The notes under the pieces were generated by a model that was not told the origin of the DNA, did not search any database, and saw nothing but the letters and a program-made list of their open reading frames with translations. This document shows, piece after piece, positions 1 through 64,000 of a DNA stretch of 64,000 nucleotides. Within the stretch, counting starts at the first letter, position 1; each line of letters opens with the position of its first letter. The stretch is from Colwellia sp. (GTDB lineage: Bacteria; Pseudomonadota; Gammaproteobacteria; Enterobacterales; Alteromonadaceae): the NCBI RefSeq assembly GCF_013214175.1, contig NZ_JABSPA010000001.1, positions 336,409 to 400,408 on the forward strand, written 5' to 3'. The translations under genes were made by a program, and so were the position numbers.

Positions 1-3
1 AAA

Positions 4-80
4 TGGTGGCTACACCGGGACTCGAACCTGGGACCCCATCATTATGAGTGATGTGCTCTAACCAACTGAGCTATGTAGCC
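4..80 (-). tRNA. tRNA-Met (elongator, anticodon CAT)
   Basis: Read on the minus strand, this 77-nt sequence folds as a standard cloverleaf. The acceptor arm GGCTACA pairs with TGTAGCC, followed by discriminator A and an encoded CCA end. The anticodon loop CTCATAA carries CAT, and the T loop is GGTTCGAGTCC. It matches the E. coli elongator tRNA-Met closely from memory. The CCA end lies at the window edge, so further tRNAs may follow outside the window. Confidence 0.97.
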
Positions 81-112
81 TTTACCAACCTGCTCGGTAG
101 CAAGTGCGGCGT

Positions 113-141
113 ATTATGCTGACCTACCTTCCATCCGTCAA
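113..141 (-). promoter_or_regulatory. Promoter of tRNA-Met
   Basis: On the minus strand, TTGACG (136-141) and CATAAT (113-118) are separated by exactly 17 bp. A GC-rich discriminator (acgccgc) follows, as is usual for stable-RNA promoters under stringent control. The predicted transcription start is near 106, about 26 nt before the tRNA 5' end. This is a motif match only. Confidence 0.6.
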
Positions 142-284
142 CCGTTTTTTTATAAAATATTGTATTTTTTATTTGTTTGCTTATTGCTTGTGCGATATGA
201 CGGTAAACTATGCAAAAAAAGGTGAGAAACACATTATCCATTGGAACGGATATTGCGTTTCTATATATAAGGAATAGGAGCTGC

Positions 285-626
285 TTATCTATCTCTTGCT
301 TCTTCAGCTAAATGTGCGGAGTATTTTGCTAAGTTATCTATTTCTGCTTTAACTTTTTTAGAAGGTAACTTACCAATAATGAATTCGCCCACTTCTAAAG
401 CGTTAGATTTAGCGGCAAATATTAATAAAGTATTGCCGTTACATTCAAGCCCTTTATAAATATTACGAATCTTTAGTTTATTTTGCTTTAAGAATGACCT
501 TAGTCGACTTTTATCATTTGCTTGAACATATTCGCAAATACGCAACGATAAGCCTTCTGCTTGAGCAGGTGCTGCGGTAATAACACTTGTAGCTAATAGG
601 ATGGGTAATAAAATAAATTTTTTCAT
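285..626 (-). CDS. Small secreted protein, DUF3718-like
   Basis: A 113-residue protein of unknown function. Residues 1-23 form a clear Sec signal peptide with an AQA cleavage site, so the mature protein of about 90 residues should be periplasmic. It has two cysteines, C31 in RICEYVQANDKSRLR and C62 in LECNGNTLLIFA, which could form a disulfide. The motif with ND..RLR, the CNG triplet and the following LL.FA resembles the short DUF3718 proteins of Shewanella and Colwellia; I assign that from memory without a search. A good SD (AAGG) lies 9 nt before the ATG. It stands alone between the tRNA and ychF. Confidence 0.72.
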   Translation of the reverse strand: MKKFILLPILLATSVITAAPAQAEGLSLRICEYVQANDKSRLRSFLKQNKLKIRNIYKGLECNGNTLLIFAAKSNALEVGEFIIGKLPSKKVKAEIDNLAKYSAHLAEEARDR

Positions 627-875
627 TGTTGTACCTTATTATTTTTTAATTTATAAATTAATTGCAACAAAGAAATTGTAGTTCATAAGCTTAGTTATTG
701 TATTCCTGAGTAGAATTAACCTTGACTATCGTTCTAATTTCTTTGATATAACAGAGGGTATTTTAATTGTATATACAATTAAAACAAGCCTTTATTGATA
801 TGCTATCGGAGTTAACTAGTGCTTAACTTAAAGTTTCCTGTTTAGAAGCGATACTTGCTAGAACCTTACAGGCAC
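627..875. other. Intergenic region with nothing recognised
   Basis: About 250 bp of AT-rich DNA lies between the small secreted-protein gene and the ychF terminator. It should contain the promoter for the secreted protein. I found no open frame with an SD, no tRNA and no clear operator. Confidence 0.4.
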
Positions 876-909
876 AAAAAAGGCCCATCAAAGATGAGCC
901 CTTTTAAAC
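876..909 (-). terminator. Rho-independent terminator of ychF
   Basis: On the minus strand, an imperfect stem (AAAAGGGCTCATC against GATGGGCCTTTT) with a 3-nt loop is followed by a run of T. It lies about 30 bp after the ychF stop codon. Confidence 0.7.
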
Positions 910-939
910 AATAAAATTGTTTACTGGTTAATAGCTAAG

Positions 940-2031
940 TTACACATTAAAACGGAAGTGGATCACATCGCCATCTTTTACGAGGTAACTTTTACCTTCT
1001 AAGCGCCACTTACCAGCTTCTTTAGCACCTGACTCGCCATTGAACTCGATAAAGTCATCATAGCCAACGATTTCAGCGCGGATAAAGCCTTTTTCAAAGT
1101 CCGTATGAATAACACCAGCTGCTTGTGGTGCGGTAGCATTTTGTTTGACTGTCCATGCACGTACTTCTTTTACACCCGCAGTGAAATAAGTTTGCAAGTG
1201 TAGTAAAGAATAACCGGCATTGATAACACGATTAAGACCGGGTTCTTCTAAGCCTAAATCAGCCATAAATTCAGCTCTGTCTTCGTCATCCATTTCAGAC
1301 AATTCGCTCTCAATTTCAGCACAAACAGCAACAACGATAGCACCTTCTGCATCCGCTATCTTTTGTACTACATCAAGGTATGGGTTATTTTCAAAACCAT
1401 CATCATTGACATTAGCGATATACATAGTCGGTTTGATTGTTAAAAAGTTTAAGTACTCGACCGCCGCTTTTTCTTCTTTGGATAACTCCAATGAACGAAT
1501 CATGTTACCGTCTTCAACATGTTTTAATATTTTTTGTAATACAGGCATTTCAAATTTAGCGTCTTTATCTCCGCCTTTAGCTTTCTTAGCTAAACGAAAA
1601 ATTGCGCGCTCTGCTGTGTCCATATCAGATAAAGCTAATTCAGTATTGATCACATCAATATCATCTGCGGGATCAATTTTATTGGCAACGTGAATGATGT
1701 TGTCATTATCAAAACAGCGTACAACATGGCCAATGGCATCAGTTTCACGAATATTAGCTAAAAACTTGTTACCTAAACCTTCACCTTTTGATGCACCAGC
1801 AACAAGACCGGCAATATCAACAAATTCCATTGTGGTGGCTAAGACACGCTCAGGTTTAACTATTGCAGTTAATTTATCTAAGCGAGGATCGGGTACCGGT
1901 ACTACGCCAGTATTTGGCTCAATAGTACAAAACGGGAAGTTTGCCGCTTCAATACCTGCTTTGGTAAGTGCATTGAATAGTGTTGATTTACCGACGTTAG
2001 GCAAGCCAACGATACCACATTTAAAACCCAT
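940..2031 (-). CDS. ychF: Ribosome-associated GTPase/ATPase YchF
   Basis: 363 residues, full length for the YchF/OLA1 family. This is a translation-factor-type P-loop NTPase that binds ribosomes and prefers ATP to GTP. Visible motifs are the Walker [10 protein letters not shown] (residues 9-17), the switch motif DIAG (72-75), and NVND in place of the canonical NKxD that gives G specificity, which explains the ATP preference. The C-terminal part, from about residue 280, is the TGS domain ending in the conserved [11 protein letters not shown]. It is followed on the same strand by a terminator and preceded by pth, as in many gammaproteobacteria. Confidence 0.97.
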
Positions 2032-2093
2032 AATTTTTACCTACTGATTAGTTGCTAACACATAGTTACTAGCGTGTATTTACTTGTGTATAT

Positions 2094-2678
2094 TTATTCG
2101 GCTTTAAAAGAGTGTAAGCGGTTTTGCGCTTTCTTTAAGTCGTCTTTTAACCAAATATCCAAACATCGACTGGCTTCGTCGATTGCTTGTTCAATTTTTG
2201 CTTGTTCTGCACTCGGCGCTTTACCCAGTACATGACCCGTTACTTTATCGCGGTGACCTGGATGGTCAATGCCAATACGTAACCGGTAAAAATCTCTATT
2301 ATTAGCCATGCGATCGATAATATCGCGCAAGCCATTATGACCACCGTGGCCACCACCTTTTTTAATTTTACAAACTCCGGGTTGCATATCTAATTCATCA
2401 TGGGCAACAAGGATTTCATCTACCGACATTTTATAAAAATTAGCTAATGGTGCAACTGCTTGACCGCTACGATTCATAAACGTGGTTGGAATTAATAAGT
2501 GGACAAGGTTTCCCGCAATTAACCCTTTACCATAAAGGCCAGAGTACTTTTTTTCGGGACGGAGGGATATGTTATGGCTACGTGCTAGTTCTTCGACGAA
2601 CCAAACACCTGCATTGTGGCGTGTTTTGCTATATTCGGGACCAGGATTACCCAGCCCCGCAATTAGTTTAATAGTCAT
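2094..2678 (-). CDS. pth: Peptidyl-tRNA hydrolase
   Basis: 194 residues, the same length as E. coli Pth. It cleaves the ester bond of peptidyl-tRNAs that drop off ribosomes and recycles the tRNA. The catalytic set is intact: H21 in [11 protein letters not shown]94 in VAHDELD, and the substrate-positioning N11 (GNPGPEY), N69 (TTFMNRSG) and N115 (HGGHNGLRD). It lies 30 bp downstream of rplY and 62 bp upstream of ychF on the same strand, so the three are probably one transcript for translation-related functions. Confidence 0.97.
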
Positions 2679-2708
2679 TATTTATAATATTATAAATGAA
2701 TGTAGCTA

Positions 2709-3338
2709 TTATTCAGCAGCTGGAGCTTCTGCTGCTGGAGCTTCTTCGTCATCAACTACTTTAGCAGCTTTAGGTGCTTTAGAAGAAACAACAGCTAAAT
2801 CATGCTCTTCGCCTTTTGCTAATTCGTCAGAAGTTACGCCTGCAGGGAAGGTAACATCAGATAAATGTAAAGTTTGACCAAGTTTTAAACCGGCTAAGTC
2901 AATTGTAATGAACTCAGGTAAGTCTTTTGGTAAACAAGTGATAGCGATTTCATTCATGTGGTGAGCAATGTTCGCACCAGATTTAGCTGCTTCATCTTCA
3001 TTAATGAAGTGAATAGCAGTCTTTGCATGAACAACATGGTTTGCATCAATGCGGATGAAATCTAAATGCATTACCAATTGCTTGAACGGGTGACGTTGCA
3101 TGTCTTTAATTAAACACTCAACTGGCTCACCAGCAATGTTTAATGTTAATACTTGCGTGTAGAATGTCTCTTCTTGTTGAGCACGGAATACATCTTTGTG
3201 CGCTAAAGTTAAAGATACAGATTCTTTGTTTTCACCGTAAAGGATAGCAGGAACTTTGTCCGCGTGACGTAGGCGGCGGCTCGCACCTTTCCCTAAATCA
3301 GTACGTACTTCAGCTTCTAATGTTAATAAATCAGTCAT
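2709..3338 (-). CDS. rplY: 50S ribosomal protein L25 (long Ctc/TL5 form)
   Basis: 209 residues, with two domains. The N-terminal part (about 1-95) is the L25 domain that binds 5S rRNA; the second is a TL5/Ctc-type beta domain (about 96-185) that E. coli L25 (94 residues) lacks. The tail is rich in Ala, Glu and Pro. It probably heads an operon with pth and ychF. The 5' leader contains a stable hairpin, listed separately. Confidence 0.95.
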   Translation of the reverse strand: MTDLLTLEAEVRTDLGKGASRRLRHADKVPAILYGENKESVSLTLAHKDVFRAQQEETFYTQVLTLNIAGEPVECLIKDMQRHPFKQLVMHLDFIRIDANHVVHAKTAIHFINEDEAAKSGANIAHHMNEIAITCLPKDLPEFITIDLAGLKLGQTLHLSDVTFPAGVTSDELAKGEEHDLAVVSSKAPKAAKVVDDEEAPAAEAPAAE

Positions 3339-3384
3339 TTTAATACTCTTCTGTTATATAAGTTATAAAACTTAAAAATTAAGT

Positions 3385-3409
3385 CTTGTTTTTTGCGACC
3401 AAAAACAAG
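3385..3409 (-). promoter_or_regulatory. Hairpin in the rplY 5' leader
   Basis: A 9-bp perfect stem (CTTGTTTTT against AAAAACAAG) with a 7-nt loop lies about 47 nt upstream of the rplY ATG on the transcribed strand. E. coli L25 is reported to regulate its own mRNA, so a leader structure would fit. This copy shows no obvious 5S loop E mimic to my eye, so the role is speculative. Confidence 0.3.
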
Positions 3410-3586
3410 GAGACACCATTTTACCTAAGTAAACTAAGTTATAAATAACTAAAGCATTAGATAAAAAAGGCGCGGTACAATAACATTTAGGCCAGGAAAA
3501 AGCTATTAAATAAAGAGATTAATTATGTGCGTTAGTGATGAGTGCTTATATGAGGGGGAGGTAATAAATAGCGAAAAGGAGAAAAT

Positions 3587-3616
3587 AAAAAAGCAGCCTT
3601 TATAGGGCTGCTTTTT
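3587..3616 (-). terminator. Terminator of prs
   Basis: The stem GCAGCC/GGCTGC, extended by A-T pairs to AAAAAGCAGCC against GGCTGCTTTTT, lies about 30 bp downstream of the prs stop on the minus strand. It has T tracts on both strands, so it may work in both directions. Confidence 0.8.
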
Positions 3617-3644
3617 CGCAATATAAGTAATTATTCGCTAGGAA

Positions 3645-4589
3645 TTAATCAAACATTGCTGATATAGATTCTTCATTACTTACACGGCGAATCGCTTCAC
3701 TAAGCATGCCGCTTAAAGTCAATTGACGAACCATTTTAAGTTCTTTGATTTCATCAGAAAGTGGAATTGAATCAGTTACTACTACTTCATCAAGAACAGA
3801 GTCTCTAAGGTTTTGTGCTGCATTACCTGATAATACTGGGTGAGTAGCATAAGCAATAACACGTTTTGCGCCATGTTCTTTTAATGCTTCAGCTGCTTTG
3901 GCTAACGTGCCGCCAGTATCAATCATATCATCAACAATAATACAGTCACGACCAGCAACATCACCAATGATATGCATAACTTGCGCAACGTTCGCTTTCG
4001 GGCGACGTTTATCGATAATGGCTAAGTCAGCGTCATCAAGAAGTTTAGCTACTGCACGAGCACGCACAACACCACCGATATCAGGAGAAACAATCACAGG
4101 ATTGTCTAACTTACGGCTTTTCATGTCTTCTAATAATATTGGTGTACCAAAAGCATTATCAACAGGCACATCAAAGAACCCTTGAATTTGCTCGGCATGT
4201 AGATCAACCGTTAGTACACGGTCAACACCAACGCTTGATAAGAAGTCAGCAACTACTTTTGCAGTAATTGGTACACGAGCACTACGTACACGTCTGTCTT
4301 GGCGAGCATAACCAAAATAAGGGATTACAGCAGTGATACGGCCAGCGGAGGCACGACGCAAAGCGTCTATCATTACAATTAATTCCATTAAGTTATTATT
4401 GGTTGGAGCACAGGTTGATTGAATAATAAAAACATCCGCACCACGGACGTTTTCATTTATCTCAACACAAATTTCACCATCACTAAAACTACCGACTGTA
4501 GCATCGCCTAGAGGCATATAAAGGCGATCACAAATTTTCTTGGCCAGTTCAGGGGTGGCATTACCCGCAAAAATCTTCATGTCAGGCAC
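3645..4589 (-). CDS. prs: Ribose-phosphate pyrophosphokinase (PRPP synthetase)
   Basis: Makes PRPP from ribose 5-phosphate and ATP for nucleotide, His and Trp synthesis. The conserved segments are intact: [12 protein letters not shown] (flexible loop) and the PRPP-binding [11 protein letters not shown] near residue 220. An ATG-started frame reaches 4649, but I place the start at the GTG (4587-4589). The protein then begins [10 protein letters not shown], matching E. coli MPDMKLFAGN, with an SD GAGGAA 6 nt upstream and a length of 314 residues. A TATACT-like -10 at 4655-4660 would put the transcript start at the upstream ATG, which also argues against it. Confidence 0.95.
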
Positions 4590-4749
4590 TTTCGATTCCT
4601 CAGAAATATTTGACATTAATAGTAGACTCTTTGATTGATAAGTAATCATCGAGCAGTATAACGCTTACTTAACTATGGCTGTCTTATTACACACAATAGT
4701 GTGTTTAAAAATAGCTGTTATAGTCAAGTTCGCAAATTTTGGTCATTAT

Positions 4750-5646
4750 TTATATGCTCAATGATAGCTTTGCTATTACAGAACATAAAGGTGACTTATT
4801 AAGCCCCTGCGCGACAAAAGAGCTTACTCCTTTTGGAAGTTTCGCTTGTAATGAACGCGCCTCTTGCTGACTAGAAAAACGGCTGAAAACACACGCACCG
4901 GTTCCTGTCATTCTTGAGGGTGCGTATTCTACCAACCAAGCCAGCAACTTGGCAACCTCAGGATAGTGTTTTATTACTAATGTTTGACAATCATTATGGA
5001 ATTTATCACTGATAAAGTCACGAGTATCAAGGGCTGAAGGGGATAATCTCTTGGTTTTTCGGGGAAGGTCTGCGGCGGTAAAAACTTGTTGAGTAGAAAT
5101 GCTGCATTCAGGTTTAGTAATTAAGTACCAAGGCTCTTCGGGATCCATCGCTGTGAGCTTTTCACCGACTCCCTGGGCAAAAGCGGCAAAACCATGAATA
5201 AATATAGGCACATCAGCACCAAGGCTCAAGCCCAATGTCGCTAAGTCACTGGTTGATAATTGACACTGCCATAATGTATTAAGCGCAACTAAAACGGTAG
5301 CTGCATTGGATGAACCACCGCCCAAACCGCCTCCCATAGGCAGTATTTTATTAATACTTATTTGCACACCCAAAGGACTATTAGCTTTTTTCTTTAATAA
5401 TCGCGCCGCTTTTACAATTAAGTTATCTTCATTGTTAACGCCTTCAATAGGGGTCAATAAATCTATGGTTGGTTTCTCGGTGGCAGTTAATGTGAGCGTG
5501 TCGCTATGATCTATAAATTGAAACAGTGTTTCTAAATTGTGGTAACCATCATCACGTTGTCCAACAATATGTAAAAATAAATTAATTTTTGCCGGAGATG
5601 GGAATTCAATGGCTTTATTGAGAAATGAGTTTGAAGAGCTAGTCAT
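4750..5646 (-). CDS. ispE: 4-diphosphocytidyl-2-C-methyl-D-erythritol kinase
   Basis: 298 residues. Phosphorylates CDP-methylerythritol in the non-mevalonate (MEP) isoprenoid pathway. It is a GHMP kinase: the N-terminal PSPAKINLFLHI holds K20, the ATP-binding loop LPMGGGLGGGSSNAA spans about 102-116, and the catalytic Asp is D145 in GADVPIFIHG. It is slightly longer than E. coli IspE (283) because of a short N-terminal extension. The order lolB-ispE-prs, divergent from hemA, is the same as in E. coli. Confidence 0.96.
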   Translation of the reverse strand: MTSSSNSFLNKAIEFPSPAKINLFLHIVGQRDDGYHNLETLFQFIDHSDTLTLTATEKPTIDLLTPIEGVNNEDNLIVKAARLLKKKANSPLGVQISINKILPMGGGLGGGSSNAATVLVALNTLWQCQLSTSDLATLGLSLGADVPIFIHGFAAFAQGVGEKLTAMDPEEPWYLITKPECSISTQQVFTAADLPRKTKRLSPSALDTRDFISDKFHNDCQTLVIKHYPEVAKLLAWLVEYAPSRMTGTGACVFSRFSSQQEARSLQAKLPKGVSSFVAQGLNKSPLCSVIAKLSLSI

Positions 5647-5690
5647 TTAGAAGTTCTACTTTTTAAAGTGTAAGTTACTAGGCTTGGTTA

Positions 5691-6335
5691 TTAATCGGCT
5701 ACGGACCAATTGTTAACGGAAATTTTAATTAATAGGTCATCTTTTTTAATAGAAAATTTAGTGGCTAAGGTGTAGCCATTAATTTGCTGGTAGTTACCAT
5801 AGCTGACTTGCCATAAATCATTATTATAATGGCTTGATAAGGTTTGTGGTAGCTGAGTAGATTTGTGATAACTAATATCATCACTTTCTTGATAGGGAAT
5901 ACCTTTAAGCCAATATGTTAATGCTTGTGTCGGTAGGGTTAAACCGGCAATCGAGTGAATAAGTGCTGCTAGATCTTTGCCATGATAGGTTTTGCCGTCT
6001 ACTTGGATTGTATGATTGTTAGCATTCGAGTCGAGTTGTAAAACATTGATGCCTAAAAAAGTGGTTAAACTGAGCTGTTGTTGGTCTTTTTTTTCGTTAA
6101 CTCGCCACGATAATGTTGCGCTACGACGTGAGTTGGTGTCAATAAATGCTATTTTCCCTGTTATTTTCCATTGCTGCAATTGTTGTAGCTTGGCAATTCT
6201 TTGTTGAGGTGTTTGCTTTATTAACACCTGATTTTCTTTACTGGTCAAAGTGCTACAGCCTGAAAGTACCAGGGTAAACAAGGCCAGGGTAAATAAGTAA
6301 GGTGGATATAGGGCAGTATTAAAAAGTTTAATCAT
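5691..6335 (-). CDS. lolB: Outer-membrane lipoprotein receptor LolB
   Basis: 214 residues. LolB accepts lipoproteins from the periplasmic carrier LolA and inserts them into the outer membrane. A lipobox LSGC with acylated C27 ends a hydrophobic signal. The mature part shows the LolB pattern around WKITGKIAF (about residues 56-64) and the later SW.V and SY.. segments. Its partners lolC, lolD and lolE lie at the far end of this window. It is divergent from hemA, with 194 bp between the genes. Confidence 0.93.
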   Translation of the reverse strand: MIKLFNTALYPPYLFTLALFTLVLSGCSTLTSKENQVLIKQTPQQRIAKLQQLQQWKITGKIAFIDTNSRRSATLSWRVNEKKDQQQLSLTTFLGINVLQLDSNANNHTIQVDGKTYHGKDLAALIHSIAGLTLPTQALTYWLKGIPYQESDDISYHKSTQLPQTLSSHYNNDLWQVSYGNYQQINGYTLATKFSIKKDDLLIKISVNNWSVAD

Positions 6336-6529
6336 TAAAGTAAGTCATTAAAACGATGATAATGGTTATTGGAACATAGCTTTTTGGCCTTTGTAAATAG
6401 CAGTAGTATTTTTAGGGTCTTTTATCACAGATCATATTTTAATAGCTGATCTTGGGTTATACTTGCGGCACGAGTTAAAACAAGTTTTCTAAAACTTGTC
6501 GGAAATGTTTACAAAATAGGTTTATTACT

Positions 6530-7798
6530 TTGTCCATAGTTGCTGTTGGAATTAATCATAAAACTGCGCCTGTTGCGGTAAGAGAAAAAATATCTTTTAA
6601 TCCAGATAAACTTTCTACCGCGCTAAAAGAAATGCTTGAAGCCGTGCAGTGCCGTGAAGTTGCGATACTTTCTACCTGTAATAGAACAGAATTATACCTA
6701 GTACAAGATGGTGACTTTGATGTTACCCAGCAACGCCTTATTCAATGGCTAGAAAAATATCATAACGTACCAGCCTCAACCATTTTACCTAGCCTGTATT
6801 GGCATAAAGATCAGCAAGCCGTTAATCATATGATGCGCGTTGCCTGTGGTTTAGACTCGCTTGTTTTAGGTGAGCCACAAATCCTCGGTCAAATGAAACA
6901 AGCTTATAGTCAAGCTAAAGCTGCTGGCTCTATGTCATTGATTATGGAACGGTTATTCCAACGTACTTTTGGTGTAGCAAAGCAAGTTCGCACTGAAACC
7001 GAAATAGGTGCTAGTGCGGTCTCCGTTGCTTTTGCCTCAGTAAACTTAGCCAAACATATTTTTGGCGGTCTTGAAAAAACTAAAGTATTACTTGTTGGTG
7101 CGGGTGATACTATTGAGTTAGTTGCCAAACATTTATATGAAAACAATGTCGGTAAAATCACCGTGGCCAATAGAACACTGGCTCGTGCTGAAAATATGGC
7201 TAAAAAAATTGGTGCAGATGTCATCACCTTAGCGCAAATACCAGAACATATGTGTCATGCTGATATTGTTATCAGCTCTACCGGCTCTACTTTACCTATC
7301 ATTGGTAAAGGTATGGTTGAACAAGCTTTAGCATCGCGTAAACATCAACCTATTTTTATGGTTGATCTTGCCGTACCTCGTGATATAGAAGAACAAGTTT
7401 CAGAGCTTGAAGATGTATTTTTATATACCGTTGATGACTTACAAGGCATTATTGCCAAGAATATAGAAAACCGCCGTAAAGCAGCTGTAGAAGCAGAAAG
7501 TATTGTTAATAGCCAGTCTGATAATTTTATGGCTTGGCTACGTGGTTTAAATACTCAAGATACGGTTATTAGTTATCGTAAACAATGTATTGACAATCGT
7601 GATGTCTTACTTGAAAAAGCACTGATTCAATTAAGAAATGGTAAAAATTCTGAAGCCGTTCTAGGTGAACTTGCCACTAAACTCACTAATAAATTTATGC
7701 ACGCTCCTACTAGTGCTCTCCAGTCCGCTGCTCAAGGTGGCGAGCTTGATAAACTACTTTATCTGCGCGATATTTTTAATATTGATCCTCAAGACTAG
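6530..7798 (+). CDS. hemA: Glutamyl-tRNA reductase
   Basis: 422 residues. Reduces Glu-tRNA to glutamate-1-semialdehyde, the first committed step of the C5 route to tetrapyrroles. The catalytic cysteine is C50 in LSTCNRTELYL. The NADPH-binding VLLVGAGDTIELVA lies near 185-198 and the C-terminal dimerisation helix region is present. The start is a TTG (6530-6532) with AGG 9 nt upstream; homology begins at this residue (SIVAVGINHKTAP) and no ATG fits. A TATACT -10-like box lies at 6458-6463. It leads the series hemA-prfA-prmC, although a 552-bp repeat-filled gap separates it from prfA. Confidence 0.97.
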   Translation: MSIVAVGINHKTAPVAVREKISFNPDKLSTALKEMLEAVQCREVAILSTCNRTELYLVQDGDFDVTQQRLIQWLEKYHNVPASTILPSLYWHKDQQAVNHMMRVACGLDSLVLGEPQILGQMKQAYSQAKAAGSMSLIMERLFQRTFGVAKQVRTETEIGASAVSVAFASVNLAKHIFGGLEKTKVLLVGAGDTIELVAKHLYENNVGKITVANRTLARAENMAKKIGADVITLAQIPEHMCHADIVISSTGSTLPIIGKGMVEQALASRKHQPIFMVDLAVPRDIEEQVSELEDVFLYTVDDLQGIIAKNIENRRKAAVEAESIVNSQSDNFMAWLRGLNTQDTVISYRKQCIDNRDVLLEKALIQLRNGKNSEAVLGELATKLTNKFMHAPTSALQSAAQGGELDKLLYLRDIFNIDPQD

Positions 7799-7844
7799 TA
7801 CCTTAGCCACTATCCTTACTATTACTTAAATACACTTCTTGGCA

Positions 7845-7900
7845 AAAGTCATTTTAATTGCCACTTATCTCCTGAATTTTGACTGGTAACGGCTATACAA
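7845..7900 (+). repeat. Dispersed repeat family B, copy 1 (partial)
   Basis: This stretch, starting AAAGTCATTTTAATTGCCAC, aligns over about 55 bp with 61151-61206 at roughly 75 percent identity by eye. It directly precedes repeat family A here. No coding function is visible. Confidence 0.5.
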
Positions 7901-7902
7901 GC

Positions 7903-8231
7903 TAATACCCATTCCAATAAATTACATCCCTATGCACTTGGATCAGGATCGTCACCTCCGTGGTGTTTTAATCGGAGGTCCAAAGTCTTAATAGCAATGG
8001 TTCTTCGATCAGAGACTTCGAAGATGACGTTTACAAAGAGTTACTGAGTAAACTACAGAGGCATGATAAATTATTACCCACTTGTGCGGGGTAAAGTACA
8101 CCAAGGCTGCGTTGCTTTCTATCACACACGTCAGCTATTGATCTATTGAGTGAGCAATCGATCGCCTTGCTTTGATTTACTTTCCTGTGCACAACAAGGC
8201 CACAAACTTAATGGAATTAGTGTAAGTATTA
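7903..8231. repeat. MITE-like repeat family A, copy 1 (expanded)
   Basis: The core from about 8067 to 8231 aligns with 14147-14286 along its whole length, sharing CCCACTTGTGCGGG, GCGTTGCT, TCGCCTTGCTT, TTTCCTGTGCACAA and CACAAACTTAAT. The right end, read in reverse, begins TAATACTTACACTAATTCC. A matching left end, TAATACCCATTCCAATAAATTA, occurs at 7903. That would make this copy about 330 bp, with roughly 140 bp of extra hairpin-rich sequence (ACCTCCG/CGGAGGT) between left end and core. No open reading frame fits, so it is probably a non-autonomous element. Confidence 0.6.
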
Positions 8232-8350
8232 CTGACTCAGGCAACAGTCTATCTAGCTACATTTTTACTCGAACATGGTGGATTGCATTACTACTGTGTT
8301 AGAATAACAATAATTTAGTTTTTCCTTATTTTAAGTATAAGAACATTTTA

Positions 8351-9439
8351 ATGAAATCATCAGTTTATCAAAAGCTTGAAGTGCTAGTAGAGCGTTTCGA
8401 AGAAGTGCAAGCCTTATTATCCGATCCTGAAACTATTAGCAATCAAGACAAGTTTCGTACTTTATCCCAAGAGTTTAAACAGCTTGATGCCGTGACTTCA
8501 GTTTTTAATAATTATAAAAGTGCTGAAGGTGATTTTGAGACTGCTGAGATGATGCTTAAAGATGAAGATCCTGATATGCGAGAAATGGCCCAGGAAGAAT
8601 ACAAAGACGCGAAAAAAGCGGTTGCGGATATTGCCGATGAATTACAAGTTTTATTACTACCACGCGATCCAAAGGACGATAACAACTGTTTTGTGGAAAT
8701 TCGTGCCGGTGCTGGTGGCGACGAAGCAGCTATTTTTGCTGGTGATTTATTTAGAATGTATAGTCGTTATTCAGAAAAGAAAGGCTGGAAAATTGAGGTA
8801 ATGAACTGCAACGAAAGTGAGCAGGGCGGTTATAAAGAAATGATCATGAAAATCAATGGCGAAGGCGTTTACGGCCATATGAAATTTGAATCAGGCGGTC
8901 ATCGTGTACAACGTGTACCAGAAACTGAATCACAAGGTCGAGTACACACCTCAGCTTGTACCGTGGTTGTTATGCCTGAAATGCCAGAAGCAGATGCCAT
9001 TGAAATCAATAAAGCTGATTTGAAAATTGATACTTTCCGTGCTTCAGGCGCGGGTGGTCAGCATGTTAACAAAACCGATTCTGCTATTCGAATTACCCAT
9101 ATTCCTTCGGGCGTTGTGGTTGAGTGTCAAGAACAACGTTCACAGCATAAAAACAGAGCTCAAGCGATGTCTGTGCTGCAAGCACGCCTTCAACAAGCTG
9201 AAGATGAAAAACGCCGTAGTGAGGAAGAGTCATCACGTCGTAATTTAGTTGCCAGTGGTGACCGTTCTGAACGTATTCGTACATATAACTTCCCGCAAGG
9301 TCGTATGAGTGATCATCGTATCAACCTAACCTTATATCGTTTAAACGAAATTATGGAAGGCAGCTTGCATTTGATTATGGAACCGATAATGCAGGAAAAC
9401 CAAGCTGACTTATTAGCTGAATTAGCTAGCCAAAATTAG
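8351..9439 (+). CDS. prfA: Peptide chain release factor 1
   Basis: 362 residues. Recognises UAA and UAG stop codons and triggers peptide release. The codon-recognition tripeptide PxT is P190-E191-T192 (class RF1, not the SPF of RF2). The catalytic GGQ is at 235-237 in SGAGGQHVN, and its Gln is the methylation target of PrmC. The product of the next gene is that methylase, so enzyme and substrate are co-encoded with a gap under 20 bp. Confidence 0.98.
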
Positions 9440-9456
9440 TTTTACTTTTGTCAGTC

Positions 9457-10314
9457 ATGCCAGAGAAAAATATCACCATAGCCAATTGCATAGCGCATGG
9501 GCAGAAGCAATTAGCTGATAGTTCAGATAGTGCTAAACTCGATGCACAAATCCTCTTGGCTTTTGTGCTAAATAAAGAACACAGTTACTTGCTTACTTGG
9601 CCTGAAAAAAAGCTTGCTAAGCAAGTTGAACAGCAGTTCCTAGCCTTATTGCAAAGACGTTTTTTAGGTGAGCCAATTGCCTATATCGTTGGAGTAAAGG
9701 AGTTTTGGTCACTGCCTTTTTGGGTTTCACCCGCAACACTTATTCCCCGTCCAGATACTGAGATCTTGGTTGAATCAGTGCTCGAGAATTTTGGCGAGGT
9801 AAAATCATTACAATGCTTAGATCTCGGTACGGGGACTGGCGCAATAGCACTAGCACTTGCATCAGAGCAACCTAACTGGGAAATTGATGCTATCGATTTT
9901 AGCCTTGATGCGGTGCAACTTGCCAAGAAAAATGCTGAAAATTTACAATTAACGCAAGTCAATATTTTTCAGAGTAATTGGTTTAGTTCAGTTAATGAGC
10001 GCAGGTATGAAGTGATTGTTTCCAATCCTCCTTATATCGATGACTTGGACGAAAACCTAAGTCAAGGCGATGTGCGTTTTGAGCCTAAATCAGCATTAGT
10101 TGCTAGTGAACATGGCCTTGGTGATATTAAGCATATTGCGCAACAAGCACTAAGGTTTTTTAAAGCTCAAGGTGCACTCTTTTTTGAACATGGTTTTGAA
10201 CAAGGTCAAGCAGTACGCAATATATTAACCGATTTAGGATATGCTAATGCCCAAACGGTAAGAGACCTGAACGGCCATGAACGCATTACTTGGGCTACTT
10301 CGCCTGATTCTTAG
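9457..10314 (+). CDS. prmC: Release-factor glutamine N5-methyltransferase
   Basis: Methylates the Gln of the GGQ motif in RF1 and RF2. The N-terminal helical substrate-binding domain is followed by a Rossmann SAM domain with DLGTGTGAIALALA and the catalytic NPPY in VSNPPYIDD (residues 190-193 from the ATG). The IPRPDTE segment is also typical. I use the ATG at 9457 (285 residues) because E. coli PrmC starts at about this point. A TTG at 9448 would add three residues. Neither has a convincing SD, and coupling to prfA is likely. Confidence 0.95.
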   Translation: MPEKNITIANCIAHGQKQLADSSDSAKLDAQILLAFVLNKEHSYLLTWPEKKLAKQVEQQFLALLQRRFLGEPIAYIVGVKEFWSLPFWVSPATLIPRPDTEILVESVLENFGEVKSLQCLDLGTGTGAIALALASEQPNWEIDAIDFSLDAVQLAKKNAENLQLTQVNIFQSNWFSSVNERRYEVIVSNPPYIDDLDENLSQGDVRFEPKSALVASEHGLGDIKHIAQQALRFFKAQGALFFEHGFEQGQAVRNILTDLGYANAQTVRDLNGHERITWATSPDS

Positions 10315-10433
10315 TATGGATTTATCGATTTTAAATCATTTATTCATCATTTATAAATCATTTAACGTTTTAACCTTAAATAATTTGATAACTTAAGCTT
10401 GCAAATTTATAGGCGAGCAATAAAGGAAAGCCA

Positions 10434-10799
10434 TTGAAACACTTACATATAACCCTAGCAGTACTAAGCGTCGCTTTATTTACTTATCGCTTTATTTTAA
10501 CTTTAATTGAATCTGAAAAGCTTGATCGTAAGTGGCTGAAGATTAGCCCTCATGTTATTGATACATTTTTACTTATTGCCGGTATTTCGTTGGCAGTAAA
10601 GCTACATTTCAACCCAATGGAGCACATGTGGTTAGCTGAAAAGATTTTAGCTTTGTTTGCTTATATCTTTACCGGATATTACACCTTGAAATTAGCGCGT
10701 AATAAGCCAATGAGAATCCTTGGCTTTCTCGGCGCAATCGGTTGGGTAATGCTGATAGTACGTCTAGCTATGACCAGAGAAGCGGTTTTTTTCATCTAA
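10434..10799 (+). CDS. SirB2 family inner-membrane protein
   Basis: 121 residues, almost entirely hydrophobic, with about four transmembrane segments (near 5-22, 41-58, 68-87 and 94-113). The family is small and has no proven biochemical role; in E. coli it sits between prmC and kdsA, as here. The start is TTG (10434-10436) with a strong SD AAAGGA 6 nt upstream; the next residues KHLHITLAVLS fit the family N terminus. Confidence 0.85.
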   Translation: MKHLHITLAVLSVALFTYRFILTLIESEKLDRKWLKISPHVIDTFLLIAGISLAVKLHFNPMEHMWLAEKILALFAYIFTGYYTLKLARNKPMRILGFLGAIGWVMLIVRLAMTREAVFFI

Positions 10800-10859
10800 T
10801 AATTAGTACCAGTTGAGTCTACCAAACAAGTAAAGTACGGGGTCATGTAATAAGCTGTT

Positions 10860-11681
10860 ATGAATGAATTGTTTTTATCAGAATTAAAGTCAGTAGATAA
10901 AGATTTACTGCAAAAACTTGTTTTACTTGAAGAGCATATTTTTGCCGATAGCGGGCAAGTTCCGGATCAAACGGCGGCATCACTCGATAGTTTAGAAACA
11001 ATTATCAGTCAGTGTGTTGCTGTCGTTAATGAAATTGAATCGCCAGTAGAGAAAGCTGAAGCTTTACTTAATGAATTGTACTTTCAGCATTTATTTATTG
11101 ATAGGTATCAAACTCGTTGGCCTATTTCTGCTTACAGTGTCGCTAAAGGTTTGAATCAACGCGCTATGTCACCCATTGTTAAGGCAGCTTTGGTCAAAGA
11201 GATTATTATCGCTTGTGGCTTTGAAATAGACTTAGTGTTTATTCCAAATAAAATTATGATGCGCCTATGCTGTGATGAGCAGTACGCTATTATTTTTGAT
11301 GCGGTAACTGGCGAGTCACTAGACTGGACTGAGCTGGATATACGTTTAGATGACTTAGACGGCGACCCAGGGGAGCAAGACTTAAAAGCTATCGATGATA
11401 ATGTCGCCTTGGTTGAGCACCTTTCTGCTCTGAAAAATACTCTCATTCGTGAGCAGGTATTTGATAAGGCGCTAACTTGTGTTGACGTTATCTTGTCATT
11501 AACCCCGGACGACCCGTTGCAACGCAGAGATCGTGGCTTTTTGCTCCACCAGCTTGATTGTTTTAAAGTGGCGGTGGATGATTATCGCTACTTTGTTGAG
11601 CAATGTCCTAAAGATCCCGCAGCGAAAATATTAAAAATTCAACTTGAAAAAATTGATGTCGGTAATAACATCCTTCACTAA
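10860..11681 (+). CDS. SirB1/YchA family transglutaminase-like TPR protein
   Basis: 273 residues. The first about 170 residues match the SirB1 (transglutaminase-like) family, including RWPISAYSVAKGL and a segment equivalent to the family's CYGHPL..CFI region. The C-terminal about 90 residues look like tetratricopeptide helices (LSLTPDDPLQRRDRGFLLHQL). The usual catalytic Cys-His pattern is not clear here, so enzymatic activity is doubtful. Position after prmC and sirB2 and before kdsA is as in E. coli. Function unproven. Confidence 0.85.
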   Translation: MNELFLSELKSVDKDLLQKLVLLEEHIFADSGQVPDQTAASLDSLETIISQCVAVVNEIESPVEKAEALLNELYFQHLFIDRYQTRWPISAYSVAKGLNQRAMSPIVKAALVKEIIIACGFEIDLVFIPNKIMMRLCCDEQYAIIFDAVTGESLDWTELDIRLDDLDGDPGEQDLKAIDDNVALVEHLSALKNTLIREQVFDKALTCVDVILSLTPDDPLQRRDRGFLLHQLDCFKVAVDDYRYFVEQCPKDPAAKILKIQLEKIDVGNNILH

Positions 11682-11719
11682 TTTTTTTTACATCATCAAA
11701 AATAAAAATAAAAGGTTAA

Positions 11720-12985
11720 ATGATGCAAGACAATATTGTGGCGAATGCGCCACTCATTACCAATGACGCAGTAGTACTCGGTATTTTGACCCTTATTCTG
11801 GGCTTTGTATTCTATACCTCTAATAGTAAAAACTCTGTTTGCCAAAAATTTTATAAGTATGTACCTGCATTATTAATGTGTTACTTATTGCCTTCGCTAT
11901 TAAATACCTTTGGCATCGTGAGTGCCGAAGTTAGTAAAGTTGATGACGTGGCAAAATACTTCCTGCTACCCGCTTGTTTAGTGCTGTTAACATTAAGTAT
12001 TGATATTAAAGCTATTGTAGGGCTAGGTAGTAAAGCGCTAATTATGTTCATAACCGGTACCGTTGGCGTTGTTATTGGTGGGCCAATTTCTTTATTAATT
12101 GTCTCGGCAATTTGGCCAGAGTTAATAGGTGTTACCGGTCCTGAAGCTGTTTGGCGTGGTATGGCGGCACTTGCCGGTAGCTGGATTGGTGGCGGCGCAA
12201 ACATGTTGGCAATGAAAGAAATTTTTGAAGCCGACGGTAAAATATTTACCATCATGGTAACGGTAGATATTGTCGTGGCAAATCTTTGGATGGCTTGTTT
12301 ACTTTATATTGCGGCTAACCATAAGGCTATTGATGCTAAAAGTGGTGCTGATACCTCGGGTATTGACAAACTTATTGCCACAGTGGAAGCCAATGAACGA
12401 GAGCATAAAAGAACTCCAGAGCTAAAAGACTTTATGCTTATTATTGCCGTCGCTTTTGGTGCTGCTGGTTTTGCACATTTATTGGCTGACTTATTGGTAC
12501 CATTTTTCCAACTTAATTACCCAGAGTTGAAAAAATTCAGCTTACACAGCAAGTTATTCTGGATTATTGTCGTAGTAACCACTATCGGCTTAACATTGTC
12601 ATTTACTAAAGTAAGACAGCTTGAACATGCCGGTGCTTCAAAAGTGGGTAGTAGCTTCTTATATATTTTAGTTGCCACCATAGGTTTGCACATGGATATC
12701 ACGCAAATTGCCGAAGCACCTAAATACGTGGTTATTGGTTTAATTTGGATGGCAATACACATTATTTTATTGTTTATCGTCGGTAGAATGATTAAAGCTC
12801 CAATCTTCTATTTAGCCGTAGGCAGTAAAGCAAATATTGGTGGAGCAGCATCGGCTCCGGTTATTGCTTCGGCATTCCATCCATCATTAGCGCCTGTTGG
12901 TGTGTTACTTGCCGTACTAGGCTATGCCTTAGGTACTTACATGGCTTGGATATGTGGACAACTATTACGAATTATTGGTAGTTAA
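11720..12985 (+). CDS. DUF819 family integral membrane protein (YjcL-like)
   Basis: 421 residues with about ten to eleven membrane-spanning segments and a cytoplasmic or periplasmic loop near 205-235 (ANEREHKRTPELKD). The segments GSWIGGGANMLAMKEIF and SKANIGGAASAPVIASAFHPSLAPVGVLLAVLGYALGTY are hallmarks of the DUF819 family; the paired glycine-rich re-entrant-like segments suggest an antiporter or uptake fold, which is inference. It interrupts the usual sirB1-kdsA order. ATG at 11720 and 11723 are both possible, preceded by AAAGG. Confidence 0.9.
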   Translation: MMQDNIVANAPLITNDAVVLGILTLILGFVFYTSNSKNSVCQKFYKYVPALLMCYLLPSLLNTFGIVSAEVSKVDDVAKYFLLPACLVLLTLSIDIKAIVGLGSKALIMFITGTVGVVIGGPISLLIVSAIWPELIGVTGPEAVWRGMAALAGSWIGGGANMLAMKEIFEADGKIFTIMVTVDIVVANLWMACLLYIAANHKAIDAKSGADTSGIDKLIATVEANEREHKRTPELKDFMLIIAVAFGAAGFAHLLADLLVPFFQLNYPELKKFSLHSKLFWIIVVVTTIGLTLSFTKVRQLEHAGASKVGSSFLYILVATIGLHMDITQIAEAPKYVVIGLIWMAIHIILLFIVGRMIKAPIFYLAVGSKANIGGAASAPVIASAFHPSLAPVGVLLAVLGYALGTYMAWICGQLLRIIGS

Positions 12986-13040
12986 TGTTTAACTAATTAA
13001 CGTGTTACAGTAAGCTAACAACTACTGAATGACTTTTACT

Positions 13041-13076
13041 AAAAGCGTAAAATATAGTGATATTTTACGCTTTTTT
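13041..13076 (+). terminator. Terminator-like hairpin between the DUF819 gene and kdsA
   Basis: A 14-bp perfect stem (AAAAGCGTAAAATA/TATTTTACGCTTTT) with a 6-nt loop and a T run. It ends only 18 bp before the kdsA ATG, immediately upstream of the kdsA SD. kdsA must therefore rely on readthrough or on a promoter overlapping the hairpin. Confidence 0.8.
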
Positions 13077-13090
13077 ATATCTAGGATTAA

Positions 13091-13936
<846 letters not shown>

Positions 13937-14065
13937 CGTTACTTATTAAAGCTTTGGATTAGCTTAAGGGGGGGAATCGCTAGGTGAGTTGCTGCTTTAA
14001 TCTTTATTGGTTTGTTCAGCGATAACTTTTAGCTAAGCGAAACTTTGAGATAACAAGAATATAAG

Positions 14066-14103
14066 CCAATAAAAAAGGTGTCCTAGGACACCTTTTTTAT
14101 TGG
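14066..14103 (+). terminator. Bidirectional terminator after kdsA
   Basis: A perfect 38-bp palindrome with an 18-bp stem (CCAATAAAAAAGGTGTCC and its complement) around TA, with A and T tracts on both sides. It lies between convergent kdsA and the small secreted-protein gene, so it can serve both. Confidence 0.85.
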
Positions 14104-14125
14104 TCGATCTTAAAGATTAAGATCT

Positions 14126-14286
14126 TATACCAATTCCATTAAATTATTGCCCACTTGTGCGGGTAAAATACGCCAAAGCGGCGTTGCTCTCAATCCCAAT
14201 AGCCAGCTATTGGTCAATCGAACGCCTTGCTTAGATTTATTTTTCCTGTGCACAATAAGGTCACAAACTTAATTAAACTGGTATTA
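14126..14286. repeat. MITE-like repeat family A, copy 2 (compact)
   Basis: About 161 bp with imperfect terminal inverted repeats: left TATACCAATTCCATTAAATT, right (read in reverse) TAATACCAGTTTAATTAAGT. The inside also tends to fold on itself: GCGGCGTT pairs partly with AACGCCTTGC and the centre holds the palindrome AATAGCCAGCTATT. The core matches the copy at 8067-8231. It has no gene and lies in the 511-bp gap after kdsA together with the terminator. Confidence 0.65.
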
Positions 14287-14447
14287 CTTCAGTAATGTGC
14301 GAGCATTTTGAAATATGTTAGTATATTTACTTTTAATTAAGGCTCAAGAGTACCTTTCAAAGGGCTCTGGTAGCCGATAATAACTACATTAGTCGAACCA
14401 ATACTCTGATGCTAATGTTGCTATCATGACAGTGTAGCTCAATCTAA

Positions 14448-14735
14448 TTATTCAGCAATTAAACTTGCTTTAGTTAAGGTAAAAGACTTATTTTGGTTCG
14501 CCATTTGCTTTTGTTTAGCAAGGCCTGAGTCTGTTGTCTGTTGAGTAAAACTGATTTTAATTGGCGCTAAAGAAAGCTTTAGGCTGTTATGTGCGGCACT
14601 AGTCAGTTGAGTTTGATTAATTGGCTCAGCTTTAACAAGTGCCGATTTTGGTATCGCAGCTGTGGCTGCAGTACTCAATAAAGTAGTGGCGAATAATGCG
14701 ACAAGTAAGTTAGTTTTTTTAATGATTTGTTTCAT
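14448..14735 (-). CDS. Small secreted protein of unknown function
   Basis: 95 residues. Residues 1-27 are a Sec signal peptide (KKTNLLVALFATTLLSTAATAA), giving a mature peptide of about 68 residues rich in Lys, Gln, Ser and Thr with no cysteine. I recognise no family. A spaced TTDSGLAKQKQMANQNK stretch is polar and probably flexible. It stands alone between the repeat and gcvA, convergent with kdsA. Confidence 0.55.
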   Translation of the reverse strand: MKQIIKKTNLLVALFATTLLSTAATAAIPKSALVKAEPINQTQLTSAAHNSLKLSLAPIKISFTQQTTDSGLAKQKQMANQNKSFTLTKASLIAE

Positions 14736-15055
14736 GTTTATGTCCTGTATATAACCTAATAATAAATTTTTTATTCCCTGTAGATTTATTAGGACCTTTT
14801 CTCGCGCTGGTTTTACTCTTCAAAATAAAGCGCGTGGGTTGGGAGCACACGCTGTACCTGAGTTTCATAAAACGTTGAGATGATGTCCTTCATCTACGGT
14901 GTGAATAATACGCAAGTTGATGAAAAAATAAAAATGACTTAAATTAATGTTATTCATTAGAAAAACTAATGAATAATTGTTATGCTTAGTTTGTAGGTTT
15001 TTATGCACGTTTAAAGTGCGAATTTTTAATTATATGGAAAGGTTCTAGGTGAATT
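14736..15055. other. Intergenic region upstream of gcvA
   Basis: 320 bp divergent spacer between the small secreted-protein gene and gcvA. Apart from the inverted repeat at 14952-14974 I see no gene or terminator in it. Confidence 0.4.
14952..14974 (+). promoter_or_regulatory. Candidate GcvA operator (CTAAT inverted repeat)
   Basis: A perfect 9-bp inverted repeat, ATTCATTAG-AAAAA-CTAATGAAT, lies 82 bp upstream of the gcvA start. E. coli GcvA is known to contact CTAAT sequences and to repress its own gene. Both arms here contain that pentamer, in opposite orientation. The role is inferred. Confidence 0.45.
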
Positions 15056-15988
15056 TTGGCTAATAGACTCCCACCACTAAACGCTTTGCGCGCATTTGAA
15101 GCATCGGCAAGGCAGCTGAGCTTTACCCGAGCAGCAGAAGAGCTTTTTGTCACCCAAGCGGCAATAAGTCATCAAATTAAATCTTTAGAAGAGCATTTAG
15201 GCATTAAATTGTTTATGCGAAAAAATCGTGCCCTGCTCCTCTCCGAGGAAGGGCAGTCATATTATTTGGATATAAAAGATATTTTCAGCTCTATACATGA
15301 TGCTACGGAGCGATTATTAGCGCGTGGTGCTAAAGGGGCGATAACAGTCAGTTCACAAGCGAGTTTTGCTATTCAATGGTTAGTGCCCAGGTTGACGACC
15401 TTCAATGCTCTACATGAAGATATTGATGTTAGGATTAAAGCTGTCGATCAAGCGGAGAACTCACTTACCGAAGATGTTGATGTTGCCATATATTATGGTC
15501 GGGGACGTTGGCCAAACATTCATGCTGATAAGTTGAATACTGAATATCTTATTCCCGTTTGTTCGCCATTATTAATGCAAGAAAATGCTGCTAATGGTAA
15601 ACCACCACTGTTGTCATTAGATGATTTATCAAAACACAATTTACTCCATGACACCTCTCGTAGAGATTGGAAACGCTGGTTCAAACAAGTTGGCGTTAAA
15701 GGAGCTAATGTTAATCACGGGCCTATTTTTAGTCATTCAGCTATGGTTTTACAAGCAGCTTTACACGGGCAAGGGGTTGCTTTGGCTTACAGTGTATTAG
15801 CTAAGCCTGATATTGATTCTGGACGATTAGTTTGTCCTTTTAATGATGTGTTAGTGAGTAAAAATGCTTATTTCATTGTATGTCGTGAAAACCAGAAAGA
15901 TAATGGTAAAATTGCTGCCTTTAGAAAGTGGATGTTAGACATGGTTGAAGCAGAGCAAGAGCAAATCACCGATGGACAGATAAATTAA
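15056..15988 (+). CDS. gcvA: LysR-family regulator, GcvA type
   Basis: 310 residues. The N-terminal winged helix-turn-helix LPPLNALRAFEASARQLSFT..AAEELFVTQAAISHQIKSLE (about 5-45) is typical of GcvA/AmpR-type regulators, followed by a LysR substrate-binding domain (about 95-300). In E. coli GcvA controls the glycine cleavage system and sits beside ygdD and rlmM; the same neighbours follow here, supporting orthology. The start is TTG (15056-15058) with SD TAGGTGA just upstream. The stop codon overlaps the next ATG by one base. The glycine-cleavage genes are not in the window. Confidence 0.88.
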   Translation: MANRLPPLNALRAFEASARQLSFTRAAEELFVTQAAISHQIKSLEEHLGIKLFMRKNRALLLSEEGQSYYLDIKDIFSSIHDATERLLARGAKGAITVSSQASFAIQWLVPRLTTFNALHEDIDVRIKAVDQAENSLTEDVDVAIYYGRGRWPNIHADKLNTEYLIPVCSPLLMQENAANGKPPLLSLDDLSKHNLLHDTSRRDWKRWFKQVGVKGANVNHGPIFSHSAMVLQAALHGQGVALAYSVLAKPDIDSGRLVCPFNDVLVSKNAYFIVCRENQKDNGKIAAFRKWMLDMVEAEQEQITDGQIN

Positions 15989-16758
15989 TGGCTTCAATGC
16001 AAGAAAAGAGACAAGTAAATATTCAAGTAAAACCACAAGTTATAAGTGGAGTAGATGGCAGTGATATCAATATAATTTGGGATACTGTCGACAACGCTAC
16101 AGCACAGGTGATTTTTGCTCATGGTGCTGGCGCTAATATGACTCACGAGTTTATGGCTGAAATTGCCTTATTACTTAATAAGGTAAGTATCAATGTAATA
16201 CGTTTTAATTTTCCCTTTATGGATAAAAGGGCACTTACGGGTAAAAAATATCCCCCAGATAGAATGCCTAAGTTGTTGCCTTGCTATCAAGCCGTTGTAG
16301 AGCATGTAGTTAAACACAGCAATAGTAAGGTTCTGCCTTTGTTTATTGGCGGAAAATCAATGGGATCTCGAGTAGCTGCAAGTTTAGTGGCGGATCCTGA
16401 GGTATTAAAAGCCAATCTTCTCAATAAAATATCCGCTGTTATTTGTTTAGGTTATCCGTTTCACCCGACGAAAAAACCAGAAAAGCTTCGCCTTGAACCT
16501 TTGTTTGGTGCCTGTAAGCCCGTCCTCATTGTTCAGGGTGACCGCGATACCTTGGGCAATAAAGAAGAGATCCTTAGCTATCAGTTGGCTGAGCACTGTC
16601 AGTGTGTGTTTTTACCTGATGGCGATCACAGCTTCAAACCTAGAGTTAAATCAGGTTTTACTTTGCAGGCTCATATGAAACGTGCTGTTGAGGAAATTCT
16701 CCACTTTATTAATCAGGTACTTGTCGATAGCAAAGTCGAGCATGAGGAAAAGTTATGA
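15988..16758 (+). CDS. Alpha/beta-hydrolase family protein (Tex30/KANL3-like)
   Basis: 256 residues. An alpha/beta-hydrolase fold with the oxyanion segment FAHGAGANMTHEF, the nucleophile elbow GGKSMGSR (S124), a probable acid in VQGDRDTLG (D185 or D187) and the catalytic His in PDGDHSFK (H214). This combination is typical of the small Tex30/KANL3-type hydrolases found near gcvA in several marine gammaproteobacteria. The substrate is unknown. It overlaps gcvA (TAATG) and the next gene (ATGA), so the genes are translationally coupled. Confidence 0.83.
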   Translation: MASMQEKRQVNIQVKPQVISGVDGSDINIIWDTVDNATAQVIFAHGAGANMTHEFMAEIALLLNKVSINVIRFNFPFMDKRALTGKKYPPDRMPKLLPCYQAVVEHVVKHSNSKVLPLFIGGKSMGSRVAASLVADPEVLKANLLNKISAVICLGYPFHPTKKPEKLRLEPLFGACKPVLIVQGDRDTLGNKEEILSYQLAEHCQCVFLPDGDHSFKPRVKSGFTLQAHMKRAVEEILHFINQVLVDSKVEHEEKL

Positions 16759-17195
16759 GCAACACTAATATGAACAGCACTAATATAGATAAGCAGCCGC
16801 TAAAACTAGCGGCTACCAGTACTTTAGTTAAAAGTATGATGATTTTTGTTGGTATCAGTGGCTGTTTTTCTGTACTATTCGGCGCTTGGCTGGCTCATGG
16901 CGGTCAAACATTACCAGTAAAGGTACAGTCTAGCTTAGCAACCGCACTACAATATCAATTTTTTCATACACTTGCGTTATTAGTAACATTAGTTTGGCTG
17001 AAAGTAACTAAACCCTCTAAGGTATTAGTTAGTGCTTGTATTGCTTTTTTCACCGGAATTTTGCTTTTTTGCGGCGTAATATATATTAAATCATTTTCTG
17101 AACTTGCACTTATCGGTAAGTTAACCCCTTTCGGTGGTATTGCGTTTGCGCTAGGTTGGCTATTACTCGCATTTGAAAGTAAAAATAATTTTTAA
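16755..17195 (+). CDS. DUF423 family membrane protein (YgdD-like)
   Basis: 146 residues with four predicted transmembrane helices (about 27-47, 72-90, 95-116 and 121-141). The GAWLAHG...ALQYQFFHTLALL pattern and the C-terminal TPFGGIAFALGWLLLA are the DUF423 signature. E. coli has ygdD in the same place between gcvA and rlmM. It has an unusual polar N-terminal extension (residues 1-25, NTNMNSTNIDKQ). Function unknown. Confidence 0.88.
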   Translation: MSNTNMNSTNIDKQPLKLAATSTLVKSMMIFVGISGCFSVLFGAWLAHGGQTLPVKVQSSLATALQYQFFHTLALLVTLVWLKVTKPSKVLVSACIAFFTGILLFCGVIYIKSFSELALIGKLTPFGGIAFALGWLLLAFESKNNF

Positions 17196-17272
17196 CTACA
17201 GTATTTGTAGTGTTAATACTCTTTGGTCCATTGTTAATTTCGACCATAAGATATACAAGGTAAAAACAACAT

Positions 17273-18379
17273 ATGACTTCCATCGTATTATTTTGTCGTC
17301 CAGGCTTTGAAAAAGAGTGTGGTGCAGAAATCCAAGAAAAAGCTGCTTGGAATGAAATGTATGGCTATTTAGAGCTAAAGAAAAATAAAGGCATCGTTTT
17401 TTTTCACCTACAAGAAAGTAAACATGGCGAAGAATTAATGAATAAGTTGCCGCTTAAGCGACTTATTTTCGCTCGTCAGTGGTTTGTTACGGTAACGGAA
17501 ACAATAGCATTACCTGACTACAATCGTGTTGAAGCTATTATTGAAGCACTAGGCTCTGATTGGCAATATAGCGATTTACGTATGGAAATGGCTGATGATA
17601 ATGATGGTAAGGCCTTAAGTAAGTTTTGTCGAAAACTTTCTGTGCCTTTACGTCAAGCTTTGCGTAAAAATAAAGTGCTTACTCAGAAAAGTAATAATTC
17701 AGCAGATGACCCCGATGGTGCTATTTTACATGCGCTATTTCTTACCGGACAGGAAGTCATTTTAGGCTTTTCATTAGCCCGTAATAGTTCACCCCATGTC
17801 ATGGGAATTCCGAGATTAAAGTTTCCTAGTGCATCACCGAGTCGTTCTACGTTGAAACTTGATGAAGCCTTTTTATATTTTATTCCTCGTGATGAGTGGG
17901 ATGAACGGTTAACTTCAGGTATGAACGCTGTTGATTTAGGCTCCGCCCCTGGAGGTTGGACTTATCAGCTAGTGCGCCGTGGTATGATGGTTACCGCAAT
18001 AGATAATGGCCCTATGGCAGAGTCTTTAATGGAAACCGGTCAAGTAAAGCATAAAATGATGGATGGCTTTAAATACAGACCAATGAAGCACAATGTTCAT
18101 TGGATGGTTTGCGATATGATCGAGAAGCCGCAGAGAGTCGCTAAGCTGATGAGTGAATGGTTACTTAAGGGGTATTGCAAAGAGGCGATGTTTAACTTGA
18201 AATTGCCAATGAAAGGCCGTTATCAACAAGTTACTAATGATCTACAGGCGATAAAAGATGCGTTTGTTAAACATAATGTCAAATATGAACTTTATGCCAA
18301 GCACCTGTATTATGATCGTGAAGAAATTACTGTCCATGCACGCTTACTTTCTCCAGCGCCGCTTAGGGAAAAAGATTAA
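17273..18379 (+). CDS. rlmM: 23S rRNA (cytidine-2498-2'-O)-methyltransferase
   Basis: 368 residues. Methylates the ribose of C2498 in 23S rRNA using SAM. An N-terminal THUMP-like region (about 1-170) precedes an RrmJ-type Rossmann domain with the SAM motif DLGSAPGGW (221-229). The catalytic Lys region is NLKLPMKGRY near 315. It is the last gene of the gcvA group, before a strong terminator. Confidence 0.96.
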   Translation: MTSIVLFCRPGFEKECGAEIQEKAAWNEMYGYLELKKNKGIVFFHLQESKHGEELMNKLPLKRLIFARQWFVTVTETIALPDYNRVEAIIEALGSDWQYSDLRMEMADDNDGKALSKFCRKLSVPLRQALRKNKVLTQKSNNSADDPDGAILHALFLTGQEVILGFSLARNSSPHVMGIPRLKFPSASPSRSTLKLDEAFLYFIPRDEWDERLTSGMNAVDLGSAPGGWTYQLVRRGMMVTAIDNGPMAESLMETGQVKHKMMDGFKYRPMKHNVHWMVCDMIEKPQRVAKLMSEWLLKGYCKEAMFNLKLPMKGRYQQVTNDLQAIKDAFVKHNVKYELYAKHLYYDREEITVHARLLSPAPLREKD

Positions 18380-18417
18380 TCATTAGCGTTTTTTAAGCAA
18401 CAGAGCTAATGACAAAT

Positions 18418-18457
18418 AAAAAGCTATCTAGTTTATTAATTAACTAGATAGCTTTTT
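18418..18457 (+). terminator. Bidirectional terminator between rlmM and the isocitrate dehydrogenase gene
   Basis: A 16-bp stem (AAAAAGCTATCTAGTT/AACTAGATAGCTTTTT) around an AT-rich loop, followed by eight T on the plus strand. It separates two convergent genes. Confidence 0.85.
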
Positions 18458-18496
18458 TTTTAGCGTAACGCTTAGCAGTGATTAATATGCTAGGTG

Positions 18497-19504
18497 TTAT
18501 AGTCGCTCAAGTACCGCTTGAGTAAAGTCGGTAGTACCATGAGTACCGCCTAAATCACCTGTTGTTCTATCACCCGAGGCAATAACATCAGTGATAGCGG
18601 CTCTAATTTTCTCAGCTTTATCACCCATCTCTAAGTATTCAAGCATTTGAATTGCTGCTAAGATCACCGACGTTGGGTTGGCTAAGTTTTTACCGGCAAT
18701 ATCAGGAGCACTACCATGTACCGCTTCAAAAATTGCACAGTCTTCACCGATATTAGCGCCAGGTGCCATACCAAGACCGCCCACTAAACCTGCACATAAA
18801 TCCGATAAAATATCGCCAAATAGGTTCGTTGTTACTATGACATCAAACTGCTCAGGATTCATCACCAATTGCATACAGCAATTATCGACAATCATTTCCG
18901 TTGATTCAATATCAGGGTAACGCTGAGCAACTTCTCGGGCAACCTTTAAAAATAAGCCTGAAGTTGATTTTAAAATGTTTGCTTTATGAACCGCAGTGAC
19001 CTTCTTACGACCTTCTTTACGAGCAGTTTCATAAGCAAAGGTTAATATTTTTTCAGCACCATCACGGGTAATGATACTCATCGCTTGCGCTTCATTACCG
19101 TCGTCGGAGGTGATTTGGCCAACACCTGAGTACATACCTTGGGTATTTTCACGCACGGTTAGAATATCAATATTTTCATAACGTGCTTTAGTGCCTTTAA
19201 ATGACAATACCGGACGAAGGTTTGCGTATAATTTAAATTGTTTACGCAAGGTTACATTGATTGAAGTAAAACCTTCGCCAACGGGGGTCGTTAACGGCCC
19301 TTTTAAGGTAACCTTATTTTTTTCTATTAGCTTAATTGTCTCTTCTGGTATTAATTCACCATGCTTTTCTAAGGCAGTTAAGCCAGCATCTGCGAATTCA
19401 TATTCAAAATTACAACCTGCTTTATCTAATATTTTAATAGTGGCATCGATAATGCTCGGACCGATACCGTCGCCAGGAATTACCGTGATGGTTTTTTTAG
19501 TCAT
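18497..19504 (-). CDS. NAD-type isocitrate dehydrogenase (IDH3-like)
   Basis: 335 residues, homologous to isocitrate and isopropylmalate dehydrogenases. The segments NVTLRKQFKLYANLRPV, ENTQGMYSG, HKANILK and NLFGDILSDLCAGLVGGLG follow the mitochondrial IDH3 subunits more closely than LeuB or the NADP enzyme Icd. The likely reaction is oxidative decarboxylation of isocitrate with NAD. A GTG at 19513 gives a longer frame, but the ATG at 19504 has the better SD (AAGGTGA, 5 nt spacing). No leuACD genes are nearby. Homoisocitrate or isopropylmalate as substrate cannot be excluded from sequence alone. Confidence 0.85.
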   Translation of the reverse strand: MTKKTITVIPGDGIGPSIIDATIKILDKAGCNFEYEFADAGLTALEKHGELIPEETIKLIEKNKVTLKGPLTTPVGEGFTSINVTLRKQFKLYANLRPVLSFKGTKARYENIDILTVRENTQGMYSGVGQITSDDGNEAQAMSIITRDGAEKILTFAYETARKEGRKKVTAVHKANILKSTSGLFLKVAREVAQRYPDIESTEMIVDNCCMQLVMNPEQFDVIVTTNLFGDILSDLCAGLVGGLGMAPGANIGEDCAIFEAVHGSAPDIAGKNLANPTSVILAAIQMLEYLEMGDKAEKIRAAITDVIASGDRTTGDLGGTHGTTDFTQAVLERL

Positions 19505-19727
19505 TAAGTTCACCTTGTCATCATATTTTGAAAGAAGTTATTTGAAATAATACGTCGCCTACTTATTTTTACTTAACAACGACATATATTTAATTAAATG
19601 CATAATACATAGCTGAGGGAAATTCACTCAGTTAAAATCGAGGAACTAAGTGGTCCGCTCAGTGCGTAATTGGGCGTTTTATATCATGGAAATGCTATGT
19701 ATGCGAGCTTGAATGTTTTTATTGTTA

Positions 19728-19755
19728 CCTGCAAAAGAGTAGGGTCTTTTGCAGG
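19728..19755. other. Strong hairpin upstream of the isocitrate dehydrogenase gene
   Basis: A perfect 11-bp inverted repeat (CCTGCAAAAGA/TCTTTTGCAGG) with a 6-nt loop lies in the 306-bp gap between the DUF3192 gene and the dehydrogenase gene, both on the minus strand. It lacks a T run directly after the stem, so it is a weak terminator candidate for the DUF3192 gene or a leader structure. Nothing else is evident in this gap. Confidence 0.4.
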
Positions 19756-19810
19756 ACTAACAAGTTAACTAATGATAGTAGAGGGTTACTAAGTCAGTAT
19801 CAATTTGACT

Positions 19811-20236
19811 TTAGTCTATAATGGGTAGGTTGTTACCTATACTAAGGTGGTTTTTAATGATACCCCATTGCTCAGGGTAATTATCACCTAAACCAATTTC
19901 TTTGAGAATACCGTTAACAAAGAGCAAGAAGGTGCATTCATCTTGTGTGGTAATGCCATCAGATTTTACATGCTGAGTACGGTAAAACATTACTTGATAG
20001 CTAACTTCATCAACAGTTCTTGCCTCGGTAATATCAGGGCTACCTAACTGAGTTAATGCTTGTTCAAAAGTGAATTGCTCCAATTTAACCTTAGCAATGA
20101 ATTGACGGTTATACGCCTCTCGGTCATCCCACTTCATTTTATCCGGACTGTCATCGTAAAAAGTGACAACAAGAGCGACAAATATGCCATAGACTGCTAG
20201 CGCAAGTAAAATTCGGCCGATTACTTTTTTATTCAT
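19811..20236 (-). CDS. DUF3192 family membrane-anchored protein
   Basis: 141 residues. One N-terminal transmembrane helix (about 5-25) is followed by an exported domain. The motif with YRTQ..K.DG.TT.DECT...F.NG.L.E.G.G..Y is the DUF3192 core. A second family member, a lipoprotein, lies at 28450-28842. A longer frame extends to 20281, but it runs into xni; I use the ATG at 20236, where the hydrophobic N terminus begins. The fold resembles small outer-membrane assembly-type (BamE-like) domains, which is a guess from size and pattern. Confidence 0.8.
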   Translation of the reverse strand: MNKKVIGRILLALAVYGIFVALVVTFYDDSPDKMKWDDREAYNRQFIAKVKLEQFTFEQALTQLGSPDITEARTVDEVSYQVMFYRTQHVKSDGITTQDECTFLLFVNGILKEIGLGDNYPEQWGIIKNHLSIGNNLPIID

Positions 20237-20255
20237 AGTTTTTATCTTTCTGCAT

Positions 20256-21128
20256 TTAGTTTCTATCGCCATTAATGGCAATTATATTATCATTAATTCC
20301 GGGGATAGGTGAAGACGTAGTTAAGCGGATATCTTTTAAATTAAAACCTAAAGGGATATCTTGTTTTAACGTTAGTAGTTTTCTGGCTAAATCCATTTGC
20401 TCAGTGCTATTTATTAACTTCTCTTTAAGTGATGGCTTAAGGTCTGTGGCGTTAAGTGTGGCCTTTAATGAACCATATTGGTTAAGTAATTTAGCCGCAT
20501 TAACTTGGCCAATACCGCTTACGCCTTCAATTTTATTGGTGTTATCTCCCGTTAACGTCCAAAAATCTATCAGCTGCGAAGACTTAACATTAAATTTACT
20601 TTGCACGTGTTCCTCATCTAAGTAACGGCGATTAAAGTAATCATAAAGGTAAATGTTAGGGCTAAGTAGAGACAGGAAGCCTTTGTCTGTGGAAATTATA
20701 GTTACCTTTTGTCCATGAAATGCCATCTTTACCGCTAAGGTAGCAATAAGATCATCCGCTTCATCTTCATCAGAGGTTAGTGAATCGACACCTTGCTCCA
20801 TAAAAGCGTCTTGAATACTTGTCAGTTTCTGCGCAAGGTGCTCCGGCATTTTTTTTCGGCCTTTTTTATAACCGTCGAAAAGCTGGTAACGCCAGCATGG
20901 CTGTTGACTATCAAAAACAGCTAGCGCATGACTTGGCTCATGCTGGTTGATAATCTTAACCAAGGCATTTACACAGTTTTTTTGCGTGTTAAAGAGTACC
21001 TGCTCTTGTGTGCTAGTTGATAATTCATCGCCGTGTTGCTGTTTTATTTGCATAAAGGGACGCTCTTGAACGGCGTACACACGACGAATTAAATTTAGCG
21101 CATCAATAAGTATTAAGTGAGCGGCCAA
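20256..21128 (-). CDS. xni: Flap endonuclease Xni (ExoIX)
   Basis: 290 residues. A stand-alone homologue of the 5'-nuclease domain of DNA polymerase I. The acidic cluster SDEDEADDLIATLA and STDKGF are present, and a helix-hairpin-helix GVSGIGQVNAAKLLNQYGSL binds DNA (about 205-224). By family knowledge Xni lacks some metal ligands of Pol I and acts as a structure-specific flap endonuclease. The start is a TTG (21126-21128) directly after the ppnN stop, so expression probably depends on ppnN translation. It is somewhat longer than E. coli Xni (251). Confidence 0.92.
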   Translation of the reverse strand: MAAHLILIDALNLIRRVYAVQERPFMQIKQQHGDELSTSTQEQVLFNTQKNCVNALVKIINQHEPSHALAVFDSQQPCWRYQLFDGYKKGRKKMPEHLAQKLTSIQDAFMEQGVDSLTSDEDEADDLIATLAVKMAFHGQKVTIISTDKGFLSLLSPNIYLYDYFNRRYLDEEHVQSKFNVKSSQLIDFWTLTGDNTNKIEGVSGIGQVNAAKLLNQYGSLKATLNATDLKPSLKEKLINSTEQMDLARKLLTLKQDIPLGFNLKDIRLTTSSPIPGINDNIIAINGDRN

Positions 21129-21130
21129 TG

Positions 21131-22477
21131 TTAAGCCTCAATCACTTTATAACAGGGAATATATTCACTGCCAGGCAATTTCATCCGCTGTTGCCTTACA
21201 AAAGAGGCAAGTAGCTTATCCATTAATGCCATTATTTTTTTATCCCCTGATATTTCAAAAGGGCCAAATTCTCGGATGGCTTTGATGCCACCTGACTTTA
21301 CGTTACCTGCCACTATACCAGAAAAAGCACGGCGTAGATTAGCCGCTAGCTCAGCCGTAGAAAGTTCATGGCTAATGGTTAGGTTTGCCATGTTTTCATG
21401 GGTTGGCTCAAAGGGGTGTTGAAAGTCCTCGGCTATCAAAAGTGACCAGTTGAAGTGATAAGCATCACCGGTTTTTTTTCTGTGGGCAAGGACCTTATCT
21501 AGGCCGCCTTTCATCACTTGCGCAACTTTAACTGCATCATCAACCACTATTTGATACAAGGATTGTGCTTTTTCACCTAAGGTAGCACCAATAAAAGTGT
21601 CTATTTCGTTAAAGTACTCAATGGCACTTGCCGGACCGGTCAGGATAATCGGTAATTGTTGCTCAGCATTTTCTTCGTTAAGCATAATTCCTAAAATATA
21701 GAGTAACTCTTCGGCAGTCCCTGCGCCGCCAGGAAAAATAATTATGCCATGTGACATACGCACAAAGGCTTCTAAACGTTTTTCAATATCCGGCATAATG
21801 ACCAATTCATTCACTATGGCGTTTGGCGGCTCAGCAGCAATAATACTTGGCTCGGTTAAGCCAATATAGCGGCCTTCTTTATTACGTTGCTTAGCATGAC
21901 CAATAGTAGCGCCTTTCATTGGGCCCTTCATGGCTCCAGGGCCACAACCAGTGCATATATTAAAGCCGCGTAAACCTAGTTGGTAACCGACAGCTTTAGT
22001 ATATTTATACTCATTGTGTTTGATTGAGTGACCGCCCCAGCAGGTCACTAAATTAGGCTCAGTCTCGGGTAGGATAGCATTGGCATTTCTTAGGATATCG
22101 AAAGTTGCATCAGTAATAGCTTCTGACGATTTTGGCATTGCTCTGTAACGGCTATGAAGGAAGAGGATGTCGCGTAATACCGCTGAAAGATGTTCTCTAA
22201 TACCTCTAATAATTTTATCATCGACAAAGGCATGCATGGGTGGATTCTTTAAATCAATTTTTACACCGCGTTCTCGCCTTAATACCTGTATTTCAAAGGT
22301 AAGGTATTTTTGATATATCTCTTCGGCATCATCAGTATTTGAGCCAGCGTTAAGTACGGCGAGAGAGCAATTTCGGTAAAGTGTATATAAAGGGCTACTA
22401 ACAGATTGCTGCAGTTGATCTACTTCGGCTTGTGATAGCAAGTTCATATTACCAACAGGGTTAATTTGAGTATGCAT
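21131..22477 (-). CDS. ppnN: Nucleotide 5'-monophosphate nucleosidase PpnN (YgdH)
   Basis: 448 residues, the usual length. Hydrolyses purine and pyrimidine nucleoside monophosphates to base and ribose 5-phosphate; in E. coli it is a (p)ppGpp target. The central LOG-like domain carries the [10 protein letters not shown] motif, with [14 protein letters not shown] and [13 protein letters not shown]. Flanking N-terminal (1-140) and C-terminal (350-448) regions match the long YgdH form. It is upstream of xni with 2 bp between; in E. coli the same two genes are near neighbours. Confidence 0.95.
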
Positions 22478-22571
22478 AACTCACTCCTTTTATGCTGATT
22501 ATCAATTATTATGAAAATAGCGCTGTTTTTTGAGGTGTTAAAAGCGGTACTTAAGTCACTATTTTTCTTAG

Positions 22572-24182
22572 TTACTTAACGTAAATAACTTGGTTTTTGC
22601 CTTGTTTTTTTGCTTTATACATTGCTTGGTCGGCACGTTCAAAAGCAATATGGATGTTATCATCCGGTTTTATATGGGTCGCACCAATTGAAAGGGTAAT
22701 ACTTACCTTATTATTTTTAAACTTAAAAGGTAGCCGAGCTATGTATTTATTCAGCGCATTTAGCTCTAGGGTTAAGGCTTTCTCTTGGGTTTTAGAATAA
22801 ATTAAGACGAACTCTTCACCACCATAGCGGCCAACAAAAACCCCTTTACTGACATTTTTCACAATGGTATTCGCAATGACTTGCAGCGTTTTATCGCCAG
22901 CCGTATGACCATAGGTGTCATTAATCTTTTTAAAGTCATCAATATCAAGTACGACTAGCGCTAACTGGAACGGCTTATGATGAAAACGTACCATTGCTTT
23001 AGCAAAGTAATCATCAAAGGCCGCTCGGTTTGCCAATTTTGTCAGCGCATCGAGCATGCTTTTTCTTTGCTGCGCTATCAGTTTTTCTTCGAATATTCTG
23101 CTTTGCGCTTCTAGTTGATCAACTTTTGCAGACATATCATTAAGTTTATCTGCTAATTCTTGGTGACTTTGTTGCTCAAACTTTGATTTTTGCTCCAATG
23201 TACTGGCGATAAACTGTAGCTTTTCATTTATATCTTCTTTAACTTGATTTAATGATAATGCTTTTTCTACTGTGCCCGTCATATCAATCAATTGGCTTTG
23301 TAATTTCTGATTGATTTTTTCATTGGTTTTTTGAGATTTTTTTTGCGTAACTATCGTTTCTTTTACTGCGCTTTGCACCGTTGTTAGTGTCGCACTTAAA
23401 TTTGTTAAAAAATTCTTAGCACTATTGTGTTCATCTTTAAAGTCGGCAACTATGACATCAAATATATCGATAAGGTGATTGAGTACTTCATCAGTGGACT
23501 TATCAGTCATTAGCTTTTTCTTAATCACTAATAACTCATTGGTATGTACTTTTGATAGTGGCAAAGAGCTAAGTGATGCCGATATTTTTTCAAGAATACT
23601 GGCGTCAAAAATAGCGACTTCATTTTCATTAGCTAACTGAGCAACTGGTGATGTTAGCTGAGACGCCGGTAAAAGGCCTTGCATAGGTAAACCGTTTTTG
23701 GCTTTTAGCGCGTGATCATAAAAAGCTAATAATTGACTTAGTAAAGGAATATATTGGATTAAGGCGTCTTTACTTTGTTTTGTTTTGGTTAACAACGCCC
23801 GCAGATCTCTGCGTAAATCACCGGGTAGTCCATTGATCTTCTGTAAATTCTCACCTGCTAGGTTAAATTGTTCATGCATATGAGAAATATTTTTCTCATT
23901 GGTTACGCTGTGTTGCTGTAATAATTTACTTATAACAGCAATCTTAGCTTCTATATCGCTAATGGGAGCCGATTTGGTGAATAACGTTCTTAACTGAGCT
24001 AAGCGGTTGTCTAATTCAAGATCAACACCTTTGGAAACGAGGGATAGTTTAGCAATGAATTGAATGAGCAGACTTGATTGCAGATTAAAATCTTCTTCTA
24101 GTAAACTTCGAGACTCGATTGCGGAATCAAGCTTTCTTTTTAATGCAACTAGTTGCTTTTTTGCAACAGAACTGTCATTCAT
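22572..24182 (-). CDS. Diguanylate cyclase (GGDEF domain, coiled-coil N terminus)
   Basis: 536 residues. The C-terminal GGDEF domain (about 370-536) has an intact active site GGEEF (454-458) and so should make cyclic di-GMP. The inhibitory I-site RxxD that usually precedes it is absent (SKGV at that position), so product inhibition by that route is unlikely. Residues 1-370 are soluble, largely helical and partly coiled-coil, with no recognised sensor domain or membrane segment; the trigger is unknown. It stands 94 bp upstream of ppnN on the same strand. Confidence 0.92.
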   Translation of the reverse strand: MNDSSVAKKQLVALKRKLDSAIESRSLLEEDFNLQSSLLIQFIAKLSLVSKGVDLELDNRLAQLRTLFTKSAPISDIEAKIAVISKLLQQHSVTNEKNISHMHEQFNLAGENLQKINGLPGDLRRDLRALLTKTKQSKDALIQYIPLLSQLLAFYDHALKAKNGLPMQGLLPASQLTSPVAQLANENEVAIFDASILEKISASLSSLPLSKVHTNELLVIKKKLMTDKSTDEVLNHLIDIFDVIVADFKDEHNSAKNFLTNLSATLTTVQSAVKETIVTQKKSQKTNEKINQKLQSQLIDMTGTVEKALSLNQVKEDINEKLQFIASTLEQKSKFEQQSHQELADKLNDMSAKVDQLEAQSRIFEEKLIAQQRKSMLDALTKLANRAAFDDYFAKAMVRFHHKPFQLALVVLDIDDFKKINDTYGHTAGDKTLQVIANTIVKNVSKGVFVGRYGGEEFVLIYSKTQEKALTLELNALNKYIARLPFKFKNNKVSITLSIGATHIKPDDNIHIAFERADQAMYKAKKQGKNQVIYVK

Positions 24183-24437
24183 AAAACCGATTCATCCTAA
24201 AGTCGAGTGAGGTCTAGTAGTAAGTAATTTACTTTGTTTATTGTTTCGCCATTTAAATAGTTTAAGGCGTGTACTTTGCTCTTAGTATAAGACAATTTAT
24301 ACCATAAAAACGTTATTTATCAATCTGGATGTGAAAAAAAGCAACTTTTATTACTTGATGTTAACTTTTAATAGCATTGAGTATTTCTTCGTTGTTAAAA
24401 TAACTAAATCTTAAGACAGTCACTTTGTCTACCAATA

Positions 24438-26270
24438 ATGAGAGAACTTACTTGCGTGTTTAACTATAAAATCAAATTAATAATAGCAATATCTTTATTT
24501 TTTGCACAACTAATATCTGCTTATGCGAGCGTAAAAGTTAGCATTAACATAGATCAACCTGAGCATCATCTAGCGAAAGTAGCACTTCAATTCGACAAAA
24601 GTAATATAGAACAGGTCGATTTTTATTTACCTACGTGGCGAACCGGACGATATCAGACGCTAAACCTAGCGAATGGCATTCGTGATTTTAATGCTACAGA
24701 TAGCCAAGGTAATGTACTTAGCTGGCGTAAAATTGATAAACATACTTGGCAAGTTAGTGGCACCAAAAATAAAAAAGTGCATTTAACTTATCAAGTTTAT
24801 GCCAATGAACTAGCAAAGAGAACTCGTCACATTGATGATAGTCATGCCTTTTTAGACAGCTCTGCCGTGGTTATGTACAGTGAAGCCAGTCGAGATTTAG
24901 AACATACAGTCCAGCTTTTGGTACCTAAATTGTGGCGCAGTTTCTCTGGCCTTGAAGCAGGTGATAATAGTCATCAGTTTATTGCCAGTAACTATGACCA
25001 ATTAATTGACTCACCCATTGAAACTGGTATTAACGAGCACCACAAATTTCGTGTTGATAATCGACTATATGAATTGGTTATCTGGGGGCAAGGTAATTAT
25101 GACAGTGCTAAAATGGTAGAAGACTTACAAGTTTTAGTAAAACAAAGTAAGCATATTTGGCAAGACTACCCTTTTAAGCGTTATGTATTTATGGTGCATG
25201 CAACCAGCGGTGCTCGCGGCGCAACAGAGCATGTTAATTCAACTATTATTCAACGTTCACGTTTCAAATTTTCGACCCGTAAAGATTACCTCAGCTTTAT
25301 TGCCGTTGCTGCCCATGAGTTTGTTCATACTTGGAATGTAAAGCAGTACCGTCCTCAAGGTATTGTGCCTTATGATTATCAGCAAGAAAACTATTCTAAC
25401 TTGTTATGGCTGGTAGAGGGCTCAACCAGCTATTTACAATACCAACTGCTTTTACGCGGTAACTTGATGACGACAGATGAGTTTTTTACTGCACTGGCTA
25501 AACGCATTACTGCACATATGCACAAACCTGGAAAAACTAGCCAAAGCGTGGCGCAGGCAAGTTTTGATGCTTGGATTAGCGAGGGAGGCGATTACGGAAA
25601 TAATCATAGTGTAAATATTTATGCTGAGGGATTTTTAGCTTCTTGGTTACTCGATTTTGATATTCTAACTAAAACTGATTTAAGCAAAAGTTATCGTAAT
25701 GTGCATAACCAGTTATACCAACAACATCGCTTACCACAAAGTTATGAAGAAACTGATGTACTCACTATATTAAAACAAATTACGGCTAGCGATTATCAAG
25801 TTTGGTGGCAAGACAATATTCACGGCACAGCTAATATTGACTTCAGCCCACTACTGGCTCAAGCCGGTCTTGAAATGAGTTATGCTAAAAGTAGCGACGA
25901 TAAGTCGAGTAAACAAAGTAAAGTATGGACTGGTCTTAAAACTAAACAAGGTACTCATGGTTTAGTCATTTCTGCGGTAGAGAAGGATAGTCCGGCATGG
26001 CATGCGGGCTTAACTACAGAGGATGTTATTGTCGCTGTAGATGGTTTGCGCATGGTAGAAAAAGATCTGGTAAATCGTTTAACAGATTTTAAAGCGGAGC
26101 AAAGCATTGAAATCACTTATTTCCGCCGAGATAAATTAGCAACGGCTACGATAAAACTAGGTAGCATTGCTAAAAACAAGTTAAAAATAATTCCGATGAA
26201 GAAAGCCACTAATAAGCAAAAGGCCTTTTTCAAAGCATGGACAGGAATTGACTTTCCAGAAAAAAAATAA
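24438..26270 (+). CDS. M61 family metallopeptidase with PDZ domain
   Basis: 610 residues. An N-terminal hydrophobic signal (about 12-31, ending SAYA) exports it. The zinc motif is H293-E-F-V-H297 in AAHEFVHTWNVKQYRP, with the third ligand E327 in LVEGSTSYLQ. The N-terminal beta domain and this motif identify the glycyl-aminopeptidase family M61. A PDZ domain occupies about 505-585 (GLVISAVEKDSPAWHAGL). Probable role: periplasmic aminopeptidase that favours Gly or Ala at the N terminus, from family knowledge. A strong terminator follows. Confidence 0.93.
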   Translation: MRELTCVFNYKIKLIIAISLFFAQLISAYASVKVSINIDQPEHHLAKVALQFDKSNIEQVDFYLPTWRTGRYQTLNLANGIRDFNATDSQGNVLSWRKIDKHTWQVSGTKNKKVHLTYQVYANELAKRTRHIDDSHAFLDSSAVVMYSEASRDLEHTVQLLVPKLWRSFSGLEAGDNSHQFIASNYDQLIDSPIETGINEHHKFRVDNRLYELVIWGQGNYDSAKMVEDLQVLVKQSKHIWQDYPFKRYVFMVHATSGARGATEHVNSTIIQRSRFKFSTRKDYLSFIAVAAHEFVHTWNVKQYRPQGIVPYDYQQENYSNLLWLVEGSTSYLQYQLLLRGNLMTTDEFFTALAKRITAHMHKPGKTSQSVAQASFDAWISEGGDYGNNHSVNIYAEGFLASWLLDFDILTKTDLSKSYRNVHNQLYQQHRLPQSYEETDVLTILKQITASDYQVWWQDNIHGTANIDFSPLLAQAGLEMSYAKSSDDKSSKQSKVWTGLKTKQGTHGLVISAVEKDSPAWHAGLTTEDVIVAVDGLRMVEKDLVNRLTDFKAEQSIEITYFRRDKLATATIKLGSIAKNKLKIIPMKKATNKQKAFFKAWTGIDFPEKK

Positions 26271-26283
26271 CAATAAACAGAGC

Positions 26284-26325
26284 AAGCGTTAAAGTGATAA
26301 AATCATTTCACTTTAACGCTTTTTT
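26284..26325 (+). terminator. Terminator of the M61 peptidase gene
   Basis: A 14-bp stem (AAGCGTTAAAGTGA/TCACTTTAACGCTT), 10-nt loop and T run. It lies between convergent genes and ends 32 bp before queF. Confidence 0.85.
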
Positions 26326-26356
26326 CAGCAGGGATGTCGAAAGGCAGGTATAAATG

Positions 26357-27217
26357 CTACTGACGCAAGGTTCTGGCAAAAGGAGCTTGTTCAATATGAC
26401 TACTTCTAAACGGGTTGATGTCTAAACCTCCACGTCGAGTGTAGCGTGCAAATACGGTTAGCTCTTCAAGTTGACAATATTGTTGTAAGTCACAGTATAT
26501 TCTTTCGACACATTGCTCATGAAATTCATTATGTTGGCGAAAGGAGATCAAATACTTTAACAGCGTTGCATGATCTATCGCTTTACCACGATAGTGAATA
26601 TAAATACTTGCCCAATCAGGCTGATTGGTAATTAAACAATTTGATTTTAATAAATGACTCACTAAATGCTCCTCAATTTGAGCACCCTCTTCTTTATTCT
26701 GTGCTTGAGCCAGCAGTTGAGCATCATATTGATAGCTATCGATACTGATATCTTCACCATCGATACAAAAGCTATTATCTAAGTTTTTAGCAATCGCTAA
26801 AGCGGGACAGTGATCGACACCAAATAAACTTACTTTCGCTGGTGAGCCAGAAATTTTTGATAGATCTTTCGTTAATACTTGTTCTACTTCTTTAATGCTG
26901 GCAAAGCGCGTTTGATTAAAGCTATTTAAATACAGTTTAAAAGACTTTGATTCAACAATATTGTCACTGGTACAAGCGAAGCGAAACTCAGCAACAGCTA
27001 CTACCGGCTTACCTTTCTCATTGAGCCATGAAAGTTCATAGCCATACCAAACATCTTCGCCAACAAAGGGTAAATTGTTTGATTCAAGCGCTAAGTCATC
27101 TCTATTTAAACTTCTAGGTACTCCTTGCAGCAATTCTGCGGTATATTCGCTGCAATATTCTGTACTTTTACCCAGTGTTAACTTGCTTAGTTCTGTCGCA
27201 TTTTGATAATTGGCCAT
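26357..27217 (-). CDS. queF: NADPH-dependent 7-cyano-7-deazaguanine reductase
   Basis: 286 residues, the long two-domain (YqcD) type. Reduces preQ0 to preQ1 in queuosine synthesis. The QueF motif E89-S-K-S-F-K-L-Y is present, and the catalytic pair is C194 in LKSNCLITNQPDW with D201. It is divergent from syd with the start codons 55 bp apart, the same gene pair as in E. coli. Confidence 0.96.
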   Translation of the reverse strand: MANYQNATELSKLTLGKSTEYCSEYTAELLQGVPRSLNRDDLALESNNLPFVGEDVWYGYELSWLNEKGKPVVAVAEFRFACTSDNIVESKSFKLYLNSFNQTRFASIKEVEQVLTKDLSKISGSPAKVSLFGVDHCPALAIAKNLDNSFCIDGEDISIDSYQYDAQLLAQAQNKEEGAQIEEHLVSHLLKSNCLITNQPDWASIYIHYRGKAIDHATLLKYLISFRQHNEFHEQCVERIYCDLQQYCQLEELTVFARYTRRGGLDINPFRSSHIEQAPFARTLRQ

Positions 27218-27272
27218 AAATTTTTTCAGTAGTGAGCTAGTATCTTGCTATTTTAAAGGATCTTTTCTTTAT

Positions 27273-27884
27273 ATGACATCTACAAATAAAATTTTAGTGC
27301 AATCACTTTTAAACTTTAGTGAAGACTTTAGTCAACAGCACATAGAGCAACTTGGACACTTACCTACGAGGGAGCATGATGAACAGTGGCTATCTCCTTG
27401 TGAGGTCGGTCCACATGACGACAGTCACCATTATTGGCAACCCATTGCCATGAAAGATGAGCCTGCAACAGGTCAAAGTGCTGAAACTCTCTCTTTTAAC
27501 AATGTTGAGTCGGCATTAGATCTGACACTGCATCAGGATATTAAGACCTATTTCACTACTATTTTCAGTGGTGATATAGAAGCCGTGTGTGAGGAAGGAG
27601 AGTTGTCACTTCTTTTTGCTTGGAATAGGGAAGATTTTGACCGATTACAGGAAAATATCATTGGTCATATTTTAATGAAGCAAAGATTAAAGCAAGCGGA
27701 AACCGTTTTCTTTGCTGTTACCGATGAAGAAGATATGATTATATCTGTTGATAATAGTAATGGCGAAGTTTGGGTGGAACGTGTTGGCTGTAAACCACAT
27801 AAAAAACTCAGTGATTCATTAGCCAGCTTTATCGCTCAATTAACACCAAAGAGTTTAGTTAATGAGCAGCAATTAAATAACTAA
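27273..27884 (+). CDS. syd: SecY-interacting protein Syd
   Basis: 203 residues. Syd binds SecY at the cytoplasmic face and is thought to check translocon assembly. It aligns with E. coli Syd over SPCEVGPHDDSHHYWQP, TYFTTIFSGDIEA and ENIIGHILMKQRLK. An in-frame ATG lies further upstream (27210), but the ATG at 27273 matches the E. coli N terminus and has AAAGGA 12 nt upstream. In E. coli this locus also lies near csrB, as it does here. Confidence 0.93.
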   Translation: MTSTNKILVQSLLNFSEDFSQQHIEQLGHLPTREHDEQWLSPCEVGPHDDSHHYWQPIAMKDEPATGQSAETLSFNNVESALDLTLHQDIKTYFTTIFSGDIEAVCEEGELSLLFAWNREDFDRLQENIIGHILMKQRLKQAETVFFAVTDEEDMIISVDNSNGEVWVERVGCKPHKKLSDSLASFIAQLTPKSLVNEQQLNN

Positions 27885-27888
27885 AAGC

Positions 27889-28257
27889 TTATCTCTTTTG
27901 ATTAAGTTGCTCAGTTAAGTTTAGTATGAGAATTTTTACTTCTGCTAAGTCATTTTTCATCTCTGTTAACTCTTGCGCCAACGACTGTTGAATCATCTTC
28001 TTTATTGCACCATTTTTAAGAAGAGAGTCGATTAGGGCAGAGGTATCGTTTGTCGATAACGCTTGATTAACTTGCTGCTTCTTATCATTAATTGGCGTAA
28101 TAAAGTCGGGTTGGTGCTGCCAGTTTTTTAAGGTGGTTATTAAAGTGGCTAATGGCACAGTTTGACTCAGCTTTGCTTTTACTAATGCCACGGTTGGCTT
28201 TTTCCCTGCATTGGCAAGCTGATTGGCACAGGTTAAAATTTCATCGATAATTGTCAT
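27889..28257 (-). CDS. Hypothetical protein with KfrA-like N terminus
   Basis: 122 residues. The N-terminal half (IDEILTCANQLANAGKKPTVALVKAKL) has the pattern of the KfrA/plasmid replication-region DNA-binding helix-turn-helix. The C-terminal 45 residues form a probable coiled coil (LAQELTEMKNDLAEVKILILNLTEQLNQ). A small DNA-binding or nucleoid-associated protein is possible. The stop codon lies 2 bp from the syd stop, convergent. Confidence 0.65.
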   Translation of the reverse strand: MTIIDEILTCANQLANAGKKPTVALVKAKLSQTVPLATLITTLKNWQHQPDFITPINDKKQQVNQALSTNDTSALIDSLLKNGAIKKMIQQSLAQELTEMKNDLAEVKILILNLTEQLNQKR

Positions 28258-28449
28258 TTTACTTACTGATTAAAAATAATTAATTAATTTAACTATATTT
28301 TAGCCAATATAACTAAAAATGTCTTTAACTTCATGAGGTTGTTTTTTAAAATTAATTAAATTCAACGACTTAGGTTGTTGGCTTGTTTTTTGCTGTTATT
28401 AGTAAAGAAGAATTATAACTATTACATTATACCTCTAGGGAATATAAAC

Positions 28450-28842
28450 ATGAAAAAATCAATACTTGCTTTACTCATTGCAGCGCCACTAGCCATGACA
28501 TTATCTGGTTGTGTTATAAAAATAAACGATGACGGTATTGACCATGGTTTTGTCAGCGATAGTGAAGACCGAACTTACAAAAACCGTAAGAAAATTGCCA
28601 AAGTACAACTAGGTAGCTCTTTTATGGATATGCAGGAAAAGTTAGGCGTTGCTGATTTTTCTGAGACTTATACGGACGGTGATAACACGGTACGCGTTTT
28701 ATATTATCGTACTCAACGAAAGCATAAAGATGGTTTAACCACAAAAGATGAGTGTACGTACTTACAATTTATTAATGGTAAGTTAATAGAGACGGGTAAT
28801 GGTGGAGATTATTCGAAAACTCAAAAGGTTAAAGCAAACTAA
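28450..28842 (+). CDS. DUF3192 family lipoprotein
   Basis: 130 residues. Lipobox LSGC with acylated C21, followed by V and K, so outer-membrane retention is plausible. The DUF3192 core (YYRTQ..KDGLTTKDECTYLQF.NGKLIETGNGGDY) is shared with the protein at 19811-20236. A longer frame starts at 28375, but its N terminus has no homology; the ATG at 28450 begins the signal peptide and is preceded by a weak SD (AGGGA). Function unknown. Confidence 0.86.
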   Translation: MKKSILALLIAAPLAMTLSGCVIKINDDGIDHGFVSDSEDRTYKNRKKIAKVQLGSSFMDMQEKLGVADFSETYTDGDNTVRVLYYRTQRKHKDGLTTKDECTYLQFINGKLIETGNGGDYSKTQKVKAN

Positions 28843-29013
28843 TTAGTTACTGCTATTTAGCCCTAAATACCTCGCTTAGCGGGGTATTTTTTTATGTAAA
28901 AAAGATAGCCATCATGAGTGTTTAAACTCATTATATTTGACCTACTTTAAATTATGCTGTTATGGTGAACTGTTAGATTAAAAAATAATCCGCCGTCAGA
29001 GTAGGAGAAGATA

Positions 29014-29685
29014 ATGAGTGAAACAGTATCGGTAGAAAAAAATGTTGATAGTAACCTAGATCAAGACGTTAATATTCGAGCAACGTATTTAAGTGCTCAT
29101 GAGTTAAAGTTAGCCGCGTCACTTTTGTATCAAGCCTATCATGATGACCCTGTTTTTTTAGAAATATTTAATAGTGATAAAGAAGATTATGAACAGCGCC
29201 TTCGTGGTGCTATTCGAGAAGAGCTAAATGCTTTTTGGCAAGCAAAACAACCCATGGTTGGCTTGTATCTTGGAGAAGCCATGGTTGGCGTTGCTTGTAT
29301 TAACAGCCCTGATGAAACGTTGGCAAGTGATCGCTTTTGGCATTGGCGCCTTAAAATGCTGCTTAATTCGGGTTACTTTAGTACTAAGCAAATGATGCAA
29401 AAAGAGCAAACCGTATTGGCAGCAGTACCAATGAAGGTTTTCCATTTTCTATCATTTATTGCTGTTCACCCATTACATCAGCAACATGGTTTTGGCCATT
29501 ACTTAATGGCCGCCGTTAATACAGTGCTAGATGAACATCCAGATAGTGAAGGAGTTGCCGTTTATGCTACCTCAGGAAAATTTAAAGAGTTCTTTAAACA
29601 TGTTGATTATCAAACGGTAAAAGAAGTCACCGTCGGAAATGTTTGTGGCTCTGTCATGGTTCATTATCGAGATAAAGCGGAATAA
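29014..29685 (+). CDS. GNAT family N-acetyltransferase
   Basis: 223 residues. The acetyl-CoA-binding motif A is seen in FIAVHPLHQQHGFGHYLMAAVN (about 150-172), within a GNAT fold covering about 22-220. The first 20 residues are acidic and variable. SD AGGAGA precedes the ATG. The substrate is unknown; the long loop between strands (WHWRLKMLLNSGYFSTKQMM) is like other GNATs that act on small molecules. A terminator follows. Confidence 0.8.
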   Translation: MSETVSVEKNVDSNLDQDVNIRATYLSAHELKLAASLLYQAYHDDPVFLEIFNSDKEDYEQRLRGAIREELNAFWQAKQPMVGLYLGEAMVGVACINSPDETLASDRFWHWRLKMLLNSGYFSTKQMMQKEQTVLAAVPMKVFHFLSFIAVHPLHQQHGFGHYLMAAVNTVLDEHPDSEGVAVYATSGKFKEFFKHVDYQTVKEVTVGNVCGSVMVHYRDKAE

Positions 29686-29750
29686 CTGCACTTTATTGAC
29701 TTACTCTAGGGCTATATTTAGCCTTATCTCCCCCTGTTTACTTCCCCAAT

Positions 29751-29783
29751 AAAAAATAGCACCGATAAAGTGCTATTTTTTTT
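29751..29783 (+). terminator. Terminator of the GNAT gene
   Basis: The stem AAAAAATAGCAC/GTGCTATTTTTT with a 7-nt loop and T run. It insulates the upstream gene from the first CsrB-like RNA; the GacA-type box begins at its last base. Confidence 0.85.
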
Positions 29784-29800
29784 GTGAGACATGTCTTACG
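29783..29800 (+). promoter_or_regulatory. GacA/UvrY-type box upstream of CsrB-like RNA 1
   Basis: TGTGAGACATGTCTTACG matches the GacA/UvrY consensus TGTAAG-N6-CTTACA at 10 of 12 fixed positions. It lies about 175 bp upstream of the predicted RNA start, close to the usual distance in Pseudomonas and E. coli. A second conserved stretch, GTGAGACATATTGGCAAT, follows at about 29806 and also occurs before RNA 2. Confidence 0.7.
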
Positions 29801-29932
29801 TCACTGTGAGACATATTGGCAATCCCTGCTAAAATCGAGAACATTAATTTATTATGTGGTTGATTTTTAATAAGTTATCTCAACTTCTGTTTGTTACATT
29901 GTTTTTACATACTAATGGTGGCCGTTAACCAG

Positions 29933-29961
29933 CCTCGATAACTAAGATTTACGTGTATTAT
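29933..29961 (+). promoter_or_regulatory. Promoter of CsrB-like RNA 1
   Basis: The -10 TATTAT (29956-29961) has a weak -35 CCTCGA (29933-29938) at 17 bp. The same layout precedes RNA 2. A weak -35 with an upstream GacA box suggests activator dependence. Predicted start about 29968. Confidence 0.5.
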
Positions 29962-29966
29962 TAACC

Positions 29967-30634
29967 ATGTCAGGAAGACAAGGAGCAGGGGGCTTCAGCG
30001 TTACTTGTAACGTGGTTAGGGAAGATGCAATGTTGCTAAAATGGAATGGCAGCGACATAAGGACTTACTGAGGACAGTAAACATAACTTAGGGATTGAGT
30101 TGAATAAAAAGGACGCAATGGATGCAATTCAAGGAAGATATGAGTAAGGATACTTGTTAAGAGTTTAAGGATGAACTCTAGTGGTAGGAAACCACGATGG
30201 AAAGATATGAACAAGGATGTGGCTTGGTAAGGATTATCAAGATTAGCGAAACAGTCGTTATGGATAATGACTGAAAGGAATGTTAAAAAAGGAAGTGGAT
30301 TAAGGAAGCAGTGTCAGGAAGACGCTAATTAAGGATGATATGAACAAGGATGTGACTTGGTGAGGATAACCAAGGTCAGGAAGACAGTAGTTAGGAACGG
30401 CTACTAACAAGGAGTGTTAACTTAGGAAACTAAATCAAGGAAGTCGGGTCAGGAAGACACTAGTTAAGGATGATTGAATGGGGGACTTTACAGTAACCCA
30501 AAATGGAAATGAGTGGACTCATAAAGGATATACTAAGGATAGTATTCAAGGACGAAATGAGATCATTAAATATGTGTGCAGGACGCACCGTATAAGCTAG
30601 TTATAGAGATGCGACTCAATGAGTCGCATTTTTT
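29967..30634 (+). ncRNA. csrB: CsrB-type CsrA-sequestering RNA, copy 1
   Basis: About 668 nt with no credible reading frame but roughly 39 GGA triplets by my count, mostly as AAGGA, CAGGA or AGGA. Many sit in the loops of short hairpins, for example GTGGT-AGGAA-ACCAC, ACT-GAGGAC-AGT and GTG-CAGGAC-GCAC. This is the signature of CsrB/RsmZ RNAs, which titrate the translational regulator CsrA. It ends in a terminator (ATGCGACTC/GAGTCGCAT plus T run, 30609-30634). GacA-type box, promoter and a syd-queF neighbourhood all agree with csrB. E. coli CsrB is about 370 nt, so this one is nearly twice as long. The 5' boundary is predicted, not exact. Confidence 0.88.
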
Positions 30635-30756
30635 ATTTATAGGTTATAAGTTTTTATAGCTTATAAAAAGTTCATTTTCTGCTAACTACTTTGATTGTTA
30701 TTTGTTCTCGCTTAACTTCCCTAATAAAAAATACACTGACAATAAGCCCTTTCTTC

Positions 30757-30774
30757 TGTAAGAGATCTCCTACA
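30757..30774 (+). promoter_or_regulatory. GacA/UvrY-type box upstream of CsrB-like RNA 2
   Basis: TGTAAGAGATCTCCTACA matches TGTAAG-N6-CTTACA at 11 of 12 fixed positions. The centre is about 175 bp upstream of the predicted start of RNA 2, the same spacing as for copy 1. The conserved GTGAGATATATTGGCAAT follows directly. Confidence 0.75.
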
Positions 30775-30906
30775 GCAATGTGAGATATATTGGCAATTCC
30801 TGCTGAAATCCAGAAGTTAAATGATATACCTCATTGATTTATCGTTATTTATTCTAAGTGTTATCTATTACATTCTTTTTACACTTTAAATTTTGTTGTT
30901 AACCCA

Positions 30907-30935
30907 CTTCGATAAATTAAATTTAGGCCTACTAT
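30907..30935 (+). promoter_or_regulatory. Promoter of CsrB-like RNA 2
   Basis: The -10 TACTAT (30930-30935) has a weak -35 CTTCGA (30907-30912) at 17 bp. The upstream block TATTACATT.TTTTTACA (about 30867-30884) is also conserved in copy 1. Predicted start about 30941. Confidence 0.5.
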
Positions 30936-30939
30936 TAAG

Positions 30940-31697
30940 CATGTCAGGAAGACAAGGAGCAGGGAGCTTCAGCGTTACTTGTAACGCGACTAGGGAAGAT
31001 GAATGTTGTTGAAATGGAATGGCGGCGACATAAGGACTTACTGAGGACAGTAAATATAACTTAGGGATTGAGTTGAGTAAATAGGACGCAGAGGATGCTA
31101 TTCAAGGAAGATATGAGTAAGGATGCTGTGTAAAAGTGAGTATAGGGAAAACCTAAAGCAGGATGCTTTGATTATAAATAATACTTGGTGTTATTTTATA
31201 AAAGGGTTTAACAAGGAGGCTTTAAGGACGAAGTCTAGTGGTAGGATGCCACTATGGATGATATGAACAGGGATGTGGCTTGGTTAGGATTACCAAGGTC
31301 AGGAAGACTGTAGTTATGGATTACTACTGAAATGGATGTTTAAACAGGGATATTAGCTAAGGAAGGTTAATGTAGCAAAGGGTGTCAGGAATACTGTAGA
31401 TATGGATGACTACTGAAACGGATGCTTAAACAGGGAGATTAACTAAGGAAAGTTAATTTAGTAAAGGGTGTCAGGAAGACGCTAATTAAGGACGATAAGA
31501 ACAAGGACCTGGCTTGGTTAGGATGACTAAGCTCAAGAAACTGAAGTTATGGACGGCTTCTAAAATGGATATGAGTGGACTCATATAGGATAAGCTAGGG
31601 ATAGTTGTTCAAGGACGAAATGAGATCATAAAATATGTGTGCAGGATGCACCATATAAGCTAGTAATAGAAATGCGACTTAATGAGTTGCATTTTTT
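30940..31697 (+). ncRNA. CsrB-type CsrA-sequestering RNA, copy 2
   Basis: About 757 nt with roughly 41 GGA triplets by my count and no credible reading frame. The first about 190 nt are nearly identical to copy 1 (both begin ATGTCAGGAAGACAAGGAGC), and the 3' end is also close, including GTGTGCAGGATGCACC and the terminator (AATGCGACT/AGTTGCATT plus T run, 31671-31697). The middle differs by expansion, including an exact-length 86-nt duplication. A tandem paralogue of copy 1 with its own promoter and GacA-type box, so the two are separate transcription units. A csrC-like role is possible. Confidence 0.87.
31299..31470 (+). repeat. 86-nt tandem duplication inside CsrB-like RNA 2
   Basis: Two units, 31299-31384 and 31385-31470, both 86 nt, start with TCAGGAA and share ACTGTAG.TATGGAT.ACTACTGAAA.GGATG and the later AAACAGGGA, CTAAGGAA and GTAAAGGGTG patterns at about 80 to 85 percent identity by eye. 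A third TCAGGAAGAC begins at 31471. Each unit adds about five GGA sites. Confidence 0.8.
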
Positions 31698-31823
31698 ATG
31701 TGTAGTGATAAATGTTTCTTATCAATAACAGTTAATTTCTCTGCGTTCAATACTCCCCTCAATGGATGTTAACAGCTAGCTAATATTGTAATAACAGCTT
31801 ATTCTAATGGCAGTTAGAGTCAG

Positions 31824-32195
31824 ATGAAAATTGGGCAGAACATGTTGGATTTATTAGCAAAGCTTGCTACCAAGCTGCAACCCTTTCGCAAGTTGAGTTA
31901 TCTACTTGCTGTAATCCTCGTTGGTATTATTTTTAGCCAATTGCAGCAAACAACTTCACAACAACCGACCAGCCCTTATGCATTATTAAGTTTTATTGCT
32001 TGCATATGGTTACTACTATTCAATATATTGCTTTCTCTCTTTGATAATATCCCCAAAATTAATACCGACTCGCCAGGAATCTTTATCCGCATAAAATTAA
32101 AAGTGCAGCGAAGTTTGTATCACATCTTGGCATTGTTATTTATTGGTCTAACGATAGTGATAGTATTTTTATCTTTGAGAATGCTCAGAGTTTAA
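31824..32195 (+). CDS. Hypothetical membrane protein
   Basis: 123 residues with about three transmembrane helices (near 25-43, 51-70 and 98-118) and a cytoplasmic basic loop. I recognise no family. It begins about 125 bp after CsrB-like RNA 2 and ends before a terminator shared with trpA. The SD is weak, so the exact start is uncertain; a Met seven residues in is an alternative. Confidence 0.55.
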   Translation: MKIGQNMLDLLAKLATKLQPFRKLSYLLAVILVGIIFSQLQQTTSQQPTSPYALLSFIACIWLLLFNILLSLFDNIPKINTDSPGIFIRIKLKVQRSLYHILALLFIGLTIVIVFLSLRMLRV

Positions 32196-32233
32196 ACGAG
32201 AGCAATCAAAAAGGTGTAATGAAATAGACAATA

Positions 32234-32261
32234 AAAAAGGAGCTTATCATTGCTCCTTTTT
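32234..32261. terminator. Bidirectional terminator between the hypothetical gene and trpA
   Basis: The stem AAAAAGGAGC/GCTCCTTTTT with an 8-nt loop and T tracts on both strands ends the trp operon on the minus strand and the small membrane protein gene on the plus strand. Confidence 0.85.
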
Positions 32262-32311
32262 ACTGTTATTAATTAAGCTATCATTTTATAGTGATAGCTT
32301 AACGGGGGGAT

Positions 32312-33163
32312 TTACTCTCTGGTCGCTGCTTTCATCTCACCGACAAAATGCGTTAACTCAGTCAGCATCTTGTTCTTATCGGTTAAATTATCTTCAATTA
32401 TTTTAACCACAGCCGAGCCACTAATTGCACCTAGTGCACCTGCGTTAAGAGCGTCTTTAACTTGTTGCGGTGTAGAAATACCAAAGCCTAATACGGGTGG
32501 GGCGGCATGATATTTTGTTAAATTTTCAATTAACTGACTAGCTGATGTGGTAATTGTATTTTTAGGGCTCTCTGCACTGTCTACACCTGTTACACCTGTG
32601 CGACTTAAAACATAGGTATAGCCACGCGAATAAGAAGATACTTCCCGTAAAGTTTCATCGCTGGCGTTAGGTGGCGCGATAAAAATAGGTGCAACACCAT
32701 GTTTTAATGCAGCTTCTCTAAACGGTTCACTCTCACGAATAGGTACATCGGCTATTAGGACTGAATCTACTCCAGCATCGCTCATATCACGATAAAAGCT
32801 ATCAATACCACGGGCAAAAACTAAATTACCGTAAAGTAATAAGCCAATAGGTATTTGTGGGGCGTATTCACGTACTTGCTTTAATATATCAATGCAAATG
32901 TCGGTGTTAATACCGGCACCTAAAGCGCGCAGGGCCGCTCTTTGAATTGTTATACCATCGGCGCTTGGATCAGAGAAAGGAATACCTAACTCTAAGGCAT
33001 CGGCTCCGGCATCGATTAAACTTTTAATAACCGCAAAAGACTGTTCAGCATTAGGATCGCCAATCATAACAAAAGGGATGAAAGCTCGTTCATTCTTTTC
33101 TTTTAACGTAGCGAACGCCGTTTGATAACGAGCACCCGCTTGCTGAATATTTGATTGTGACAT
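32312..33163 (-). CDS. trpA: Tryptophan synthase alpha subunit
   Basis: 283 residues. Cleaves indole-3-glycerol phosphate to indole and glyceraldehyde 3-phosphate in the alpha2-beta2 complex. The catalytic acids are E58 in [11 protein letters not shown] and D69 in PSADGITIQ. The phosphate-binding GFGIS and [10 protein letters not shown] motifs are present. It shares one base with trpB at 33163, indicating coupled translation. It is the last gene of the trp operon. Confidence 0.97.
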
Positions 33164-34422
33164 TAAGCCTCTCCTCTATGTTTAACTGTTGTTGCTGATG
33201 CAGCTTTATCAGGTGAAATAATGGCCTGTACATGAGCTAAATCTTTATCACCACGACCAGATAGGTTTACTAGATAAATAGTTTCTGTCGTGACTGATTC
33301 TGCCATTTTTAAAGCTTGTGCAAGGGCATGAGCTGATTCAAGTGCAGGTATAATTCCCTCTTTTTTTGCTAATTCTTGAAATGCAGCTAACGCCTCATCA
33401 TCATTAATGGCGACATATTGTGCTCGACCGGTATCTTTTAAGAATGCATGTTGTGGGCCTACCGCAGGGTAGTCAAGACCAGCAGATACAGAGTAAGACT
33501 CTTGAATTTGGCCATGCTTATCTTGCATTATATAAGTGTAGTTTCCATGCAACATGCCCTTTGTACCGGCTACAAGCGTTGCACCATGCTGATCGGTTTC
33601 AATACCCTTACCACCGGCTTCAACGCCGATAAGTTTGACACCTTCTTCATGAATAAAGTCGTGGAACATGCCAATGGCATTGGAGCCACCACCGACTGCG
33701 GCAATAACATAATCAGGTAAACGACCTTCCTCTTCATAAAACTGTGCTTTTGCCTCTTCACCAATCATTTTTTGAAATTCCCTAACTATGGTCGGGAATG
33801 GGTGAGGGCCAGCGGCAGTACCTAATAAGTAGTGAGCATTTTCATAATTTGCCGACCAATCTCTAAGCGCTTCATTAACGGCATCTTTTAACGTGCCAGA
33901 GCCAGCCGTTACCGGAATCACTTCTGCGCCCATTAATTCCATGCGAAAAACATTGGGCTGTTGTCGCGCACAATCCACAGCACCCATATAAATTTTACAT
34001 TTTAAGCCTAGTAATGAACAGGCAATCGCGGTGGCAACACCATGTTGGCCAGCGCCAGTTTCAGCGATTATTTCAGTTTTACCCATGCGTTTAGCGAGCA
34101 GTGCCTGTCCTAACACTTGGTTAGTTTTATGAGCGCCGCCGTGCAATAGATCCTCACGCTTTAAATAAATTTTAGCTAGCGGATTTTTTACAATATTTCG
34201 ACAACAAGTTAATGGTGTAGGTCGTCCGGCATATTTGGTTAATAAGTTATTGAACTCGTTTAAAAAGGCTTCATCGGTTTGAGACTCAATAAAAGCTTGC
34301 TCTAATTGCTCTAATGCCGGGACGAGTAATTCGCCGACATACATACCACCAAACTCACCGAAATAGGCGGGTAAGGTTTCTTTTTTTGATGACTTATCAC
34401 CTGTTTTAATATCGTTTAGCAT
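33163..34422 (-). CDS. trpB: Tryptophan synthase beta subunit
   Basis: 419 residues. A PLP enzyme that joins indole and serine. The PLP lysine is K99 in HGGAHKTNQ, the catalytic Glu is E121 in AETGAGQHG, and the phosphate-binding GGGSNAIG is intact. An N-terminal extension of about 15 residues is present relative to E. coli. It lies 1 bp from trpCF. Confidence 0.98.
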
Positions 34423-34423
34423 G

Positions 34424-35866
34424 TTAATAATTCCTAATTTGCGAAAATACTTGTGTTAGCTTTTCGCTTGATTTAATACCTGGGCTATCTTCAACACCTG
34501 AGTTGAGGTCTAGACCAAATAAATCCACCTGAGTTAACTGTTCAAGGGCTTGATTAATATTGTCAATGTTTAGTCCACCAGCTAAAAAGCTGGTGGATAA
34601 GTTTTGCTCACTTAAGGCTAAAACTTGCCAATTAAATGCTGCACCGCTACCTGGGCTTTGGCCATCGAGGACATGATGACAGACACTATGATTGAGCAAA
34701 GGTACGCTATCTGCTACCGGGCTTGCTTGCCATACTTGACAATAGCTACAGCCATGCTCGGCAAGTTCCACTATTAAGGCATCAATATAATGAACATCTT
34801 CACTGCCATGAAGTTGTACGGCACTTAACTGTAAAGTCTTGACCAAGTCAATAATTTCATCACGTTCGTTATTAACAAAAACACCAACATACTCTAACTT
34901 AGGTATTGCTTTAATAATGTTTTGGGCTTGCGCTTTGGTAACATAGCGAGGTGATTTTTCAGCAAAAATCAGACCACCAAAACGTGCACCGGCATCCGCG
35001 GCCGCGCTAGCATATTTAGCGTCTGTTAAACCACATACCTTGTTATTGCCATAAATAAGTTTACGACATGCTAAGTCAATATCTTGATAAACGTTATTTT
35101 TAGGATCCATTAACGAGCTGCCCACTAAAAAACCATCAACAGCAGGCGCTAACTCTCTTACTTGAGCATTACTGTATATGCCGGACTCAGAGATAATGAT
35201 CCTATCGTCGGGTAAGCTAGGGGCAAAATCAAAAGTACGTGCAATATCGGTACTTAAGTCACGTAAGTTTCGATTGTTGATACCTATCATCTTTGCATTA
35301 AGCTTTATTGCTCTATCACGTTCATCATAGGTAGAAATCTCCGTTAAAACGGCTAAGTTATATTGCTCAGCAACGGCTGCTAACTCAAGGTACTCATCAT
35401 CAGAGAGTACACTGAGCATTAATAAAATAGCGTCAGCGCCATAGTATCTTGCTAGGTAAACTTGGTAGCTATCAACAAAGAAGTCTTTATTCAGTACCGG
35501 ACACTTTACCGACTGCGTTACTGTTTTTAGGTAATCAAAGTTACCTTGAAAATACTTTTCATCGGTTAATACCGATATTGCTGCAGCATATTTATCATAA
35601 ATCTGGCAAATAGCTTTAACATCAAAGTCAGGACGGATTAGTCCTTTAGACGGTGAGGCTTTCTTGCACTCAAGAATAAAGCCCGCATAGGGCTTATCCA
35701 CAGTTCTTGTTAATGCCGCGTACATATCTTTAGTGGTCGGTACCAGGTCATTGATGAAACTAGCTAATGGTTTGCTTATCTTTAGGGCGTCAATTTCTAT
35801 ACGCTTATCATCAACGATTTGTTCTAAGATATTTTTCTCTGCTGAAATATTAATACTAGTAGTCAT
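34424..35866 (-). CDS. trpCF: Bifunctional indole-3-glycerol-phosphate synthase / phosphoribosylanthranilate isomerase
   Basis: 480 residues. An N-terminal TrpC (beta/alpha)8 barrel (about 1-262; [20 protein letters not shown]) is fused to a TrpF barrel (about 263-480; [35 protein letters not shown]). The fusion is typical of enteric and related gammaproteobacteria. A longer frame reaches 36037 inside trpD; the ATG at 35866 is right after the trpD stop and starts at the conserved N terminus. Confidence 0.96.
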
Positions 35867-35867
35867 G

Positions 35868-37001
35868 CTATTTTTCAGCCTTTTGGTCAGTGGCGTTGGA
35901 TAATATTTCTTGATTAGAAAGCTCAACCAAGCTTGATAATGTCGATAAGCCTTTGCCTGAGGCAAGTACTTCACTGGCAAGTTGCGCAGCTTCCTTGAGA
36001 GAGTCAGCTTTGTTATGTAAATACAATAACGCTGCACAGTTTATGATTACCGCGGCATTGTGGGCATCCTGTCCTTGACCCGATAAAATAGCTTTAATGA
36101 TATCGGCATTTTCTTGTGGAGTACCACCTTCAATCTCTGCAAGGGCGTAATTGTTTAAACCAAAGTCTTGCGGCGTAAAAGTACGTTCAATCAATTCACC
36201 CTGGGTAATTTCAATAACTTGAGTATCCCCATGCAAAGCAATTTCATCTAGTCCACTACCATGTACAACAAAAGCACGTTGCACACCGGTAAGTTGTAGC
36301 GCTTGTGCCATGGGCATTAATAACTCGTGGGTATAAACGCCAAGTAACATAATGTTTGGATGAGCGGGATTGACTAGCGGTCCTAAGATATTAAATATAG
36401 TGCGAATACCCATAGCTTTTCTCACGGGGCCTGCATGCTTGAAACCAGAGTGATAGGCAGGTGCGTACAAAAAACATAGGTTTGTTTGTGCTAAACAATG
36501 ATTTGCTGTTTCAGGCGACATGGCCAAATTTACGCCAAACGCTTCGAGTAAATCAGCAGAGCCAGACATGCTGGAAACACTTCGGTTACCATGCTTAGCC
36601 ATTTTTAAACCGCAAGCCGCAGCTAAAATCGCCGCCGTGGTAGAAATGTTAATAGTATTAGCACCATCGCCGCCAGTGCCAACGCAGTCGGCGACAATAA
36701 TTTCTTCACTGTCTCGCTTAGGAAATGAAGTGGCAGCAGCGCGAATAGCGATTGCAGCTCCAGCTATTTCTTCAGGTGTTTCACCTTTTATTTTCAGCGC
36801 CGTTAAGACACTTGCCATAAACGCGGGCTCGACATTACCTTGTAATACTTGCTGAAAAAAATCATGACTTTGTGTTTGGTTTAAGTCATTGCCATCGACT
36901 AATATCGGTAAAACTTTGTTGATGTCAGGTGTGCTGATATTTGACGAGTTGATATCTGTTGTGTTAGTACCTTTGGAACCAGTATTTTGTGAATTAGTCA
37001 T
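35868..37001 (-). CDS. trpD: Anthranilate phosphoribosyltransferase
   Basis: 377 residues. Transfers phosphoribosyl from PRPP to anthranilate. The PRPP motif CVGTGGDGANTINIST and the KHGNRSVSS segment are intact. The first 26 residues (rich in Asn, Ser and Thr) are an extension beyond the catalytic domain. It is a separate gene, not fused to trpG as in E. coli. SD TGGAG precedes the ATG and the trpG stop is 1 bp away. Confidence 0.97.
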   Translation of the reverse strand: MTNSQNTGSKGTNTTDINSSNISTPDINKVLPILVDGNDLNQTQSHDFFQQVLQGNVEPAFMASVLTALKIKGETPEEIAGAAIAIRAAATSFPKRDSEEIIVADCVGTGGDGANTINISTTAAILAAACGLKMAKHGNRSVSSMSGSADLLEAFGVNLAMSPETANHCLAQTNLCFLYAPAYHSGFKHAGPVRKAMGIRTIFNILGPLVNPAHPNIMLLGVYTHELLMPMAQALQLTGVQRAFVVHGSGLDEIALHGDTQVIEITQGELIERTFTPQDFGLNNYALAEIEGGTPQENADIIKAILSGQGQDAHNAAVIINCAALLYLHNKADSLKEAAQLASEVLASGKGLSTLSSLVELSNQEILSNATDQKAEK

Positions 37002-37002
37002 T

Positions 37003-37632
37003 TTATGCTCCAGTAACTTTGTTATTGAGTGATGGCGCTAAGTTAAGTAAATATTGAATACTTTGCGCTAACAAGGTGGCACCAAATGTCGTTAATATTG
37101 ATTCTGGATGAAATTGAAAAGCTAAAACAGCATCTTCTTCACGGCTTATGGCCATGCACATACCGTTATATTCAGCGATAACATCTAACGATTGTGGAAT
37201 ATCTTTACCTATCAATGAGTGATAACGCGCAACGGGTAAAGGATTTTTAATACCCTGAAAAGGGCCACTAGCACTATGGGTAATATTGGAGGCTTTCCCG
37301 TGGACAATTTCTTCGGCTCTGTCGACACGGCCGCCATAGTGTTCTATTAGCGCCTGATGACCCAAACAAATTCCCATCATTGGAATACGGCCAGCACACT
37401 TTTTAATAAGTGCCATCAAACAGCCTGCCTTTTGGGGCTCGCCAGGACCTGGAGATAACACCAATAATACCGGCTCTGCAGTTTTCTGGGTGTGTTCAAG
37501 CATTTTTTCAAAAATAAAATCAGCACTGAGGGTATTTCGATAGACACTTGGCTCAAAACCTAAACATTGAAATTCATCAACCAAGTTATAGGTAAAAGAG
37601 TCTAAGTTATCGAGCATAAATAATTTAGTCAT
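37003..37632 (-). CDS. trpG: Anthranilate synthase component II (glutamine amidotransferase)
   Basis: 209 residues. Releases ammonia from glutamine for TrpE. The class I amidotransferase triad is visible: C89 in GICLGHQA and the His and Glu of FQFHPESI near residues 175-180. It overlaps trpE by 8 bp. It could also serve para-aminobenzoate synthesis, which sequence cannot settle, but its place in the operon supports a Trp role. Confidence 0.96.
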   Translation of the reverse strand: MTKLFMLDNLDSFTYNLVDEFQCLGFEPSVYRNTLSADFIFEKMLEHTQKTAEPVLLVLSPGPGEPQKAGCLMALIKKCAGRIPMMGICLGHQALIEHYGGRVDRAEEIVHGKASNITHSASGPFQGIKNPLPVARYHSLIGKDIPQSLDVIAEYNGMCMAISREEDAVLAFQFHPESILTTFGATLLAQSIQYLLNLAPSLNNKVTGA

Positions 37633-39298
37633 GTGCTTGCTCCGTCATCGAAATATTGGTATCTGTATTTGCCGTGAAAATGGCATTGCTCTTTTCAATG
37701 GCATTAAGAACCGCTTGAGCCTTTTGCTTGGTTTCATTGGCTTCACTTATCGGATCTGAGTCATAAACAACACCAGCGCCAGCTTGTACTTGGGCAATAT
37801 TATCTTTTACAAAGGCCGAGCGTATAACAATACAAGTATCCATTTCACCTGTGCCAGTTAGGTAACCAACCGCGCCGCCATAACTGCCACGCCTTTTACC
37901 TTCTACTTCTCTAATAAGTGAAGTAGCTTTTACTTTGGGTGCGCCTGAAAGTGTGCCCATATTCATACAAGCCTGATAGGCGTGCAAAGCATCTAAGTCG
38001 GTTTGTAAAGTACCGCATACTCGGGAAACTAGGTGCATTACATGGGAGTAGCGATCAACTTTCAGTAACTCGGCAACATAACGGCTACCCGGTTGCGAAA
38101 CTCTGGCAATATCATTACGCGCTAAATCAACCAGCATAATATGTTCTGCCGACTCTTTTTTGTCTTGCCTGAGTTCTAGCTCAATACGGCTGTCTAAGTC
38201 TAAGGAAATATTGCCGTGTTTATCAAAACCGCGCGGGCGAGTTCCTGCTATCGGATAAATTTCAACATGACGATTGCTGGCTTGATATTTTAATGCAGAT
38301 TCTGGCGAAGCACCAAAAATACAAAAGTCACTATCTTTTAAATAAAACATATAGGGACTTGGGTTACTTAATTTTAGTGCTTTATATGCGGCAAGGGCAT
38401 CAAAACAAGGTAGGGTAAAAGTACGTGAAGGTACCACTTGAAAAATATCACCCGCTCTGATGTTTTCTTTTAATTGTTCAACTATCTGACAATAGCGTTC
38501 GTCACTAATGTCGACTTGCAGCTCTTCATTAAATCTTTGTTTATCATTAACGTCATTAAGTGAAGGACTTAATTGGGAAACTTGTTCGGCATCTACAGGA
38601 GTCGACAGTACGTCTTTGATCTGAGCTACACGGTTAGATATTGCCAAATGACTTTGTTTAGCTTGTTCAGAATCGTTATAAGTAAAAATATTACCTATAA
38701 TTTCAGTGCTCTGTAATTCATGGTCAATGATAACTAAGGTTTCGGCTAAATAATAAACAAAATCAGGGCAAGTATTATCACCATCAGCAACAGCGGGTAA
38801 CTCCTCTGCTATTGCCATCAGGTCAAAGGCAAAAACGCCACCAAGGAATACGGCAAAGGGGTGACTGTTATCATCGGTGAGTTGATTAAATATCCGTAAA
38901 CTGTGCAAGGAGTTTATTGCGCTTAAACGAGACTTTTCATCAAGGTCGCTAGCAACGTCACGAAATGTTGCTTGAAATGATTTGCCATCTTCAGTGAAGC
39001 TGATTTTGGCGTGCTCTTTTAATTGAACCGCAGCGAAGTTAATAGCTGCTGCACCATTTAAAGATAATGCTGAAAAAGTGACGACGTTGCCATTACAGAC
39101 AATTTTTACAGCGGCATCAGTTAAGAGTAAGCTTTTTAATAAGTGCTTTTTATCAATCTCGGCAGATTCTAATAAGATATTATGCTGTTGTTGGTGACAT
39201 AATAATTGGTAAACACTTAACGGATCATTTTGATAGTGGCTACTATCTTGTAAGGTGATCACTTCACCTTTTATATAATGGGGTAAAATTTTAGTCAT
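37625..39298 (-). CDS. trpE: Anthranilate synthase component I
   Basis: 557 residues. Makes anthranilate from chorismate. The N-terminal LLES (42-45) is the allosteric Trp-binding motif, so feedback inhibition by Trp is expected. The chorismate-binding domain shows GDIFQVVPSRTF, DLARNDIARV and MGTLSGAPKVKA. It is somewhat longer than E. coli TrpE (520). The first gene of the operon, preceded by a leader region with two Trp-rich peptides and an attenuator. Confidence 0.97.
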   Translation of the reverse strand: MTKILPHYIKGEVITLQDSSHYQNDPLSVYQLLCHQQQHNILLESAEIDKKHLLKSLLLTDAAVKIVCNGNVVTFSALSLNGAAAINFAAVQLKEHAKISFTEDGKSFQATFRDVASDLDEKSRLSAINSLHSLRIFNQLTDDNSHPFAVFLGGVFAFDLMAIAEELPAVADGDNTCPDFVYYLAETLVIIDHELQSTEIIGNIFTYNDSEQAKQSHLAISNRVAQIKDVLSTPVDAEQVSQLSPSLNDVNDKQRFNEELQVDISDERYCQIVEQLKENIRAGDIFQVVPSRTFTLPCFDALAAYKALKLSNPSPYMFYLKDSDFCIFGASPESALKYQASNRHVEIYPIAGTRPRGFDKHGNISLDLDSRIELELRQDKKESAEHIMLVDLARNDIARVSQPGSRYVAELLKVDRYSHVMHLVSRVCGTLQTDLDALHAYQACMNMGTLSGAPKVKATSLIREVEGKRRGSYGGAVGYLTGTGEMDTCIVIRSAFVKDNIAQVQAGAGVVYDSDPISEANETKQKAQAVLNAIEKSNAIFTANTDTNISMTEQAHD

Positions 39299-39315
39299 AT
39301 TGAATACTTCTATAG

Positions 39316-39374
39316 GGTTTATTTAAAGAAAAATTGTCAACCTGCGTAAATGGGCAACAGCCACCAAATAAACC
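39316..39374 (-). promoter_or_regulatory. Inverted repeat linking leader peptide 2 and the trpE start region
   Basis: Perfect 9-nt arms: GGTTTATTT (39374-39366, within Trp7-Phe-Ile of leader 2) and AAATAAACC (39324-39316, 17 nt upstream of the trpE ATG). In RNA they would form a stem with a 41-nt loop, ending a few bases before the weak SD AGAAG of trpE. Control of trpE translation is an inference. Confidence 0.4.
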
Positions 39375-39393
39375 ATGTTTTTGTTCTATTCAT
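39337..39393 (-). CDS. Second Trp-rich leader peptide, upstream of trpE
   Basis: An 18-residue frame, MNRTKTWFIWWLLPIYAG, with three Trp codons (positions 7, 10 and 11). The SD AAAGGA ends 6 nt before the ATG, better than that of trpE itself. It lies downstream of the attenuator terminator and ends 38 nt before trpE. A random 18-codon frame with three Trp codons and a good SD at this place is improbable, but expression is unproven. Confidence 0.6.
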   Translation of the reverse strand: MNRTKTWFIWWLLPIYAG

Positions 39394-39445
39394 TTTAAAT
39401 CCTTTGTTAACTTCATTTTGTCCGGTAAATCTCGAACGCTTTAAC

Positions 39446-39477
39446 GTAAAAACCCGCTAATAAAAGCGGGTTTTTTT
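39446..39477 (-). terminator. trp attenuator terminator
   Basis: The stem AAAAACCCGCT/AGCGGGTTTTT with a 6-nt loop, followed by T on the minus strand, lies about 50 nt after the leader peptide 1 stop codon. The AACCC of its 5' arm can instead pair with GGGTT (39523-39519) directly after the leader stop, giving the antiterminator. A pause hairpin CAUAAC/GUUGUG (arms 39540-39535 and 39521-39516) is also possible. This is the classical 1:2, 2:3, 3:4 layout. A T7 run on the plus strand means it could also stop transcripts in the other direction. Confidence 0.8.
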
Positions 39478-39525
39478 GAAATTTGTTTAATCTTTTTTAA
39501 GATACACGCAATTATCACAACCCAA

Positions 39526-39582
39526 TTATGTCGAGTTATGCCACCACCAAATTAATGAAGAGTTAGATTTTGCTGTGTTCAT
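39526..39582 (-). CDS. trpL: trp operon leader peptide
   Basis: An 18-residue peptide, MNTAKSNSSLIWWWHNST, with three consecutive Trp codons (12-14, at 39549-39541). Stalling there under Trp shortage would leave GGGTT at 39523-39519 free to form the antiterminator, while a ribosome at the stop codon would cover it and permit termination. SD AAAGG lies about 10 nt upstream. Spacing of Trp codons, stop and attenuator fits classical trp attenuation. Confidence 0.85.
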   Translation of the reverse strand: MNTAKSNSSLIWWWHNST

Positions 39583-39661
39583 CTTATAAGTGCCTTTACT
39601 TGCCGTATCTTATCTACTTTAAGCTTATTTAATTTTTATTAAGAAAGGAAAAAGTATCATT

Positions 39662-39682
39662 GTTTACTGCTTATCAGTAAAC
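39662..39682. promoter_or_regulatory. Inverted repeat in the trpL-rnm divergent region
   Basis: GTTTACT-GCTTATC-AGTAAAC, a 7-bp perfect inverted repeat, lies 41 bp upstream of the rnm ATG and 80 bp upstream of trpL. It could be an operator for either gene, but it does not look like the E. coli TrpR operator (which contains ACTAGT-type arms). The region also must hold both promoters; I could not assign them with confidence. Confidence 0.3.
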
Positions 39683-39722
39683 TTATCTTAATACTAAGAT
39701 TACCCTTATAGAAGACCTTATT

Positions 39723-40628
39723 ATGGCGTTACTGTCAACCACTGATTTCCCTCATCAGATAGTAGAAACCGAAGGTTTTGCTCATAAACGTATCGACTTA
39801 CATAGCCATACTAATTGCTCTGATGGTACCTTAACACCGCAAACCTTGATAGATAGAGCGGTTAACTTTCAAATTGATGTTTTAGCTATCACCGACCATG
39901 ACACTGTCGCTGGTCTTGATATAGCTCAAAAGTATATTGAAGAGCAAAATATTTCACTTAAATTGATTAATGGCATTGAAATATCTACAGCATGGCAGGG
40001 ATTTGAAATCCATATTGTTGGTTTAAATATTGATACAAACAATGACGCACTAAAAACACTCATCGAGAAGCAGCAGCAAGCAAGAGAGCAGCGTGCCTTA
40101 TCAATGGGTGAGAAACTGGCTAAATGTGGCTTTCCAGATGTTTATGCAGATGCCAAAGAGATGGCAGGTGAGGGCTCTATAACACGGGCGCACTTTGCTA
40201 AAGTACTTCATCAGCAGGGGCATGTTAATACCATGCAACAAGCGTTTGATAAATACATCGGCAAGAAAGGCTCAAAAGGGCAACGTGCTTATGTAAAACC
40301 TAATTGGTGTAGCATTGAAGAAGCGGTGCAAGCAATACATCATGCAGGTGGCAGTGCCGTGATGGCTCATCCTATTCGATATGACCTTACTGCTAAATGG
40401 CTACGGCGTTTAATTGTTCACTTTAGTGAAGTTGCTGGTGATGGCTTAGAAGTGGTCTTGCCGCAGATGAATCCAGAGCAAAGGCGAAAAATGCTGGCTT
40501 ATTGTCAAGAATATAACTTACATGCCTCTATGGGATCCGATTTTCACTATCCCAACAAGTGGAGTGATTTAGGCCGGAATCTTACTATGCCAGTTGGCGC
40601 CAAGCCTGTTTGGGCGCAATGGCAATAA
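39723..40628 (+). CDS. rnm: PHP-domain 5'-3' exoribonuclease Rnm (RNase AM, YciV/TrpH)
   Basis: 301 residues. A PHP-fold metal phosphoesterase; the metal ligands appear in IDLHSHTNCSDG, ITDHDTVAGL, GIEISTAW, VMAHPIRY and MGSDFHYPNKW. E. coli RNase AM digests short RNAs and matures the 5' ends of rRNAs. The position divergent from the trp operon is the same as in E. coli, hence the old name trpH; the link to Trp synthesis is positional only. Confidence 0.94.
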   Translation: MALLSTTDFPHQIVETEGFAHKRIDLHSHTNCSDGTLTPQTLIDRAVNFQIDVLAITDHDTVAGLDIAQKYIEEQNISLKLINGIEISTAWQGFEIHIVGLNIDTNNDALKTLIEKQQQAREQRALSMGEKLAKCGFPDVYADAKEMAGEGSITRAHFAKVLHQQGHVNTMQQAFDKYIGKKGSKGQRAYVKPNWCSIEEAVQAIHHAGGSAVMAHPIRYDLTAKWLRRLIVHFSEVAGDGLEVVLPQMNPEQRRKMLAYCQEYNLHASMGSDFHYPNKWSDLGRNLTMPVGAKPVWAQWQ

Positions 40629-40792
40629 AAGTAAAAGTAGCAATAAAGAACGTTAGTACTCGTGGGAAAAGTAAATGTTCAGGCCAGTTACCACGCAAGG
40701 TTTCAGCTTACAATGAGTACAGGCAGCAAGCACTAAACACTTAGCATTAGATAATAAATCAAAAACAAATTATTAAAGTATAGGAATGTCTC

Positions 40793-41413
40793 ATGAGTCA
40801 GTTTTTTTATGTACACCCAGATAACCCTCAGGGTCGCTTAATGAAACAAGCGGCAGAAATTATCAAACAAGGCGGCGTCATCGTTTACCCTACCGACTCA
40901 GGTTATGCCTTAGGTTGTCATTTAGGTGATAAAAAAGCCTTAGAGCGTATCTGTCAAATTCGAGATATAGATAAAAATCACAACTTTACTTTAGTGTGCC
41001 AAGATTTATCACAACTATCAGAATACACCCGAGTAGATAATAGCGCCTTTAGGTTGCTAAAAAATAACACCCCAGGTCCATACACTTTTATTTTTAAAGG
41101 CAGTAAAGAAGTCCCTAAGCGATTGTTAAACCCTAAAAAGAAAACAATAGGCATCAGAGTACCGGATAATACTATCGCACAAGCCTTGTTGACTGAACTT
41201 GCAGAGCCTATAATGTCCACCAGTTTGATTATGCCTGGCCAAGAAATGGCTGAGTATGATCCTGAACACATTCGAGATTTATTAGAACATCAAGTTGACC
41301 TTATCGTTAACGGTGGTCATTTAGGGGAGCACCCAACCACAGTAATTGATTTTTCTAATGACAGTATTGAGATAATACGCGTAGGAGAGGGCGACCCTTC
41401 TCCATTTCAATAG
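40793..41413 (+). CDS. yciO: YciO/Sua5/YrdC family protein
   Basis: 206 residues. An L-threonylcarbamoyladenylate synthase-like fold, with GGVIVYPTDSGYALGC at the N terminus and the nucleotide-binding KNTPGPYTFIFKG region, ending in a conserved GEGD. E. coli YciO shares the fold but acts poorly in t6A synthesis, so the physiological role is unclear. It follows rnm, as in E. coli. Confidence 0.92.
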   Translation: MSQFFYVHPDNPQGRLMKQAAEIIKQGGVIVYPTDSGYALGCHLGDKKALERICQIRDIDKNHNFTLVCQDLSQLSEYTRVDNSAFRLLKNNTPGPYTFIFKGSKEVPKRLLNPKKKTIGIRVPDNTIAQALLTELAEPIMSTSLIMPGQEMAEYDPEHIRDLLEHQVDLIVNGGHLGEHPTTVIDFSNDSIEIIRVGEGDPSPFQ

Positions 41414-41523
41414 CCCAAATTTAACGTGCCAATGAATATTGCAGTTTAATGGGTATTGAACCTGAACAATGAGCCAGAAGTAAGCTTCCAGGGAGCTGCT
41501 ACTGACGTAACAGAGTAAAAATA

Positions 41524-42588
41524 ATGACGGTTGATAAGAAAAAAGCACGTAAAGACGCAGCAATTGATAAAAAATATGGCACTCGCGGCACCGAAAAAAA
41601 AGGTGTAGTTAAAAAAGGCCTACCAAAATCAGGTGCGGTGAAAAAAGGCGTTGCCAAAAAAGGTAAAGCTAAGAAAGAGCCTGAAAAGGTAGAGAAAGTA
41701 CACTTTCAAACAGCGACTCATAAAGATTCAGAAAAAGTACAAAAAGTCCTAGCACGTGCAGGTAAAGGCTCTCGCCGTGAAATGGAAACCATGATCAGTG
41801 AAGGTCGGGTAAGTATTGACGGTAAAGTTGCCTTTTTAGGTGATAGAATTATCGGTACGGAACAAATTCGACTGGATGGCCATCACGTTAAACTCACTGC
41901 CCCAGATGAAGATATCTGTCGCGTACTTATTTATAACAAGCCAGAAGGGGAGATGTGTACTCGTAAAGACCCCGAGGGCCGTCCTACCGTATTTGATCGT
42001 CTTCCTAAACTTGACGCTGGCCGTTGGGTTGCTGTTGGCCGTTTAGATATTAACACCTCAGGCATGTTGTTATTTACCACTGATGGTGAATTAGCCAACC
42101 GATTAATGCACCCCTCACAAAAAATAGAGCGTGAATACGCTGTGCGTGTTTTTGGTGAAATCAATGAAGCGATGTTACAAAGATTACGTGCTGGCGTTGA
42201 GTTAGAAGATGGTCCAGCACGATTTCAAAAAATCACTTACCGCGGTGGTGAAGGCCGAAATCATTGGTTCCATGTTGTGTTATCAGAAGGGCGTAACCGA
42301 GAAGTACGTCGTTTATGGGAAAGCCAAGAAGTGCAGGTAAGCCGTCTGATCCGAGTACGCTACGGTGATATGGAAATGCAGCGCCAATTACCGCTTGGCG
42401 GATGGCGAGAGTTAGCCTTAAAAGAAGTTAACTATTATCGTAAATTAGTTAGCTTGACCCCTGAATTGGAAAGTAAAGTTAAAGTCGATGAAAAAACCAT
42501 GGATAATGCTAAGAGTCGTCGAATTCGTCGCTCGGTTAAAAAGCATCAGCAACGCCATCAGCAAAGCACTCGTCGTCGTCACAAGTAG
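41524..42588 (+). CDS. rluB: 23S rRNA pseudouridine(2605) synthase RluB
   Basis: 354 residues. An S4 RNA-binding domain (about 70-128; [18 protein letters not shown]) is followed by the RsuA-type catalytic domain with the essential D175 in [15 protein letters not shown]. The first 60 residues are an unusual Lys/Gly-rich extension with repeated KKG(V/L) units (about 26-52), probably an RNA-binding tail. The C terminus is also basic ([21 protein letters not shown]). Assigned to RluB rather than RsuA or RluE by the length and neighbours (yciO). Confidence 0.92.
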
Positions 42589-42608
42589 CCGTAGTAGAAG
42601 TAATAATT

Positions 42609-43748
42609 ATGCACTATCAATTAATTGAAGACCAAGTCAGCTTAAACAATTTATGTGAGCAACTCGCTAAGGCGAAAGTGTTAGCCATAGATACAGAGTT
42701 TGTTCGTACCCGTACGCTATATGCAAAACTTGGTTTACTTCAGGTTTGTGATGGCGAGCAACTTGCACTTATTGACCCCCTTGCTATTGAGGATTTATCT
42801 CCTTTTTGGCAATTACTCACTAATGCCAATATCACCAAAGTGTTGCATGCCTGTTCAGAAGATTTAGAAGTCTTCCTGACGGCAGGAAATTGCCAACCGG
42901 TTAATTTAATTGATAGTCAAATCATGATGTCATTTCTTGGTCATGGCTTATCTTTGGGCTATGCTGCCATGGTAAAACACTATACCGATATTGAGTTAGA
43001 CAAGTCCGAGTCACGTACTGACTGGACTAAAAGGCCTTTAACGGAAAAACAATTGGCCTATGCCAGCGCCGATGTTGATCACTTGTTTTATCTTTATCCA
43101 AAATTATTATCCGAGTTAACTCAGGCGGGTTTCTTCGACTATGCAAAGCTAGAAACACAAAATATGATTGATAAAAAGTTCACGCCAGTGGATGAAAGTA
43201 AAATGTATCTAAATATTAAAATGAGTTGGCGTTTAAACCCTAAGCAATTAAATTTGTTAAAGCACCTAGCAACTTGGCGTTTTCAACAAGCACAGAAACG
43301 TGACTTGCCTATTGGTTTTGTAGCTAAAGATCATACTTTAATGGCATTAGCGCAAAGTAATCCTACAAGTCTTAGCGCTATGTTAAATCTTGAAGGGGCA
43401 GAGGCACTTGATATTCGCCACAAAGGTAAAGCTATGCTGGCGGTATTAGCCAAAGCTGATAATGCTGAAGTAGGTGATTACCCTGAGAAAATTAATCGTC
43501 TTGATGATTATCCAGCTTACAAACAAATCTTTAAAAAAGTAAAAGCTTTCTTAGTACAGGTAAGTGAACGTAATGGCTTAGCCATCGAAAATGTTGCTTC
43601 AAAAAAGCAAATAAATCAATTTTTAACATGGCAATTTGACCTTAATGGCGCTCGCAGTAGTACCAAGAAGGTTGAGTTATTATCAAGTTGGCGTGATGAA
43701 TTATTTGGTGAAGCTTTAATCACATTTACCAAGCAAGGTTATAAGTAA
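42609..43748 (+). CDS. rnd: Ribonuclease D
   Basis: 379 residues. A 3'-5' exoribonuclease for tRNA 3' maturation, DEDDy type. Exo I has D28 and E30 in AIDTEFVRTRTLY, and Exo III is the YASADVDHLFYLYP segment. HRDC-type domains follow (about 212-290 and 295-375; LNPKQLNLLKHLATWRFQQAQ). It begins 20 bp after rluB, so the two may be co-transcribed. Confidence 0.95.
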   Translation: MHYQLIEDQVSLNNLCEQLAKAKVLAIDTEFVRTRTLYAKLGLLQVCDGEQLALIDPLAIEDLSPFWQLLTNANITKVLHACSEDLEVFLTAGNCQPVNLIDSQIMMSFLGHGLSLGYAAMVKHYTDIELDKSESRTDWTKRPLTEKQLAYASADVDHLFYLYPKLLSELTQAGFFDYAKLETQNMIDKKFTPVDESKMYLNIKMSWRLNPKQLNLLKHLATWRFQQAQKRDLPIGFVAKDHTLMALAQSNPTSLSAMLNLEGAEALDIRHKGKAMLAVLAKADNAEVGDYPEKINRLDDYPAYKQIFKKVKAFLVQVSERNGLAIENVASKKQINQFLTWQFDLNGARSSTKKVELLSSWRDELFGEALITFTKQGYK

Positions 43749-43899
43749 ACGGTTAATAACCTTGGTTTTTTATTAAAAAAACCGACTAAATTTACATTTT
43801 TGTTAACATTATTTCATCGAGTGACTATGGGGTTCACCCTTGGCTCATGATATATTTAATCATCAATACAACTTTCTCAGTAATCTATAGGTCTCCATT

Positions 43900-44193
43900 A
43901 TGCTATGTGCTATTTATAAAAGTGCCCGAAAAGCCCAAACTTACATTTTTGTTAAGACCCGCGATGACTTCTCATCCGTTCCCGATGGCTTGATGAAGAC
44001 TTTTGGTACGCCACAGTTAGTTACTCTCGTTAACCTAGCGACCAAAAATAAGTTAGCAATGGCTGATTTAGAAAAAGTGAAAGCAAACCTAGATGAAACA
44101 GGTTTTTATCTACAGTTACCACCACCTCAAGAAGACTTATTAAAAACACATAAAGCGGAGATGGAAGCTAAAAAAGAGCAGGGAGAGCTGTAA
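43900..44193 (+). CDS. ycgL: YcgL family protein
   Basis: 97 residues. The compact YcgL fold: MLCAIYKSARKAQTYIFV, SVPDGLMKTFGTP and GFYLQLPPPQEDLL. Function unknown. Shared base with the following gene (TAATG, 44193) and the ycgL-mltB-ycgN order is common in this group. Confidence 0.9.
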   Translation: MLCAIYKSARKAQTYIFVKTRDDFSSVPDGLMKTFGTPQLVTLVNLATKNKLAMADLEKVKANLDETGFYLQLPPPQEDLLKTHKAEMEAKKEQGEL

Positions 44194-45236
44194 TGAAGTT
44201 TCTATTAAAAGCCCTTGGCTTATCAGCGGTCATAACACTCGCTATGATCAACCAATCAATGGCGGCTAAAGCTGAGTTAACAGAAGCAGGTTTTGCTGAG
44301 TATGTGCTAACCCTTAAAGCTGATGCATTAGCAAAAGGATTTAGCCAAACATTCATTGATGAAAGTTTTGCTAAAGTAGAGTTTCATAAACGCGCGGTTA
44401 AAGCGGATAGAAGCCAGCCTGAGAATGTTGAAACACTCGATACCTATCTACCAAAACGTGTGCCAAAGTGGAAAGTAGAGAAAGCTCGAGCGTTATACAA
44501 AGAGCATCAGGTATTATTAAATCAAGTAGGTGAAAAGTATCAGGTACAGCCACGATTTATTGTAGCTTTATGGGGTCTTGAAACTAACTTTGGTAAGTTC
44601 ACCGGTGGTTATAATGTCATCTCGGCTTTATCAACCTTAGCCTATGAAGGCAGACGTGAAGTATTCTTTAAAAAGCAATTGATGGCTGCGCTTACCATCC
44701 TAGATGAAGGTCATATTAGCATTGAAGATATGAAAGGTTCATGGGCAGGTGCTATGGGACAAAATCAGTTTATGCCAACATCTTTTTTAGGCTACGCTGT
44801 TGATGGTGATGGAGATGGTAAAAAGGACATTTGGAACAACCAAGCCGATGTTTTTTCATCTATGGCAAATTACTTACAAAAAGAAGGTTGGAGTGATGAG
44901 TTGACTTGGGGTCGCCAAGTTAAGTTACCAAAAGGCTTTGACAATAGCTTAGCTATTCCAAAAAATACCGGTAGCCGAAAAAACTGGCTAAAAGCTTGGT
45001 CTGAAACAGAAAGAACACTCGCTCAATGGCAAGCGCTTGGCGTGAGACGTGCAGACGGTACTAACTTACCCAATGTTGATATTAAAGCCGCGTTAGTGTT
45101 TCCAGATGATGAAAATGGTCGTGTCTATCTAGCATATGACAACTATAAGAGTTTAATGCACTGGAATTTGTCCTATTATTTCGTCAGTTCGGTCGGCCAT
45201 TTATCTGACCGGATAAAGTTTCCACCTATCAAGTGA
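44193..45236 (+). CDS. MltB-type lytic murein transglycosylase
   Basis: 347 residues. Signal peptide 1-25 (IKSMAA-like end, QSMAAK) without a lipobox, so it is probably a soluble periplasmic enzyme, unlike E. coli MltB. The catalytic Glu is E130 in ALWGLETNFGKF, with GSWAGAMGQNQFMPTSF typical of SLT family 3. An EF-hand-like DGDGDGKKDIW resembles the Ca-binding loop of MltB/Slt35. It cleaves peptidoglycan glycan strands to 1,6-anhydro ends. Confidence 0.93.
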   Translation: MKFLLKALGLSAVITLAMINQSMAAKAELTEAGFAEYVLTLKADALAKGFSQTFIDESFAKVEFHKRAVKADRSQPENVETLDTYLPKRVPKWKVEKARALYKEHQVLLNQVGEKYQVQPRFIVALWGLETNFGKFTGGYNVISALSTLAYEGRREVFFKKQLMAALTILDEGHISIEDMKGSWAGAMGQNQFMPTSFLGYAVDGDGDGKKDIWNNQADVFSSMANYLQKEGWSDELTWGRQVKLPKGFDNSLAIPKNTGSRKNWLKAWSETERTLAQWQALGVRRADGTNLPNVDIKAALVFPDDENGRVYLAYDNYKSLMHWNLSYYFVSSVGHLSDRIKFPPIK

Positions 45237-45302
45237 AGCAAGTCCTAAAATCAATTAGTACAGTCAACAAGTAATGTTAATGAGTAAAAAAAGTAGTAGT
45301 AA

Positions 45303-45824
45303 ATGATCGATAAAAAAACACCAGAACAGCCTTTTTGGCAAACCAAAACCTTAGCAGAAATGACTCGCCCAGAATGGGAGTCATTATGCGATGGCTGTGC
45401 TAAATGTTGCTTGAATAAGTTTATTGATGACGAGCATACCGATGAAGATTCGGAACTTTTGCCGACCGATCATATTAAAGAAGGTGAGCAGATATTTTAT
45501 TCTAATATAGCTTGTCACTTGCTCAATGAGAAATCTTGCCAGTGCTCTAAATATGATCAGCGCACCACGTTAGTACCTGATTGTGTGCGCTTAACACAAG
45601 AAAATATTGATGCGGTATTTTTTATGCCGCCAAGTTGTACCTATCGCCGTTTGCAAGAAGGACGCGGTATGCCGTCATGGCACCCGTTACTGCATAAAGG
45701 TAAAAAATCAGCAATGCATAAAGCGGGTATGTCGGTACGTGGGAAAATAGTCAAAGATAATGAAGTCAGCCTTGATAAGTTTGAAGATCATATTGTCATC
45801 TGGCCATTAAATGATCTTGATTAA
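45303..45824 (+). CDS. ycgN: YcgN family cysteine-cluster protein (UPF0260)
   Basis: 173 residues. Contains CDGCAKCCLNKF near residue 29, a later CHLL...CQCSKYDQR...DC series, and PSCTYRR. The cysteines look like metal or Fe-S ligands of the YkgJ/YcgN type; the target is unknown. It follows the ycgL-transglycosylase pair on the same strand. Confidence 0.92.
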   Translation: MIDKKTPEQPFWQTKTLAEMTRPEWESLCDGCAKCCLNKFIDDEHTDEDSELLPTDHIKEGEQIFYSNIACHLLNEKSCQCSKYDQRTTLVPDCVRLTQENIDAVFFMPPSCTYRRLQEGRGMPSWHPLLHKGKKSAMHKAGMSVRGKIVKDNEVSLDKFEDHIVIWPLNDLD

Positions 45825-45852
45825 GCAATACTAACGTCATGTATTCCTTAGT

Positions 45853-46746
45853 ATGAAAAATACTCCTCAAAATCCCTCAATGGTAAATGTAGAGCAACAA
45901 AGCTTGCTCTATTTACATATCGCCGTTTTTCTTTTTGGTGGTACCGCGCTGTTTTCTAAGCTTGTCGGCCTACCAGCACTTGATATAACGGTTTATCGGA
46001 CGGGCATAGCAGCCATAGCTCTTTTTACTTTGCTAATCTTGCAAAAAAAACAAATAACCTTAGCCAGTATGAAAGATTATGGCATTGCTATATTACTCGG
46101 TGTTGTAGTTGGCATACACTGGGTTACTTATTTTGCAGCTATGCAAATGGCAGGGGTTACAGTCGGTATTATTGCTTTTTTTACTTACCCGGTAATTACC
46201 GTTTTTATTGAACCGCTCTTTAATAAAAGTGTGCCGAAAGCAAAAGATATGCTGACGGCTTTAGTCGTTATTATTGGTATTGTTTTATTAATACCTGAAA
46301 TAAATTTTGGTAATCAAATCACCTTAGGTATTGCCACTGGAGTATTTTCAGCGGTATTTTTTGCATTACGAAACATCTTACATAAAAATTACTTTTCCCA
46401 TTATTCTGGCCCGCATACCATGCTGTATCAAACCTTAGTCGCTTGTTTGATGCTGTGTCTTTTTATTGAAGTACCACCTGGGCAAGTAACTCAAAGAGAT
46501 TGGTTACTATTGTTATTGGTAGGAGTTGTATTTACTGCCACACCGCACGCGCTATTTGCCTCAAGTTTACGACATTTGTCAGCAACTACTGCAGGCTTGA
46601 TCTCTTGCTTACAGCCGCTATACGGTAGTGTACTCGCCTTTATGCTTTTACATGAACGTCCGAATATTTTAACTATTATCGGCGGTTTAATGGTAGTCAG
46701 CGCAGCTGTTTTTGAAACATGGTCAGTAAGTCGAGGCAGGCGTTAG
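45853..46746 (+). CDS. EamA/DMT family transporter
   Basis: 297 residues with ten predicted transmembrane helices and two EamA repeats (about 22-155 and 160-290). The pattern GGTALFSKLVGLPALDITVYRTGIAA and the C-terminal SAAVFETW suit a drug/metabolite exporter. The substrate cannot be read from sequence. It converges with the next gene. Confidence 0.87.
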   Translation: MKNTPQNPSMVNVEQQSLLYLHIAVFLFGGTALFSKLVGLPALDITVYRTGIAAIALFTLLILQKKQITLASMKDYGIAILLGVVVGIHWVTYFAAMQMAGVTVGIIAFFTYPVITVFIEPLFNKSVPKAKDMLTALVVIIGIVLLIPEINFGNQITLGIATGVFSAVFFALRNILHKNYFSHYSGPHTMLYQTLVACLMLCLFIEVPPGQVTQRDWLLLLLVGVVFTATPHALFASSLRHLSATTAGLISCLQPLYGSVLAFMLLHERPNILTIIGGLMVVSAAVFETWSVSRGRR

Positions 46747-46775
46747 GCTGAAAATGATTACCATGTTTACAATAG

Positions 46776-47921
46776 CTAGTGTCGCTTTTTAACAGCATTG
46801 CTAAATGAAAAGTAAACCTTCTGCAACCCTTGGTGATTGTATTTGCTAAAACTAATATCAAAATTATTGTCTTGATAATTAAATTGCTCAAATTGTTTTA
46901 ATAAACATTGCCTAGCTAAGGCTTTCTCACAGCGCATAGCTACTTGGCTAAAAACAAAAGCATTAAGATAGCCTTCTAGTTGGACTCTATTTAGCTTTGC
47001 ATAACCTGCGTTTCGCATATCACTTTTAAATTGTTGGCATAGCTGCCATTTGCATTGAAGCGGATCAGGAACAACTTCACTTAACATAATTTTACTCGTT
47101 GCTGGTATCTGACTAAATAAGTTATGGCTGCCGATAAATGAAAGACTGGTAAACAATAGGTCTAGTTCTTGCTGGTGCGCTAAATTAATTAAGTGAATAA
47201 AGGGTTGATATGTACCAACAAAAATAACTGCCTCTATTGGTAGAGTAGTTAACTTAAGTAATACGCCTTTCATATCACTACTGTTTCTTTTATAGCGAGC
47301 AGTGATTTCAACTTTTAGTTTCTTATCTTGGAGTATTTTATTAACAGCTCTTTGTGCAGCCAAACCAAACTCATCTGCCTGGATAACTAAGGCTATTTTC
47401 TTATATTTATGTACCGAAATTAAGTACTCTATTTGTGTTCTTAATTCCTGATAGTAGCTAGCTCGTAAATTAAAAATATTGCTGTGTGTAGGAGAGCGTA
47501 AAAAATCTGCGCCGGTAAAGGGCATTAGGTAGGGAATTTTGCTTTTCTTTAAAATCGGTAATATCGCGTAAGAAGTTGGTGTGCCAACATAGCCGAATAA
47601 TGCCAAAACTCCTTGCTCAATGAATACTTTAGTATTAATGACTGTTTGTTCAGGCTCATAACCGTCATCTAAACTAAGTAATTCCACTTGTCTGCCATTG
47701 ATTCCCCCGTGTTGATTTAGACGAGTGAAATATACAATGGCACCTTTTCTTAGCTCTTTTCCTAGTTCCGAAGTAGGTCCAGTGAGCGCGTTAGACATGC
47801 CAAGCTTTATTGTTTCAACTTCAAGTTCAGCTTGGGATGTTGTGTGAACTTTCACTGGTAACGCTAAAGCGCTAAAAGCTGTGAATAAGAAAAAGAGTAA
47901 AAGAGGGGGAAAGGTTAGCAA
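46776..47921 (-). CDS. Periplasmic ligand-binding protein, Leu/Ile/Val type (orphan)
   Basis: 381 residues. A signal peptide (FPPLLLFFLFTAFSALA) precedes a type I periplasmic-binding fold: IKLGMSNALTGPTSELGKEL..GAIVYFTRLNQHGGINGR and LALFGYVGTPTS. This is the Leu/Ile/Val-BP family, with no ABC transporter genes around. The start is TTG (47919-47921) with GGAG 8 nt upstream. It may feed a distant transporter or a sensor kinase or cyclase. Confidence 0.82.
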   Translation of the reverse strand: MLTFPPLLLFFLFTAFSALALPVKVHTTSQAELEVETIKLGMSNALTGPTSELGKELRKGAIVYFTRLNQHGGINGRQVELLSLDDGYEPEQTVINTKVFIEQGVLALFGYVGTPTSYAILPILKKSKIPYLMPFTGADFLRSPTHSNIFNLRASYYQELRTQIEYLISVHKYKKIALVIQADEFGLAAQRAVNKILQDKKLKVEITARYKRNSSDMKGVLLKLTTLPIEAVIFVGTYQPFIHLINLAHQQELDLLFTSLSFIGSHNLFSQIPATSKIMLSEVVPDPLQCKWQLCQQFKSDMRNAGYAKLNRVQLEGYLNAFVFSQVAMRCEKALARQCLLKQFEQFNYQDNNFDISFSKYNHQGLQKVYFSFSNAVKKRH

Positions 47922-47940
47922 CTACCGAACTCCGTGAAAT

Positions 47941-47981
47941 AAAAAGAGAAGACACTACTAACAATAGCATATTCTCTTTTT
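47941..47981 (-). terminator. Probable terminator of dsbB
   Basis: A 10-bp stem (AAAAAGAGAA/TTCTCTTTTT) around a 21-nt loop, with the T run on the minus strand 22 bp after the dsbB stop. The long loop makes it weaker than the others. Confidence 0.55.
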
Positions 47982-48002
47982 ACTTTAACTTCGACTTATG
48001 TC

Positions 48003-48521
48003 TTATGGCTTTTTCGCACAAACTAAACGGTTAACAAGTACTACAGAGAAGGCTATGGTATAAAGTGCATAAACAACAACCATCCACTGAGGCATACTGA
48101 AGCCTAAAAATTGCCAACTTATCTCACCGCAATCACCTGTCGCTTCAAACAAAAAGGGTATCCATTCATGTAAAGGAGCCCAAATAGGGAAGTTAGGGAT
48201 GAACTCACAGCTAAAAAACAGTGAGCCGCTACTCGCTTGCATCTCTACATGCTCTAACGCAATGATTAGCCCCCAAATTGCGCCTACCCCCAAAGATAAA
48301 TAAGCCAAGGCTCTGGCAAATATATTTTGATGACCCACTGTACCAATAACGCCAGCAGCGAATATGGCTAGAATAGCTAGGCGTTGATAAACGCACATTA
48401 TGCAAGGTTTCAAATCCATACCATATTGAAAAAATAAGGCGGAACATTCAAGGCCTAATGCAGAAACGGCAAGAAGTAACCATGGCCTTTGGTTGGTGGT
48501 AAGGTTGCTAAGGTAGTCCAC
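48003..48521 (-). CDS. dsbB: Disulfide bond formation protein DsbB
   Basis: 172 residues. Reoxidises DsbA and passes electrons to quinone. The four-helix membrane protein keeps both Cys pairs: CIMC in [11 protein letters not shown], and C of SCEFIPNF with C of [12 protein letters not shown]-started frame reaches 48563, but its first 14 residues lie inside the nhaD terminator. The GTG at 48519-48521 has an SD AAAGGA at 6 nt and fits the length of E. coli DsbB (176). Confidence 0.93.
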
Positions 48522-48546
48522 AAAATATCCTTTAAAAAATTCAATA

Positions 48547-48577
48547 AAAAAAGCTTCTAACAATTTAGAAGCTTTTT
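48547..48577 (-). terminator. Terminator of nhaD
   Basis: A 13-bp near-perfect stem (AAAAAGCTTCTAA/GTTAGAAGCTTTTT) and T7 run on the minus strand, about 73 bp after the nhaD stop. Confidence 0.85.
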
Positions 48578-48649
48578 AAGGGTACCATGAAGAAATTGTC
48601 GATTGCTTATTTCTTCAGGATAAATTTACTTTATTTATGTAAGCAGTTA

Positions 48650-50050
48650 TTAGTTAATCAATAAGTGCACATAAATACTAGCAGCGTAGCCCAGAGCAAT
48701 TACTGGCGTCCACTTTAAATGACTGAAGAAAGTATAATAGCCACGTGCTTGTCCCATTAGAGCAACACCTGCAGCAGAGCCAACAGATAATAAACTCCCA
48801 CCAACACCAGCGGTTAGCGTAACTAACAACCATTGGGTGTCTGACATAACAGGGTTCATGGTTAATACCGCAAACATGACCGGGATGTTATCAACAATGG
48901 CCGATAATACGCCCACTATAATATTGGCAGTTGTTGGCCCTAACTCGCCATACATAAACTCTGAAACCATACCTAGATAACCGATAAACCCTAGACCACC
49001 AACAGCTAAAATAACGCCGTAGAAGAAGAATAGTGTATCCCACTCGGCTTTGGCGATTTTGTCAAATATATCAAAGTCATCTTCAATATGATGGCTGGTA
49101 GGTGCATCTGATTTGTCGATTTCACCTTGTCCTGATTTACGAATGTAATACCCAAAGAACTTCAAATAAGCTAAACCTAACATCATGCCAAATACCGGTG
49201 GTAAGTGTAAGAAGTTATGGAAAGATACTGCTGTCATTATGGTCAAAATAAACAAGCCGACTATAGTTAAACCACCTTTTTTGATCTGCGTCATTTCGCC
49301 TGAAATAGCATTTGGCTTACCTGTGGGTATAAAGAACTGCATAATAAAGGCAGGAATAACAAAGTTAACTACAGACGGTAAGAATAACGCGAAGAATTCA
49401 GTAAACTCAAGAATCCCTTTTTGCCAGACCATTAAAGTAGTAATGTCACCAAATGGGCTAAATGCGCCACCAGCATTTGCGCCAACGACAATGTTGACAC
49501 AGCTCATGGCAACAAATTTAGGTTCATCTTTACCAACAGCTAATACTACCGCACACATAATCAGTGCCGTGGTTAAGTTATCTGCAATAGGTGAAATAAA
49601 GAAAGCTAAAATACCTGTTAGCCAGAATAGTGCTTTATAGCTAAAGCCTTTTTGTACTAGCCAGTCGCGCAGGGCATTAAAAACATCACGTTCTAACATG
49701 GCATTAATGTAAGTCATAGCTACTAATAAAAAGAAGAATAACTCGGCATATTCTAAGAAGTTATGACGAATGGCTACTTCAGCAGCGTGTGGCATACCTT
49801 GAGAGTTATAATAAGCCGCGATTAATATCCAAATAAGGCCAGCAGCAAGCAGTACCGGTTTTGATTTTCTTAGGTGCAATTGCTCTTCTAAAATAACCAG
49901 TGTATAAGCTAGAACAAAAATTGCTATAGCTGTGTAGCCAATCCAATGACTCGTTAAATCAATACTTTGGTGTGCTGCCTCAGAAGCAAAAGCCATGCTT
50001 GGAAAGAGCACCGCTGATAACGCCAGTAAAACGTATAAAAGTTGTTTCAT
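48650..50050 (-). CDS. nhaD: Na+/H+ antiporter NhaD
   Basis: 466 residues. An ion-transporter superfamily protein with an N-terminal signal-like segment (ending AFASEA) and about twelve membrane helices. The conserved blocks DNLTTALIMCAVVLA, VNIVVGANAGGAFSPFGDITTLMVW and VDNIPVMFAVL are the NhaD signature. Exports Na+ (and Li+) in exchange for H+, useful in a marine habitat. In E. coli the corresponding position between dsbB and fadR is held by the unrelated nhaB. Confidence 0.95.
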   Translation of the reverse strand: MKQLLYVLLALSAVLFPSMAFASEAAHQSIDLTSHWIGYTAIAIFVLAYTLVILEEQLHLRKSKPVLLAAGLIWILIAAYYNSQGMPHAAEVAIRHNFLEYAELFFFLLVAMTYINAMLERDVFNALRDWLVQKGFSYKALFWLTGILAFFISPIADNLTTALIMCAVVLAVGKDEPKFVAMSCVNIVVGANAGGAFSPFGDITTLMVWQKGILEFTEFFALFLPSVVNFVIPAFIMQFFIPTGKPNAISGEMTQIKKGGLTIVGLFILTIMTAVSFHNFLHLPPVFGMMLGLAYLKFFGYYIRKSGQGEIDKSDAPTSHHIEDDFDIFDKIAKAEWDTLFFFYGVILAVGGLGFIGYLGMVSEFMYGELGPTTANIIVGVLSAIVDNIPVMFAVLTMNPVMSDTQWLLVTLTAGVGGSLLSVGSAAGVALMGQARGYYTFFSHLKWTPVIALGYAASIYVHLLIN

Positions 50051-50375
50051 GTTATTCTCTAAATGGAATGTAAAATTGTATGTTATTTTAGCGATTGTTA
50101 TTAGGTCCCAATACTAACAAATTTATAACAAAATGACACAATAAAGCCTTTGAAATTAATTGATTATATTGATATTAGTTATCCTTTTGACTTATAACAA
50201 GGTTATGCTAAGTTATTCGTTTTATCTGATTATTGCCACTTGTCTTTCAGATTCAAATTAATTTAAGCCCTGACTGTTTAAAATAGCCCAGTGAGGTAAA
50301 CAGAATAACAACGTTATGACTAACGTCAGGCCATATAAAGTTAGTAGTGAGCAGAGGTTGGAAATTGCAGAGCTC
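50051..50375. other. Intergenic region upstream of fadR/nhaD
   Basis: About 325 bp of AT-rich spacer in the divergent region between nhaD and fadR. Apart from the fadR promoter region, listed separately, I see no gene or clear regulatory site; the nhaD promoter must lie here. Confidence 0.4.
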
Positions 50376-50403
50376 TTGTGCATAAATACACTTCTGGTAC
50401 AAT
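50376..50403 (+). promoter_or_regulatory. fadR promoter
   Basis: TTGTGC (50376-50381) and TACAAT (50398-50403), 16 bp apart, resemble a sigma-70 promoter. The predicted start is about 50410, with the fadR ATG about 42 nt downstream. Confidence 0.5.
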
Positions 50404-50408
50404 CAGTT
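50392..50408 (+). promoter_or_regulatory. Candidate FadR operator on the fadR promoter
   Basis: TTCTGGTACAATCAGTT matches the FadR-type site CTGGTACGACCAG at 11 of 13 core positions. It overlaps the -10 TACAAT of the fadR promoter, a good position for self-repression. This is a motif match only. Confidence 0.5.
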
Positions 50409-50451
50409 GTTAAATTTATTCTTATTCATATTATCAGGTAACTATAGTCAA

Positions 50452-51165
50452 ATGGTCATAAAAGCTAAAAGCCCAGCAGGATTTGCGGAACAATATATCG
50501 TTGAATCTATTTGGAATGGTGGTTTTCCCCCAGGTTCTATATTGCCCGCTGAACGCGAACTCTCTGAACTTATCGGGGTAACGCGAACTACCCTTAGAGA
50601 AGTATTACAGCGCTTAGCGCGTGACGGTTGGTTAACCATTCGACATGGTAAGCCGACTAAAGTAAATAATTTTTGGGAAACCTCTAGCTTAAATATCCTG
50701 GAAACGTTGGCACAATTAGACCAAGAAGGTATTCCTGATTTAGTTGACAACTTATTATCAGCACGTACCAATATCAGTGCTATTTATATTCGAGGGGCAT
50801 TAAAAAATAACCCTGAGAAAGCCATTGAATGCTTGGAAGCTTATTTAGATGTAGAAGATACCGGTGAAGCCTTTGCACAATTTGATTATGAATTAAATAA
50901 AGCATTAGTGGTAGCGTCAGATAACTCTATTTATTTATTAATTCTTAATGGTTTTAGAGGTTTATATTCACGTATTGGTAGTTTGTATTTTGCTCATCCT
51001 AAAGGCAGGGAGATTTCTAGGGCTTATTATCAATCGTTAATAGAGCTTGCTAAAGCTAATCAATTCGATGAAGCGATTTTGGCTGTACGAAAGTATGGTA
51101 TTGAATCAGGAAAATTGTGGGCTGATCTTAAGGATGACGTATTAAAAGAATTATCTAATGATTAA
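50452..51165 (+). CDS. fadR: Fatty acid metabolism regulator FadR
   Basis: 237 residues (E. coli 239). A GntR-family N-terminal winged helix ([24 protein letters not shown], then [28 protein letters not shown]) and a C-terminal acyl-CoA-binding domain. It represses beta-oxidation and activates unsaturated fatty acid synthesis genes, and acyl-CoA releases it. An earlier frame start (50407) lies inside the promoter; ATG 50452 begins at the conserved [13 protein letters not shown]. The order dsbB-nha-fadR-spoVR resembles E. coli. Confidence 0.95.
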
Positions 51166-51191
51166 TATCTGATAGATTTGCTCATCAACAT

Positions 51192-51225
51192 AAATAAAGA
51201 CGACGCTAGTCGTCTTTATTTTTTT
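51192..51225. terminator. Bidirectional terminator of fadR and spoVR
   Basis: A 13-bp perfect stem (AAATAAAGACGAC/GTCGTCTTTATTT), 4-nt loop and T run. The spoVR stop codon lies within the 3' part, so the last spoVR codons form part of the structure. Confidence 0.85.
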
Positions 51226-52744
51226 GTGGACAGCTGGCAATTATTTTATCCTCTCCCGATTTCATTTCTTGCACAATCTTAACGTCAAAGTGCCATAAAT
51301 AATGTAGGTGTTTTAATACCTCATCTTTTGACTCGCCAAGCTCTACGCCATTGTGAGGCGTGTATCTCAGTGTAAGTGCTCTATCACCATCAATATTTGC
51401 ATCAATGATTTGAATATTTACTTCAATATTACTTAGGTTATATTGATTTGCTAAATTTTGACGGACTTTTTTATAACCTTGCTCGTTATGAATGGCACCA
51501 ATTTCAACATAGTTATTGTCACTATCATCATGTATATGGAATAGTTTAAAGTCACGCATCAGTTTTGGCGATAAATACTGGCTGATAAAACTTTCGTCTT
51601 TAAAGTTCTCCATGGCAAAGTGCAGCGTATCTAGCCAGTTACTGCCCGCAATTTCAGGAAAATATTCTTTATCCTCTTCTGTTGGATGTTCACAGATACG
51701 TTTGATATCAATAAACATGTTAAAGCCTAGCGCATAAGGGTTGATACCAGAGTAATATTTACTGTTGTATTCCGGTTGAGCAACGACATTGGTATGACTG
51801 TGTAAAAACTCCAGCATAAATTTATCAGTGACTAAGCCTTCATCATATAAGTGGTTTAGGATAGTGTAATGCCAAAAACATGCCCAACCCTCGTTCATCA
51901 CTTGAGTTTGTTTCTGTGGATAGAAATATTGTGATATTTTTCTGACGATTCTGACTATTTCTCTTTGCCAAGGCTTGAGTAAAGGGGCATTTTTTTCAAT
52001 AAAATATAACAGGTTTTCTTGAGGCTCTTTAGGGAATATATTTTTTTTCTCATGCTTTTGTTCTGCTTTTTTAGGGACTGTGCGCCATAAAGCGTTTACC
52101 TGTGATTGTAAATATTCAGCACGTTCAGATTGCCTTTTAAGCTCTTCATCTAATGATATTTTTTGTGGTCTTTTATAACGGTCAACGCCATGACTCATTA
52201 AGGCATGACAAGCATCTAAAGTAGCCTCTACATCACTAATACCGTACTTTAGCTCGCATTGAGCAATATAGTTTTTGGCAAAAAGTAAGTAGTCAATAAT
52301 TGAACTGGCATCTGTCCACGACTTAAATAAATAATTGCCTTTAAAGAATGAGTTATGGCCATAACAGGCATGCGCCATGACCAGCGCTTGCATAGTCATA
52401 GTATTCTCTTCCATTAAGTAAGAAATACAAGGGCTTGAATTTATAACAATTTCATAGGCTAAGCCCATCTGGCCTCGTTGGTAGTTTTGCTCTGTTTGTA
52501 TGAATTTTTTGCCAAAGGTCCAATGACTATAGCCAATAGGCATACCTACGCTAGCATATGCATCCATCATTTGTTCAGCAGTGATCACTTCTATTTGATT
52601 GGTATAAGTATCAAGGCGGTAAAAATCAGCTACACGAGCAATCTCTTGCTGATATTGACCAAGTAAATCAAAAGTCCAATCAGGACTGTCGTCTAAAGGA
52701 GTTACTTGCGTTTTTTGAGCTGTATCATCATTAGTTTTTGTCAT
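51206..52744 (-). CDS. SpoVR family protein (YcgB)
   Basis: 512 residues. Full-length SpoVR family: DDSPDWTFDLLGQYQ, HACYGHNSFFKGNYLF, MNEGWACFWHYTILNHLYDEG and YNPYALGF-like GINPYALGFNMF. Biochemical function unproven; in E. coli it is stationary-phase-induced and tied to yeaG/yeaH. It is the last gene of a three-gene operon (yeaG-yeaH-spoVR), 19 bp after yeaH. Confidence 0.95.
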   Translation of the reverse strand: MTKTNDDTAQKTQVTPLDDSPDWTFDLLGQYQQEIARVADFYRLDTYTNQIEVITAEQMMDAYASVGMPIGYSHWTFGKKFIQTEQNYQRGQMGLAYEIVINSSPCISYLMEENTMTMQALVMAHACYGHNSFFKGNYLFKSWTDASSIIDYLLFAKNYIAQCELKYGISDVEATLDACHALMSHGVDRYKRPQKISLDEELKRQSERAEYLQSQVNALWRTVPKKAEQKHEKKNIFPKEPQENLLYFIEKNAPLLKPWQREIVRIVRKISQYFYPQKQTQVMNEGWACFWHYTILNHLYDEGLVTDKFMLEFLHSHTNVVAQPEYNSKYYSGINPYALGFNMFIDIKRICEHPTEEDKEYFPEIAGSNWLDTLHFAMENFKDESFISQYLSPKLMRDFKLFHIHDDSDNNYVEIGAIHNEQGYKKVRQNLANQYNLSNIEVNIQIIDANIDGDRALTLRYTPHNGVELGESKDEVLKHLHYLWHFDVKIVQEMKSGEDKIIASCPQKNKDD

Positions 52745-52763
52745 CTATCACCCCTTTATTAAG

Positions 52764-54041
52764 TTATGCGACACTTTGTGTATTCTTTTTGAAAAGTTCC
52801 CTAAATACCGGGTAAATATCAGCAACTGATTTGATATGTTGCATGGCAAAATTACTATGAGACTCTTCCACTTTTTGATAGTGCTTCCATAGGGTTTGAT
52901 GCGCTCTTTGGGTTATTTCTATATAACTAAAATAACGACTTTTAGGTAATATTTGCTGCTCTAAAATTGTTTGGCAGCGAGGAGAATCATCTGCCCAGTT
53001 ATCACCATCAGACGCTTGAGCACCATATATATTCCATTGATTATCATTATAACGTTCGCAGATAATATCGTTCATTAGCTCTAAGGCACTTGAAGCAATG
53101 GTTCCGCCTGTTTCTTGAGAATAAAAAAACTCATGTTCATCGACTTCTTTCGCCTGGGTGTGATGCCTGATATAGATAACATCAATGTTTTTGTAAGTAC
53201 GGCTAAGAAATAGATAAAGCAAAATATAAAAACGTTTTGCCATTTCTTTAGTTGCTTGATCCATTGAGCCAGAAACATCCATTAAGCAAAACATCACTGC
53301 TTTTGACGTCGGTACTGCTTGCTTAGCATAATTACGAAAGCGTAGGTCGAAAGTATCAATAAATGGCACTTTGGCTATCTTGCTTTTTAGTGTTTCAATC
53401 TCAAGGCGTAATGCTCGTTCTTGTTGAATATGATCATGTTTATCATGACTGAGTACCAAGAGCTCTTGTTCAAGCTGCTTTAATTTTTTACGCTTTGACG
53501 CACTCATTGCAATGCGGCGGGCAATGGAGCCTTGTAGTGATTTGACTATATCTATATTTGACGCGACACCTTCAGCGCAAAAGCCACTGCGGACTGTTTT
53601 ATATTCAATCATCTTATCAAGTTGGTTTTTTTCAAGGTTGGGCAGCTCTAAGTCTTCAAAAAGAAGGTTTAGATATTCTTCCTTTGAAATTGAGAAGGTA
53701 AAGTCATCATCACCTTCTCCGCTATCACTCGCATCCCCTTGACCCGAACCTTGTCCTTGCTGTTTTGGCGGACGAGGGATTTTATCACCAGGAGAAAACT
53801 GATCATTACCTGGATGTACTCTATCTTTTATACCGCCAGCCCCTTGATGAAATATCGGCTCAGATAAATCCTGCTTGGGGATAATTATGTTTTCACCCGA
53901 ATCTATATCTGTCACTCCTCGTTGGTTTATTGCATCAGAGACAGATTTTTTAATTTGATTTTTATAACGCCTTAAAAAGCGCTGACGATTGACGGTACTT
54001 TTATTTTTACTATTAAGGCGTCTATCAATAAAATTGGCCAT
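52764..54041 (-). CDS. yeaH: YeaH family protein (DUF444, VWA-like)
   Basis: 425 residues. The N-terminal [21 protein letters not shown] is basic; a Gly/Asp-rich low-complexity stretch (about 88-112) follows; the C-terminal part is a von Willebrand A-type domain with the MIDAS-like DVSGSMD (about 252-258). It probably acts with the YeaG kinase. Conserved neighbour yeaG begins 54 bp upstream. Confidence 0.94.
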
Positions 54042-54095
54042 ACATTCTCCTTATCTCTTTTGCTTTGATTATCCCTATTGCGCAAGAGATACCAC

Positions 54096-56030
54096 TTAAG
54101 AAGACTTTCTTACCCGTAAGTACCACTCAGATAATAAGCGTACTTGCTTTTGGGTATAGCCTTTGGTCATCATACGTTTGACAAAGTCATCATGTTTTTG
54201 TTGGTCATCTGTTGATGTTTTTGCATTAAAAGAAATTACCGGCAATAAATCTTCCGTATTGGAAAACATTTTTTTCTCGATAACTGTCCGTAGTTTCTCA
54301 TAGCTAGTCCAAGCGGGATTCTTACCATTGTTATTGGCTTTTGCTCGAAGGACAAAATTAACTATTTCATTACGGAAATCTTTAGGGTTGCTAATACCAG
54401 CAGGTTTTTCGATTTTTTCTAATTCATCATTGAGAGATTGACGATCAAATAGCTGACCCGTTTCTGCATCTCTATACTCTTGATCTTGAATCCAAAAATC
54501 TGCATAGGTGACATATCGGTCAAAAATATTTTGTCCATACTCTGAGTAAGACTCCAAGTAAGCCGTTTGAATTTCTTTACCAATAAACTCTATATATTGT
54601 GGGGTAAGGTAGCCTTTGATAAATTCCATATAACGTTCAGAAATTTCTTTAGGCAGCTGCTCTCGTTCAACTTGTTGCTCTAACACATAGAATAAGTGCA
54701 CAGGGTTTGCTGCAACTTCAACACTATCGAAGTTAAATACTCTAGATAAAATCTTAAACGCAAATCGAGTAGAAAGTCCTGACATGCCTTCATCAATACC
54801 AGCATAGTCTCGATACTCTTGATACGATTTTGCTTTTGGATCAGTATCCTTAAGTGTTTCGCCATCATAAACACGCATTTTCGAATAAATACTTGAGTTG
54901 ACCGGATCTTTTAAACGAGATAAAACAGAGAATTGTGCCAGGATATCTAAGGTGTCAGGGGCACATTGCGCAGTTTTTAATTCACTGTGTTCTAGTAGTT
55001 TTTTATAGATATTAACTTCTTCAGAAACACGCATGCAATAAGGCACTTTAACAATATATACCCGGTCTAAAAATGCTTCGTTGTTTTTATTATTTCTAAA
55101 GGTTTGCCATTCAGATTCATTTGAATGAGCAAGTAAAATACCATTAAAAGGTAAAGCTGAAAGGCCTTCTGTTGGATTATAATTACCTTCTTGAGTTGCC
55201 GTAAGTAAGGGATGCAGCACTTTAATAGGTGCTTTAAACATTTCAACAAATTCCATCAACCCTTGATTGGCACGACACAATGCGCCAGAGTAGCTATAAG
55301 CATCAGCATCGTTTTGTGCAAAATGCTCAAGCTGTCTAATATCCACTTTACCAACCAGTGCTGAGATATCTTGATTATTATCATCACCAGGCTCTGTTTT
55401 AGCGATGGCAATTTGATCCAAAATTGAAGGGTAAATTTTAACCACTTTAAACTGGGCAATATCCCCTTTATATTCGTGTAAGCGTTTTGCCGCCCAAGGC
55501 GAGATGATGTTATTTAAGTAACGCTCAGGAATATTATATTCATCTTTTAATATTTTACCGTCTGAATTAGCATCAAATAAGCAAAATGGGTGATCATTTA
55601 CCGGACTACGTACACCATTGGCACTTAAAATATAGATCGGCTCTTGTTGCATCAGTGACTTTAGTTTTTCAGCTAAAGATGATTTACCGCCGCCAACAGG
55701 ACCTAATAAATATAAAATTTGTTTATGCTCTTCTAGCCCTTGCGAAGCATGTTTTAGATAAGACACTATTTGCTCAATGGCTTCTTCCATGCCGTAAAAG
55801 TCAATAAAAGCAGGGTAGCGTTTAATAACTCTATTGGAAAATATCCTGCTAAGTCTGGGGTCTGTTGCCGTATCTACCATTTCAGGGTCACCAATGGCAG
55901 TAAGTAAGCGCTCGGATGCACTAGCATAAGCAAGATTATCTTCTTTACAGATAGTTAAAAACTCTTGCAAGCTAAACTCTTCTTGTTGGGCTTGTTCATA
56001 ACGCGTTTGATAATGTTGAAAAATACTCAT
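54096..56030 (-). CDS. yeaG: PrkA-type serine protein kinase YeaG
   Basis: 644 residues, the same length as E. coli YeaG, and very similar throughout. An AAA+-like N-terminal domain has the Walker A GPVGGGKSS (about 112-120) and a C-terminal PrkA kinase domain. In E. coli it is involved in nutrient and stress adaptation. A longer frame starts at 56042, but the ATG at 56030 has the ideal SD GGAGGT 4 nt away and matches the E. coli MNIFDHY start. First gene of yeaG-yeaH-spoVR. Confidence 0.96.
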   Translation of the reverse strand: MSIFQHYQTRYEQAQQEEFSLQEFLTICKEDNLAYASASERLLTAIGDPEMVDTATDPRLSRIFSNRVIKRYPAFIDFYGMEEAIEQIVSYLKHASQGLEEHKQILYLLGPVGGGKSSLAEKLKSLMQQEPIYILSANGVRSPVNDHPFCLFDANSDGKILKDEYNIPERYLNNIISPWAAKRLHEYKGDIAQFKVVKIYPSILDQIAIAKTEPGDDNNQDISALVGKVDIRQLEHFAQNDADAYSYSGALCRANQGLMEFVEMFKAPIKVLHPLLTATQEGNYNPTEGLSALPFNGILLAHSNESEWQTFRNNKNNEAFLDRVYIVKVPYCMRVSEEVNIYKKLLEHSELKTAQCAPDTLDILAQFSVLSRLKDPVNSSIYSKMRVYDGETLKDTDPKAKSYQEYRDYAGIDEGMSGLSTRFAFKILSRVFNFDSVEVAANPVHLFYVLEQQVEREQLPKEISERYMEFIKGYLTPQYIEFIGKEIQTAYLESYSEYGQNIFDRYVTYADFWIQDQEYRDAETGQLFDRQSLNDELEKIEKPAGISNPKDFRNEIVNFVLRAKANNNGKNPAWTSYEKLRTVIEKKMFSNTEDLLPVISFNAKTSTDDQQKHDDFVKRMMTKGYTQKQVRLLSEWYLRVRKSS

Positions 56031-56547
56031 AACGACCTCCAAAAGAGCGAAAAACTATCCATTTAAGATAAATTAGCAAATGTCAGTACTTAACATCTTG
56101 TAAAGGTAAGGGTAAAGTAAACTTCACTTGCTATAATTTAAGGTTAGTTGTTCTGGCTGATTTTGCTAAGAAATTTATACAATTAAATTGTAATTTTTCT
56201 GAAAAAGCCATGAGAGATCAACTAGCTATTCTTTCGTACCTAGTTATAAATTTAAACTTTTGTTGCTTGAGCCAGCATATGCTAGTTCTGCTAATTGTCG
56301 GTATCAGGTAAACAACACCCTAGCTACGCCTATTTTATTAGCACACCTACCAGCTGTAAATAATTAGTTACACTCTACCGCTAGCACTAGCATAGCCTTG
56401 TTAGCAGCAAACAATATTTTGAGTAAAACACTCGTACAACTTTTGTTACATCCATCTTTTTTGCCTCGTACAAGCAGCTCTTTCGCTTAGCTCATTTGCC
56501 CTTGATAATAGAATTAATTCAAGAGAATAATTGGAAGAGAAATAACA
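56031..56547. other. Intergenic region between yeaG and hppD
   Basis: 517 bp divergent spacer. Apart from the TyrR-type site at 56355-56372 I see no gene or terminator in it. Promoters for both neighbours should lie here. Confidence 0.4.
56355..56372 (+). promoter_or_regulatory. TyrR-type box upstream of hppD
   Basis: TGTAAATAATTAGTTACA matches the TyrR strong box TGTAAA-N6-TTTACA at 11 of 12 fixed positions. It lies 176 bp upstream of the hppD ATG. TyrR/PhhR-type regulators control aromatic amino acid degradation in several gammaproteobacteria, so regulation of hppD by Tyr or Phe is plausible. Confidence 0.5.
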
Positions 56548-57603
56548 ATGACTAAGAGTAAGAACCCATTAAAACTTTGTGGTATCGAATTTACTGAATA
56601 CGCCACACCAGATTCTGATTTTATGGAAAAAGCTTTTTATGGCTTTGGTTTTTCTAAAACCAAAAAAATGAAAGGGCGTGATATTGAATACTTTAACCAA
56701 AACGATATCCACTTTTTATTGAATAAAGAAAAAGCCGGCTTCTCAAAAGAATTCGCTAAAAATCACGGACCTGCGATTTGTTCTATGGGCTGGCGCGTTG
56801 AAGATGCCGACTTCGCCTTTGCTGAAGCCGTAAGACGTGGTGCAAAATCTGCGGAAAATGAAGCAAACAAACTTCCTTACCCTGCGATCTTTGGTATTGG
56901 TGATAGCCTGATTTATTTCATCGAGAACTTCGCGACCACAGGTAAGAATAAAGGTTTAATCTATGACACTGACTTTGAAGATATCGCTGAGCCCGTTATT
57001 CTTGAAGATAAAGGATTTTTAGCCGTTGATCATATGACTAACAATGTTCGTCAAGGCACCATGCATAAATGGGCTGATTTTTATAAAGACGTTTTTGGCT
57101 TTACTGAAGTACGTTATTTTGACATCAAAGGTGTTAAAACCGCATTGATCTCTTATGCACTGCAATCACCTTGTGGTAAGTTCTGCATCCCGATTAATGA
57201 AGGTAAAGGCAGTACCAACAATCAAATTGATGAGTATTTAAAAGAATATAATGGCCCTGGCGTACAGCATTTAGCCTTTATTACCGATGACTTAGTGGGC
57301 TCATTAGACAAACTTGATAGTTCAATTATTGATACGCTCAATATTGTGCCTGAGTATTATGATGAAATATTTGACCGCGTACCTTGGGTAAAAGAAGATA
57401 AAGCTAAGATTAAAGAGCATCAAATTTTGGTTGATAGCCAAGGTGAAAATACTTACTTATTGCAAATATTTACTAAGAACTTGTTTGGCCCGATCTTTAT
57501 TGAAATGATTCAACGTGTGGATGATCAAGGCTTTGGCGAAGGTAACTTCTCAACCTTGTTTAAATCGATTGAATTAAATCAAATGGAACGTGGCGTTTTA
57601 TAA
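56548..57603 (+). CDS. hppD: 4-hydroxyphenylpyruvate dioxygenase
   Basis: 351 residues. Converts 4-hydroxyphenylpyruvate to homogentisate in tyrosine degradation (and pyomelanin production). The iron ligands H162 (AVDHMTNNV), H241 (VQHLAFITD) and E319 (IFIEMIQR) are all present, as is the C-terminal conserved FGEGNFSTLFKSIE. The homogentisate genes hmgA and others are not adjacent, so this gene stands alone. SD GGAAGAG precedes the ATG. Confidence 0.97.
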   Translation: MTKSKNPLKLCGIEFTEYATPDSDFMEKAFYGFGFSKTKKMKGRDIEYFNQNDIHFLLNKEKAGFSKEFAKNHGPAICSMGWRVEDADFAFAEAVRRGAKSAENEANKLPYPAIFGIGDSLIYFIENFATTGKNKGLIYDTDFEDIAEPVILEDKGFLAVDHMTNNVRQGTMHKWADFYKDVFGFTEVRYFDIKGVKTALISYALQSPCGKFCIPINEGKGSTNNQIDEYLKEYNGPGVQHLAFITDDLVGSLDKLDSSIIDTLNIVPEYYDEIFDRVPWVKEDKAKIKEHQILVDSQGENTYLLQIFTKNLFGPIFIEMIQRVDDQGFGEGNFSTLFKSIELNQMERGVL

Positions 57604-57641
57604 GCTGAATTCAATTTATAACGTTCGTATATTTTTGATAA

Positions 57642-57677
57642 AAAAAACCAGCCAGCTAAAAAGCTTGCTGGTTTTTT
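57642..57677. terminator. Bidirectional terminator between hppD and can
   Basis: The stem AAAAAACCAGC/GCTGGTTTTTT, with a 14-nt loop that itself contains AGCT, and T tracts on both strands. It separates two convergent genes. Confidence 0.8.
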
Positions 57678-57720
57678 ATTGTTTGTCTGTTTAGTTAACT
57701 AAATAGACAGGGATTATGGC

Positions 57721-58320
57721 TTATTTTCCGTTAGCTGACACGTTAAGGTCTTTCAAAATACCATCGTGTAACTTGTAAACCACACCATGGACGGTAATAT
57801 CCTGATTATTTTGCCAAGCACTTAATAAAGTGGTGGTTTTACATATATTGGCTACTTGCTCAATAACATTGAGCTCACATAATAAATTAATGCGTTCTTT
57901 CTCATCCGTTATCTTATCCATCTCTTCTTTATGGAAACGGTAAACATCTTCAATATGGCGTAACCAGTTATCAATAAGACCATGGCTTTTATTATCAAGG
58001 GCTGCACTGACACCACCACAACCATAATGGCCACAGACGATAATGTGCTGTACTTTTAATACATCAACGGCATATTGAATAACAGATAAACAGTTTAAGT
58101 CGGTATGAATAACTTGATTGGCGATATTACGGTGAACAAAGACTTCACCAGGTTGCATGCCAAGTAATTCGTTAGCAGGTACGCGAGAATCTGAGCATCC
58201 TATCCATAAATACTTTGGCGATTGCTGTTCAGATAAAACTTTAAAAAACTCAGGATCTTCTTTGGTAATTTTTTCTGCCCATTGTTTATTATTATCAAAC
58301 AGGTGTTGTATTGTTGTCAT
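57721..58320 (-). CDS. can: Beta-class carbonic anhydrase
   Basis: 199 residues. Interconverts CO2 and bicarbonate. The zinc ligands C42, H98 and C101 and the D44-R46 dyad are seen in WIGCSDSRVPANELL and CGHYGCGGV. Length and motifs fit the E. coli Can/CynT2 type, which supplies bicarbonate for biosynthesis. Single gene, convergent with hppD. Confidence 0.96.
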   Translation of the reverse strand: MTTIQHLFDNNKQWAEKITKEDPEFFKVLSEQQSPKYLWIGCSDSRVPANELLGMQPGEVFVHRNIANQVIHTDLNCLSVIQYAVDVLKVQHIIVCGHYGCGGVSAALDNKSHGLIDNWLRHIEDVYRFHKEEMDKITDEKERINLLCELNVIEQVANICKTTTLLSAWQNNQDITVHGVVYKLHDGILKDLNVSANGK

Positions 58321-58611
58321 AAGTCTAAGTCACGCCGAGTAGTTAAATATCATGACATTTTATGTCATGAAAAAGGTAAGTGAAAGTAATTATTTGTAAT
58401 GTTGTAGCATTTGGGGGGATTAGTCGTCAATGCAAAATGAAGATGCGTTTTTAAATACAAAACATGGTTTGAGCCATAGTGAGCTATTAGCATTGCTGCT
58501 TACACAACGGTTGTTGTTTTCGGCTACTTGAAGACCATTACTTAATAAGTGTAATTGCTATGAGTATCTCTAGTATAATAACGATAATTTATACCCTATA
58601 GGTAAATTACT

Positions 58612-58890
58612 ATGGCTAGTGCATGTGCATTACATATTTTAGTAAAAACTGAAAAACAAGCTTTAGAAATAAAAGCACAACTTGATAACGGCGCTAACTT
58701 TGCTGCGCTGGCAAAAAAGCACTCTCTGTGTCCATCAAAGAAAAAAGGTGGTGATTTGGGGGAGTTTCGCCGTGGACAAATGGTGAAAGCTTTTGATGAT
58801 GTTGTTTTTAAAAGGCCGGTATTAAAAGTACATGGACCCATAAAAACAAAGTTTGGCTATCATTTAATTAAAACCTTATATCGTAATTAA
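58612..58890 (+). CDS. ppiC: Peptidyl-prolyl cis-trans isomerase C (parvulin)
   Basis: 92 residues, a single cytoplasmic parvulin domain with no signal. Typical blocks are [40 protein letters not shown] and [15 protein letters not shown]. Length equals E. coli PpiC (93). It accelerates proline isomerisation during folding. No clear SD is seen before the ATG at 58612. Confidence 0.96.
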
Positions 58891-58926
58891 CAGCGTATTT
58901 ACCCCTGTTGTTATGTGATTATGTCG

Positions 58927-59100
58927 CTATTTTGTTTTTTCTTCCTGCTCTTCTTTATCAAGCATTTCATTGCGCTGTTTTATCTTTTTAAGTTGCTCTG
59001 GCGTTAAATTAAACTTTCGGGCCGACTTTTTTAATACATAAATACCGCCAACGATAATACCCAGAGCAAGCGCTGTAATAATAATTTCTGTTAATGACAT
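58927..59100 (-). CDS. Small membrane protein, DUF2897-like
   Basis: 57 residues. One N-terminal transmembrane helix (about 4-22, EIIITALALGIIVGGIYVL) is followed by a charged tail (KKSARKFNLTPEQLKKIKQR, then acidic to the end). The size, the LTPEQL motif and the charged C terminus match the DUF2897 family of marine gammaproteobacteria. It converges with ppiC and is divergent from the chemoreceptor gene. Function unknown. Confidence 0.72.
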   Translation of the reverse strand: MSLTEIIITALALGIIVGGIYVLKKSARKFNLTPEQLKKIKQRNEMLDKEEQEEKTK

Positions 59101-59241
59101 ATATACTAATAATCCTTTTTGATAACTTTGATGAAAATACTAGCAAAAATAATGCTATACAGGTAATTAATTCTATTATATAAAATGCTTGGTATAAAAT
59201 TCCGAATGTACATCGCAATAAAAAATATAAGAGAAAATAGT

Positions 59242-60408
59242 ATGCTAAGTAAGTTATCGACAAAGCTCCTGCTACCCAATTTAGCGATTGGCTTAGTTTT
59301 TATTTTCAGCCTGTTTTTTATTAGCGACACAGTAAGTAAATTCACCCTAGCTGTAATTCTCATTGCTTTAGTTATCTTGCAAAGTCTGGTTAGCTACTTC
59401 TTTTTCAATCAAATGTTAACCAAGCGTTTAGTTCGACTAAAAGCTTATCTTGATATGGTTGTCAGTATTGAAGAAGCGCCATCAGAGCCATTAAAAGATC
59501 CGGCTAATGACGATCTTGCCCAAGTAACCAATGACCTCAGTCATTTTATTGTCGACTTGGCTGATGTTGTTAACGTTATTCGACAAGAGTCAGAAGTGTT
59601 AAGGCAAGGCTCTACTTCATTGTCTTTGCAAATGTCTGACTCTGTAGCGCTGGTGGAAAACTCAACCGAACAAATTTCGCAAATGGCAGAGTCTATTGAG
59701 GACGTTGCCAATACCTCGTCGAGTTTATCAAAAAGCGCTGAACAAGTAAGTGAGACCACCAGTTCAGTTATGGAAATATTGGCAAAAGGCGTTAATTCTT
59801 CTAATACCAGTCAAGAAACCATTGAAGCTGTTGCTAGCGAAGTGGGTGATATGGCCAAGGAGCTTGCTTTGTTGCAAGAGGAGAGTGCTCGTATAGGCTC
59901 GGTCTTAGATGTCATTAGAGGCATTGCCGAGCAAACAAACTTACTTGCCTTAAATGCGGCAATTGAAGCGGCTCGTGCTGGAGACCAAGGTCGAGGTTTT
60001 GCCGTTGTTGCCGATGAAGTTCGTGCATTGGCTCATCGAACTCAAGAATCAACTGTAGAAATACAAGCCATGGTTGAAGGGTTACAAGCTAAATCAACAA
60101 ATGCCGTCAACAGTATGAGTAAAGGGCATAAGTTAACGCAAGACTCTTTAAATTATTCCGCTGAGGTTGTTAGTGCACTAGAGCAAATTGGTTATGCTTT
60201 TCAAGATGTCGATAACTTAACATCACAAATTGCCAGTACTACCTTGGCGCAACAAAGCGCTACATCATCTATTAATGACACTATGTTAGCTGTGGTGTCT
60301 TTAAGTCATGATATAAACAGCGGTCTAAATTCTGTTGCTGCGCATGCAGAGCAACAGCAACAAACGTCAAAAGAAGTAGAGCAGACCATTAATAGAATTT
60401 GTGTTTAA
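59242..60408 (+). CDS. Methyl-accepting chemotaxis protein without periplasmic domain
   Basis: 388 residues. Two adjacent transmembrane helices (about 9-29 and 36-55) with hardly any periplasmic loop, then a linker and a standard signalling domain with the tip [21 protein letters not shown]...[13 protein letters not shown]. No ligand-binding domain is present, so it must sense a cytoplasmic or membrane signal, or an unknown partner. The frame can start at 59185, but ATG 59242 has the better fit (AAGAGA 8 nt upstream) and starts just before the first helix. Confidence 0.93.
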
Positions 60409-60409
60409 T

Positions 60410-61012
60410 TTAACGCTCACTTTCTTGTTTACGTAATTTTGCCAGCTTTTGTAATTGCTTCGATTGCTCATGTAAGCTGGTACGCACCAATATTTCTCTA
60501 TCTTCTTCGCGGATAAAATGAAAAGTTACCTTGTAAGCAAACCGTTCGTTAGCTGACTCGACCGCGATTACCTCACCGTAGCAATAAATAGCACAATTAT
60601 TTTCAATTAAAAATATTTTCAGCTCAAGTAATTGGCCGACATCAAATGCCGTTGCTGCGATAAATTTTATGCCGCCGCCACCAAATTTCACCCCTTGATG
60701 CCTATGTTGTATTTCATCTTGTTGACTCAGGATATAGCCAACCAGTAAATCAATTTTTTGTGATTGTTGGTTAAGGAAGCTAACTAGTTGGCTAGCGCTA
60801 CTACCTAAGATTTGCAATGAACGTAAAGCCGATTGGTCTATTGAGTTCATTTCAGTTGCCAGCTTAAAAGGCATCGGCATTTTTGCCATAAATCCTTCAA
60901 AGCTACCGGCTTGATCTTTGTCTATGGGGGTAATGTTTACCGAGAAGTCATGTTCAATGGCAAAAAACTCATGATATTGGGCTAATTTTTGTTCAAGGGA
61001 AAGAGCAGTCAT
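60410..61012 (-). CDS. PilZ domain protein (cyclic di-GMP-binding type)
   Basis: 200 residues. The last about 100 residues look like a PilZ domain; the region QDEIQHRHQGVKFGGGGIKFIAATAFDVGQLLELKIFL corresponds to the PilZ core, but the classical RxxxR motif is weak (the upstream motif here is QHRHQG). Similar proteins beside lolC are common in Vibrio and Shewanella. Whether it binds cyclic di-GMP is uncertain. It is convergent with the chemoreceptor. Confidence 0.75.
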   Translation of the reverse strand: MTALSLEQKLAQYHEFFAIEHDFSVNITPIDKDQAGSFEGFMAKMPMPFKLATEMNSIDQSALRSLQILGSSASQLVSFLNQQSQKIDLLVGYILSQQDEIQHRHQGVKFGGGGIKFIAATAFDVGQLLELKIFLIENNCAIYCYGEVIAVESANERFAYKVTFHFIREEDREILVRTSLHEQSKQLQKLAKLRKQESER

Positions 61013-61088
61013 GGTGTGTAGTTTCCATTTATAAGAGAGTGGTTTTCATAAATACGCTAAAAGCTTATAAAGTAATGCATTAACTGAA

Positions 61089-61206
61089 TTTATACCTGCG
61101 TTAAATAATCAAAGCATAGAATGACTATGCATAAATTATTCTCCTTGCCTAAAGTCATTTTCATTGCCACTGAAATCCTGCAGTTTGAATGGTACGGGTA
61201 TATAAC
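61089..61206. repeat. Dispersed repeat family B, copy 2
   Basis: About 118 bp in the lolC upstream gap. The right part (61151-61206) aligns with 7845-7900. The left end TATACCTGCGTTAAATAA and the right end (read in reverse) TATACCCGTACCATTC share TATACC, suggesting terminal inverted repeats of a small MITE. A palindrome-like CATAGAATGACTATG lies inside. Confidence 0.5.
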
Positions 61207-61313
61207 AAAAAATTGTAACTTTAATTGTCTGGGGCTATTTGTTTCAGACAAGTTTAGTGATTGTGTTATGCTACAGAACATTCTAAATCAGTACCAGATA
61301 TAATAATACCTCA

Positions 61314-62630
61314 ATGTTTCAACCTATTAGTATCTTCATCGGACTGCGCTATAGCCGTAGTAAAAGCCCTACTGGCTTTGTTTCTTTTATTACTTTCTTT
61401 TCCACTGTCGGTATTTTATTAGGAGTAGCGGCTCTTATTACCGTGGTCTCCGTGATGAATGGTTTTGAAGGCGAATTAAAAAAACGAATATTAGGTATAG
61501 TTCCCCACGTAATTGTCAGTGACTTACCTAATAAAGAGCCTAACAACGGGGCTATTAAAGAGACTCGTAGCCCACATGAGCCTAGCTGGCTCGCTTTACG
61601 AGAAGAGTTACTTAGCCAACCTCATGTGCTGCAAGTGACACCTTTTCTCGAAAGTGAAGCGTTAATTCAGTCACCCAATGGACTGCAAGGTGTGCTTGTA
61701 CAAGGGATAATGCCTAAGTTTGAACAATCAAATATTATCAACAGCCATATGGTTGCGGGCAGTCTGGAAAACCTGACAAAACAAAGTTACTCAGTAGTAA
61801 TAGGGCAGGCGCTAGCCAACAAGTTACAAGTTTCCTTAGGTGATGAAGTTCGGCTGGTACTCCCGAATAAAAGTGTCTTTACCCCTATGGGGCGTATTCC
61901 CGTACAACGTGTGTTTAACGTCGCCGGTATTTTTCATATTGGCTCACAAGTTGATGATGCTATGGTTTATGTGGACAGCCGCTATGGTGCGAAATTGCTA
62001 AGGCGAAAGGGTGATGGTATTGATAAGTTACGCCTTTATTTGGATGATGCTTTTAATGCCAAGCGCGTAGTAACAACACTTGAACAACAGCAAAAAGACT
62101 CACAACAAAATACTCAGCAAAGTACGCAGCAAAACAATCCACTGCATTCCGTTAGTTTTAGTACTTGGGATGAAAGCCAAGGGGCATTATTTTCAGCGGT
62201 AAAAATGGAAAAAAACATGATGTGGCTCATGCTTAGTTTAATTATTGCCGTTGCCGCTTTTAATATTGTTTCGGCACTGGTGATGGTTGTTGTAGAAAAA
62301 CAAGCTGAAATAGGCATATTGCAAACATTAGGTTTAGCACGTATTGATGTCATTAAAATTTTTATTACTCAGGGTATGGTGAATGGTTTGTGGGGCGTTA
62401 CCCTTGGCGGCCTGCTTGGACTGATTCTAGCCCTTAATCTGAACGATATAATGCAGGTGGTCGGTGTTAATTTATTTGGCTTTGGCATGCAAGATTTACC
62501 GGTAAAGCTTGAGTGGCTTGATGTGTTAACTATTATTTTCTCAGCACTCATCATGAGTTTTCTTGCCACGCTTTATCCCGCATACCAAGCTTCGACTACC
62601 CAGCCAGCACAGGTGCTACGCAATGAATAA
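61314..62630 (+). CDS. lolC: Lipoprotein-releasing ABC transporter permease LolC
   Basis: 438 residues. With LolD and LolE it extracts lipoproteins from the inner membrane and hands them to LolA. It has the MacB/LolCE layout: one N-terminal helix (about 24-48), a large periplasmic domain, then three C-terminal helices (near 305-330, 355-380 and 400-425). A Gln-rich insert (about 261-280, EQQQKDSQQNTQQSTQQNN) lies in the periplasmic domain and makes it longer than E. coli LolC (399). The gene is 11 bp from lolD. Confidence 0.93.
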   Translation: MFQPISIFIGLRYSRSKSPTGFVSFITFFSTVGILLGVAALITVVSVMNGFEGELKKRILGIVPHVIVSDLPNKEPNNGAIKETRSPHEPSWLALREELLSQPHVLQVTPFLESEALIQSPNGLQGVLVQGIMPKFEQSNIINSHMVAGSLENLTKQSYSVVIGQALANKLQVSLGDEVRLVLPNKSVFTPMGRIPVQRVFNVAGIFHIGSQVDDAMVYVDSRYGAKLLRRKGDGIDKLRLYLDDAFNAKRVVTTLEQQQKDSQQNTQQSTQQNNPLHSVSFSTWDESQGALFSAVKMEKNMMWLMLSLIIAVAAFNIVSALVMVVVEKQAEIGILQTLGLARIDVIKIFITQGMVNGLWGVTLGGLLGLILALNLNDIMQVVGVNLFGFGMQDLPVKLEWLDVLTIIFSALIMSFLATLYPAYQASTTQPAQVLRNE

Positions 62631-62641
62631 GGTCTATATTA

Positions 62642-63406
62642 ATGAGTAAAGTATTACAGTGTTGTCAGTTAACTAAATCATATAAGCAAGGTGATATTGA
62701 AACTAAGGTATTAAAAAACTTAGATCTCAGTGTTGAGAAAGGAGAGCTTATTGCTGTTGTTGGTAGCTCTGGTTGCGGAAAAAGTACCTTCTTACATCTT
62801 GCCGGCGCTTTAGATACACCAAGTTCAGGCAAGGTGCTTATCAATGGTATTGATATTCATCAATTATCTGATAAAGAAAGAGCCAAATTTCGAAATCAGC
62901 ATATTGGCTTTATTTATCAATTTCACCATTTGATGATGGAATTTACCGCGCAAGAAAATGTTGCTATGCCATTGATGATCCGAGGTGAAAAACCCAAGCA
63001 AGCACTGTTGGCCGCTAAAAGCATGCTTGATCAGGTTGGCTTAAGCCACAGAATTGATTACCGACCTTCACAATTATCTGGCGGCGAACGTCAACGTGTG
63101 GCAATTGCTCGAGCATTAGTTACCAAGCCGTCTTTAGTGTTAGCAGATGAACCAACGGGTAATTTAGATAGCGATACCGCAGAGCAAATTTATCAACTGA
63201 TTCGTAGTTTGAATAAGACTGCTCAGACAAGTTTTGTTATTGTGACCCATGATTTAGTCTTGGCGAGTCGCATGGATAGGCAAGTGAAATTAGTGCAGGG
63301 TCAAATATCACCTTGGTTAGATGAGAGCAAAGAAGCACTAATTACAGACAATGCTAACAGTGAATTAAGTCAAGATATCCCACAAGTAAGCGAAAAGCAT
63401 GTTTAA
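62642..63406 (+). CDS. lolD: Lipoprotein-releasing ABC transporter ATPase LolD
   Basis: 254 residues. Walker A is GSSGCGKST (41-49), the signature motif LSGGERQRVAIARAL is near 142-156, and Walker B is LVLADEPTGNLD. LolD-type MacB-family ATPase. It has about 20 extra residues at the C terminus compared with E. coli. It overlaps the lolE start by 8 bp, so translation is coupled. Confidence 0.97.
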   Translation: MSKVLQCCQLTKSYKQGDIETKVLKNLDLSVEKGELIAVVGSSGCGKSTFLHLAGALDTPSSGKVLINGIDIHQLSDKERAKFRNQHIGFIYQFHHLMMEFTAQENVAMPLMIRGEKPKQALLAAKSMLDQVGLSHRIDYRPSQLSGGERQRVAIARALVTKPSLVLADEPTGNLDSDTAEQIYQLIRSLNKTAQTSFVIVTHDLVLASRMDRQVKLVQGQISPWLDESKEALITDNANSELSQDIPQVSEKHV

Positions 63407-64000
63407 ACCGTTAAGTATCTTTTTAGGTTGGCGTTATGTGCGCAGTCGACACGGTAATGGTTTTTCAGCTTTCATCTCTGCTTCTTCTACTATTGGTATT
63501 GCCTTAGGGGTAACTGTACTTATTGTTGTGCTTAGTGCTATGAATGGTTTTGAACGAGAGTTATCACAAAAGCTGCTTTCGATAGTACCTCACGTTGAAT
63601 TGGTTAGTGTCAATGAGCCGATAAAAAATTGGCGGCAAAGCATAAAGAAAGTACAAAATGAGCAAGCCGTATTAGCTGCTGCGCCAGTCATCAAAATGAC
63701 CGGAATGTTACAACATGGTTTGCAGCTCAAAGCAGTGGAAGTACGTGGTGTTGATACCCAACTTGAAATGCAGGTGTCGAGTATTGATGATTATATTATT
63801 GCTGGTAAGTGGCAGGGTCTGAGCGCCCCTAAGCAAAATAATAATACTATTATTATCGGTAGTGGCGTAGCAAAAAAACTATCAGTAGAGCTGGGTGATA
63901 AAATACAGTTGTTGTTACCTCCGCCAGGAGGGGGTAATGATGTTAAACAAGTGTTTTCTGCCCCTATCACTCGTCATGTCGAAGTGGTTGGCATTTTTAA
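63399..64000 (+). CDS. lolE: Lipoprotein-releasing ABC transporter permease LolE (partial)
   Basis: The ATG at 63399 overlaps the end of lolD and the frame runs off the window after about 200 residues. The visible part begins MFKPLSIFLGWRYVRSRHG and has the first membrane helix region (SAFISASSTIGIALGVTVLI) with the conserved AMNGFERELSQKLL, followed by the periplasmic domain. Homologous to LolC and clearly LolE by position. The 3' part, including the three C-terminal helices, is missing from this window. Confidence 0.92.
   Translation, partial: MFKPLSIFLGWRYVRSRHGNGFSAFISASSTIGIALGVTVLIVVLSAMNGFERELSQKLLSIVPHVELVSVNEPIKNWRQSIKKVQNEQAVLAAAPVIKMTGMLQHGLQLKAVEVRGVDTQLEMQVSSIDDYIIAGKWQGLSAPKQNNNTIIIGSGVAKKLSVELGDKIQLLLPPPGGGNDVKQVFSAPITRHVEVVGIF

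Follow-up and report, generated by a model that had tools for sequence, protein, structure and literature searches.

Two adjacent GGA-rich units in a Colwellia genome are very probably paralogous csrB genes, encoding CsrA-sequestering RNAs of a Colwellia species. The reading is based on anatomy, conservation, covariation, pathway genes and module matches, all of which were observed, and we infer that both units are transcribed, are controlled by UvrY and IHF, and bind and titrate CsrA. A sequence-only reading of the window (the whole 64,000-nt stretch of DNA that was analysed) had proposed CsrB-type RNAs of unusual size at this place, and structure, covariation, relatives and pathway genes now support it. 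Positions 29686-31823 contain no convincing protein gene and hold the two related units:

29969-30634, + strand, CsrB-type RNA unit 1, 666 nt, 39 GGA
30943-31697, + strand, CsrB-type RNA unit 2, 755 nt, 41 GGA

The left neighbour of the pair is a GNAT-type acetyltransferase gene (29014-29685) and the right neighbour is a small frame (31824-32195) with no Pfam or NCBIfam match. Tryptophan genes, read by eye, occupy 32312-39298 on the - strand and include a fused indole-glycerol-phosphate synthase/PRA isomerase frame. A phage origin of the region was rejected, as blastn against a phage collection gave no match.

Unit lengths, for which the conserved GTC and the end of the T run were taken as limits, agree with the ~670 and 757 nt proposed earlier; E. 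coli CsrB, given as ~370 nt, is 369 nt when measured in the same way. The counts of 39 and 41 GGA in two related units without protein genes were also confirmed, while the chance expectation of about ten GGA proved too low. Mononucleotide shuffles gave means of 19.6 (unit 1) and 21.1 (unit 2) with maxima of 32 and 33 in 2000, and dinucleotide shuffles gave means of 22.1 and 24.6 with maxima of 30 and 31 in 60, because the unit sequence is G- and A-rich. The GGA excess in both units is real, about 1.7- to 2-fold and not fourfold. The units are the two highest GGA peaks of the window (counted per 700 nt on both strands; mean 4.6, sd 3.7) and TCC is absent from both.

Each unit is preceded by a similar control region and followed by its own terminator:

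29783-29800, + strand, box of unit 1 (UvrY/GacA type), TGTGAGACATGTCTTACG, starting 186 bp ahead of the 5' end
29805, half-site-like TGTGAGACATATTGG after the unit 1 box
29853-29865, - strand, IHF-like site of unit 1, at -116, 1 mismatch to YAANNNNTTGATW
29956-29961, + strand, -10-like hexamer TATTAT of unit 1, aligned place in relatives
30605-30634, + strand, intrinsic terminator of unit 1 (fold, alignment, consensus scan)
30757-30774, + strand, box of unit 2 (UvrY/GacA type), TGTAAGAGATCTCCTACA, starting 186 bp ahead of the 5' end
30827-30839, - strand, IHF-like site of unit 2, at -116, 1 mismatch
30930-30935, + strand, -10-like hexamer TACTAT of unit 2, aligned place in relatives
31668-31697, + strand, terminator of unit 2, stem with a G-U pair and then a T run (fold, alignment)

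The boxes had been noticed before, at about 175 bp upstream; they are present, and the distance is 186 bp. Unit 1 has one box mismatch and unit 2 has two. The only zero-mismatch places for the box pattern in the same genome are the two unit boxes from which the pattern was written, and at up to two mismatches 31 places were found against 35 for the reversed control. The box is informative through its fixed place and not by itself. The layout of box, ~186 bp, TATTAT/TAATAT-like hexamer and GTCAGGA recurs in Colwellia and in other genera of the family. Box and GTC were 183-188 bp apart in 44 of 46 Colwellia units and 177 bp apart in the other two, and as the distance was sought within 172-200 bp only, it is the clustering inside this range that is informative. 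Sites within one mismatch of the IHF consensus (YAANNNNTTGATW) were found at -116 ±1 in 28 of the 46 units, including both in the window; over all places scanned the median count was 0. The sigma-70 consensus scan yielded no consensus -35 and no promoter pair at the -10-like hexamer of unit 1. A pattern combining box and 5' end was found in 29 of the 39 Colwellia genomes, missing unit 1 of the window, which has a box ending in G; across the order it matched 10 of 394 genomes, all in the same family, and is too strict to inform on other families. Elsewhere in the genome, two adjacent UvrY-box-like palindromes were seen at 1479-1517 of locus L039 (C2:10368-10406), ~220 bp from a Zot-domain gene of filamentous-phage type. 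No GGA-rich stretch or RNA lies nearby, and the pair was rejected as a csrB site.

The proposed mechanism begins with a BarA-type kinase, which would activate UvrY, and phosphorylated UvrY would then bind each gene's palindrome, near -186, with IHF probably assisting by bending the DNA near -116. In E. coli, IHF is needed for best binding of UvrY at csrB and for best expression, according to the passages available from PMC4682653. Two separate transcripts, of ~666 and 755 nt, would each stop at their own terminator. The units are only 308 nt apart on the same strand, and S. oneidensis csrB2 gives bands of ~700, 600 and 450 (PMC3171408, in the part available), both of which would suit one read-through RNA of ~1.7 kb spanning both units, the second box being inert. 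This is very unlikely, as unit 1 ends in a 13-pair stem and T run, identified by the consensus scan, and the stem is paired in 22 of 22 rows of the 3' end alignment (A2). Each unit also has its own box and -10-like hexamer, and the copies are far apart in two relatives, ~33 kb in G135 and ~10 kb in G205. A terminator at the end of each unit had been claimed at the outset, and both ends do fold terminator-like; the consensus scan lists that of unit 1 only.

The predicted folds are those of a CsrB-type RNA, with many GGA, mostly unpaired, in a chain of hairpins, and covariation points the same way. In the MFE folds both G were unpaired in 77% (unit 1) and 78% (unit 2) of GGA, and 27% and 33% of other G were unpaired. 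Among 60 dinucleotide shuffles per unit the unpaired means were 44-48% for GGA and other G alike, and the largest difference was 0.24 and 0.20 (units 1 and 2), compared with 0.50 and 0.45 observed. Fold energies were -158.0 for unit 1 (shuffled mean -126.4, sd 5.8) and -185.9 for unit 2 (shuffled mean -154.2, sd 6.8), ~5 standard deviations under the shuffles. Unpaired GGA numbered 30 and 32, and 16 of 39 (unit 1) and 13 of 41 (unit 2) were located in hairpin loops, thus the suggestion that many GGA lie in loops is correct for these, though not for all. Each RNA would form a chain of short hairpins and unpaired stretches exposing ~40 GGA, and these motifs would bind and sequester CsrA dimers, releasing the mRNAs under CsrA control. 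Strong buffering of CsrA by the two copies, or separate timing of them, as proposed earlier, would be conjecture.

Covariation was assessed in an alignment (A1) that covers the first 196 bases of 22 units and draws on 16 genomes. Eight hairpins were present with 96.5% of cells paired, and double-sided changes occurred at 10 of 41 pairs. The covariation score was 0.233, against a shuffled mean of 0.170, and was reached by none of 500 shuffles; with the partners slid it was at most 0.091, a comparison that favours the structure because it was read from one alignment row. Further pair types were no more frequent in A1 than in shuffles (35 against 34.4). RNAalifold alone predicted 35 pairs in A1, nine with double changes. 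In the alignment of the last 140 bases a double change was seen at 1 of 22 pairs, and this part says little on covariation because it is too conserved.

A search with the Rfam CsrB model (RF00018), put forward earlier as a check, gave no match in the window at the gathering score of 71 bits, which is a detection threshold and not a biological feature. Sub-threshold scores in the window were 27.6, 22.5 and 14.3 bits (best E 3e-5). Unrelated Rfam families scored 24.9 and 23.8 bits in the same search, close to the 27.6 of CsrB, and the CsrB model, when run at E up to 10, matched 8 of 14 control genomes, archaea included, therefore a weak RF00018 match alone proves little. None of 17 relative loci passed the cut-off, whereas E. 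coli csrB scores 380 bits. At a looser limit a CsrB match was found in five of eight relative loci, with none in the other three (L068, L074 and the giant L081); the best were two shorter relatives, L067 from another genus with 57 bits (E 6e-13) and L060 from Colwellia with 54.5 bits (E 4e-12), still below the cut-off. Two other weak places on other contigs of the same genome (21.4 bits, E 0.0013, and 14.8 bits) were rejected as csrB copies, having at most 7 and 8 GGA per 400 nt. At its cut-off RF00018 misses the Colwellia lineage, so that surveys relying on it undercount csrB genes.

The lack of an Rfam call at cut-off, together with an internal tandem repeat in unit 2 (31298-31480, + strand; period 86, 2.1 copies, 88% matches), might suit a GGA-rich repeat RNA with a function other than CsrA binding, or small protein genes. 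We regard this as extremely improbable. The longest of the open reading frames of at least 30 aa that overlap the units is 49 aa, on which ground a protein-coding reading was rejected; the hairpins covary and carry GGA in their loops, the control region is csrB-like, and relatives match Rfam CsrB significantly even though below threshold.

The csrB reading is also in keeping with the pathway genes, since CsrA, UvrY and a BarA-type kinase, as a CsrB system has them, are all encoded in the genome. The UvrY equivalog scored 386 bits against a cut-off of 280 and lies directly before uvrC, which is followed by a frame read by eye as pgsA. There is one BarA-type sCache_4 gene, of a family that among 14 control genomes had matches in E. 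coli only. Three CsrA genes exceeded the cut-off: one follows the alaS frame (read by eye) and the extra two are located at L111 2652-2852 and L112 3162-3464, the latter with a longer C-terminal tail.

A 22-base stretch of the 5' end was scanned in GTDB genomes, which returned 15 stretches, all from Colwellia, and in the family sample 45 of 196 genomes had a blastn match to unit 1. A covariance model of the csrB 3' end (R1), built partly from the genomes then searched, matched 39 of 39 Colwellia genomes, G217 through two partial matches at a contig end only. Two csrB places (E < 1e-9) were found in 14 of the 39: G000 (the genome of the window), G038 (C. echini), G078, G135, G197, G202, G203 (C. 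psychrerythraea GAB14E), G204, G205, G209, G210, G221, G223 and G226. In eight of these the two places lie close together, sharing contig and strand (G000, G038, G197, G202, G203, G209, G223 and G226). Pairing is ordinary for Colwellia and not unique to the window. In the window's own genome blastn with the whole region returned only itself, without a further copy, and the 3' end model matched both units and, weakly and in antisense, the first terminator.

In a tree of unit ends the two copies of the window are each other's closest relatives (support 0.84) and those of G198 and G206 join them next (weak support, 0.51), while the short copies of G197, G202, G204 and G223 form a group of their own (support 0.95). 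At least some csrB doublings must therefore be old, and the window pair is either younger or has been kept alike by exchange. One copy, the more divergent unit 2, could be a decaying or silent duplicate, since its branch is longer (0.097 against 0.037 for unit 1), its box is the weaker, with two mismatches against one, and its terminator stem contains a G-U pair. We judge this unlikely, because the GGA number, unpaired GG and fold energy of unit 2 are as strong as those of unit 1, two copies are kept in 14 of 39 Colwellia genomes, and a contig of G212 is 98% identical to unit 2 over 754 bp. This identity runs from 31071 on and includes the 86-base repeat, which is thus not an assembly slip of the window's genome alone.

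The sizes of these csrB-type genes were compared across Colwellia. R1 gave 53 csrB places, after merging the two partial rows of G217 and leaving out 12 rows with E >= 1e-4; seven were dropped for lack of a clear 5' end with box, three at contig ends, leaving 46 measurable units from 35 genomes. Length ranged from 307 to 1185 nt and GGA number from 15 to 68 (correlation 0.97), with one GGA per 19.3 nt on average. The largest gene is the single copy of G198 (C. marinimaniae MTCD1, L081 on contig C10), with 1185 nt and 68 GGA, followed by the single copy of G206 (Colwellia sp. TT2012, L088 on contig C103), with 1028 nt and 53 GGA; units 2 and 1 of the window rank third and fourth by length. These four measure 1185, 1028, 757 and 668 nt in the size table and 1183, 1026, 755 and 666 nt by the GTC-to-T-run count. 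Fifteen measurable units from other genera were 300-519 nt, and four more had no terminator recognised by the pattern. In one other genus a second GGA-rich island (L072 3261-3571) has a terminator-like end and no good UvrY box; it is possibly a csrC-like RNA under other control.

Both giant genes, which come from draft assemblies, hold tandem arrays of period 147, with 4.4 copies in G198 and 3.3 in G206, and the 147-nt module contains nine GGA. By blastn with this module, partial matches counted, five stretches were found in G198, four in G206, three in unit 2 and two in unit 1, with one each in 23 other units and none in 19 of the 46. The partial matches in the window are:

30204-30295 and 30311-30413, GGA-module matches in unit 1
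31253-31371, 31384-31461 and 31468-31570, GGA-module matches in unit 2

Two processes would have produced the large size, tandem copying of this GGA-rich module within the gene and duplication of the gene as a whole. The hadal strains MTCD1 and TT2012 are described, in the available text of PMC7542103, as obligate piezophiles that come from depths of 10,918 and 9161 m and have an average nucleotide identity of ~95%. C. piezophila (G200), also piezophilic, has one ordinary unit of 659 nt, so that depth alone does not explain size.

Extra CsrA matches were found in 7 of 39 Colwellia genomes (G000, G212, G135, G198, G206, G210 and G196), or eight with the weak G209, and one of the 39 had no CsrA match. 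The median GGA total was 63.5 in six genomes with extra CsrA against 25 in 24 genomes with one (one-sided p 0.010), a value that ignores kinship among related genomes. Nine of the 39 (G201, G202, G204, G205, G212, G214, G217, G224 and G226) were left out because the csrB total or CsrA count was incomplete. G198 was counted as having extra CsrA though its third match is partial and below the cut-off, and G209 (62 GGA) was counted as having one, its second match just reaching the 27-bit cut-off. That sponge size and CsrA number rise together across Colwellia is a lead, against which runs G196, with 18 GGA and two equal CsrA matches. A tentative extension, which we hold to be possible rather than probable, is that one Colwellia clade has an elastic sponge, in which a block of ~147 nt and about nine GGA undergoes head-to-tail copying and the gene itself doubles, with binding capacity set by repeat number and keeping pace with extra CsrA genes. 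A high GGA total would be reached by two routes, two genes or one giant; the totals are 80 in the genome of the window (two genes), 68 in MTCD1 and 53 in TT2012 (one giant each).

Comparison with known systems separates the familiar from the new. E. coli CsrB resembles the window units in its many GGA, its terminator and its UvrY palindrome ~190 bp upstream (box at -191), and an exact match to the IHF consensus lies between its box and promoter (at -105 and, in the other reading, at -102), but it has 22 GGA in 369 nt. Shewanella, in the passages available from PMC3171408, has two close csrB genes, CsrB1 and CsrB2, with a UvrY box each, adjacent in S. putrefaciens CN-32 and split by a transposase gene in S. 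oneidensis, and csrB levels drop >100-fold in uvrY and barA mutants; in contrast to the window the genes are predicted at 420 and 421 bp, with csrB2 bands up to ~700, and those passages do not describe module copying. The Pf1 Csr RNA of Pseudoalteromonas fuliginea, a cold marine relative, has a GacA-type box and regulates glycogen synthesis in E. coli, but its 21 GGA are about half those of a window unit and all 260 reported matches are Pseudoalteromonas (PMC9927453, in the part available). In Vibrio and Aliivibrio csrB copy number also rises by duplication, and A. salmonicida csrB3 adjoins csrB2; growth there is by whole-gene copies, in a family of 100 to >400 nt, as far as the available text of PMC6262261 goes. 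The predicted unit lengths exceed those given for csrB genes in these passages of PMC3171408 and PMC6262261.

CsrB RNAs, their doubling and side-by-side copies, as in Shewanella and Aliivibrio, are already known. Neither csrB in Colwellia nor csrB growth by internal module copying was found in the open-access literature, subscription journals being mostly uncovered; a prediction paper of 2006 may list Colwellia. New here is the size, and the module-wise growth of csrB is what merits following. CsrB is the textbook case of an RNA that regulates a protein by sequestering it, yet it is hard to test how many CsrA sites this requires and whether selection acts on their number. Colwellia offers natural sponges of 15-68 GGA (46 units) with a common control region and ends, in genomes with one to three CsrA genes, and the two relatives with further module copies offer a natural experiment on how regulation depends on sponge size.
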